Source of the DNA: Desulfocapsa sp.
GTDB lineage: Bacteria; Desulfobacterota; Desulfobulbia; Desulfobulbales; Desulfocapsaceae
Reading direction: 5' to 3'
DNA length: 39,211 nucleotides
Assembly (NCBI GenBank): GCA_030145625.1
Contig: JAQYVF010000044.1
Coordinates: forward strand, 1-39,211
Shown: in pieces, positions 1 to 39,211 of the stretch
Numbering within the stretch: position 1 is the stretch's first letter
Layout of the letters: each line of letters starts with the position of its first letter
Program-made: the position numbers and the translations under genes
Notes under the pieces: model-generated
Seen by the model: the letters and a program-made list of their open reading frames with translations, nothing else
The model's database searches: none
What the model was told of the DNA's origin: nothing

Positions 1-1095
1 CAGGTGGGGACTCCCACGGCCATGCATCGTCTGGCCGAACGCATGGGAACCGACAATGAGTTGGACTACATGATACTCTCCATTTTTGCCGATGTTCAAG
101 ATCCGGTTTCTTTGGAAAAGATTAACGATACGTTGCGATCACATTACGCTCACATGCGTAACTATGCAAAGCAGGAACTGGTTCGGATCGGACCAAAGGC
201 TGTGCCCTCCCTCATAGAAAATTTGATCCACGATGATACCGATTTCTTAATACACACCTTGAATGTATTAGGAGACATTGCTGATGAGTCAGCCATCATG
301 CCCATTCGAAAACTTCTGGGGCGGGATCCCAAAGATGCCAATATTCGTTTTGCCGCTTATGAGGCTCTTGCTCTGTTGCCTCTGCGTAAAGGTGCCTATA
401 CCCTGACTGCTGGACTTACTGATCGTGAAGATCACGTCTGTATGGCTGCGGCCAGGGCCATTGAACGGAACTATTCCGAGATCTTGACTGCTGGAATTAA
501 GAATTTGTTACGCAGTAAAGATGATGAGGCGCGTCATATTGCTAAAATCATTGTTAACGGTCAGGTGGATAAAATTTTTCTCAGCCTGGTGGATGAGGAT
601 TTTTTCCAGGAGCTGGCCCTGATTTACCTTCCCCACGCTCATAAAGATGTCAGGGAGCACTATGCTGAAATACTGACCCAAGACGGTCATGAGAGTTTTG
701 TTAATAAATTCATGGGGAAAGAGGACGGGGCGAGCAGGGTCAAGGTTGTGGCCGTGGATGACTCACGGATGATACTTAATATTTATAAGGCTACTCTGCA
801 TGAATTAGGTTTTGATCCGGTTCTCTTTGAATTTCCTGCATCTGCCATCGATTGGCTACAAAAAGAGAGACCGGCAATGGTCTTGACTGATCTTAATATG
901 CCTGAGATCACCGGTGTTGAACTGACTTCCAGGATTCGGGAAAAATACTCGGTAGAAGAGTTGCCCATCATCATGGTAACCACGCAAAATGAGGCCACAG
1001 ACAATGAGGCTGCTTATGAGGCGGGGATTAGTAAGATTATACAGAAGCCTTTTAATGCTGAAACGTTAAAGGCTGCCATGGGAGAATTTCTGTAG
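1..1095 (+). CDS. HEAT-repeat protein with C-terminal CheY-like receiver (5'-partial)
   Basis: The reading frame is open to the left edge, so the true start probably lies outside; the first in-window start candidate is GTG at 4. Residues ~30-235 form alpha-helical HEAT-like repeats of about 30 residues (for example the stretches around PKAVPSLIENLI and ANIRFAAYEALALL). A receiver domain follows, with the acidic pair D252/D253, phosphoacceptor D296 in a TDLNMPE motif, a TT switch position and the conserved lysine in IIQKPF. The design suggests a cytoplasmic scaffold whose protein contacts are switched by phosphorylation. No output domain follows the receiver. The partner kinase is not identifiable here, although orphan hybrid kinases lie 11-18 kb downstream. 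Family and receiver are clear; the biological role is unknown. Confidence 0.85.
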   Translation, partial: QVGTPTAMHRLAERMGTDNELDYMILSIFADVQDPVSLEKINDTLRSHYAHMRNYAKQELVRIGPKAVPSLIENLIHDDTDFLIHTLNVLGDIADESAIMPIRKLLGRDPKDANIRFAAYEALALLPLRKGAYTLTAGLTDREDHVCMAAARAIERNYSEILTAGIKNLLRSKDDEARHIAKIIVNGQVDKIFLSLVDEDFFQELALIYLPHAHKDVREHYAEILTQDGHESFVNKFMGKEDGASRVKVVAVDDSRMILNIYKATLHELGFDPVLFEFPASAIDWLQKERPAMVLTDLNMPEITGVELTSRIREKYSVEELPIIMVTTQNEATDNEAAYEAGISKIIQKPFNAETLKAAMGEFL

Positions 1096-1148
1096 GGCGG
1101 GAAGATGTCCGTTGGTCTTAAGTGCCAAGAAAAGTAAGATACCTTTTA

Positions 1149-1958
1149 CTACTTGTTCTCCAAAACGTCCTGTTGCAGGTAGGTTCTCAGCTTATCAAAA
1201 TGTCTTCCCACATCTTCAGGTTTGTGGGCGTCGGATCCTGGTACAAGGGGGATGTCGAGCGCTATCGCTTCTTTCAGAATAAAGGAAGCTGGAAAGGGGT
1301 CACCCCGGAGGGTAAATCCGGAGGTGTTCATCTCAAGTGCCATTCCCTTCTTTTTGACGGCCTGCAGGAGTGTCCTGATTGGTTTTGTGTATTCTCTGCC
1401 AATGGAAGCTTCTGGCTGAAAGCGTAAGGCCGCGTCCAGGTGGCAGAGCACTGTCCCGGGTAGAAACTCCACCGCTTCTGTGAGAGTGGTGAGGTAGTCG
1501 GCAAGGACTCGCTTGCAACCGACCTTCTCGATTGCACGGATATTTATTTCTTTTCTGCTCACCAGGTTCAGGTGGTGAGCCCCCTCGGGCTGGGGCATGA
1601 AGTGGTAGGAGACACCTATCCTGTCCCACTTCCTTTTATTTAATCTTTCCAGTAGCTCTTCTTTGTGGCTTGGACTGTATCCTACCTCTACCCCGAGACT
1701 GACACGAATAGCATCCTTGTATTTCTCTCGCAGCCTATTTCCTTCGCTGAAATAGTTGTCAAAATCATCTTCCGTGAGCCATGTACATTCAAAATAGTGT
1801 ACCTCGGCTTCCATATGCTCAAGAAAGACAATTTCCTGCAGCCCGGCGGCAATTCCACAAAGAACATACTCCTCCATTTCTCCTGAAGCGTGATGGCAGT
1901 ATCGGGTATGGACATGCCCATCCGAATGGAGAAGAATCTGAGGAAGGGATTTGATCAT
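1149..1958 (-). CDS. PHP-domain phosphatase, histidinol-phosphatase (HisJ/HisK) family
   Basis: The 269-residue protein has the full PHP metal-site pattern: DGHVHT near residues 13-18, an EHME motif, GVEVGY, SYHF, a CHLD motif and a C-terminal GSDAHKPEDVG. The HisJ/HisK family dephosphorylates L-histidinol phosphate in histidine synthesis. Length and motif order fit that family, but related PHP proteins hydrolyse other phosphomonoesters, and no other his gene is nearby, so the substrate is not proven. The ATG at 1958 has only a weak ribosome site. The gene lies 21 bp downstream of a small ORF on the same strand and is probably read from the same message. It converges on the HEAT/receiver gene. 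Confidence 0.85.
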   Translation of the reverse strand: MIKSLPQILLHSDGHVHTRYCHHASGEMEEYVLCGIAAGLQEIVFLEHMEAEVHYFECTWLTEDDFDNYFSEGNRLREKYKDAIRVSLGVEVGYSPSHKEELLERLNKRKWDRIGVSYHFMPQPEGAHHLNLVSRKEINIRAIEKVGCKRVLADYLTTLTEAVEFLPGTVLCHLDAALRFQPEASIGREYTKPIRTLLQAVKKKGMALEMNTSGFTLRGDPFPASFILKEAIALDIPLVPGSDAHKPEDVGRHFDKLRTYLQQDVLENK

Positions 1959-1979
1959 GGTACTGGGAAGAGGGAAGGG

Positions 1980-2174
1980 TCAGGCATTTCCTTTGGGGAA
2001 GAAATGAACTACTCCATCAATCTCAGAGGTATCACATATGTGTCCCACATCGAGTTCGAGTTCGAGGAACTCTTCAATCCCTTCAAGGGGAAGAGAAAGA
2101 GAGGGGCCTTCTGGGAGATGATACACTAAAGTCTGGATTCTTGAAAAGTCCAGGGGACGAACGAAAAGTTTCAT
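1980..2174 (-). CDS. Small hypothetical protein (64 aa) leading the PHP gene
   Basis: An acidic, soluble 64-residue product with no signal peptide or membrane segment and no family I recognise. Support for it being real: an AGGAA ribosome site about 7 bases upstream of the ATG at 2174, and position directly ahead of the PHP phosphatase gene with a 21-base gap, suggesting co-transcription. It could be a short leader ORF, a small partner protein, or an unrelated conserved protein. Confidence 0.55.
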   Translation of the reverse strand: MKLFVRPLDFSRIQTLVYHLPEGPSLSLPLEGIEEFLELELDVGHICDTSEIDGVVHFFPKGNA

Positions 2175-2323
2175 GCACGGTTCCTATATAAAAAGACCGG
2201 TGTTATCCGGGAATAGATCAAATGATCGGCAATTGAATATAAGACATTTTTAACAAACCGCAAGGGCTTAGAGAGGAGAGGGAGACATCTTTTCTTCCAG
2301 AGAAATCCATAGAGGAAATAGGT

Positions 2324-2352
2324 TTGACACTGACCAGCTATGTGTTTAGTAT
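2324..2352 (+). promoter_or_regulatory. Sigma-70-type promoter for the YkgJ-family gene
   Basis: A perfect -35 TTGACA (2324-2329) is followed after 17 bases by TAGTAT (2347-2352), which matches the -10 consensus at four of six positions. The start would fall near 2360, leaving a leader of about 60 bases before the chosen ATG at 2422. It is the only good promoter pair between the divergent small ORF and the YkgJ-family gene. Confidence 0.6.
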
Positions 2353-2421
2353 ACAGGGCCTAATCGATACGAAACTATCTTGAAAAAGAGATTATACATT
2401 AAATTGAACAAAGGTGTTGGA

Positions 2422-3384
2422 ATGACTGAGAAAGAGATGTCTGGGAAGGAAAAAGTACTATTTGGCAAGGCCACCAATCCTTCTAATATCCTGCCCAAAA
2501 AATTGACCCTGGAGAGTAAAATTAAGTTTCGCTGTCATCCGGGGGTGAGTTGTTTTACTGCCTGCTGCGGAGGAATTAAGATCATTCTTACTCCATATGA
2601 TATCCTGATGCTTAGAAAACGTCTGGATATCCCTGCTCATGAGTTACTGCAGCAATATACTGTTCCCGTCTACCTGGAAGGAACAGATATGCCGGGAGTT
2701 GCTCTCAAGCTGACAGAGGAAGACAACAGGTGTCCGTTTGTTACTCCTGAAGGGTGTACAGTCTATACCGATCGTCCGTCGGCCTGTAGGTATTATCCGG
2801 TGGGAATGGCAGACTTTCATGAAGGGCAGGGTGCCATGGGTGGAGGTGCCGACCACAAAGATGAGGAGAAATTCTTTTTCATTGTCAAGGAAGAGCACTG
2901 CAAGGGCTTTGAAGAAGACAAGGAGTGGACTGTGGCAGAATGGCGTGCCGATCAGGGTGTTGATGTCCGTGATGAGATGAATAAAGAATGGTTGCGCCTG
3001 GTTATGCGACGCAAATCATTCGGACATCAGGCATCTCTTTCGGAACAGGCCAAGCGTATGTTTTTCATGACCTCCACTGATTTAGATCACTTTCGCAGGT
3101 TTATTTTTGAAAGTTCTTTTCTTGATACCTACATGATCGATGAAGAAATATTGGAGAAGATCAAGAATGACGATGTGGAACTGATGCTCTTTTCTTTTCA
3201 GTATCTGGCCGCTTCCCTTTTTGGTGCGGAAGGACTGCCTATCAGGGAAGACAAAATTCAGGAGAAAGTCAAAGAGATCAAACAACGGCAGGATGATTCG
3301 GTAACGCAGTCCATTGAGGATTACAAAAAAATCAAGGCGGATCGTGGTGAAAAAATAGAGATTGATCTTGATATGAAAGAATAG
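2422..3384 (+). CDS. YkgJ-family cysteine-cluster (putative Fe/Zn-binding) protein
   Basis: The N-terminal half carries the CxxxCC-type cluster: C38, C44, C48 and C49 in the HPGVSCFTACC region, then a CPFVTPEGC...C segment around residues 103-121 and one more cysteine in EEHCKGF. This is the pattern of the YkgJ/UPF0153 family, proposed to bind iron or zinc; the biochemical role of the family is not established. The C-terminal third is charged and helical, probably coiled coil. I chose ATG 2422 because AAGGTG sits 5 bases upstream; an in-frame TTG at 2380 lacks such a site. Single-gene unit with its own promoter, ending at the bidirectional terminator shared with the converging PFOR gene. Confidence 0.8.
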   Translation: MTEKEMSGKEKVLFGKATNPSNILPKKLTLESKIKFRCHPGVSCFTACCGGIKIILTPYDILMLRKRLDIPAHELLQQYTVPVYLEGTDMPGVALKLTEEDNRCPFVTPEGCTVYTDRPSACRYYPVGMADFHEGQGAMGGGADHKDEEKFFFIVKEEHCKGFEEDKEWTVAEWRADQGVDVRDEMNKEWLRLVMRRKSFGHQASLSEQAKRMFFMTSTDLDHFRRFIFESSFLDTYMIDEEILEKIKNDDVELMLFSFQYLAASLFGAEGLPIREDKIQEKVKEIKQRQDDSVTQSIEDYKKIKADRGEKIEIDLDMKE

Positions 3385-3465
3385 TTTTTAGAGAGTTGTG
3401 AACAGGGATTTTTAACAGCAGATGGGGTGAGCGGTGTATCTCATTTCATCTGTTGCTATCCTGAT

Positions 3466-3510
3466 AAAAAAAAGGGTCTTGGAAGATTAACTTCCAAGAC
3501 CCTTTTTTGT
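3466..3510. terminator. Bidirectional intrinsic terminator between YkgJ-family gene and nifJ
   Basis: An 18-bp perfect stem (3468-3485 with 3491-3508) and a 5-base loop ATTAA. The stem begins with A6 and ends with T6, so each strand has a GC-containing hairpin followed by a U-run. It ends the YkgJ-family transcript on + and the PFOR transcript on -. Confidence 0.92.
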
Positions 3511-3527
3511 TTTAATGCTTCTACAAA

Positions 3528-3559
3528 CTCTATCTGCTGCCATGTGGTAGCAGATAGAG
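3528..3559 (-). terminator. Second hairpin just 3' of nifJ
   Basis: CTCTATCTGCT (3528-3538) and AGCAGATAGAG (3549-3559) form a perfect 11-bp stem with a 10-base loop, 11 bases past the PFOR stop. There is no U-run, so it may protect the mRNA 3' end or pause polymerase before the strong terminator that follows. Confidence 0.6.
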
Positions 3560-3570
3560 GAGGAGAGTTG

Positions 3571-6500
3571 TTATTTTTCAGGATCCAGTGACGCGGCACG
3601 CGCCTGAAGGAATTTCCAGCTCTTGGTCACATCATTCTGAGACTGTGCCATAAGTTCGTCGGCATGCTCGGGATTCATCATCTTCAGCATGCGGTAACGA
3701 TTCTCTCCCATGGCGTATTCCTCAAAGCTCAGTGTGGGCTCTTTGGAGTCGATGGCGAGAGGATTTTTACCAGCATCTTCCAGTGCTGGATTGAAGCGGT
3801 AGAGCGGCCAATGTCCACACTCGACAGCCTTTTTCTGCTGGTGCAGTCCCTTGGTCATGTTTATGCCGTGGTTGATGCAGTGGGCATAGGCAATGATCAG
3901 AGAAGGTCCGTCGTAGGCCTCTGCTTCGGCAATGGCCTTGGCTACCTGGACCGGGTTGGCGCCCATGGAGACCTTAGCTACGTAAACGTTACCGTAAGTG
4001 GAAAAGATCATGCCGATATCTTTCTTCGGCATCTTTTTGCCGCCTGCAGCAAATTGTGCTGTGGCAGCACGCGGGGTGGATTTCGACATCTGTCCACCGG
4101 TGTTGGAGTAGACCTCGGTGTCAAGGATCATGACATTGACATTTTCACCGGATGCCAGGACGTGATCCAGTCCGCCGTATCCGATGTCATAGGCCCAGCC
4201 GTCACCGCCGAAGATCCAGACAGATTTCTTCACCAGGTAATCGGCACAGCCTAGGAGACGTTTGGCAATCACATCGCTGCTGCCGGCCAGTTTGGCCTTG
4301 AGCTTGGCCACGCGGTCACGCTGGGTCTCGATCTCGACCTGACTTTCCTGGGAGGCCTTCAGGATATCATCACTCATTTTTTTGGTGATGAGCTTGGCGG
4401 TAACTGCTTTAGCCAGCAGTTCAGCGGCCTGGGAAGACAGCTTGCTGACAGAGGCACGCATACCAAGACCGAATTCTGCATTATCCTCAAAAAGAGAGTT
4501 TGCCCAGGCAGGTCCTCTTCCGTCTTCACGTTGACAGTAGGGGGTGGTGGGCAGGTTGCCGCCGTAAATGGAAGAACAGCCGGTGGCATTGGCGATCAGC
4601 ATACGGTCACCGAACATCTGGGTAACGAGTTTGATGTATGGGGTTTCGCCACAGCCTGCACAGGCACCTGAGAACTCAAAAAGCGGACGCAGGAGCTGGC
4701 TGCCTTTGATGGTTGCCGGATTAACATCGGCAGGATTGACTTCGGGCAGAGCGAGGAAGTATTCCACGTTCTTGGCCTGAGTCTTGCGGATTGCTTCGGA
4801 GTTGGAAACCATCTGCAAGGCCTTGTTGCCTTTTTTGCCGGGACAGACATCCATACACTGGGTGCAGGAACAGCAATCCTCGGTGAAAGTCTGGATGGCG
4901 AAGCTGGCACCCTTGAAGGCTTTGCCCACTGCCGGAATAGACTGGAAGCTTTTGGGAGCCTTGGCCAGGCTCGGAGCGACTTTCATACGGATAGCTGCAT
5001 GGGGACAAACCAGAGAGCACTGACCGCACTGGATACAGTTTTCGGGGTTCCATTCGGGAACGTGGACACCGATGTTGCGTTTCTCGTACTGAGTGGTGGC
5101 GGTGGGCCAGGTTCCGTCATCAGGCATCTGGGAAACCTTGATCTGGTCACCCTTGCCTTCGATCATTTTGGCCGTTACCTCTTTGACAAATGCCGGAGCA
5201 TTCTCAGGTACGGTGGGAGGCATGGTATGGCCACTGGTGGATTTACCCAGTTTGACGGAAACGATGTTCTTCACAGCAGCATCAACAGCTTCGTAGTTCA
5301 TGTTGACAACTTTATCGCCCTTCTTGCCATAGGTCTTTTTGATGGCGTTCTTGATGGCGGTGATGGCTTCTTCCTCGGTAATAATTCCGGAGATGAGAAA
5401 GAATGCGGTCTGCATGATCATATTGATGCGGGCACCAAGACCCAGGGCCTCACCGAGAGATAGGGCATCGATGATGTAGAATTTGGCTTTTTTGTTAATC
5501 AGGTCTTTCTGCACATTATTGGGCAGCTCTTTCCAGATCTGTTTTGCATTGAAAGTGGTGGTCAGGAGAAAGGTCCCTCCTTCTTCCAGGTTGCGCAGCA
5601 TGTCATACTGATCAAGAAAGGTGAAGTTATGACAGGCGATGAAGTTGGCCTTATTAATTAAGTAAGGGGCCACAACCTGGTTTTTACCAAATCTCAGGTG
5701 AGAGGTGGTGATGGACCCGGACTTCTTAGAGTCATAGACAAAGTAACCCTGGGCTGAGTTGTCGGTCTCGGTACCGATGATTTTGATGGTGTTTTTGTTG
5801 GCACCGACAGTACCGTCAGAGCCCAGACCGTAGAACATAGCACGATAGACATCATCACCTTCGATGGAGAAGGCATCGTCGTAAGGCAGGCTGGATCCGG
5901 TTACATCATCATTGGGACCAACGCAGAAATGATTTTTGGGAGCCATGGCTTCCATATTGTCAAAGACGGCCTTGGCCATTGCCGGAGTGAACTCGGCAGA
6001 GCCCAGTCCATAACGGCCGCCAAGGATCAGAGGCTGGTAGGCAGAGGTGTTGGATTCGGTGGCCTCGCCGATGGCAGCGCGGACATCAAGGTAAAGCGGA
6101 TCTCCGGGAGCACCAGGCTCTTTGGTTCTGTCAAGGACAGTGATACGCTCGACGCTTGAAGGCAGAGAATTGACCATGGCCTTGGTGTCGAAAGGTCTGA
6201 AGAGGCGAACCATGACCATACCTACACTCTTACCTTCACTGACCAGATGGTCAATGGTGGCACCAACGGTCTCGCAACCGGAGGCCATCATGACAACGAC
6301 ATCTGTCGCATCCGGGGCACCGTAGTAATCGAAAAGGTGGTATTGACGGCCCGTGATGGTGGCAAACTTATCCATGGTCTCCTGAACGATACCAGGAGTA
6401 ACGTCGTAGTACTTGTTCACGGTCTCACGACCGGTGAAATAGACGTCAGGGTTCTGAGCAGTACCACGCATGGTTGGGTGATCAGGGGACAGGGCGCGTT

Positions 6501-7113
6501 CGCGATGGGCGATGATCAGATCCTCATCAATAATGGCAGCCATATCATCATTGGTCAGTTCCTCGATCTTCTGAATCTCGTGGGAGGTCCGGAAGCCGTC
6601 GAAAAAGTGGACAAAGGGAATACGGCTGGCAAGAGAGGCCTGGGTGGAAATAAGGGCCATGTCCATACATTCCTGCACATTTCTGGAGCAAAGCATACCC
6701 CAACCGGTTTGACGGGCAGCATAGATATCTGCATGATCACCGAAGATGGAGAGTCCCTGGCAGGCGATGGAGCGGGCAGTGACATGGAAGACGGTGGGAG
6801 TCAGCTCACCGGCAATTTTATACATATTAGGGATCATCAGCAACAGTCCCTGAGATGCGGTAAAAGTGGTACACAGGACGCCTGTGGCAAGGGAGCCATG
6901 CAGAGAACCGGCAACACCGCCTTCTGACTGCATCTGAGTAACAACAGGGATTGAGCCCCAGATGTTTTCTTGTTTTCCTGTTGCCTTGGTATCTGCCTCA
7001 GCAGCCATAGGTGAAGATGGTGTGATGGGGTAGATGGTAATGACTTCGCTGGTAGCATAGGCGACATGGGTACATGCCTGGTTACCATCGATTGTGACCA
7101 TTTTTCTCGACAT
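3571..7113 (-). CDS. nifJ: Pyruvate:ferredoxin (flavodoxin) oxidoreductase, single-chain
   Basis: The 1180-residue length matches homodimeric PFOR. This cytoplasmic enzyme oxidises pyruvate with CoA to acetyl-CoA and CO2, reducing ferredoxin. Order along the chain: pyrimidine-binding TPP domain with YPITPSSPMAAEAD near residue 28; the gamma-like domain around residues 420-640; two 4Fe-4S sites in a ferredoxin-like insert (CIQCGQCSLVCP near 693 and CCSCTQCMDVCP near 746); the cysteines of ACAGCGE near 817 for the proximal cluster; the TPP diphosphate segment GDGWAYDIGYGG near 967 with NTGGQMSKS near 1000; and the C-terminal GLHQQKKAVECGHWPLYR region typical of the family. Start ATG 7113 has AAAGGAG 8 bases upstream. 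It follows a CBS/ACT gene by 123 bases on the same strand. No residue appears missing. Confidence 0.97.
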   Translation of the reverse strand: MSRKMVTIDGNQACTHVAYATSEVITIYPITPSSPMAAEADTKATGKQENIWGSIPVVTQMQSEGGVAGSLHGSLATGVLCTTFTASQGLLLMIPNMYKIAGELTPTVFHVTARSIACQGLSIFGDHADIYAARQTGWGMLCSRNVQECMDMALISTQASLASRIPFVHFFDGFRTSHEIQKIEELTNDDMAAIIDEDLIIAHRERALSPDHPTMRGTAQNPDVYFTGRETVNKYYDVTPGIVQETMDKFATITGRQYHLFDYYGAPDATDVVVMMASGCETVGATIDHLVSEGKSVGMVMVRLFRPFDTKAMVNSLPSSVERITVLDRTKEPGAPGDPLYLDVRAAIGEATESNTSAYQPLILGGRYGLGSAEFTPAMAKAVFDNMEAMAPKNHFCVGPNDDVTGSSLPYDDAFSIEGDDVYRAMFYGLGSDGTVGANKNTIKIIGTETDNSAQGYFVYDSKKSGSITTSHLRFGKNQVVAPYLINKANFIACHNFTFLDQYDMLRNLEEGGTFLLTTTFNAKQIWKELPNNVQKDLINKKAKFYIIDALSLGEALGLGARINMIMQTAFFLISGIITEEEAITAIKNAIKKTYGKKGDKVVNMNYEAVDAAVKNIVSVKLGKSTSGHTMPPTVPENAPAFVKEVTAKMIEGKGDQIKVSQMPDDGTWPTATTQYEKRNIGVHVPEWNPENCIQCGQCSLVCPHAAIRMKVAPSLAKAPKSFQSIPAVGKAFKGASFAIQTFTEDCCSCTQCMDVCPGKKGNKALQMVSNSEAIRKTQAKNVEYFLALPEVNPADVNPATIKGSQLLRPLFEFSGACAGCGETPYIKLVTQMFGDRMLIANATGCSSIYGGNLPTTPYCQREDGRGPAWANSLFEDNAEFGLGMRASVSKLSSQAAELLAKAVTAKLITKKMSDDILKASQESQVEIETQRDRVAKLKAKLAGSSDVIAKRLLGCADYLVKKSVWIFGGDGWAYDIGYGGLDHVLASGENVNVMILDTEVYSNTGGQMSKSTPRAATAQFAAGGKKMPKKDIGMIFSTYGNVYVAKVSMGANPVQVAKAIAEAEAYDGPSLIIAYAHCINHGINMTKGLHQQKKAVECGHWPLYRFNPALEDAGKNPLAIDSKEPTLSFEEYAMGENRYRMLKMMNPEHADELMAQSQNDVTKSWKFLQARAASLDPEK

Positions 7114-7236
7114 TGATGATTCTCCTTTGTTGTTGTGGTGAAATTAGAAGACAGAGGACAAAAAGATGAAAAACGCAACGGTAATTTCGTTATTCTTGTC
7201 TGCTGCTGTCTCCTAATGCAGTTCTTTGGGTTACTG

Positions 7237-7917
7237 CTATTTTTGAGGAAGGTCGCTCAAGTCGTCAACTCCCTGGCTGACGATGACGTATCCTTCCAGA
7301 CCTTCAAGTTCTTTAATTAGAGACTCAACCTCATCGTCATAGGGTATAACACGAATTGAGACTCGTTTGGATCCGGCAGGAGCATCTTCAAAAGAAGTCA
7401 GGATGGAAAGTACTCTGGCCCGGTTTTGACGCAGGACATCAATCAGTTTGGAGACAGAGCCTCCGGCGTCAGACATGTCCATGACAATCTGAAAGGCACC
7501 ATCCTGAATGCCTGTGGCGTGGATAAAACCTCGGAGTACGTCTGACTCGGAAAGCAGTCCCACCAGATTTTCGTTCTCATCGACAATGAGCAGACCTGAA
7601 ATTTTTTCTTTGAGCATGACCACTGCTGCTTTTTCCAGCGTATCGCCCAATTTCAGACAGATGGGACTCCCGGTCATTACATCTTTGACTTTCATTTCAG
7701 AGAGGAGGTAGTACATCTCATGCAGATCTATCTCTGTTTTACTGGAGGGTGAGGCTTCCTTCAGGTCACGGTCAGTGATGATTCCTGAAAGTTTGCCCTG
7801 GGAGACAACAGGCAACCTTCTTATGTTGTTGTCTTTCATTGTTCTTCCGGCCCGCATGACCGAGGTGTTGGCATCCACGGTAAGTATGGTGGTTGCCATC
7901 CAGTCCTTAATTAACAT
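7237..7917 (-). CDS. CBS-pair protein with C-terminal ACT-like domain (AcuB-like)
   Basis: Residues 1-60 and ~75-130 are two CBS motifs (DRDLKEAS and SESDVLRGF end them in the usual way), together one Bateman module that normally binds an adenosine nucleotide. Residues ~140-215 look like an ACT domain (GGSVSKLIDVLRQNRARVLSI). This arrangement is found in AcuB-type proteins, whose mechanism is poorly known. Start ATG 7917 has AAGGAGA upstream. Its place immediately ahead of PFOR on the same strand suggests an energy- or metabolite-sensing regulator of pyruvate/acetyl-CoA metabolism; that role is inferred from context only. Confidence 0.85.
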   Translation of the reverse strand: MLIKDWMATTILTVDANTSVMRAGRTMKDNNIRRLPVVSQGKLSGIITDRDLKEASPSSKTEIDLHEMYYLLSEMKVKDVMTGSPICLKLGDTLEKAAVVMLKEKISGLLIVDENENLVGLLSESDVLRGFIHATGIQDGAFQIVMDMSDAGGSVSKLIDVLRQNRARVLSILTSFEDAPAGSKRVSIRVIPYDDEVESLIKELEGLEGYVIVSQGVDDLSDLPQK

Positions 7918-8439
7918 AATGTCTCCTTGTGTGACGCAGATGGTGAAAGTGGATTAATGACAGTTCTGCTTCCCGAGACTCAGCAGCCTGAGTGGTATTT
8001 TGAACATAAAATAGTAGAGCAGAGTTGGTCAATATAAAATATTTTTACCGTAGACGCAAGTATTAGTGATGAATGGTGTTGGAATCAAGAGAAGGGAGTC
8101 TGCAGGCAGAGTTGAAAGAAGTCTTCAAGAGGCTTTCTGAACTATCCTGAATTTTCTTAAACATTCACCTAACTCTCTAAAATATTGTTTTTTTGTGGTC
8201 GTCTCTCGCTCATGTGAAGAGGTGGCAGGTAGTCTGATTGATTGTTTTGCCTTTCTTTAAAACAGTTGCTTCTGTATATCGATTATCCATTGCACTACGT
8301 TTTTTCTTGAAATTCTCCATTGAACTGCTAGAAGAGGGGCATGATAAAATGGGGAGTTGTGTCTATATATAATAGAGCTGCTTGGAACACCTTACAGGTA
8401 TGTTCTTAAATTTATCTTTATACCGGGGAGACACATCAT
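7918..8439. other. 522-bp intergenic region between divergent CBS/ACT and pabBC genes
   Basis: AT-rich spacer with no credible ORF. It must hold the promoters of both divergent genes. A TATAAT at 8368-8373 points towards pabBC but has no convincing -35 at normal spacing. On the minus strand a TTGACC in the 8020-8035 area lacks a good -10. I see no riboswitch or long hairpin. Confidence 0.5.
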
Positions 8440-10365
8440 TTGGTCATGAGGCCACTGAAACAGGAACAGTTGGAGGCGTTATTGATCTACCTTCAGGGGG
8501 AAGAGGATTATATCTTTTTCGACACTGTTCGTAGTGATAAGGAAAATGTGTCCTCCCTGCTCTTTTTACATCCCCAGCAGAGACTGGAGTGTTTTCCCGA
8601 AGACGATCCAGTCGCTTTTTGTGCCAAAATGCAGGAGGTGCTGGATCAGGGGCAATACCTGGCAGGATGGATGAGCTATGAGTTTGGCTATTTGCTGGAG
8701 CCGGGGCTGTTTCCTCTGCTTCCCGTAAGTGCGACCGGTGGTGGTCCCCTCGCCTCTTTTGCAGTTTTTTCCGAACCGCTGATGTTTGATCATCAGACAG
8801 GCCGTAATCATTTGCCCTGCTCCTCGACATCCGCGCTCAAGCTACCTGACTTCCAGATTGAAGGTTTACGGCCCAGTCAGTCCCGGAGTAGTTATCTGGA
8901 TGCCATCTGCCGAATTAAGGAATATATCGCTGCCGGTGACACTTACCAGGTCAATTACACCTTAAAGCTTCTCTTTAATTTCTCCGGTTCTGTTGAAAGC
9001 CTGTACCAGACCTTGCGCCGAAACCAATCTGTGGCCTACGGCGCCTTGATGCGTTTCGGCCACGAACATATCCTTTCTCTTTCTCCAGAGCTTTTTTTTC
9101 GTGTCCAGCCTGACTCTATTGTTGTTCGTCCCATGAAAGGCACCTTGAAACGGGGGCGACACATGGAGGAAGATCGAGAGTATTGCCGGATGCTCCAGAC
9201 AGATACCAAGAATCGAAGTGAGAATGTGATGATCGTTGATCTCCTGCGCAACGATCTTGGCCGTCTTATGCGAAAGCTTGGGGATAAAAGGGTGGTGACA
9301 CAGTCGCTCTTTGATGTGGAACGTTATGAGAGTCTGCTGCAGATGACCTCCACCATCAGTGCTGAGACGGGTGAAAATGTGCTGGCCGGGGTTTCGCTTT
9401 CCGATCTTTTTACAGCTCTGTTTCCCTGCGGTTCCGTAACCGGTGCCCCTAAGATTCGGACAATGGAAATTATAGGTGAACTGGAAAAAGAAGCACGCGG
9501 CGTCTATACCGGGGCCATTGGTTATTTCGCTCCGACAGGAAAAGCTGTTTTTAATGTCCCTATCCGCACCATCCGTCTTGCTCATGGAAAAGGAGAGATG
9601 GGGATCGGTTCCGGTATCGTTCATGATTCAATTCCGGAGCAGGAGTGGGAAGAGTGTCTGCTAAAGGGACATTTTCTGACCCAGCCGCTTCCGGAATTTT
9701 ATCTTATCGAGACCCTCCTGTGGGAAGCGGGACAGGGATATTGGCTATTGAATGAGCATCTGGAACGGTTGCAGGAGTCAGCTCTCTTCTTTTGCTTCAG
9801 TTATGACAGGAATGGAAGTCTTGCGTACCTGAAACGGCTGGGCGAAAAGATCGGTGAGCAGTATGCCCGGATTCGCTTGACTCTTCTTAAGGACGGGACC
9901 GTGCAAAACACTTTTCAGCTCTGTGATCCTCCTTCTCATCACGGCCTGCCTGATAATTTGGCAGAATATAATAATGATCTGCCTTGCATCACTCTGTCTG
10001 AAAAAAAGGTGGATTCTTCTTCGCTCTGGTATTTTCACAAAACCAGTCATAGGGATTTGTTTCAGGAGGAGTTTGCCAGGGCACAGGAACAGGGTTTTTT
10101 TGATATCTGTTTTCTCAATGAACGTGAGGAATTGACTGAAGGCTGTATTTCCAACATCATCTTGTATCTTGACGGCAAATTTGTCACTCCCCCTATTTCT
10201 TCAGGGCTCCTGGCTGGAACCATGCGGAAGAAACTCCTTAAACAACCCCACACTGGACTTCAGGAAAAGGTATTGACTCGCGAAGATCTTTACCGGGCGG
10301 ATGGGTTGTTCTGCTGTAATTCCGTTCGAGGCGTGGTTCAGGTCCGTTTGGCAGGTAAGCAATAA
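8440..10365 (+). CDS. pabB: Aminodeoxychorismate synthase component I fused to 4-amino-4-deoxychorismate lyase (PabB-PabC)
   Basis: Residues 1-~415 are a chorismate-utilising enzyme: GDTYQVNYT, the PMKGT motif with K233 (the lysine typical of PabB/ADC synthases), ENVMIVDLLRNDLGR, CGSVTGAPK and GIGSGIVHDS. Residues ~420-641 are a fold-type IV PLP enzyme: K534 in HKTSHR would hold PLP, followed by LTEGCISNI and SSGLLAGTMR. The two halves would make and cleave aminodeoxychorismate to p-aminobenzoate for folate; the PabA amidotransferase subunit must be elsewhere. The fusion is known in other bacteria. Start is uncertain: TTG 8440 lies 9 bases after GGGGAG, while the in-frame ATG 8446 lies 15 bases after it. 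Monocistronic, followed by palindromic element copy A. Confidence 0.93.
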   Translation: MVMRPLKQEQLEALLIYLQGEEDYIFFDTVRSDKENVSSLLFLHPQQRLECFPEDDPVAFCAKMQEVLDQGQYLAGWMSYEFGYLLEPGLFPLLPVSATGGGPLASFAVFSEPLMFDHQTGRNHLPCSSTSALKLPDFQIEGLRPSQSRSSYLDAICRIKEYIAAGDTYQVNYTLKLLFNFSGSVESLYQTLRRNQSVAYGALMRFGHEHILSLSPELFFRVQPDSIVVRPMKGTLKRGRHMEEDREYCRMLQTDTKNRSENVMIVDLLRNDLGRLMRKLGDKRVVTQSLFDVERYESLLQMTSTISAETGENVLAGVSLSDLFTALFPCGSVTGAPKIRTMEIIGELEKEARGVYTGAIGYFAPTGKAVFNVPIRTIRLAHGKGEMGIGSGIVHDSIPEQEWEECLLKGHFLTQPLPEFYLIETLLWEAGQGYWLLNEHLERLQESALFFCFSYDRNGSLAYLKRLGEKIGEQYARIRLTLLKDGTVQNTFQLCDPPSHHGLPDNLAEYNNDLPCITLSEKKVDSSSLWYFHKTSHRDLFQEEFARAQEQGFFDICFLNEREELTEGCISNIILYLDGKFVTPPISSGLLAGTMRKKLLKQPHTGLQEKVLTREDLYRADGLFCCNSVRGVVQVRLAGKQ

Positions 10366-10527
10366 GGAACTTCTTCTTACTTATTGCCAATGGTGTGGGT
10401 GTCAGTGTTGTCAGCTCTGCCTAAGCGCAATGTACAGATGCTTGTTGAGAAAACACCTTTCCTTACGGTATATCGATAATCTTCAAGAAAGCTCTGGTCC
10501 GGTTTTGCCTGGGAGCTTGCAGCAATA

Positions 10528-10716
10528 GGCCACCTTGCAAAATTTCCTTTTCGCCCAAACTCTTCGTTATGAGATAAATTTTATCCTCGGAATATCAAAT
10601 ATATGCACCCCAAGGGCACTTGTGCCCGTAGTTAGGGTGATTCTTGTAGGGCACCTGCGGTTAAATTTATCTCATGTCTCGATTTTGAACGAAAATTCGA
10701 ATTTTTCAAGGTACCC
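10528..10716 (+). repeat. 189-bp palindromic intergenic element, copy A
   Basis: Full-length copy of a four-member family in this window. Ends are near-inverted (GGCCACCTTGCAAAATT against the complement of the 3' end GGGTACCTTGAAAAATT), and complementarity continues inward to about 55 bases with mismatches, including ATGAGATAAATTT in both arms. The centre holds GGGCACTTGTGCCC, itself a hairpin, nested inside CACCC...GGGTG. AATA occurs directly outside both ends, a possible target duplication. It sits between the convergent pabBC gene and the minus-strand gene at 10817. No ORF inside. Confidence 0.9.
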
Positions 10717-10816
10717 AATAGATTATACGTTAGGGAGAGGAGTGGGCTCTGGCAAACAAATGCAGCTGAACGATAAGGTGGGAAGTCCCTTTTTTCTCTA
10801 TCTTCGGGAGGGGGCT

Positions 10817-11329
10817 TTACTGGATTAAGCCCTGTTCCTCTGTCTCGTCAAACTCAACTGGAGGGATGAGGAGATTGTGCTCTCCTCCAAGTGCACGCAC
10901 GGTAGCCATAAAGGCGGACGGGAGGGGTATTTCCCGGTCTGCAGATAGGATATTGCAGCTGTCGGCCTGTTTGAGGATATGGGTGGAATCGATTCCTTCC
11001 TGATTATCACAGACGGTTTGGACTCGAAGGGCATCGGTGAGCGGAGCAATCAGATGAGGGAGTTTGGACGACAGGTTGAGTAGTTCCTGTTCAATGTCTC
11101 CCCGGTGCTGTTTTTGAAAATTTTGGAATTTTTCTTCCGGGTTGCTTGTACCGAAGAGTTCGTTAGTGATGGCACCTGTGAGCATGGTTTGTGAGGTGGT
11201 ATCCAGATCCGGGTGGTTTTTTGAAATGATACCTTTGAGTTCTTTGAAAAAGACCATCTGAATAACAGCGACTCCTTCACGAAGGACAGGGATGAGGCGG
11301 GAATTTTTTTTTTCTGATTCTTGATTCAT
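10817..11329 (-). CDS. Hypothetical protein, 170 aa
   Basis: Soluble protein rich in charged residues, without signal peptide, membrane segment or a motif I recognise; the middle is predicted helical and the C-terminus is acidic. It starts at ATG 11329 with AAGAGAGA upstream and lies 11 bases after the DUF493-family gene on the same strand, so the two are probably one operon. Function unknown. Confidence 0.7.
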   Translation of the reverse strand: MNQESEKKNSRLIPVLREGVAVIQMVFFKELKGIISKNHPDLDTTSQTMLTGAITNELFGTSNPEEKFQNFQKQHRGDIEQELLNLSSKLPHLIAPLTDALRVQTVCDNQEGIDSTHILKQADSCNILSADREIPLPSAFMATVRALGGEHNLLIPPVEFDETEEQGLIQ

Positions 11330-11340
11330 AAGTCTCTCTT

Positions 11341-11625
11341 TTACAAAACGACCTTGACAGCGGCATGGTTTGTTAAATTACTGTAATAACCCAGTCTGAT
11401 TTCTTCATTTTCCACTTGGATTTCAACGTTTAAGCTGCAATACTTGCCTCCGGAACTGGTGTGGGATTTGCTGATTTGGGGAGTATTCTTTCTGCAGACG
11501 ATCTGGATGGCCTGCAGAAGAGCCTCTTCATCGGTGCCGATGACTTTGTAGAGCCAGGTGCAGGGATAATTGATATCGGGTTTTTCTTTGCAGGAAAATG
11601 GTTTCGGGAATGGGTCTATATTCAT
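11341..11625 (-). CDS. DUF493 (YbeD/UPF0250) family protein
   Basis: The 94-residue length and the segment PDINYPCTWLYKVIGTDEE, followed by an ALLQAIQIV helix and a C-terminal beta portion, match the DUF493/YbeD family, an ACT-like ferredoxin fold without a proven function (a regulatory role has been proposed by structural likeness). The ribosome site ahead of ATG 11625 is weak. It is the first gene of a likely two-gene operon with the 170-residue hypothetical. Confidence 0.75.
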   Translation of the reverse strand: MNIDPFPKPFSCKEKPDINYPCTWLYKVIGTDEEALLQAIQIVCRKNTPQISKSHTSSGGKYCSLNVEIQVENEEIRLGYYSNLTNHAAVKVVL

Positions 11626-12332
11626 TGCTGGTGAAGTAGGTTGATTTAAATGTAGGTTTTACGGGAAGAAATTCTTGTAGCTATGGCGTATCTCTTCGTC
11701 TCGTCGTGATTTCTGGTGCGAGGGGTGAGGCGGTATGTCTTAGGCGTAGCGTAACCACAAAGATTGATTGGATTATTTTTCTTAACGGTTGGTCTGATTT
11801 TTGTTGAACCTGGAACTATAATACTCACCCAAAAGGATCTTTTACCCCATATCTTCATTTCGGTAAAAAGAAAAATGCTCAGGGATTAAAAAAATCTGTT
11901 CATTTTTGATAAATTGTGAACAGAATATCTTGTCTTAAAGAGTGGTGAGGAATTTTTTCGCTGCCTGGCTCTGTTTCCCTGATTTACCCTATAGTTGATA
12001 AATTGGAGAGAGCTTGACTATCGGTTGGTCGAAAAAAGTGGCCAAAGTTGTCAAGGCAGCTGCCTTCCTTGGTTTTAATGGAACTGAAAGTCTGCAGGAC
12101 CAGTACGCTACGTCTTCGGTACAGGATATCTCGGCCCATTAAAAGACACTGTTTTATTCTGCAGCATCGGCTGTTTCCCTCGTAGTTAACTTGATCGTTG
12201 TCGGCAGGTTTGGAATCTCTCTGCCGGAAGAGATCGTTGACCGTGTCCATGTTATAGTGCATAATCAATGAACATAGGTTTATTGGTTGTGAATAGTCTG
12301 CAATGTTCATTTTCAGAAGTTATTAGGACGCT
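11626..12332. other. Weakly coding 707-bp region upstream of the large hybrid kinase
   Basis: No gene here is well supported. A minus-strand frame at 11646-11858 and another at 11984-12310 are open but lack ribosome sites (the second is listed separately). An 8-bp inverted repeat TCTGTTCA / TGAACAGA (11895-11902 and 11917-11924) could be an operator or small hairpin. The segment 11660-11800 differs in texture from its surroundings and could be decayed coding or repeat DNA. Confidence 0.4.
11984..12310 (-). CDS. Doubtful small hypothetical protein divergent from the hybrid kinase
   Basis: Open frame of 108 codons from ATG 12310, or 88 codons from an internal ATG at 12250. Neither start has a clear ribosome site. 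The product is basic in the middle (a DILYRRRS stretch) and matches no family I know. It is kept only because the frame is long for this AT-rich gap and is divergent from a regulated gene; it may well be non-coding. Confidence 0.3.
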   Translation of the reverse strand: MNIADYSQPINLCSLIMHYNMDTVNDLFRQRDSKPADNDQVNYEGNSRCCRIKQCLLMGRDILYRRRSVLVLQTFSSIKTKEGSCLDNFGHFFRPTDSQALSNLSTIG

Positions 12333-15300
12333 ATGGCCCTTTTTCCTCTCAAAAGTTACTCTCTGCGCAGTAAGGCGACTTTTATTGTGGTTGTGGTTGT
12401 GGTAGCAAGTTTGGCACTTACCACCATTATTAATATCTATCAGACAAATCGACTTATTGAGTCTGAACAGAAACGATCAGCCGAGTCTATTGTTCAAGGC
12501 CTGTCCCAGGCTGCAGAGTTACCAATGATTGTCCAGGATACGCAAGAGTTGGATAGGCTTTTGGGCGGTTTTCTCTGGAATAGTCAGGTGCAGTTTCTTC
12601 TTATCTACAATAATGAGAATGAGATCGTGGCTCGACGTATTTTGGATGAAGACGCCTTTGCACATTTTAATTACTCCGGTAGTAGTGGAGGGTCTTTGGT
12701 GGTTTCCAATCCCATCATGTTCAGGACCGATGACAATTTTCAACGGTGGTCCATCACTGCTACAGAGAAGGAGTCTCTGGGGGATAAAGAGGTGGGTAAG
12801 GTGCTGGTGGCCCTATCTCTTGGTGCTGTTCGCAAGGCTCAGTTGTACCAGGCATTTGTGTCGCTGGTGGCTGCTCATCTTGCAGCCGCGCTGGGCATAT
12901 TTTTGATTTTTAATCTGATTGGCAAGTGGAGTAGGAGAGTTGACGGTCTGGTAACTGCTGCCGATGCCATGAAAAGCGGGGATTTCAGTCACCGGGTCCC
13001 AGTCGATTCCAGAGATGAAATCGGGAAATTGGCTTCGGCATTTGAGGCCATGCGTAAGGCGGTTCGGCAGCGTGACAGTGAGTTGCATGAGCTTAATGAC
13101 TCACTGCACGGTCTGGTCAGGGAGAGAACTGAAAAGTTGGAACGGGCCATGGTCGAGGCTCAGACCGCCAATGAGGCAAAATCCAGTTTTCTTGCGAATA
13201 TGAGTCATGAAATAAGGACGCCCATGAATGCCATTATCGGTATGGTTGGGCTTGCCTTAAATAAAAAACTCAGTCCTAAGCTTCGTGAGTATCTTCTCAC
13301 GGTTCGCTCCTCTGCCGAGTCTTTGTTGGCGATTATTAATGATCTCCTCGATTTTTCAAAAATTGAGGCTGGAAAGATAACGCTTGAACAGGTAGATTTC
13401 CAACTTTATCAGTTTTTCGATAAGCTTGCTGATCTCTTCGGCGATCAGGCCGCGAGTAGAGATATCGAGCTGGTTATCGGTATCGAGCCTGGTGTCCCGG
13501 CGGCCCTTCGTGGGGACTCTTTGCGTTTGGAGCAGGTTTTTGTTAACCTTTTGGGTAATGCCATTAAGTTCACTGAACATGGTGAAATTCTTGTTCACGC
13601 CACCATTGATTTGGAGCTAGATGACACTGTTCGTATCCTGTTTTCAGTAAAAGATACCGGAGTAGGGATTGGGCAGGAGCAATATGAGTCACTCTTTGAG
13701 CCATTTACTCAGGCAGATGGATCTACAACCAGAGAATATGGAGGGACCGGTCTTGGTCTTTCCATCTGTCGTCGTCTGGTCAATCTGCATGGTGGAGAGA
13801 TTTGGGTGGAGAGTACACCTGGTGAGGGAACCACGATCTTTTTTACTGTAGAATTTATTCGATTGCCGGAAGAGCGTGAAGTTCAATACGTGGTTCCGGC
13901 CACCATCAGGGGACTGAAGGTGTTGGTTATTGATGACAATGAGACAGTCAGGCGCATTACTGCCAACATGCTGGAATCTTTTCATTTCCAGGTCGATGTG
14001 GCTTCTTCCTGTGACAAGGCAAGATTCCTGGTTGATGAAGTTATTACCCGCTATGATCTTCTCCTCGTTGATTGGCGTATGCCCGGAATTGATGGGATTG
14101 AGTGTGTTCGAGGTTTTCGTGAAATGGATGGGGCGGATAAGGTGCCGATTATCATGATGACCGCCTTTGGAGGTGATCGTGAAGTTGTAATGGCCAAGGA
14201 GGTAGGGATCAATTATTTTCTTACTAAACCAGTGAAGCAGTCCCTGCTTTTTGATACCATAATGGAAGTTTTTAACTATCCGGAGGCAATGCATGTAAGT
14301 CTTGATGATCGTGAGAATAACAGGATGCTGCCTGGTTCCGTACATCTGACAGGTGTCCGTATTCTTCTGGTGGAAGATAATCGAATTAATCAGAATGTTG
14401 CCAGAGAATTGCTCGAAAGCGTCGGGGGTATAGTTGAAATTGCCAATAATGGGCAGGAGGCTGTCCATATTCTTCAGGACAGAGGTGAGGAATTCGATGG
14501 TGTTTTGATGGATGTGCAGATGCCGGTGATGGATGGATATGAGGCCACGAAAGCTATCCGCAGTAATCCTGCGTTAAACGGTTTGCCGGTTATTGCCGTT
14601 ACTGCTCATGCCATGCAAAGTGATCGTGACAAATGCATACAGGCCGGTATGAATGACTACGTGGCAAAGCCTATTACTCCGGAGTTGCTGTTTTCTGTCC
14701 TTGCTCGCTGGACCAGGCCGGATCAGGTCGGGCACATGTATCGGGAGGATAAAACTGTTTTTGCACTGCCGGAAGGCATGGTTGAACTACCGGAATCGTT
14801 TGAGGGAGTACATGTTGAGTCCGGTGTTTCCAGGATGGCGGGCAACATGAAGTCATACCTGAGGATGTTGAAAGACCTCCAGCAGTTTGGTAATGAGGTG
14901 GTGGAAAGACTTCCTCAACTGATAGAAGAGGATTTGCCGGCAGCTACCAGGGAAGTGCATACCTTGAAAGGAACGGCAGCAAATCTTTCAGCTCATCATC
15001 TGCAAGATGTGAGTCTTAAGCTGGAATTAAGTTTGAAAGAGATGATTAGTCAAGAAAAGAATGTGGAAGGAGATAGGCAAACTCTCCATGGGGGGAGGCT
15101 TGAAGTAATTGAAGATGCTTTGACTCAACTGGGGAAGGTTGTGGGAAGACTTGAGAGTCTCTATGGTGATGCAAAAGAGCGGCCTGGAGTGAGACCACTG
15201 ACCACAGTTGATCGAGAGGAAATGCTGGCTACTCTTGTACAGCTAGAGAGAATGATACGGGGAATTGATCCCATGGCTGAGGAGTATTGGTTGGAGCGGA

Positions 15301-15440
15301 AAGAGATGTTTTATGGGCAGGGCGTTGATGAGGAAATGGCGAGAATGGAAAATAACTTGCGGAATTACAATTTTGAGCGAGCAACGGATTTTCTCAGCAG
15401 GATTCAGTCGCAACTTCTCGACGGAAGGAAGACAGCGTGA
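12333..15440 (+). CDS. Membrane hybrid histidine kinase, HAMP-HisKA-HATPase-REC-REC-HPt (BarA-like layout)
   Basis: The 1035-residue protein has two membrane helices (~15-35 and ~175-200) flanking a ~140-residue periplasmic sensor, then HAMP (~200-250), a short coiled coil, HisKA with H292 in MSHEIRTPMNAI, and HATPase with the N box (NLLGNAIKFTE) and G boxes (DTGVGIG, GGTGLGLSI). Two receivers follow, with acceptors D580 and D727, then an HPt domain with H876 in VHTLKGTA. This permits a multistep His-Asp-His relay. The GTG of the downstream HD-GYP regulator overlaps this gene's TGA, so that regulator is the likely terminal target. The ATG start has AGGA a few bases upstream. The input ligand cannot be told from the sequence. 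Confidence 0.95.
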   Translation: MALFPLKSYSLRSKATFIVVVVVVASLALTTIINIYQTNRLIESEQKRSAESIVQGLSQAAELPMIVQDTQELDRLLGGFLWNSQVQFLLIYNNENEIVARRILDEDAFAHFNYSGSSGGSLVVSNPIMFRTDDNFQRWSITATEKESLGDKEVGKVLVALSLGAVRKAQLYQAFVSLVAAHLAAALGIFLIFNLIGKWSRRVDGLVTAADAMKSGDFSHRVPVDSRDEIGKLASAFEAMRKAVRQRDSELHELNDSLHGLVRERTEKLERAMVEAQTANEAKSSFLANMSHEIRTPMNAIIGMVGLALNKKLSPKLREYLLTVRSSAESLLAIINDLLDFSKIEAGKITLEQVDFQLYQFFDKLADLFGDQAASRDIELVIGIEPGVPAALRGDSLRLEQVFVNLLGNAIKFTEHGEILVHATIDLELDDTVRILFSVKDTGVGIGQEQYESLFEPFTQADGSTTREYGGTGLGLSICRRLVNLHGGEIWVESTPGEGTTIFFTVEFIRLPEEREVQYVVPATIRGLKVLVIDDNETVRRITANMLESFHFQVDVASSCDKARFLVDEVITRYDLLLVDWRMPGIDGIECVRGFREMDGADKVPIIMMTAFGGDREVVMAKEVGINYFLTKPVKQSLLFDTIMEVFNYPEAMHVSLDDRENNRMLPGSVHLTGVRILLVEDNRINQNVARELLESVGGIVEIANNGQEAVHILQDRGEEFDGVLMDVQMPVMDGYEATKAIRSNPALNGLPVIAVTAHAMQSDRDKCIQAGMNDYVAKPITPELLFSVLARWTRPDQVGHMYREDKTVFALPEGMVELPESFEGVHVESGVSRMAGNMKSYLRMLKDLQQFGNEVVERLPQLIEEDLPAATREVHTLKGTAANLSAHHLQDVSLKLELSLKEMISQEKNVEGDRQTLHGGRLEVIEDALTQLGKVVGRLESLYGDAKERPGVRPLTTVDREEMLATLVQLERMIRGIDPMAEEYWLERKEMFYGQGVDEEMARMENNLRNYNFERATDFLSRIQSQLLDGRKTA

Positions 15441-16474
15441 AAAGTCAACGTAGTACAGTTCTTCTTGTCGATGATATTCCTTCTAATATCAAGATCTTAG
15501 TTGGATCTCTCCGTGAGAGTTATCGCCTTGTCGTGGCAACCAATGGCCTTGATGCCATTAAGGCGGCCTTGGAAAAAAAACCAGATCTTATCCTTCTCGA
15601 TGTCATGATGCCGGGTATGGATGGCTACGAGGTGTGTAAGCGCTTGAAGGCAAATGTAGAGACTGCTACAATCCCGATTATTTTCGTAACAGCCATGGAT
15701 GAGGAGAAAGACGAGACTCGTGGGTTTCTGCTTGGTGCCGTGGATTATATTGTCAAACCGATTAGTCCGGTGATCGTCAAGGCCAGAGTCCAAACACATA
15801 TCGCTTTGCGAAAAGCCCAGCATGAACTGCAGCGGCATAGAGATGAGTTGGAAGAATTGATTCTTGAGCGAACCAGAGAGTTGCGGGAGGCTCAGATTGA
15901 GATTACCAGCAGGCTGATTCAGGCTGCGGAGTATCATGACCATCAAACCAGTCGCCATACTACAAGAATGGCGCATTATTGTGTGATTCTGGGAAGGGCA
16001 CATGGCATGAAAGAGCATGAGCTGACACTGTTTTTCCATGCCAGTGCCATGCATGATATTGGTAAATTAGGAGTCAGTGATGGTATACTGCATAAAAAAG
16101 GGACCTTGACTCCGGATGAATTTGAGGAGATGAAGCGACATACCCTGATTGGAGCTGATCTCCTTTATGGGTCAGAGAACGAATTGATGAATCTGGCCCA
16201 TCTGATTGCTCTTACCCATCATGAAAAGTGGGATGGTACCGGCTTCCCTTTGGGCTTGAAGGCAGAGGAAATTCCCTTTGCCGGGCGTATTGCGGCACTG
16301 TGCGATGTTTTTGATGCCCTCTCTTCAAAGCGGCCATACAAGGAAGCCTGGTCGCTGGAAGAGGCGAAAAAGGTCATTCTTGAGCAGAAAGGGATCCATT
16401 TTGATCCCTATGTAGTTGAGTTGTTTGAAGACAATTATCCCAAAATTGAGGATGTCTATCGTCGGGTGAAATAA
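15437..16474 (+). CDS. Response regulator with HD-GYP domain (putative cyclic-di-GMP phosphodiesterase)
   Basis: Residues 1-120 are a receiver with acceptor D55 in LLLDVMMPGMDG and a C-terminal KPIS lysine. A coiled-coil linker (~125-160) leads to an HD-GYP domain with HDIGKLGVSD (H206/D207), HTLIGADLL and HHEKWDGTGFP near residue 261; the GYP triad reads GFP, a conservative variant. Active HD-GYP proteins hydrolyse cyclic-di-GMP to pGpG or GMP. The GTG start overlaps the stop of the preceding kinase by 4 bases, so translation is coupled and the kinase-HPt protein is the expected phosphodonor. The output is soluble and enzymatic, with no DNA-binding domain. Confidence 0.93.
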   Translation: MKSQRSTVLLVDDIPSNIKILVGSLRESYRLVVATNGLDAIKAALEKKPDLILLDVMMPGMDGYEVCKRLKANVETATIPIIFVTAMDEEKDETRGFLLGAVDYIVKPISPVIVKARVQTHIALRKAQHELQRHRDELEELILERTRELREAQIEITSRLIQAAEYHDHQTSRHTTRMAHYCVILGRAHGMKEHELTLFFHASAMHDIGKLGVSDGILHKKGTLTPDEFEEMKRHTLIGADLLYGSENELMNLAHLIALTHHEKWDGTGFPLGLKAEEIPFAGRIAALCDVFDALSSKRPYKEAWSLEEAKKVILEQKGIHFDPYVVELFEDNYPKIEDVYRRVK

Positions 16475-16542
16475 CTAAATTCTTATAGCGCGGAGGGTGA
16501 ATTTACACTCGTTATCACTCCGTTGAACTGTTGTGGAAAAGG

Positions 16543-18486
16543 ATGGTTGATCGAAAAACTTCAAAAAAATCGAATCCTCTCTTTGAGGAACTTCTCAAGG
16601 ACAGGACCAAAGGGTTGGAAGAATTACTCCGTTTTGAACAGGATCTTATTGATGCTATTCCTGTACCCGTTTTTTTTCAGGATGCAGAGTGCTATTATCT
16701 TGGAGCAAACAGTGCCTTTGCGTCATTTTTAGGCGTTGATTTGGAGAAGTTGCCGGAGTCTGATTTGTATCAACTGCTGTGCCCTGGTGCCGAGGAGAAG
16801 ATTCGTACCATTGATTTAAGACTTCTCACGCAAGGGGGATATGAATCTTTTGAAGGTACTGTTCAGATTCCAGGGAATTCCCAATGCCCGGTCAGTTATC
16901 ATAAGTCTGTCATCAGGGGAGGGGATGGGAGAGTTGTGGGCCTTGCCACAACTCTTTTTGACTTGACGGAGCAGAGAAGAATACAGCAGAAACTACAGAA
17001 AGAATCAGCTCAAAAACAGGCTATTCTTGATGGTTTTCCAGGGATGCTGGCCTTGTTGGATCGAGAGGCCCGGGTCTTGTGGACCAATAGTAACTATCAA
17101 CCACTTACCAGCGGGAATAAAGCTTTTTGTTATGAGGTTTTTCACGGTTGTCAAAACAGGTGTGAGGGCTGTCCTGTTTTGAAAAGCCTTGATACCGGGA
17201 AAGTGGAAAGCGGTATCGTAGAGATCAAGTCTGATTCCGAGTCTAATGGGAAAAAGACCCTCGAGGTGGTTGGCACCCCCATTAAAGATACAAACGGATT
17301 GGTGACCAGTGTCTTTGTCATGGGGAGGGATGTCAGTTCTCAGGTCGATCTTGAGCAACAGCTGCGCCATTCGCAGAAGATGGAGGCTGTGGGAACTCTG
17401 GCCGGGGGGATAGCCCATGATTTCAATAACGTTTTGACTCCCATTATGGGGTATGCGGAAATCATGCGGCTTATGGCCAAGAGGGAGGGAAAGGAAGAGA
17501 GTATTTCTCAGCAGTATGTCAGTGAGATTCTCATGGCTGCCAAAAGGGCCAAGAATCTGGTAGAGCAGATTTTGACCTTTTCCCGAAGTCGTGAGCAAAA
17601 AGAGTTGCCCCAGTATTTGCATCCTATTGTTAAAGAGGTGCTGAAGCTGATGCGTGTGACTTTGCCTGCCACAATCGAAATTTATCAGGAGATAAGCGCG
17701 GAATGTGGAAAAGTCTCTATTGATCCTGTTCAGCTGCATCAGATCTTGATCAATCTCTGTACTAACAGCGCCCAGGCTATTGGCGATGAGCAGGGAAAAC
17801 TCAATGTCCGATTGGCAAAGAGTGAGCGAACGGATGACGGACAAGAATGGGTGGAGTTAAGCGTCGCCGATTCCGGTTGTGGCATCGATCAGTCCATTCA
17901 GCAGAGAATATTTGATCCCTACTTCACCACCAAGGAAAAGAGTCAAGGAACCGGTATGGGACTTGCCATGGTCCACGGTATAGTTTCTCGCTGGGGTGGG
18001 AAAATTGAACTGGAGAGTGAACCAGGGCAGGGAAGCACATTTCACCTCTACTTCCCTCTTGCCGAAACAGAAAGTCAGGCTGTTGCAGGGGAGGGGGCGA
18101 TTGCTGGATTGGGAGGAAATGAGCATGTCCTGGTGGTTGATGACGAGGAGCAGGTGGTTAAGGTGACCGGCGAGCTCCTTGAGACCCTGGGGTACAAGGT
18201 AACCGGCTGTACCTCGGCAAGGGAGGCTCTGCTCAAATTTTCCAATAATCCTGATGAGTTTGACTTGATGATTACTGATTTGACCATGCCCTATCTGACA
18301 GGTATGGAACTTTGTGGGGAGGCGCAGAAACGGCGAAATGATTTTCCAGTGATCCTGTGCACAGGGTATTCTAATAAGCTTTCTGAAGAGAAGTTGCAGG
18401 CTGCCGGATTTTCTGCCTGTTTCATCAAACCGGTGTCGCTTCAGGATATAGCCACAACTGTACGAACCGTTCTTGATAATCGCTAA
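16543..18486 (+). CDS. Soluble PAS-PAS hybrid histidine kinase with C-terminal receiver
   Basis: Counted from ATG 16543: PAS 1 (~25-150), PAS 2 (~155-275), HisKA with H292 in [13 protein letters not shown], HATPase with [19 protein letters not shown] and [13 protein letters not shown], and a receiver with acceptor D579 in ITDLTMP. No membrane segment, so sensing is cytoplasmic. PAS 2 carries four cysteines (C196, C203, C207, C210) that could bind a metal or redox cofactor. I prefer ATG 16543 because GGA lies 6 bases ahead; an in-frame TTG at 16531 has no ribosome site. It follows the HD-GYP gene by 68 bases and could be co-transcribed, but it ends in a receiver, so its own output partner is unknown. 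Confidence 0.93.
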
Positions 18487-18782
18487 GCGTACACAAGCAC
18501 AGCATCTTCACCCAAACAGAGCTGCCAATATAGGAAAACTATAGGCCACCTTGCAAAATTGCTTTTTCGCCCAAACTCTTCATTGTGAGAAAAATTTTAT
18601 CCTCGGAATATCAGATATATGCACCCCAAGGGCACTTGTACCCGTAGTTAGGGTGATTCCTGCGGGGCGCCTGTGGTAAATTTTTTCTCATGCCTCGATT
18701 TTGAACGAAGATTCTAATTTTTCAAGGTACCCTTAAATCGACAGCCCTGTTTGAACGAATCTGTCGCACCTGTGTACGCTTA
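18484..18782. repeat. 12-bp perfect inverted repeat bracketing element copy B
   Basis: TAAGCGTACACA (18484-18495, containing the kinase TAA stop) and TGTGTACGCTTA (18771-18782) are exact complements 275 bases apart, with palindromic element copy B between them. If copy B inserted later, the arms would originally have lain about 86 bases apart. Confidence 0.6.
18544..18732 (+). repeat. 189-bp palindromic intergenic element, copy B
   Basis: Same length and ends as copy A with scattered substitutions. Where copy A pairs T10575 with A10669, this copy has A18591 opposite T18685, so the base pair is kept. No direct duplication is clear at its flanks. It lies between the convergent PAS kinase and TM2 genes. 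Confidence 0.9.
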
Positions 18783-18903
18783 CTGGCTGAAAATCTGGGA
18801 CATCTTTGGGCAAGTTACACCGCTCTGCGCTGTGTGATACTTCTTGGTGCTTTGCGTCAAGGATCGTTGCTGTTGCACTATTTTTCTGCGCTTCCTTCTC
18901 CTC

Positions 18904-19308
18904 TTATTCTAATTCGTTATTTATCAGGCTGATCTGTTCATTTAAGGTCCAGAAATCGTAAATGATACCGACTGTGAAGAGTCCGCCGGTCAAGAGGTAG
19001 AGTATGCCGCTGATCCATTTTCCCTGGTAAAAACGGTGAATGCCGAACAGGCCGAGGAAGGTGAGGAGGATCCAGGCAACATTGTAATCAATGGGGCCGG
19101 GCTGGAATTTTATGTTTGCATCTTCACTCATTCCGGGTATGAGAAACAGATCTATGATCCAGCCAATAAAAAAGAGACCCAGAGTAAAAAAATAGAGTGT
19201 CCCGGTCAGTTGCCGACCATAGTAAAAACGGTGGGCACCGAGAAAACCGAAAATCCACAGGATGTAGCCGATTACCGGAGTGTGGGTTTCTTCGTAGTGA
19301 TCTTCCAT
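18904..19308 (-). CDS. Protein with two TM2 domains (membrane)
   Basis: Two TM2 modules in tandem: GFLGAHRFYYGRQLTG with following helix and aspartate (residues ~15-60), and GLFGIHRFYQGKWISG (~85-125). Each TM2 module is two membrane helices joined by a short turn, so four helices are expected. TM2 proteins are widespread small membrane proteins without an agreed function. ATG 19308 has AAGGAAC upstream. It lies 35 bases after the NagZ-like gene on the same strand and is probably its operon partner. Elements in the downstream gap are listed separately. Confidence 0.88.
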   Translation of the reverse strand: MEDHYEETHTPVIGYILWIFGFLGAHRFYYGRQLTGTLYFFTLGLFFIGWIIDLFLIPGMSEDANIKFQPGPIDYNVAWILLTFLGLFGIHRFYQGKWISGILYLLTGGLFTVGIIYDFWTLNEQISLINNELE

Positions 19309-19343
19309 AATTTGTTCCTTTTTTCTTGAAGATAATATGGCGT

Positions 19344-20429
19344 TCAGCCTGGCAGCTGATCTTTTAGTTTCCTGATCCGCTGCAATGCTGAATGGATTCG
19401 TGCCTCCGGGATTTTCTTTTCTTTTACTGCTTGACTGACGGCGGGGATGATCCGCTGGAGAACTGCTGGGTCATAGTCAAGATTGTTTCCGATTATAATC
19501 ATATCGATTCCTGCCGCAAGGGCGAGGCAAACTGCTTCCTCTAATCCGTATTTGTCGGTGATAGCCTTCATCTGTAAGTCGTCGGTAATGGCTGGGCCAT
19601 GGTAGTTGAGCTGTTTACGGAGAAGCCCGGTGACAACGGCAGGAGAGAGGCTGGTTGGATATTCAGGGTCAAGGCCTTCATGGAAGAGATGACCAAACAT
19701 GATACTGTCGGCCAGGTCTTTCTGGATCAGGCTTCTGAAAGGGATCAGCTCTTCTGGTTGCCAGCTTGTACTGATATCAGTGAAACCGAGGTGGGAGTCT
19801 GTTTGTGAACTGCCGTGGCCAGGGAAGTGTTTGAGGCAGGAGAGGATGTTGCAGTTGTGATGCGCCCTGATCCAGGTTGCAGCGTGACGAATGACGCAGT
19901 CCGGATCAACTGAAAAACTTCGTTGCAGGCTCCCGATAACAGGGTTTTGTGGAAAACTGTTCAGGTCCACCACCGGTGCAAGGTTGAAATTGATGCCGAG
20001 ACCCTGCAGCGTCGTAGCTGTACATGCTGCATGGAGGTAAGTGAGCGTTGTGTCGTCTCTTATGCCAAGGTCAGCTGCACTTGCCGTTTCAGGGAATCCT
20101 GACTGTGGTTTTAGTCTCCGTACCAGACCACCTTCCTGGTCGATTGCAATGAGCAGGGGACTGGAGGAATATTTTCGCAATGAGGTGGTTAAGGTCCTGA
20201 CCTGGTTCGCACTGATAATATTGTTCTGTTCTTGTTTCTCTGCCAGCAGTCTGTCAAAGAGGATCACACCGCCAAGATGCCTTTTATTGAGATCTTCCGC
20301 AATGGGGTGACTGGCGTCAATGGAAGCTCCTTTGAAGCCGAGAAGGAAGAGTTGGCCAATTTTTTTTTCAAGTTCCATGGTGTGTAAAAAAGAAGTGAAT
20401 GGCTGAGTTATTTTCTTGGAGTGTAGCAT
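19344..20429 (-). CDS. nagZ: Glycoside hydrolase family 3 beta-N-acetylhexosaminidase (NagZ-like)
   Basis: The 361-residue protein shows IDQEGGLVRRL, KHFPGHGSSQTDSH (the loop with the His-Asp acid/base pair of NagZ enzymes) and ITDDLQMKAI with the aspartate nucleophile. NagZ removes beta-1,4-linked GlcNAc from anhydro-muropeptides during cell-wall recycling in the cytoplasm. No signal peptide is obvious, which suits that role, although some family members are exported. The start is unsure: ATG 20429 or the in-frame ATG 20378, which begins with ELEKKIGQLF and suits the family better; neither has a strong ribosome site. First gene of a likely operon with the TM2 protein. Confidence 0.88.
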   Translation of the reverse strand: MLHSKKITQPFTSFLHTMELEKKIGQLFLLGFKGASIDASHPIAEDLNKRHLGGVILFDRLLAEKQEQNNIISANQVRTLTTSLRKYSSSPLLIAIDQEGGLVRRLKPQSGFPETASAADLGIRDDTTLTYLHAACTATTLQGLGINFNLAPVVDLNSFPQNPVIGSLQRSFSVDPDCVIRHAATWIRAHHNCNILSCLKHFPGHGSSQTDSHLGFTDISTSWQPEELIPFRSLIQKDLADSIMFGHLFHEGLDPEYPTSLSPAVVTGLLRKQLNYHGPAITDDLQMKAITDKYGLEEAVCLALAAGIDMIIIGNNLDYDPAVLQRIIPAVSQAVKEKKIPEARIHSALQRIRKLKDQLPG

Positions 20430-20473
20430 CGGTAACAGGAAAAAGATAGGTGCAATATCCTTAGGAAAATTGG

Positions 20474-20529
20474 CCTGTCATTTCGTAAATTGTAGTTATT
20501 TCCTTTTGCTTTGTCAAAAAAATGACAGG
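20474..20529. promoter_or_regulatory. TGTCA-box inverted repeats upstream of the sigma-54 promoter
   Basis: CCTGTCATTT (20474-20483) and AAATGACAGG (20520-20529) are perfect complements 36 bases apart, and a further TGTCA at 20512-20516 forms a closer pair with TGACA 20523-20527. They lie about 165-220 bases upstream of the -24/-12 element, a distance at which enhancer-binding proteins act. Confidence 0.45.
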
Positions 20530-20549
20530 TTGGCAAGGGGTGTTTGGAA

Positions 20550-20566
20550 GTTTTTTCAGAAAAAAC
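20550..20566. promoter_or_regulatory. 17-bp perfect palindrome, possible activator site
   Basis: GTTTTTTC-A-GAAAAAAC is an exact palindrome about 126 bases upstream of the sigma-54 core promoter of the diguanylate cyclase gene. The position suits an enhancer-binding protein dimer. The low-complexity A/T runs mean it could also be chance or a small hairpin. Confidence 0.4.
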
Positions 20567-20691
20567 ACAATGAGTCAATTTTTTGAATACTTTTGAAAAA
20601 GAATAGGGATGTTGTGTTAATGTACTGATATTTAATGATAACATAGGTATGGGATTTTTGCTGGCGGCTTTGTGGAAGTACAAAATTGTCA

Positions 20692-20706
20692 TGGCACGAC
20701 ATTTGC
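20692..20706 (+). promoter_or_regulatory. Sigma-54 (-24/-12) promoter of the diguanylate cyclase gene
   Basis: TGGCAC (20692-20697), five bases, then TTGC (20703-20706) match the RpoN consensus at every conserved position with exact spacing. Transcription would start near 20718, leaving a leader of about 80 bases before the ATG at 20799. An activating ATPase would be required; no such regulator is encoded in this window. Confidence 0.85.
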
Positions 20707-20798
20707 ATCAGGATATGGCGTGAGATTTTCTTAAAGTTTCTTACTTTTAGGTCGATACGACTAATAACTGTAAGAACTCTATTAAAAGGGATTGAACA

Positions 20799-21812
20799 AT
20801 GAGTATGACAACGCCCATGTTATTAAATGATTCACTCGATCATAAAGTCGAAGAAATTGATCAGGTAATGGTCGAGCTGGATCATTTTAGGCGCCAGACA
20901 GAACGTCTTGATCTCATGAATAAATTGCATGGTCGGATGGCGGGTGTGCTGGAACTTTCAGGGATGATTGAGGCTTATTCAGTTTGGTTGATGCCTCATG
21001 TGGAGCACGAGCTGGTTGGCTATAATAATCAAGTTCGTGCCCAAAAACATCTCTTCTGTTCAGGGCATGGACCGAAGAGACGATCCATCATCGCTTTTGC
21101 CGAAAAATTGCTGAATAATGGTGATCGAGAAGTTTATGCGTCTATCAATGAAGATGGACATTATGCCCATAAATGGCTCATTGAGACAGCGGAAGATGCA
21201 GGCATTCTGATTATTCTCAAAGATGAGACCGCACTGAACACTGACGAGATTAATCTGATCAACGAGTCGCTTCTTATATTGGCTGAATCTTTACGTCGTG
21301 CCCTGGATTATGAGGAGCTTTTCGAGAGTGCCAGAAAAGATGTTCTTACCGGGCTTGCAAATAGAAGGGTTTTTGAAGAACGTATTCAGGGGGTTATGGA
21401 TGGTGCCAGGCGTTATAATCGGTCGGTAACCATGGCTTCGCTGGATTTGGATCATTTTAAACAGATCAATGATAATCTTGGACATCAACAGGGTGATCGA
21501 GTACTCAGGCAGGTGGCACGTGTCTTTCAGCAGGCTATTCGGACAACGGATATTCTGGTGCGAATGGGTGGGGATGAGTTTATTCTGGTAATGGATAATA
21601 CCAATCAAGAAAACGGTAGAATCCTCGCAGAGAGGCTCTGTGAAGCCGTTGATAATTTGGAAATCTGGGCGGATTCACAGACCAAGCTTGGTGTATCCAT
21701 TGGTATGACTCAGTGGAAGAAAGAAGAGAGCCTGGAGCAGTGGTTGGAGCGAGTTGATGATATTCTCTACAACGCCAAATCTGATGGTCGGTCCAGAGTA
21801 AACGTTTCCTGA
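20799..21812 (+). CDS. Diguanylate cyclase (GGDEF) with N-terminal GAF-like region
   Basis: Residues ~1-170 form a soluble region, coiled coil then a probable GAF-like sensor. Residues ~175-337 are a GGDEF domain opening with DVLTGLANRR; the active-site loop is canonical (GGDEF at 257-261), and the RTTD inhibitory I-site (248-251) lies exactly five residues before it, so the protein should make cyclic-di-GMP and be feedback inhibited. ATG 20799 has AAAGGGA 8 bases upstream. The gene stands alone behind a sigma-54 promoter. Likely counterparts in the window are the HD-GYP regulator at 15437 and the riboswitch at 28597; the link is inferred. Confidence 0.93.
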   Translation: MSMTTPMLLNDSLDHKVEEIDQVMVELDHFRRQTERLDLMNKLHGRMAGVLELSGMIEAYSVWLMPHVEHELVGYNNQVRAQKHLFCSGHGPKRRSIIAFAEKLLNNGDREVYASINEDGHYAHKWLIETAEDAGILIILKDETALNTDEINLINESLLILAESLRRALDYEELFESARKDVLTGLANRRVFEERIQGVMDGARRYNRSVTMASLDLDHFKQINDNLGHQQGDRVLRQVARVFQQAIRTTDILVRMGGDEFILVMDNTNQENGRILAERLCEAVDNLEIWADSQTKLGVSIGMTQWKKEESLEQWLERVDDILYNAKSDGRSRVNVS

Positions 21813-21820
21813 TTACAGTA

Positions 21821-21882
21821 AAAAAAGCATACAAACAACAAAGGTCGATCCCGTTGGGGGTCGGCCTTTGTTGTTTGTATGC
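21821..21882 (-). terminator. Long intrinsic terminator between convergent GGDEF gene and 21897 gene
   Basis: An 18-bp perfect stem (21827-21844 with 21865-21882) is prolonged through the loop by a further imperfect stem (TCGATCCC against GGGGTCGG). On the minus strand the hairpin is followed by six T, so it chiefly ends the 21897-22289 gene; on the plus strand it also lies just past the cyclase stop. Confidence 0.88.
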
Positions 21883-21896
21883 ACAAAAGCAGGTAG

Positions 21897-22289
21897 TTAA
21901 ATCAGAGTGATATTTATTGGAATAACGTGAAGTTCTTTGCTGCGCTGTTCCGTGTATCCAAGAGACCATTCCTTACATGTGGTGCTGGCGCCAAGGAGTT
22001 TGTCTACGTCCGCCACAATACCTGATACATTGATAATGGGATGACGACTGAAGACCTGGGGTAAGCCTTGGGTCAGATTACAGGCCAGGCAACAGCCAGG
22101 ACGTTCATGAAGGTGAAGTTCCATGATCAGTCTTTGTTCATTGCTCCCTCCGTAAACAAGCTCTATATCATAGGCACCTTCACTTGCGTCACCGAACAGG
22201 GCTTCGAAAAAATCATTGGCACGCTCTTTGGGGAAAAGTTGCTGCAGGGTCTCTGAGGTAAAGAGTGTATCTATTGCTTTTGTATCCAT
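21897..22289 (-). CDS. Conserved hypothetical cysteine-containing protein (130 aa)
   Basis: Soluble protein whose striking part is residues ~60-95: HLHERPGCCLACNLTQGLPQVFSRHP, with three closely placed cysteines and a conserved-looking NLTQGLPQVF/RHP stretch; a fourth cysteine lies in TTCKEW. The spacing resembles a small metal or disulfide site but matches no zinc-ribbon or ferredoxin motif. From memory, similar proteins occur in other sulfate reducers without a meaningful name; I cannot verify that here. It is divergent from the helicase gene and ends at a strong terminator. Function unknown. Confidence 0.75.
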   Translation of the reverse strand: MDTKAIDTLFTSETLQQLFPKERANDFFEALFGDASEGAYDIELVYGGSNEQRLIMELHLHERPGCCLACNLTQGLPQVFSRHPIINVSGIVADVDKLLGASTTCKEWSLGYTEQRSKELHVIPINITLI

Positions 22290-22438
22290 GGTCGTTTAAC
22301 AGGGGGTTGAGGTTGGCTTGGTCGTTGGTCCTGCTGAAATTCGCAGGACTTTTTTAAATATGCAAGCCATTATAAACGTCCTGTCGCTCTTGTCAACCAA
22401 CGTTGCAGGGTCAAAAACACTATGGTAGAGTGTTGGGC

Positions 22439-24628
22439 ATGAAAAATGACTTTCCTCAAACAATCTTAGAGGCTCCAGCCCCTTCTGTTGATCTCTCTGA
22501 GCTAAACCCCACCCAGCGTCAAGCCGTCACTACCACCGAAGGCTCTCTGCTTGTCATTGCAGGTGCCGGAAGTGGCAAGACAAGAACACTGGTTCATCGG
22601 GTGGCATATCTTCTGGAACAGGGAGTTGCACCAGACAAAATACTGTTGCTCACCTTTACCCGTAAGGCTTCCCAAGAGATGCTCTGGCGTGCCGGTACGT
22701 TACTCAATGACTCTTGTAACCGTGTTGTCGGTGGAACTTTCCATGGCATTGCCAACATGCTTCTTCGTCGATATGGACATCATCTCGGATTTGGCTCTAG
22801 TTTTACAATTATTGATCGTGGTGATGCAGAAGGGATTATTAATCTGCTGAAAGGTTCTCTGGGGCTTACCGGACGAGATAAACAGTTTCCCACCAAACGG
22901 GTCCTGATTAACATGCTTTCCGGTTCTGTCAATAAATCCATTCCCTTGGATGATCTTATTTATGAACAGTTTTCACACCTTAGTGAACATGTTGATGATA
23001 TATTGAATCTTGACCGTCATTATAAAGAGTTCAAGTTCAATAACGGGCTCATGGATTATGATGATCTGTTAGTCAACTGGAAACGATTGCTGCATGATGT
23101 ACCGGAGGCTCGCCAGGAGATTGCTGCCCGCTATTCGCACATTATGGTGGACGAATATCAGGACACAAATCTTATTCAGGCTGACATCGTTCGTCTCCTT
23201 GCCCATGGACATGAGAACGTTATGGTGGTGGGTGATGATTCCCAGTCGATCTATTCCTTTCGTGGTGCTGATTTTTATAATATTATGCGCTTTCCCAAGG
23301 TCTTTCCCGAGACCACGATCATCAAGCTGGAAGAGAATTATCGTTCCACTCAGCCTATTCTTTCGTTGACCAATGACATTATTCGTAACGCAACGGAAAA
23401 ATACACAAAAACTCTTTTTACTCAGATTGAAGGTGATCGCAAGCCTCGCCTCTTTGCCGGTCGCAATGAACGGGAAGAGGCTGCCTTTGTTACTCGTAAA
23501 ATAGAGGAGCTGCGGACAGCGGGAGTGGACCTTGCCAATATTGCAGTCCTTTTCCGATCAGGGTTTCATTCGTATAAGATCGAGCTTGAATTGAACAGTG
23601 TCGGTGTGGAGTTTGAGAAGCGGGGGGGGCTGAAGCTCACCGAATCTGCCCACATGAAGGATGTGATAGCCTTTCTCCGACTTCAAGTGAACCCTGTCGA
23701 TAGTCTCGCCTGGAACAGGATTCTGTTGCAGCTTGACAAGGTGGGGCCCAAAACGGCACGAAAGATTGCCGATACCATCACCACTGCAGCCTATCCCCTG
23801 CAGGCCTTGGCAGAATTTCCCTGCGGTAAGACCTGGAAGGAGGGGATCACAAAACTGGTGCAGCTCTTTCAGGCTATGGAAAAAGAGTCTGCTCCGGGTG
23901 TTCTGTATGAACTCGCTATGGCCTACTATCAACCCCTGTTTGAACGGATATATCGCGATGATTTTCCAAAAAGACAAAAGGACCTCGATCAGTTGAAGAG
24001 TATTATCAGCGGATACGAAGAGCTGCAGTCCTTTGTCGATGACACCACGCTTGATCCTCCTGAAACGGTAAACACACTCCAGGATGGAGACGCTGAACGA
24101 TTGATCCTTTCCACCATCCATTCCGCCAAGGGCTTGGAGTGGGATGCCGTCTTTGTCATTGGATTGGCGGATGGGCGTTTTCCCCATGCGGCAGCAGGGA
24201 TTGGTGAACAGTGGGAAGAAGAGCGCCGTCTGCTCTATGTGGCTGCCACGCGTGCCAGGAAGTATCTCTACCTTACCTACCCCAGAGAACTTATGACCCC
24301 GGATCGACAGTTTCGCAGGGTAGGGATGTCTCCCTTTTTGTCGGAGCTTCGGGCCGGACTGTTTGAAAGGATCGATGAGCAGGCCGGGCAGGGCGCGACA
24401 ACACCATTTAGATCGTCTTCACCTGGGCTGGCGCGAACTCTTCCCCGCAGTAAGGGGAAAAAGAAGGTCTCCATGAGGGATCTGAAGAAAGGCGTTCGTG
24501 TTAAACACCCATTCTTTGGCGAGGGCAGTGTTGCAACCATTGGTCAGGGACGCTCCGTTGATGTTGATTTTGAGCGGCACGGGCTGAAGACCCTGCACCT
24601 TGATTATGCCAAGTTGGCACTCCTCTAA
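22439..24628 (+). CDS. UvrD/PcrA/Rep-type superfamily 1 DNA helicase
   Basis: All SF1A motifs appear in order: Q-motif LNPTQRQAV, Walker A GAGSGKT (about residues 41-47), LTFTRKAS (Ia), VDEYQDTN (II), VVGDDSQSIYSFRGA (III), LEENYRS (IV), STIHSAKGLEWD (V) and ERRLLYVAATRAR (VI). The last ~60 residues (RVKHPFFGEGSVATI...VDVDF) are the tudor-like C-terminal domain of PcrA/UvrD that contacts RNA polymerase. It should be a 3'-5' helicase for repair or replication restart. I chose ATG 22439; an upstream in-frame TTG at 22403 adds 12 atypical residues. A G8 run lies inside the gene at 23632-23639. folC begins 11 bases downstream, so they are probably one operon with the HNH gene. Confidence 0.95.
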   Translation: MKNDFPQTILEAPAPSVDLSELNPTQRQAVTTTEGSLLVIAGAGSGKTRTLVHRVAYLLEQGVAPDKILLLTFTRKASQEMLWRAGTLLNDSCNRVVGGTFHGIANMLLRRYGHHLGFGSSFTIIDRGDAEGIINLLKGSLGLTGRDKQFPTKRVLINMLSGSVNKSIPLDDLIYEQFSHLSEHVDDILNLDRHYKEFKFNNGLMDYDDLLVNWKRLLHDVPEARQEIAARYSHIMVDEYQDTNLIQADIVRLLAHGHENVMVVGDDSQSIYSFRGADFYNIMRFPKVFPETTIIKLEENYRSTQPILSLTNDIIRNATEKYTKTLFTQIEGDRKPRLFAGRNEREEAAFVTRKIEELRTAGVDLANIAVLFRSGFHSYKIELELNSVGVEFEKRGGLKLTESAHMKDVIAFLRLQVNPVDSLAWNRILLQLDKVGPKTARKIADTITTAAYPLQALAEFPCGKTWKEGITKLVQLFQAMEKESAPGVLYELAMAYYQPLFERIYRDDFPKRQKDLDQLKSIISGYEELQSFVDDTTLDPPETVNTLQDGDAERLILSTIHSAKGLEWDAVFVIGLADGRFPHAAAGIGEQWEEERRLLYVAATRARKYLYLTYPRELMTPDRQFRRVGMSPFLSELRAGLFERIDEQAGQGATTPFRSSSPGLARTLPRSKGKKKVSMRDLKKGVRVKHPFFGEGSVATIGQGRSVDVDFERHGLKTLHLDYAKLALL

Positions 24629-24639
24629 ACCCTTTTCCT

Positions 24640-25971
24640 ATGAATTATCAGCAAGCCTGGGACTATCTGGATAGCCTCCAGTTTCACAAGATTAAACTGG
24701 GGCTCGAGGCCATGCACTCTTTTATGGCCCGTGTCGGCAACCCTGAACAGCGTCTGAACTATGTCCACGTAGCCGGTACCAATGGTAAGGGATCTGTTAG
24801 TATCACACTTTTGACACTGCTGTCCAGGGCTGGCTACCGAGTCGGGCTCTATACCTCGCCGCATCTCAGTTCTGTCCGTGAACGTTTCCGCATCAATGAT
24901 TCTTTTATCAGCGAGAAAAAGTTTGCCGAACTGGCGACCAGGATACGTGAAGTCCTGAGTGAGGAAAAAATCACCTATTTTGAACTCACCACCGCCCTTG
25001 CCTTTCTCTGGTTTGCAGAAGAAGAACTTGATCTGGTGGTCCTGGAAACAGGACTGGGAGGGAGGTTGGACGCCACCAACATCGTGATCCCCCTGGTCTC
25101 GGTAATCACCAATGTCAGTATGGACCATGAGGCCTATCTGGGTAATACCCTGTCAGCCGTGGCTGGTGAAAAGGCGGGCATCATCAAAACGGGTGTATCG
25201 GTGGTCTCTGCAGTGAAGGAAGGAGAGGGGCTTGCAGAGGTTTGTGAGGTGTGTCGGGAGAAGGAGGCACCATTACTTCTCTATGGCAACAGCTTCCGCT
25301 CTGCGCTCTCCAATAACGGAAGTTGGTCCTGGCATGGTGAGGCGTCGTTTTCCAAGGCTTCCTATCAGGACCTGCGCTGTTCCATGAAGGGTGAATATCA
25401 GATCAGTAATGCCTCGCTGGCCCTTGCTGTAATCGAACTATTGAAAGGAAGGGGTTTTGTGCTCTCCGCAAAGGATATCCGCCAGGGACTGGCAGCAGTG
25501 CAGTGGCCTGGTCGCCTGGAACATTTTTGCCTTGATCGGAAGAGTAGGATGCGGGTTCAGTCCAGCGGAGCTGTGGACAAAATCTGTTATCTTTTAGATG
25601 GTGCCCACAATCCTGCCGGGGTCGACAGCCTTGTTCAGACGTTGCTGAAAGAGTGTTCTTTCAGGAGATTGTTGGTTATTTGGGGAGCTATGGTGGATAA
25701 AGATTTGGAGAAGACCCTGCCGCCGGTGGCAGAGCTGGCAGATCTGATTTTCCTTACCAAGCCAGTAGGGGAGAGGTCGGCTGAACCCGAGCTTTTGCTG
25801 AAAAACGTACCAACCACTTTCCAGTCCCGGTGTCGCCTCTATCCAACAGTTGAAGAAGCCATAGCAGGGGCCGAGGCATTGGCCACAGAAGATGACTTGA
25901 TTCTCATTGCCGGGTCTCTCTATCTGGTGGGTGCTTCACGCAAGATTCTGCTGGGAGAACTGGTCAGATGA
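24640..25971 (+). CDS. folC: Folylpolyglutamate synthase / dihydrofolate synthase
   Basis: The 443-residue protein has the Mur-ligase-like ATP loop AGTNGKGSVS (from about residue 45), the TSPHLSSVRERFRIND substrate segment, LETGLGGRLDATN, ITNVSMDHEAYLG with GEKAGIIK, and the C-terminal LLDGAHNPAG motif. FolC adds glutamate to dihydropteroate and then to folates. It joins the pabBC fusion as a second folate-pathway gene in the window, though they are far apart. It follows the helicase by 11 bases, and its stop overlaps the ATG of the HNH gene by 4 bases. Confidence 0.96.
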   Translation: MNYQQAWDYLDSLQFHKIKLGLEAMHSFMARVGNPEQRLNYVHVAGTNGKGSVSITLLTLLSRAGYRVGLYTSPHLSSVRERFRINDSFISEKKFAELATRIREVLSEEKITYFELTTALAFLWFAEEELDLVVLETGLGGRLDATNIVIPLVSVITNVSMDHEAYLGNTLSAVAGEKAGIIKTGVSVVSAVKEGEGLAEVCEVCREKEAPLLLYGNSFRSALSNNGSWSWHGEASFSKASYQDLRCSMKGEYQISNASLALAVIELLKGRGFVLSAKDIRQGLAAVQWPGRLEHFCLDRKSRMRVQSSGAVDKICYLLDGAHNPAGVDSLVQTLLKECSFRRLLVIWGAMVDKDLEKTLPPVAELADLIFLTKPVGERSAEPELLLKNVPTTFQSRCRLYPTVEEAIAGAEALATEDDLILIAGSLYLVGASRKILLGELVR

Positions 25972-26279
25972 GCAGGGAATTTTTTGATTTCGATGCCCCG
26001 GATGAGTCGGAAATCCGGCGGGAAAGGGCCAAAGCCAGAGACCTGCGCAAGAGTCGATGGTGGCAGCAGAAGACTGCTTCGGGGAAGTGTCACTTCTGCG
26101 GACAAAAAGTGGCTTTCAAAGAACTGACTATGGATCATCTACTCCCTCTGGGCCGTGGTGGTCGAAGCACTAAAGATAACCTTGTTCCCTGCTGCAAAAG
26201 CTGCAATAATATGAAAAAGAGTATGCTTCCCCTGGAGTGGGAGGAGTATATGGAGGATTTGAAGAAAAAATTTGAATAA
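25968..26279 (+). CDS. HNH endonuclease-like protein
   Basis: The 103-residue product has a zinc-finger-like HNH core: CHFC, then MDHLLPLGRGGRSTKDNLVPCC and KSCN, with the DH pair and the asparagine that make the beta-beta-alpha-metal site. Stand-alone HNH proteins of this size occur as housekeeping genes as well as in mobile elements. Here the ATGA overlap with folC and the position after a helicase suggest a chromosomal nucleic-acid role (inference). The N-terminus (~35 residues) is charged and without a known fold. Confidence 0.88.
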   Translation: MSREFFDFDAPDESEIRRERAKARDLRKSRWWQQKTASGKCHFCGQKVAFKELTMDHLLPLGRGGRSTKDNLVPCCKSCNNMKKSMLPLEWEEYMEDLKKKFE

Positions 26280-26787
26280 ACAACTCTTTTCTTAAGCAAC
26301 AAAAAAAAGTTAATAGTACTCTCTGGATAGCATATCGGCCTTCGAAACCCACTTCCCTAACATCTTGGCGCCTCCTGTTTGTGATCTTTATTTTCTCTAC
26401 ATTTCCCTTTTAAAATACCTATTTTTAGGACATTACAGTCTTGTTGGCTTGAGATGTGGAGATTTTAAGGAACTTTTTTAGCTTCTCAGGGGATTTTTTT
26501 TAGTTCAAATCCCTCTGGGATGTTAAGGGGTGTTCTCTTTACACAATTAGCTGATTTTTAGGAGCAGGAAGCTGTTCATATCCGTTCAATATCTTTATTT
26601 TGGCATGACATGTCAGAGGGGATTTCACTGAGGAATGAGGCGGTTTTTTGCTCACCTCCATGTTGAGAAAAGGCCTTATTCTTTTTATCAGCTTTCTAAC
26701 AATTTCAGTAGTATGTGCCACAATGTGAGAGGCGTGCTTTCGCCGAATATCATTGGCTGGAAATCGACAAATGCTCATGTAAAATCT

Positions 26788-26817
26788 TTGACTTCGTAAA
26801 ATCAAAAATGATATAAA
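26788..26817 (+). promoter_or_regulatory. Sigma-70-type promoter of the secreted repeat protein
   Basis: TTGACT (26788-26793) and TATAAA (26812-26817) are separated by 18 bases. The transcript would start near 26824, about 40 bases before the ATG, placing the Fur-like box inside the initially transcribed region. Confidence 0.6.
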
Positions 26818-26829
26818 TAATAATGTGCA

Positions 26830-26849
26830 TTTGTTGATAATCATTATTG
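26830..26849. promoter_or_regulatory. Fur-like box
   Basis: GATAATCATTAT (26836-26847) equals 12 consecutive positions of the classical 19-base Fur box; over the full box I count 14 of 19 matches. It lies between the predicted transcription start and the ribosome site, where bound Fur would block initiation or early elongation. Confidence 0.5.
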
Positions 26850-26862
26850 TTTGGAGAAAGTT

Positions 26863-27951
26863 ATGCAAAATATGCGAAAATTTGGATGTTACTTGGTTAT
26901 GGCAGGGATGATTTTGCCGGGAACAATGGTTTTTGATACGGCAAAGTCCGCAGAAGGAGAAGAGTGTACTCCCAAGGTTGTGGTGATTCCCTTAATCTCT
27001 GGTAATCAGGCCGCAGGTCCGGTAGGTGATGCGGTTGCTGCTGATGTCTTGGCAGGTAAAACTTTCTCAAATGATAATGCAACAGCTGTAAGTGGAACTA
27101 TGGTTGATAATCTAGGTGTCGTAATCACACCAGGCACCACAGATCAGACGATTGCAGAAGGGTATCACGATGGTACCGGGTATGTAGCAGGAAACGCAAA
27201 TCTTCTATCTAATAACATTAAAAACGGGGTAACGATCTTTGGTACAACTGGGACGTTAGCGATCATTGATACCTCCAGTGGCGATGCAGTAGCAGGTGAT
27301 ATTCGAGCTGGGAAAAAGGCTTGGGTGGATGGGGGGGAAGTGACGGGAACGATTGCTACACGTACTCTCTCATCAACAACAACGTCTTTTAGTGCCGGAT
27401 ATTATGAGGCGGGTAATCTAACAACGATAGACGCTGATTTGACGACGGACAACATACGATCAGGAGCGACACTCTTTGGGGTTGCTGGGAATTCGAATGT
27501 GGTTGATACCTCAAGCGGTGATGCGGTTGCAGGAGAGATGTTAGCAGGGAAAAAGGCCTGGGTAGATGGTGGAGAAGTGACGGGTACTCTTGCTACGCAA
27601 ACTCTCTCCCCCACGACATCCTCCGTTAGTGCCGGATATTATGAAGCCACCGATTTAACAACGATAGACACTGATTTGACGGCAGGCAACATAAAGTCAG
27701 GGGCTCAACTCTTTGGAGTTTCAGGGACGTATGTAGCTGCGGCACCAACTGTGGCTCGAGCGTGGGGCTGTGCTTTAGACGGCGGCACTGGCGTGTCAGC
27801 ACCATGGGCTGAGGCACTTTGTTTAACTGACTGCTATGAAATATTGTCCGCAGCCTATTGCGATCAGGTATGTCCTTCCATTGGAATGTATCTGGATTTA
27901 GACGGACATGGCGTTGTGGCCAGGAACAGTTTTTGTAATACTCCGATGTAA
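26863..27951 (+). CDS. Secreted repeat protein with tail-fibre-like GxxxFGVxGT modules
   Basis: ATG 26863 has GGAG 6 bases upstream. A signal peptide (residues 1-~31) is followed by repeated modules. The first resembles the TPGTTDQTIAEGYHDGTGYV...NIKNGVTIFGTTGT repeat known from phage tail and surface proteins. Two ~78-residue modules follow that are near copies (DTSSGDAVAGDIRAGKKAWVD / DTSSGDAVAGEMLAGKKAWVD, ending LFGVAGN / LFGVSGT). The last ~60 residues are cysteine rich (AWGCALDGG...CLTDCYEI...CDQVCPSIG), suggesting disulfides outside the cytoplasm. It may be a surface or adhesive protein; no catalytic motif is visible. It contains a G7 run at 27331-27337. The Fur-like box suggests iron control. 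Confidence 0.75.
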   Translation: MQNMRKFGCYLVMAGMILPGTMVFDTAKSAEGEECTPKVVVIPLISGNQAAGPVGDAVAADVLAGKTFSNDNATAVSGTMVDNLGVVITPGTTDQTIAEGYHDGTGYVAGNANLLSNNIKNGVTIFGTTGTLAIIDTSSGDAVAGDIRAGKKAWVDGGEVTGTIATRTLSSTTTSFSAGYYEAGNLTTIDADLTTDNIRSGATLFGVAGNSNVVDTSSGDAVAGEMLAGKKAWVDGGEVTGTLATQTLSPTTSSVSAGYYEATDLTTIDTDLTAGNIKSGAQLFGVSGTYVAAAPTVARAWGCALDGGTGVSAPWAEALCLTDCYEILSAAYCDQVCPSIGMYLDLDGHGVVARNSFCNTPM

Positions 27952-27993
27952 TAGGGTAGAAGGATAATTTTTTATAAACTGCTGAGGCGACGG

Positions 27994-28045
27994 TATCATC
28001 TCCTGCTGGTATAATCTTTCTGGGAGAGGTCTTGAGGAGATGATA
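27994..28045. repeat. 11-bp inverted repeat after the secreted repeat gene
   Basis: TATCATCTCCT (27994-28004) and AGGAGATGATA (28035-28045) are exact complements around a 30-base loop, about 40 bases past the stop codon. No U-run follows, so it is a stem-loop of uncertain use rather than a standard terminator. Confidence 0.5.
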
Positions 28046-28142
28046 TGGCTGCTAGTGCATCGCAGATAGTTGCCTTTTGTTGAAATTATGGAAAAACTTA
28101 TCAAGATTCCAAAAGAAAAAAATGGTGCAGGAATAGTGTAAG

Positions 28143-28151
28143 TGGTATAAT
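28143..28151 (+). promoter_or_regulatory. Extended -10 promoter of tRNA-Arg
   Basis: TGGTATAAT is a perfect -10 hexamer with the TGN extension, about 45 bases upstream of the tRNA. The -35 region is poor, as is usual for extended -10 promoters. The leader contains a small GCACG...CGTGC hairpin. Confidence 0.6.
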
Positions 28152-28196
28152 TAGAGCTGCACGCATTTTCCGTGCATCATGCCTCATCCTAAAAAA

Positions 28197-28273
28197 GGGC
28201 GGGTAGCTCAGCTGGATAGAGTGTCGGCCTCCGAAGCCGAAGGCCGAGGGTTCGAATCCCTCCTCGCCCACCA
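28197..28273 (+). tRNA. tRNA-Arg (anticodon CCG)
   Basis: A complete cloverleaf: acceptor stem GGGCGGG/CTCGCCC (one G-U pair), D stem GCTC/GAGT, anticodon stem TCGGC/GCCGA with loop CTCCGAA giving anticodon CCG, five-base variable loop, T stem GAGGG/CCCTC with loop TTCGAAT, discriminator A and an encoded CCA. It reads the arginine codon CGG. A minus-strand frame across it is an artefact. Confidence 0.96.
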
Positions 28274-28281
28274 GTAAATTC

Positions 28282-28316
28282 AAGCACTTAGCCTGTTTCT
28301 CACTAGGTGCTTTTGT
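28282..28316 (+). terminator. Terminator of the tRNA-Arg gene
   Basis: AAGCACTTAG and CTAGGTGCTT pair over ten positions (one T-G) around an 11-base loop, followed by TTTTGTT, about 10 bases after the tRNA CCA end. Confidence 0.7.
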
Positions 28317-28545
28317 TGCTTTTGTTGCCTCTGTGTCGCCTTTTATGAAGGGTTGGTAAAGAGTTTTAAAATTAATTGTAAAAAAAGTTTCGTCCTTTTT
28401 TCTGTTTTTTGTTTTCGCTATCGGTCAGATAGCGGTAATGTCCATAACTAATTGATTGTTAGACGATTCCCCCTCCCTTTCCTCTCTTTTTCTTTGTTGA
28501 TTTTGTTCATATTTGACAAAAAAATGGGTAAATATACCTATTTTC

Positions 28546-28585
28546 AAATGAATCTATCTATGGTTAGGTAAAGGTAGATTCATTT
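28546..28585 (+). repeat. 11-bp inverted repeat just upstream of the riboswitch
   Basis: AAATGAATCTA (28546-28556) and TAGATTCATTT (28575-28585) form a perfect stem with an 18-base loop, immediately 5' of the aptamer. Its 5' arm could alternatively pair with ATTCATT in the terminator loop (28665-28671). A TTGACA at 28513-28518 lies upstream but has no good -10 at 17 bases. Confidence 0.5.
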
Positions 28586-28596
28586 TTAGTTTAAAT

Positions 28597-28662
28597 AAAA
28601 AGCCAAACTTTGAGCAATCAAAGGACGGAAAGCTACGGGGCTATAACAGTCAGCCGGGTTGC
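28597..28662 (+). ncRNA. Cyclic-di-GMP-I (GEMM) riboswitch aptamer
   Basis: The segment follows the GEMM-I pattern: GCCAAAC, a stem CTTTGA/TCAAAG capped by a GCAA tetraloop (28608-28623), GGACGGAAAGC, a second helix GGCT/AGCC (28639-28642 with 28652-28655) and the closing GGGTTGC. Aligned to the Vc2 aptamer, position 20 is G (28602), the base tied to cyclic-di-GMP rather than cGAMP selectivity; A47 (28629) and C92 (28662) are kept. The usual G21-C46 pair is replaced by C28603-G28628, a compensated change. The outer P1 helix is weak. It should control the giant secreted protein gene at 29199. Confidence 0.92.
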
Positions 28663-28689
28663 AAATTCATTGCAGCCCGGCTTTTTTTT
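28652..28689 (+). terminator. Riboswitch expression platform: intrinsic terminator overlapping the aptamer
   Basis: AGCCGGG (28652-28658) pairs with CCCGGCT (28676-28682), and TGCAA with TTGCA inside it, around an ATTCA loop, followed by eight T. Its 5' arm is the same AGCC-GGG-TTGC sequence that builds the aptamer helix and ligand pocket, so the two structures exclude each other. Ligand binding should therefore prevent termination: an ON switch. Confidence 0.88.
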
Positions 28690-29198
28690 GTCCAATCAAA
28701 GAAATCACTGTTTTTTGCGTAGTGAGTAACTATGTGGATGGGATTACCAGTTAAAAGAAAAAAATGGGGGATATTCAGATCATGGTTTTTATCACTGTTG
28801 AGACCAGGTGAGGGGCAAGGGAACCCGTGGTTTGGTCCCCTCTTATTTCGACTCTATCAAGCGGGAAGAAAGCATAGTTGAAAATGTAAAACTCCCTGTT
28901 GATAGCTGATTCAACAGGGAAAAGAATAGGAAAATACAGGCAAATGAAGGTGTTGTCGGCTATATGGAAAATCGGTTTTTTCGCAAGCGAGATCTCCGTT
29001 TTGACAATGCAGGCCGATACAAAAAATACTCTTAAAAGGAACATAAAGAAAAGGAGAATCACCAACTGTTTTCGACAGAAGAGATATGGAACGAAAGTAT
29101 CAACTGCCGTAGCAACGCCATCATGAGAATGGGAGAACCACTAACCAGAAAATAAACTTGCTCGGCATCCCACATTATCACTTAAAGGAGGGTAATGT
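28690..29198 (+). other. ~500-base leader between riboswitch and the giant secreted protein
   Basis: No well supported ORF. A 49-codon frame from ATG 28732 and a frame at 28899-29126 lack ribosome sites and family likeness. Two structured spots: GAGGGG...CCCCTC with an inner AACC/GGTT (around 28813-28846), and a perfect 10-bp hairpin TCCCTGTTGA/TCAACAGGGA (28893-28902 with 28911-28920, 8-base loop). Neither has a U-run on the plus strand, so the riboswitch transcript can reach 29199. Confidence 0.5.
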
Positions 29199-32100
29199 AT
29201 GAAGATTAGGTCTGTTGCTTTCACAGCAGTAACTTCGGTTCTGGCTTGTTTACTCGCTTTCAGTGGTGGCGCTATCGAAGCCCATGGAGAGGAAGGCGCC
29301 GGCAACAATTTGTCCTATCCGGCTGTACTGATAGAAGGGCCCTCTATAGTTCCTTACTTTACCGTGCAGAGTGAAGGACTTGGTGAGACCTATTCGTATG
29401 GCTGCGAAGGCATTGAAATGGATGGTGTATTGAGCTATCCCAACACCTCCTGTGTCGATGACCTGGCAGAGCCGACAATTTACTACACTGCTGCGGAATG
29501 TACAGCGCCAGGCGGCAAATGCGCAGGCAAGTCGGTTACTCGCATGTACTGGCAGAAGGAGGAAGACCACACGTGGAGTTCTCAGGTCACAGGTGTTCCC
29601 ACTGCCGGCAGCGCGCCCGTTAACGCCCGCTACGTGGATTGGGGTGACAGCATCGAAGTGGTAAACTGGAACGATTACTCGGTTCTGCGAGTGGAAACCC
29701 AACCCTTTATCGACCTGAGCCAGGATCCGTTGCCTGAAGTTATTTCAGACACACCAAACACCCAGCAAGGGTTCCAGATGTGGCATGTATCCGGTCATGG
29801 AATCACCGAGCAGTGGGGCGCACGGGTTGAGGAAGTGGCTGGAGAGAGGGGGCTGCCCTATATTTACGATTCACCTTACGCCATTATCAACTCGGGGACC
29901 GCTGACCTCTATCTCACCAAGCTGTTTCCTGGGGATGATGATGATCCTGACTACAAATGCCCTAAAATGGGTGGAGACCAACCTGCCGCGTATCCTGCAG
30001 ACTATCCATTTGAGCCTAATTGGATAGCAGATACAGGGTGGTCGGGTTCCTGCAACCTCCCAGTCGTGCCGTACACGCTCGAACAAAGTGTCTCTGGGAA
30101 GTTTGTCTATGGCTATAACTGGCGGGTGCGCGATCTTGCGGAGCATTTGACGACGTGCGTGGATCAGGTATGGCATAAAACCGGGTGGTGGCGCCTGACA
30201 TACGTAGCGGACGGGGACGACTCAAAGGTGTTGTTCACCGACACCACAGTGACGGGTCCCCCGGTGATACCGCCTGCTATACCGACTGCTCTGTCGACTT
30301 TTTTGTCTCTCTCCGAGGAAAGCGACGAAGATGAAGATGAGGCATCGTTATATACCCCGGTTGTTGATGTTGTAAATAACCTGACCTATATCGATATCTG
30401 TATCGTCGAGAAAAAAGATACTGATCCAGATGAATATTATGTAGTTTCGAGCGTAAACGTAACCGGAAGCGGAACAATTTCCCCGGAAGGATCTCAATGG
30501 GTTGAAAAAGACGACACTGTCTCGTTTGTCCTGGACCCGGCCTTCGATTATTATTTTGGTGAAATAACAGGGACCTGTCCAGCAGGTGCGGCGCCGAGTG
30601 ACAATGGTGACGGTACCTGGAGTTACACTACTGGTAGTATTAAAAGTGACTGTACGGTTATTGCGAATTTCTTTGGAAATTACCAGGTTAGCCTGACGAT
30701 GACCACTGTAGGCCCCGGTACGGTAGTCAGCAATCCCTCAGGTATTGACTGCGGGGACGAATGCATCGCAGACTATGATGCTAATACGGAAGTGGGCCTG
30801 ACCGCCACAGCGGATGCAGGTTCTGTCTTTGTTGGCTGGAGTGGGGATTGTTCAGACGACGGAACGCTGGAGACCAAGGTGACCCTGGATACGGCAAAGA
30901 GCTGCACAGCCACCTTCACAGAGCTATTATATACCATCACTGCCTCCGCATCGCCCACTGCCGGAGGAGAAGTAATCTGCGACCCGAATCCTGTTCTCCC
31001 TGGTTTCGCCTCAGCCTGTACAATCAGCACGAATCCGTACTACACCTTTGATACTGTAACGGGCACCTGCAGCGGTACCCTTGTCGGAGATATCTATACA
31101 ACAGATGCAATCAATGCGGACTGTACGGTCGTTGCCAATTTTATCGCTGACCAGTTCGGCCTGACGGTGACCCTTGACGGGACAGGCACCGGTACGGTAA
31201 GCAGCAGTCCCGCAGGGATTGACTGTGGAGGAGACTGCAGCGAAGACTATGATTACAATACGGTGGTGACCCTGACCGCCATAGCGGATGCAGGCTTCGG
31301 TTTTGCCGGTTGGAGCGGGGATGATGACTGCTCGGACGGCATTGTGACCATGGATGCGGCAAAGAGCTGCATAGCCACCTTTGCAGAGGGACTCACCATC
31401 ACTGCCTCGGCATCGCCAGCTGACGGGGGGGGAGTAAACTGCGACCCGAATCCTGTTCCCACTGGTTCCGCCTCAACCTGTACAATCAGCACGAATCCGA
31501 ACTATACCTTTGATACTGTAACGGGCACCTGCGGCGGTACCCTTGTCGGAAGTATCTATACGACAGACGCAATCAGCGCAGACTGTACGGTCGTTGCCAA
31601 TTTTGTCACTGACCAGTTCAGCCTGATGGTGATCCTTGACGGGACAGGCACCGGTACGGTAAGCAGCAGTCCCGCAGGGATTGACTGTGGAGGAGACTGC
31701 AGCGAAGACTATGATTACAATACGGTGGTGACCCTGACCGCCATAGCAGATGCAGGCTCGGATTTTACCGGTTGGAGCGGGAATTCTGACTGCTCGGACG
31801 GCATTGTGACCATGGATGCAGCAAAGGGCTGCATAGCCACCTTTACAGAGCTATTATATACCATCACTGCCTCCGCATCGCCTGTTGCCGGGGGGGGAGT
31901 AAACTGTGACCCGAATCCTGTTCTCCCTGGTTCCGACTCAACCTGTACAATCAGCACGAATCTGTACTATACCCTTGCTACTGTATCGGGCACCTGCGGC
32001 GGTACCCTTGTCGGCGATATCTATACGACAGCAGCAATCAGCGCTGATTGTACGGTCATTGCCAATTTTGTCATAGACCGGTACAGCCTGACGGTGACCA

Positions 32101-33074
32101 CTGTCGGGACAGGCACCGGTACGGTAACCAGCAGTCCCGCAGGTATTGACTGCGGGGGCGACTGCAGCGAAGACTATGATTATAATACAGGAGTGACCCT
32201 GACCGCCACAGCGGATGCAGACTCCTTCTTTGCTGGCTGGAGTGGGGATGCTGACTGCTTGGACGGCATTGTGACCATGGATACAGCAAAGAGTTGTACA
32301 GCGACCTTTACAGAGCGATACATCATCACTGCCTCCGCATCGCCCGTTGCCGGGGGGGGAGTAAGCTGCGACCCGAATCCTGTTCTCCCTGGTTCCGACT
32401 CAACCTGTACAATCAGCACGAATCCGTACTATACCATTGATACCGTAACGGGCACCTGCGGCGGTACGCTTGTCGGAGATATCTATACGACAGACGCAAT
32501 CAGTGCAGATTGTACGGTCGTTGCGGATTTTGTCATTGACCGGTTCAGTCTGACGGTGACCACTGCAGGGACAGGCACCGGTACAGTAACCAGTAGTCTC
32601 GCAGGTATTGATTGCGGGGACGACTGCAGCGAAGACTATGATTATAATATGGGAGTGACCCTAACCGCCACAGCGGATGCAGGCTCCTTCTTTGCTGGCT
32701 GGAGCGGGGACTGTTCGGACGACGGAACGGTGATGACCATTGTGACGATGGATGCGGCAAAGAGCTGCATAGCCACCTTTACAGAGGGATACACCATCAC
32801 TGCCTCCGCATTGCCCGCTACCGGGGGGGGAGTAAGCTGTGACCCGAATCCTGTTCTTCCTGGTTCCGCCTCAACCTGTACAATCAGCACGAATCCGTAC
32901 TATACCCTTGATGCAGTAACTGGCACCTGCGGCGGTACGCTTGTCGGAGATATCTATACGACAGACTTAAGCAGCGCAGACTGTACGGTCATTGCGACTT
33001 TTGACGGGGGGGGATTCCCCTGGATCCTTTTCCTGCCCACCATATTGAACCAGGGCCATAACGGGGAAGAATAA
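29199..33074 (+). CDS. Giant secreted repeat protein with InlB-B-like (Flg_new/divergent) repeats
   Basis: Strong start: AAAGGAGG just ahead of ATG 29199. Signal peptide (residues 1-~28), then a ~390-residue N-terminal region with scattered cysteines and an acidic linker (SEESDEDEDEAS near 375). From about residue 495 come five double modules of ~154 residues. Each pairs a GTGTVTSSPAGIDCGGDC...GWSGDC...CTATF unit (divergent InlB B-repeat type) with a YTITASASP...CDPNPV...CTISTN...DCTV unit, with paired cysteines suggesting extracellular disulfides. The chain ends GGGFPWILFLPTILNQGHNGEE. It is probably a surface adhesin or matrix protein. The riboswitch at 28597 would raise expression when cyclic-di-GMP is high. 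Each of the last four repeats and the tail hold a G8 run. Confidence 0.85.
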   Translation: MKIRSVAFTAVTSVLACLLAFSGGAIEAHGEEGAGNNLSYPAVLIEGPSIVPYFTVQSEGLGETYSYGCEGIEMDGVLSYPNTSCVDDLAEPTIYYTAAECTAPGGKCAGKSVTRMYWQKEEDHTWSSQVTGVPTAGSAPVNARYVDWGDSIEVVNWNDYSVLRVETQPFIDLSQDPLPEVISDTPNTQQGFQMWHVSGHGITEQWGARVEEVAGERGLPYIYDSPYAIINSGTADLYLTKLFPGDDDDPDYKCPKMGGDQPAAYPADYPFEPNWIADTGWSGSCNLPVVPYTLEQSVSGKFVYGYNWRVRDLAEHLTTCVDQVWHKTGWWRLTYVADGDDSKVLFTDTTVTGPPVIPPAIPTALSTFLSLSEESDEDEDEASLYTPVVDVVNNLTYIDICIVEKKDTDPDEYYVVSSVNVTGSGTISPEGSQWVEKDDTVSFVLDPAFDYYFGEITGTCPAGAAPSDNGDGTWSYTTGSIKSDCTVIANFFGNYQVSLTMTTVGPGTVVSNPSGIDCGDECIADYDANTEVGLTATADAGSVFVGWSGDCSDDGTLETKVTLDTAKSCTATFTELLYTITASASPTAGGEVICDPNPVLPGFASACTISTNPYYTFDTVTGTCSGTLVGDIYTTDAINADCTVVANFIADQFGLTVTLDGTGTGTVSSSPAGIDCGGDCSEDYDYNTVVTLTAIADAGFGFAGWSGDDDCSDGIVTMDAAKSCIATFAEGLTITASASPADGGGVNCDPNPVPTGSASTCTISTNPNYTFDTVTGTCGGTLVGSIYTTDAISADCTVVANFVTDQFSLMVILDGTGTGTVSSSPAGIDCGGDCSEDYDYNTVVTLTAIADAGSDFTGWSGNSDCSDGIVTMDAAKGCIATFTELLYTITASASPVAGGGVNCDPNPVLPGSDSTCTISTNLYYTLATVSGTCGGTLVGDIYTTAAISADCTVIANFVIDRYSLTVTTVGTGTGTVTSSPAGIDCGGDCSEDYDYNTGVTLTATADADSFFAGWSGDADCLDGIVTMDTAKSCTATFTERYIITASASPVAGGGVSCDPNPVLPGSDSTCTISTNPYYTIDTVTGTCGGTLVGDIYTTDAISADCTVVADFVIDRFSLTVTTAGTGTGTVTSSLAGIDCGDDCSEDYDYNMGVTLTATADAGSFFAGWSGDCSDDGTVMTIVTMDAAKSCIATFTEGYTITASALPATGGGVSCDPNPVLPGSASTCTISTNPYYTLDAVTGTCGGTLVGDIYTTDLSSADCTVIATFDGGGFPWILFLPTILNQGHNGEE
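30691..33003 (+). repeat. Tandem ~462-bp coding repeats, five copies
   Basis: Equivalent points lie at 30691, 31159, 31621, 32086 and 32548, giving periods of 468, 462, 465 and 462 bases, all multiples of three. Copies 2 and 3 share long exact stretches at DNA level, while copy 1 is the most diverged, pointing to recent duplication or gene conversion. Confidence 0.9.
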
Positions 33075-33100
33075 CCTTAGAACAGAAAGAAATCTTCAGC

Positions 33101-33139
33101 CACCCTGCTCCAAGGAATGCGGAGCAGGGTGCCCTTTTT
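33101..33139 (+). terminator. Intrinsic terminator of the giant secreted protein gene
   Basis: CACCCTGCTCC (33101-33111) and GGAGCAGGGTG (33121-33131) form a perfect 11-bp stem with a 9-base loop, followed by CCC and five T, 27 bases after the stop codon. Confidence 0.92.
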
Positions 33140-33270
33140 AATGTGATTGTTGGGGGGCGGGCGATTAAGGAAATTATCCTTCAACAAAAAACGATATAAC
33201 CGGAGGAGATTCAGCCTGACCCTTCTTTGTGGGAGATGTTTTGTCTTGAGAGTTTCGTTTTTTTATTAAA

Positions 33271-33410
33271 GGGTATCTTGAAAAATTAGAATTTTCGTTC
33301 AAAATCGAGGCATGAGAAAAATTTTACCACAGGCATATATTTGATATTCCGAAGATAAAATTTTTCTCATAACAAAGAGTTTGGGCGAAAAGGCAATTTT
33401 GCAAGGTGGC
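33271..33410 (-). repeat. Palindromic intergenic element, copy C (inverted, internally deleted)
   Basis: Reverse-orientation copy of 140 bp. Both arms are intact, but about 48-49 bp of the centre (the CACCCC...GGGCAC part) is missing. It is flanked by TTAAA at 33266-33270 and TTAAA at 33411-33415, a good candidate for a 5-bp target duplication. The arms carry the A/T version of the covarying pair, as in copy B. Confidence 0.88.
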
Positions 33411-33448
33411 TTAAACTCTATGCCAGTTCCTGCTGGCTGACGTCGGAT

Positions 33449-33919
33449 TTAGGAAATATTGGGATTTAAAGTCCATTTGATAAACCAGTTCGCCACGTTA
33501 TCACCCTCAGATTCTCTGTCCAGGCATACGATTCCGGAGTTTTGAAATTGATACACTCGAATATCTTCAACTCCTGTGGTCAAAAAGGATACAAGCCGTT
33601 CCATGAAGGGCAGGTGACCAACTACCATCCAGTTTTTCCGCGCCTCAATAGTGGTAGCGAAGCTCCGAACATCATCCATGGGATTGATTCCGGAAATCAT
33701 TTCCATGGGAGTTTTCAGAGCGAAAGTCTCTTGGTAAATAATGCCTGTTTGTTCTGCCCGTTTCTTGCCCGAGTGTATAATTTTGCCAACGGGGATTTTG
33801 TAACCTTTGGCCACCGCTGCAATACGATTTGTCTCCTCTATGCCTAAATCAGTAAGTCCCTTTTCCGGATCTATATCCTTGGGTGCACTGATTCCGTGCT
33901 GAACCAGAAATAATGCCAT
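33449..33919 (-). CDS. sixA: SixA-like phosphohistidine phosphatase (histidine phosphatase superfamily)
   Basis: The 156-residue protein opens with FLVQHG, the SixA-type form of the RHG motif in which glutamine replaces arginine, then has HSGKKRAEQT with the second arginine and VVGHLPFMERL with the second catalytic histidine. SixA removes phosphate from histidines of phosphorelay or PTS proteins. With HPt-containing kinases in the same region a role in phosphorelay control is attractive but unproven. ATG 33919 has GGAGG 8 bases upstream. It converges on the giant protein gene. Confidence 0.88.
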   Translation of the reverse strand: MALFLVQHGISAPKDIDPEKGLTDLGIEETNRIAAVAKGYKIPVGKIIHSGKKRAEQTGIIYQETFALKTPMEMISGINPMDDVRSFATTIEARKNWMVVGHLPFMERLVSFLTTGVEDIRVYQFQNSGIVCLDRESEGDNVANWFIKWTLNPNIS

Positions 33920-34011
33920 GGCGCTACCTCCAATAACAAGTTTGATGAAAAAGTGTTTTTATGTTGAAAAGCCAGAAAGAATGTCAGTGACAACAATTGG
34001 ATTTTCAGGAG

Positions 34012-34038
34012 AACTCTTGATTCGGGGAGTCAAGAGTT
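34012..34038. repeat. 9-bp stem-loop between 34106 gene and sixA
   Basis: AACTCTTGA and TCAAGAGTT form a perfect stem with a 9-base loop TTCGGGGAG. It lies 68 bases past the stop of the minus-strand gene at 34106 and lacks a U-run. Confidence 0.5.
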
Positions 34039-34105
34039 TCAAACCTGCTATGCATAGTGGTACCTTACTGATCCTACTCTGAAATAGTGGATACTCAGTG
34101 TTTAT

Positions 34106-34309
34106 TCATCGCTTCTTTTTCCCTGCACCATGGTAGCGGCCTGGCTTCCAAAATAGATAGTAGAATGCAGAGGCAAGAATCCACCACAGCATGGACCCCC
34201 CCATGAATCTGCCTAACCAGACTTGGGAACCATCGTAAAAACAGCCTGCTAAGAGAAAAAGAATAACGTGAGTCCAGACGAAAATGTGAATGATCAGTCG
34301 GATATCCAT
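34106..34309 (-). CDS. Small two-helix membrane protein (67 aa)
   Basis: I place the start at ATG 34309 because GGAGGAG lies 5 bases upstream. The product has two hydrophobic segments (around residues 5-23 and 37-56) joined by a short loop GCFYDGSQVWLGRFMGG, with a basic C-terminal tail, so it should be a small inner-membrane protein with both ends on the same side. No family recognised. It precedes sixA on the same strand by ~190 bases. Confidence 0.6.
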   Translation of the reverse strand: MDIRLIIHIFVWTHVILFLLAGCFYDGSQVWLGRFMGGSMLWWILASAFYYLFWKPGRYHGAGKKKR

Positions 34310-34358
34310 TTGCACTCCTCCTTCCTCTAACATAGGACCTCATAGGTTATTCTGTCAA

Positions 34359-34547
34359 GGCCACCTTGCAAAATTGCCTTTTCGCCCAAACTCTTCGTTA
34401 TGAGATAAATTTTATTCTCGGAATATCAGGTGTATGCACCCAAATGGCACTTGTACCCGTAGTTAGGGTGATTCTTGCAGGGCACCTGCGGTAACATTGT
34501 TCTCATGCCTTGATTTTGAACGAAAATTCTAATTTTTCAAGGTGCCC
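34359..34547 (+). repeat. 189-bp palindromic intergenic element, copy D
   Basis: Full-length copy with the same ends; it differs from A and B mainly around TCAGGTGTATGCACCCAAATGG, and its inner right arm (AACATTGTTCTC) pairs less well with the left arm than in the other copies. No clear target duplication. It is the only copy placed between divergent genes (34309 minus and 34645 plus). Confidence 0.9.
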
Positions 34548-34644
34548 TTTATTAGCGTGCTAATGATCAAGAAGTGTTTGAGGTCAGTCAACTGATATTG
34601 TACTGTTCTGGTAACGAGGTGAAGAGAAAAGTGTAGGGGACATC

Positions 34645-35271
34645 ATGCTGTTACTTGAGATTGGTTATTCGGAAAAATATGATACCTTCACTGGTTATGT
34701 TTGCAGGCAACCAGAGTATTTTTGCTATGAGATCACCAGAGACAAAGTCAAGTTGACTCCGATCAAGCAGGATTTTAAGAGTTACCAGCACTTTGTTGAA
34801 GAATTCTCTGAAAGTAACCCCCATGCTCGATTCTTAATAGATCCAATTGAAATAACAGATCTAAACTACAGCGAGTTAATACGCTACAAGCGGTTGGCGC
34901 TGGTAACATTTGATGGCAGTAGTTTGCTAACTATCCTAAATATAAAGAAATTAGTTGTTGTTGTGTCCGTGTTATGTGTGGTGATAGGAGTATTTTTTGG
35001 TGGCCGGCAATATTATTCATGGAAGCCCCAGCAAAATATTGTAATTCCATTTGTACAAAAAACTGAAACTATTCAGTATTACTATGAAATTCATTTGATT
35101 AGAGGTGGATTTATTGATGGTTTTGACCTGAAACAGAATGAAGAGAAAATTTTTGTTACAAATCGTAAAGGGTTGGATGTTACCATTGATTTGTCTTCCA
35201 TTAGATTTATTGAGAGAATAGAACTGGAAAATACACTTGCTCGAAGTGTTGTATATGGGAGTAAGTTATAG
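34645..35271 (+). CDS. Hypothetical single-pass membrane protein (208 aa)
   Basis: ATG 34645 with AGGGGA upstream. Residues 1-~98 are soluble, one strong membrane helix spans ~100-120 (KKLVVVVSVLCVVIGVFFGG), and residues ~122-208 form a mixed alpha/beta tail. I do not recognise either part. The orientation from charge suggests a cytoplasmic N-terminus and external tail. It lies alone between element copy D and the chemoreceptor gene. Confidence 0.65.
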   Translation: MLLLEIGYSEKYDTFTGYVCRQPEYFCYEITRDKVKLTPIKQDFKSYQHFVEEFSESNPHARFLIDPIEITDLNYSELIRYKRLALVTFDGSSLLTILNIKKLVVVVSVLCVVIGVFFGGRQYYSWKPQQNIVIPFVQKTETIQYYYEIHLIRGGFIDGFDLKQNEEKIFVTNRKGLDVTIDLSSIRFIERIELENTLARSVVYGSKL

Positions 35272-35436
35272 AAATTGTCCTATTTTTTAATCCCATGAAG
35301 GGATCAAGGTCATTAAACTTCCTGATCATAATCGTCAGCATAGTCTCTGACAAACATACTCCCACGTCTCGATACTTTAAAAAAATCCACTTTTTGTCTA
35401 TCACGTCAAGGACATGATAGATATGGCTTGTTTTGG

Positions 35437-35467
35437 TGTTGGTAACCTTGATTTCAGGTTACCAACA
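35437..35467 (-). terminator. 12-bp hairpin at the 3' end of the chemoreceptor gene
   Basis: TGTTGGTAACCT (35437-35448) and AGGTTACCAACA (35456-35467) pair perfectly around a 7-base loop, 18 bases past the chemoreceptor stop. A U-run is absent on either strand, so termination efficiency is doubtful. Confidence 0.55.
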
Positions 35468-35485
35468 ATGAACCGGCGAACAGCC

Positions 35486-37540
35486 CTAAATTTTGAAGGC
35501 TGATACCAGTTGAGTGAGTCTCTCAGCAAGCTGTGACAACTCATCGGCAGATGTGCGAACATGTTGACTGCTTTCTTTTACCTGAAGGGATCTATCTTTT
35601 ACTTGACCGACTTCTTTGGTCATGTGGGTGGTCATTTGATTACTGTTTGCCACATTTTTGTTTATTTCAATAATCCCTTCTGAGGCTTGAGAAACATTTG
35701 TGACAATTTCGTTGGTGGTGATGGATTGTTCTTCCACAGCACTGACGATCCCATTGACTATCTCATTTACGTCATTAATTACTTTTGTAATACCTTCAAT
35801 GTCATTCACTGTGCCGGCAGTTTTGTTTTGAATGCTGGAAATAGCTTCTTTAATCTTACTGGTTGCATTTGCTGTTTCTTTTGCCAACTCCTTAATTTCA
35901 TTCGCAACAACGGCAAAACCTTTGCCGGCTTCACCGGCTCTAGCCGCTTCGATGGTGGCATTTAAAGCTAACAGGTTGGTTTGTTCGGATATTTCAGTAA
36001 TTGTCTCAGTTACTGTACCAATATCTTTAGCTGCTTCACCAAGCTCTAGTATACTTTCATGCGAACTTTTTGCTATATCGACGGCTTCTTTAGTAGTATG
36101 ACCTGCTTTGGAACTGTTTTGCGCTATTTCATTAATTGTGGTTCCCATTTCTTCTGAAGCAGATGCTATCATGTCCAGATTTACAGCAGATTGCTCCATT
36201 GCTGCCGATACTGAGTTCATATTATCGGATACCTCAAGGGCATTTTTAGAAGTTCCATTCGCTATTTCAGTTGTTGATTCAGCATTTCCTACCATTTGAT
36301 CAGATATGGCTGCGAGCTCTGTAGAAGCAGCAGATAATGACTCAGAAGATCTAACAATATCGTGTAGCATTTCCTTGCCTTTTGATACCATAACACCTAA
36401 CGAATTAGTCAGCTGACCAATGGCATCCTCAACTGATGATGCAAAAGTGATTGTATAATCGCCTTCCCCCACTTTAACCGCTTTCTCTGCCAACACTTTC
36501 AGTGGTTGGTTAATAGATCGAACCAAAAATATTGTTATAACAATACTTGCCATCACTACTAATGCCCCAACGAGTAGGTTGTTACGAAGCATTTTCACAT
36601 CCAGTCCAGCAACAATATCTACTCGATCCATGCCAACAGCTAAATAAACACCCCACTTATCAATATGTTTTTTGTATGAAACCTTAACTTCTCCTTTCCA
36701 GTCGTATTCAACAAAACCATCTTCTTGTTTTTTGAAAGCAGGTACAATATCATAAATATTATCATTAGAAGTAAGGGTTGGGTGAACTAGAGGGGTTCCA
36801 TCATCTGCATATATGAAGAAATATCCTTCCCCAATTTTAGTATTTGTGACAAGTTTAGAGATTTGTTCAGATATCATGAGTTGACCTACATATATCGCAC
36901 CAATAATCTCATTGTTTTTATTATAGATAGGTTTGTAAGCAGTCAAATACCAATCATTAACTACAAAAGCTTTTCCTCTGAATGTATCACCTCTCATTAT
37001 TGTTTGATAAACAGAACTGTCTGATGGGATATATGTCCCAACTGCTCTGTTGCCATTGTTGTTTTTAACTGTTGTGGAAATTCTAAGAAGTTTGTTGTCA
37101 ACTAATTGAAATATTGTGGCAGAAGAAGTTGTCGTTTTCTTTAATACATCAACGATTTCAAAAGATCCGTTTATGTATTGGTCTCCCAGTTTCATCTGAG
37201 GTATTGACATTCTTGTTGACTGTTTTGAGACTTGATTGATAAGAGTTTCTTCTATCATATTACTCTTGTCAAGTGTCAGATCTCCTTCTACCTCAATTTC
37301 TTTTTGTAGGAGAATGAGATCGGAATCCAATTTTTTTCTGGCATTTACGTCAATTGCTTCGAAAGAATTGAATAACCCTTGCAGAATATCAGCAATAGCG
37401 CCTTCACCTAAGGAATACAGGCCTTGCTTAGACATTCTTATCGCATTCCCGGAGGTAATGAGAATAGACAAAATCACGATCGAAATCATAGCTGTAAATA
37501 GTTTAGTAGTGAACTTTGCATTTTTTATTATTTTTAGCAT
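35486..37540 (-). CDS. Methyl-accepting chemotaxis protein with Cache sensor
   Basis: 684 residues: membrane helix 1 (~12-32), a ~285-residue periplasmic region of Cache_3/Cache_2 type (including [25 protein letters not shown] and the [13 protein letters not shown] segment), membrane helix 2 (~320-342), HAMP (~343-395) and a long signalling coiled coil with the hairpin tip [32 protein letters not shown]. It would pass ligand signals to CheW/CheA; the ligand is unknown, though Cache domains often bind small organic acids or amino acids. ATG 37540 has GAGGAG 10 bases upstream. No che or flagellar genes are in the window. Confidence 0.94.
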
Positions 37541-37911
37541 AAGCTGCTACTCCTCATAACTTTATTGAAAAAATATATTGTAACACCTCGAACAGAAAAG
37601 GGATTCCCCGAATGCGACAATGTGGTATTTCATTGTATGTAAAATTGATTTTAAATGCAAACTGAGAAAAGATCGGTTGGTCGATTGTGGAGAATACATT
37701 TTTTGAGCTATGAGCCTAGAAAGCGGTGTGAATCTGGAAACAAGTTAGTTCCAATATTGAGGGATTTTTGAACGTGTTTTCAAGTTTGGATGACAAGGGT
37801 CTTGGTGAGATATGCCGGAAACTACTCCGGCCCATTTATACCAGATCAGTGCTGAATGTGTTGATATAATAGTAAAAAATGTTTTGAGAGCGGGGGGGTA
37901 ACTAAAGCTTA
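37541..37911. other. 371-bp gap upstream of the chemoreceptor gene
   Basis: AT-rich, no ORF. A GC-rich hairpin GCCGGA/TCCGGC (37814-37819 with 37826-37831) lies in it, without a U-run. A TATAAT at 37865-37870 on the plus strand has no -35 and no gene downstream. No sigma-28 type promoter for the chemoreceptor could be recognised. Confidence 0.45.
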
Positions 37912-38259
37912 TTACCTGTTTGCTTGAGGAGATGAACTTGGAGAGGGGGCTTCGTTTCTGTGGATTCCGTAAATTTTGGAGCGTGAGAACTCGATCAGTT
38001 CTCCATTGTCGATGACCAATTCCATATCACCAATCGCACCTTTGTAGAGATAGTGCTTTGCTGCTCCCTGGCATATTTTGCCTCCGTCAATGACACTATG
38101 TACCTCTACTCGTAGATATTCCTTGAAAAGAGTTTTGACACCAACTTTCTCTCCGCTTTCAGGAATCTCCGATAGAGCTGACATTTCGTTTTTTGTAGAT
38201 ATGATCTGCAGACTTGCTTCGCGGTCTTTTAGGATTGAATCTATATTTCTGTATGCCAT
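37912..38259 (-). CDS. Hypothetical protein (115 aa)
   Basis: ATG 38259 has AAAGGAGC 6 bases upstream, a strong start. The product is soluble: a charged helical N-terminus, a beta-rich middle (LFKEYLRVEVHSVIDGGKICQGAAKHYLYKG...GDMELVIDNGELIEFSRSKIYGI) and a proline/serine tail. It is not a family I can name with confidence. Monocistronic. Confidence 0.7.
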   Translation of the reverse strand: MAYRNIDSILKDREASLQIISTKNEMSALSEIPESGEKVGVKTLFKEYLRVEVHSVIDGGKICQGAAKHYLYKGAIGDMELVIDNGELIEFSRSKIYGIHRNEAPSPSSSPQANR

Positions 38260-38640
38260 CAGTTGCTCCTTTGTCTTAAAGCATTCTCTTTATACTTAAC
38301 ACCACTGCACAGCATTTGATATAGGTAGAAATACCCAAAATGATGCCTTGGAAGCATTTTTTTTACCGATGTTTCTTTGCTGACCAGGGACCTTTACCGT
38401 GTAATTTTGGATAAGGAGTTTGGAGCTGTTTTTGTTGTCTCTATGGAGTATTTCAGGATGATTGGTTCAGTAAAAATAGTGTAGACTTTGAAAAAGCCCT
38501 TTTGAAAAAAAATCTATTTTTACAGGACCTCATCACAGTGCTAGGAAACTCCAAGCTTCAGGTGTAATATAAAAAAAAGAGAATGGTTGAGTTCCTCAAC
38601 GACTTGATCAAGAACCGATTTTCCGAACAAGGAGTAGATC
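38260..38640. other. 381-bp gap between divergent 37912 gene and phasin-like gene
   Basis: AT-rich, no ORF. ATGC(7 bases)GCAT followed by eight T near 38345-38370 is a weak terminator-like hairpin with no upstream gene to serve. AAGGAG at about 38629-38634 is the ribosome site of the phasin-like gene; TAATAT near 38566 may be its -10. Confidence 0.4.
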
Positions 38641-38949
38641 ATGAAAGAACTGTTGAAAAATATTGTTTACACTGGCATTGGAGCCGCATTTCTCACCAAA
38701 GATAAAATTGAAGAGTTGAAAGATGATTTGGTGGAACAGGGGAAAATCGGTGAGGATGAAGGCAGGAAGTTTGTTGATGAGCTCGTAGTCAAAATTGGTA
38801 CGGTTAAAGATTCGTTAGATCTCAAAATTAATCAGATAGTCGAAGAAAAAATCAAACAGCTCGATATTGCTACTAATGCCGATGTTGCAAATTTGCGTCG
38901 GCAGGTTGAAGAATTACAGATCGCCTTAAATAAGAATCCGGAAAAATGA
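38641..38949 (+). CDS. Phasin-like coiled-coil protein (COG3937 type)
   Basis: 102 residues: short hydrophobic N-terminus (NIVYTGIGAAFLTKDKIEELKDDLVEQGKI), a GEDEGRKFVDELV helix and a C-terminal heptad coiled coil (VANLRRQVEELQIALNK). This matches the small phasin-like family annotated as polyhydroxyalkanoate-granule regulators. The gene next to it is a UbiB-family kinase, a pairing frequently seen in related bacteria, so the function need not involve PHA. Good AAGGAG site ahead of ATG 38641. Confidence 0.8.
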   Translation: MKELLKNIVYTGIGAAFLTKDKIEELKDDLVEQGKIGEDEGRKFVDELVVKIGTVKDSLDLKINQIVEEKIKQLDIATNADVANLRRQVEELQIALNKNPEK

Positions 38950-38974
38950 TCAAGCAACATAATGACTCGAATTT

Positions 38975-39211
38975 ATGATCAGTATTAGAAAAATGGGGGC
39001 CATAGGGCGAACCTACAGGCATCTCCATCGATACCAGCGAATAATACGAATTCTGTTTAAATACGGTTTCGATGACCTTGTCGAAGGGTTGCGTATTGAT
39101 CAGTACCTGGAAACAGGACTGAAGATGATCAACAGAAAACCGCGTGAGGAAATTGAAAAACATTCGCGGCCAGAAAGGTTTCGTATGGCCCTGGAAGAGC
39201 TGGGGCCAACC
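38975..39211 (+). CDS. UbiB/AarF/ABC1 atypical kinase family protein (3'-partial)
   Basis: Frame open from ATG 38975 to the window end, 79 codons. The N-terminus matches the family opening: RTYRHLHRYQRIIRILFKYGF, then DDLVEGL and, at the edge, RFRMALEELGPT, which normally continues into the FIKLGQ motif. Such proteins are membrane-associated atypical kinases/ATPases acting in isoprenoid-quinone (menaquinone or ubiquinone) metabolism. It starts 25 bases after the phasin-like gene with a weak ribosome site and is probably co-transcribed. Confidence 0.85.
   Translation, partial: MISIRKMGAIGRTYRHLHRYQRIIRILFKYGFDDLVEGLRIDQYLETGLKMINRKPREEIEKHSRPERFRMALEELGPT

Follow-up and report, generated by a model that had tools for sequence, protein, structure and literature searches.

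Among the closest described relatives of the element presented here are GEMM-I riboswitches of Geobacter. In the pilM riboswitch of Geobacter metallireducens, published as an ON switch, the terminator takes the ligand-pairing C75 (PMC9262584), and the same ON logic is stated for GSU1761 (PMC6456294). Both pilM and GSU1761/pgcA of G. sulfurreducens are cGAMP riboswitches of the GEMM-Ib type. The exchange A20G makes the Gmet_0970 aptamer, a cGAMP sensor, selective for c-di-GMP (PMC6456294); position 20 is said to contribute to selectivity without acting as a hard filter (PMC9262584). In the 3',3'-cGAMP riboswitch, C15 and G40 are the ends of P2, flanked by A14 and A41 (PMC6274999). G. sulfurreducens has 17 GEMM-I riboswitches (PMC6456294), and c-di-GMP riboswitches, including tandem ones, are enriched in Thermodesulfobacteriota (PMC12452182).

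The window analyzed here, the whole stretch of 39,211 nt of Desulfocapsa sp. DNA, very probably carries a class I cyclic-di-GMP riboswitch that would act as a transcriptional ON switch for a gene encoding an exported repeat protein. As in pilM and GSU1761/pgcA, the terminator captures the 3' arm of the aptamer and the ligand-pairing C. Unlike them, the aptamer has G rather than A at position 20, c-di-GMP is the predicted ligand and the gene is a different one. Its assignment as a Geobacter-type c-di-GMP-I transcriptional ON switch, ordinary in kind, is well supported. To this known kind it adds a clear case, from a Desulfocapsa-related lineage, in which c-di-GMP is predicted to switch on an exported repeat protein.

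The aptamer and its overlapping terminator

Rfam covariance-model searches matched the c-di-GMP-I model RF01051 (GEMM-Ia) to positions 28593-28667 of the plus strand with 63.6 bits, far above the gathering threshold of 35 (E 7.8e-12 per genome). The original prediction had proposed a GEMM-I aptamer, with this kind of search as its check, and its coordinates for the riboswitch are correct. The alignment was read onto the sequence with residue numbers that we take to follow the Vibrio Vc2 scheme. The pocket residues are G20 (28602), A47 (28629) and C92 (28662), and the pairs C21-G46 and C22-G45 fall at 28603-28628 and 28604-28627. In P2, 28608-28613 pairs with 28618-28623 around a GCAA loop of the GNRA type (28614-28617), and in P3, 28631-28641 pairs with 28649-28660. 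The fold, G20, A47 and C92 are those of RF01051. The outer helix had been described as weak, and it is: the P1 5' strand (28591-28596, plus strand) would pair with 28665-28670 but forms only 4 of 6 possible pairs, and across 17 related copies 66.7% of the cells in the P1 columns are paired, vs 98-100% in the other three helices.

The aptamer is followed on the same strand by an intrinsic terminator, a stem-loop of 13 pairs (8 of them G-C) at 28652-28682 with a run of eight T at 28682-28689. The sharing of the aptamer's 3' arm with this terminator, as originally proposed, was confirmed. The terminator 5' arm (28652-28664) overlaps both the P3 3' strand and C92, the two structures are mutually exclusive across 28654-28662, and the terminator stem pairs C28662 (C92) with G28672. 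The fold z-score at the site is -5.16, and none of 200 shuffles was as stable. The observed element is a real and well-supported c-di-GMP-I aptamer with a terminator. Among 97 distinct aptamers of the same C-G class (see below) that have such a terminator, its pairs switch type yet remain paired; it captures position 92 in 88 of the 97 and pairs it as C-G in 86. In the set of 17 close copies of the subtype, covariation beyond that of shuffles was not found for aptamer or terminator.

Folds computed for the growing RNA, which ignore ligand and tertiary contacts, keep P3 optimal or within ~1 kcal/mol of the optimum until the 3' end reaches 28674, and keep P1b and P2 in the best fold until 28678. 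The terminator wins from ~28678, and at 28682 its fold reaches -34.6 kcal/mol vs -19.6 kcal/mol when P3 is kept by constraint; termination is therefore expected of the free RNA. In the proposed mechanism, P1b, P2 and P3 would form first during transcription. Without ligand, the next strand would capture the P3 3' arm and C92, building the 13-bp terminator and stopping transcription at the T8 run. With c-di-GMP in place between G20 and C92, the P3 3' strand would stay with the aptamer; because the ligand pairs with C92, it should hold this arm and permit read-through, and polymerase would then pass through the leader into the gene for the exported repeat protein. Ligand-dependent read-through is the best explanation of the arrangement, since the wiring is that of the pilM ON switch as published (PMC9262584). 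The ON logic of the original prediction is thus supported by the structure, in which the P3 3' arm and C92 are the terminator 5' arm; actual read-through is what we infer from it.

The predicted ligand

G20, A47 and C92 together predict c-di-GMP as the ligand. The G at 28602 agrees with the earlier argument that this residue favors c-di-GMP over cGAMP, and differs from the A20 of GEMM-Ib. Sensing of 3',3'-cGAMP, alone or along with c-di-GMP, is very unlikely; such a reading would leave the ON wiring unchanged. The architecture and the C21-G46 orientation do match the published Geobacter cGAMP riboswitches (PMC9262584, PMC6274999), and 12 of the 17 GEMM-I riboswitches of G. sulfurreducens are reported to bind cGAMP (PMC8835794). 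However, this aptamer has G at position 20, as do 182 of the 189 aptamers read, and it is the A20G exchange that shifts selectivity toward c-di-GMP (PMC6456294). Within this genome, A20 occurs only in a single sub-threshold copy, at position 8485 of contig C143.

That copy (8485-8559) scores 31.2 bits, has C-A at 21-46, and is overlapped by a terminator that looks intact. The gene behind it starts with a signal-like segment, and the stretch upstream of this copy resembles the end of the window's MITE-like repeat described below. It is possibly a decayed or a cGAMP-type copy.

The variant model c-di-GMP-I-GGC (RF03167) matches the same positions of the plus strand (28593-28667) with 61.2 bits, just above its gathering threshold of 59. 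Within its clan it ranks first by E-value for the window, and 15 of its 23 matches in this genome exceed the cut-off. The name GGC presumably refers to positions 20, 47 and 92. The RF03167 consensus has G at position 47, whereas the residue here is A (28629), as it is in 189 of 189 placed aptamers. We rejected this assignment on A47, and a GGC variant with a different ligand is extremely unlikely.

In line with the proposed switch, 32 GGDEF matches exceed the cut-off in the genome, two of them being halves of one domain. One lies in the window: a GGDEF-domain ORF (20799-21812; E 6.2e-44) ~7 kb upstream of the switch, a possible maker of the ligand.

Orientation of the 21-46 pair

The aptamer departs from RF01051 in having C-G rather than G-C at positions 21 and 46, and in its terminator overlap. 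The original prediction regarded this swap as unusual, which did not hold: 20 of the 21 copies in this genome have it, the exception being the copy on C143, which reads C-A and lies below gathering. The published cGAMP aptamer likewise has a C-G pair closing P2 (PMC6274999). A new ligand had been considered as a meaning of the swap and was rejected on these two grounds.

Two sets of aptamers were scored for the orientation of the pair and for an overlapping terminator. The first comprised 121 aptamers from this genome and its relatives; 10 of 29 relative loci were omitted as places already taken, and 7 of 8 matches were used from genome G001, 21 of 24 from G041 and 5 of 8 from G031. The terminator was found in 97 of 102 C-G aptamers, 1 of 17 G-C aptamers and 2 of 2 C-A aptamers; on shuffled downstream stretches the same criterion fires in 4.3, 5.9 and 7.5% of trials, respectively. 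The second set comprised 69 aptamers from a search of the phylum, 40 picked among the matches listed and 29 top-scoring loci, the latter leaning toward the G-C consensus. With one misplaced locus (L159) removed, the terminator was found in 17 of 26 C-G and 1 of 42 G-C aptamers.

Pooled over 87 genomes, the overlapping terminator accompanies 114 of 128 C-G aptamers vs 2 of 59 G-C aptamers (Fisher p 6e-32, a value that overstates independence, as the aptamers are related). The contrast is also seen within G041, a genome with both classes (12/12 C-G vs 1/8 G-C). By eye, one of the two G-C exceptions looks spurious (L121) and the other real (L224). The association is one-way, with 14 of the 128 C-G aptamers lacking a terminator by the criterion used. 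Given these counts and the orientation of the cGAMP riboswitch, the swap accompanies the platform class and does not point to a new ligand. This corrects the earlier view of the pair, and in the phylum surveyed the aptamer by itself allows ON wiring to be guessed, the C-G pair marking the terminator-overlapping class.

A functional coupling of the 21-46 orientation to the expression platform, such that aptamers yielding their arm need C-G, is unlikely; if true, the swapped pair would contribute to the working of the switch besides marking a lineage. Such a need might arise because AAAGCC (17-22) repeats the beginning of the terminator arm and is able to base-pair with its GGCUUU end, or because GGC would mispair with the arm. 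In the window, pairing of the AAAGCC region extends over 8 pairs (28597-28604 with 28679-28686). It was rejected as a general rule, as at least six contiguous pairs are possible in only 42 of 97 aptamers. We do not propose it as a mechanism either, because the T run would still be in the RNA-DNA hybrid when the decision is made.

The downstream gene and its leader

The gene predicted to be under the switch (29199-33074, plus strand) encodes a protein of 1291 aa with a signal-like N-terminus, an unnamed domain of ~310 aa and Flg_new_2 repeats, in line with the secreted repeat protein first described. Ten Flg_new_2 stretches were found (PF18998, E 5.1e-62); they are encoded by a tandem repeat with a 462-nt unit at 30710-33003 of the plus strand (4.9 copies, 86% matches). 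Sequence searches of Pfam and PDB gave no match to the N-terminal domain, and the whole protein had a single NCBIfam match, below cut-off. AlphaFold runs on five sequences of the domain gave no usable model (mean pLDDT 28.3). A role of the protein in a switch to sessile life, as first suggested, is conceivable.

Only 4 of 56 genomes have the full-length N-terminal domain: this one (G000), G007, G002 and G023. In 4 of 4, the same riboswitch subtype lies upstream of the gene, doubled in G023. The leader loci L027, L028 and L029 were taken to be those of G023, G007 and G002, respectively, and were not counted as further evidence. A 302-aa relative of the domain (36% identical) is encoded elsewhere in this genome behind two tandem copies of the subtype (L024, C121:5033 and 5161). 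Together with L118, before the same protein, it makes two doubled relatives, resembling the tandem riboswitches reported from Thermodesulfobacteriota (PMC12452182), whereas the window locus has a single copy.

Between terminator and start codon lies a 509-nt leader (28690-29198, plus strand), which contains a decayed piece of a DDE transposase on the same strand (28847-29083). This piece was recognized by tblastn with L132 (36% over 80 aa; E 1.6e-11 in a database of four leaders), an intact relative of 517 aa with DDE_Tnp_1_6 and DUF772 domains (PF13751, PF05598), which we take to mean the IS1182 group. L132 also matches the L027 and L028 leaders, and in the same search of four leaders it had no match in L029. 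The short relic pieces themselves hit no Pfam transposase family and no usable plasmid sequence; the transposase identity came from the genomes of relatives.

Such a leader could mean that an intact switch no longer controls the ORF, either because the transposase insertion brought a promoter or because the mRNA of the ORF starts within the leader. Besides the length of the leader and the relic, a promoter-like TTGACA-18-AATACT at 29001-29030 points this way, one of 6 promoter-like matches vs 2.6 expected. Against it, the AATACT hexamer is not conserved in L027 or L028, and the plus strand from 28689 to 29300 is free of terminator-like sites. Riboswitch and gene are still together in 4 of 4 genomes despite the insertion, in the order riboswitch, leader, gene, and the switch was doubled in G023. 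We consider a loss of control highly improbable and retain the riboswitch as the probable control element of the gene.

Related riboswitches in the genome

The genome (4.98 Mb, 229 contigs) has 21 RF01051 matches, including the sub-gathering one on C143; across 20 genomes of the genus, this one included, the number ranges from 0 to 21. Such an abundance has parallels, given the enrichment in Thermodesulfobacteriota (PMC12452182) and the 17 riboswitches of G. sulfurreducens (PMC6456294). The genome places ~20 of these switches, mostly before genes with signal-like starts. Among distinct first downstream genes, a strongly hydrophobic, signal-like start was found in 15/19 in this genome, 16/20 in G007, 7/12 in G002 and 6/10 in G023, vs 119/593 for random start points put through the same procedure, which favors such starts in both arms. 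From these sequences, export appears to be a common theme of the riboswitch-led genes. This bears on whether the short terminated RNA could itself be the product, a free c-di-GMP-binding small RNA with read-through only minor. The terminator is strong, but the same arrangement stands beside the same gene in four genomes and most aptamers of this genome precede genes with signal-like starts, so we give that reading almost no credence.

Among the riboswitch-led proteins, one on C138 (17233) follows a copy of the window's subtype and has a twin-arginine-like start and two CxxCH motifs. A DKVVVVPL/NKVVVIPL-like motif occurs at the likely mature N-terminus in L012, L013, L016 and L019 of this genome, L071 and L077 of G007, and L092 and L100 of G002; these are perhaps an exported family under c-di-GMP control. 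Two further stretches, C30:8331-8402 and C26:2851-2925, match only the c-di-GMP-I-GGC model, below cut-off (28.2 and 27.2 bits), and are perhaps decayed aptamers.

The window's aptamer belongs to a subtype with CTTTGAG in P2, with seven members in this genome (the window, C133, C30, C171, C138 and two in tandem in C121). G007 has six and one diverged copy, G002 one, and G023 two in tandem, 17 in total. Most copies share, by eye, an upstream box (28526-28569 in the window, plus strand), a possible promoter or activator site that contains the near-palindrome GGTAAATATACC at 28527-28538 and is lacking ahead of the downstream copy in each of the two tandem pairs. The subtype looks like a copied promoter-plus-riboswitch cassette. 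The box has no obvious TATAAT, and many other aptamers of this genome have, by eye, a TATAAT-like element just upstream; the two sets may differ in their promoters or in an activator.

Downstream of the gene, the window also holds an inverted pair of a ~145-bp self-complementary MITE-like repeat (33264-33410 and 34360-34554) around a His_Phos_1-like ORF; the repeat occurs in at least 40 places of the genome at 91-100% identity.
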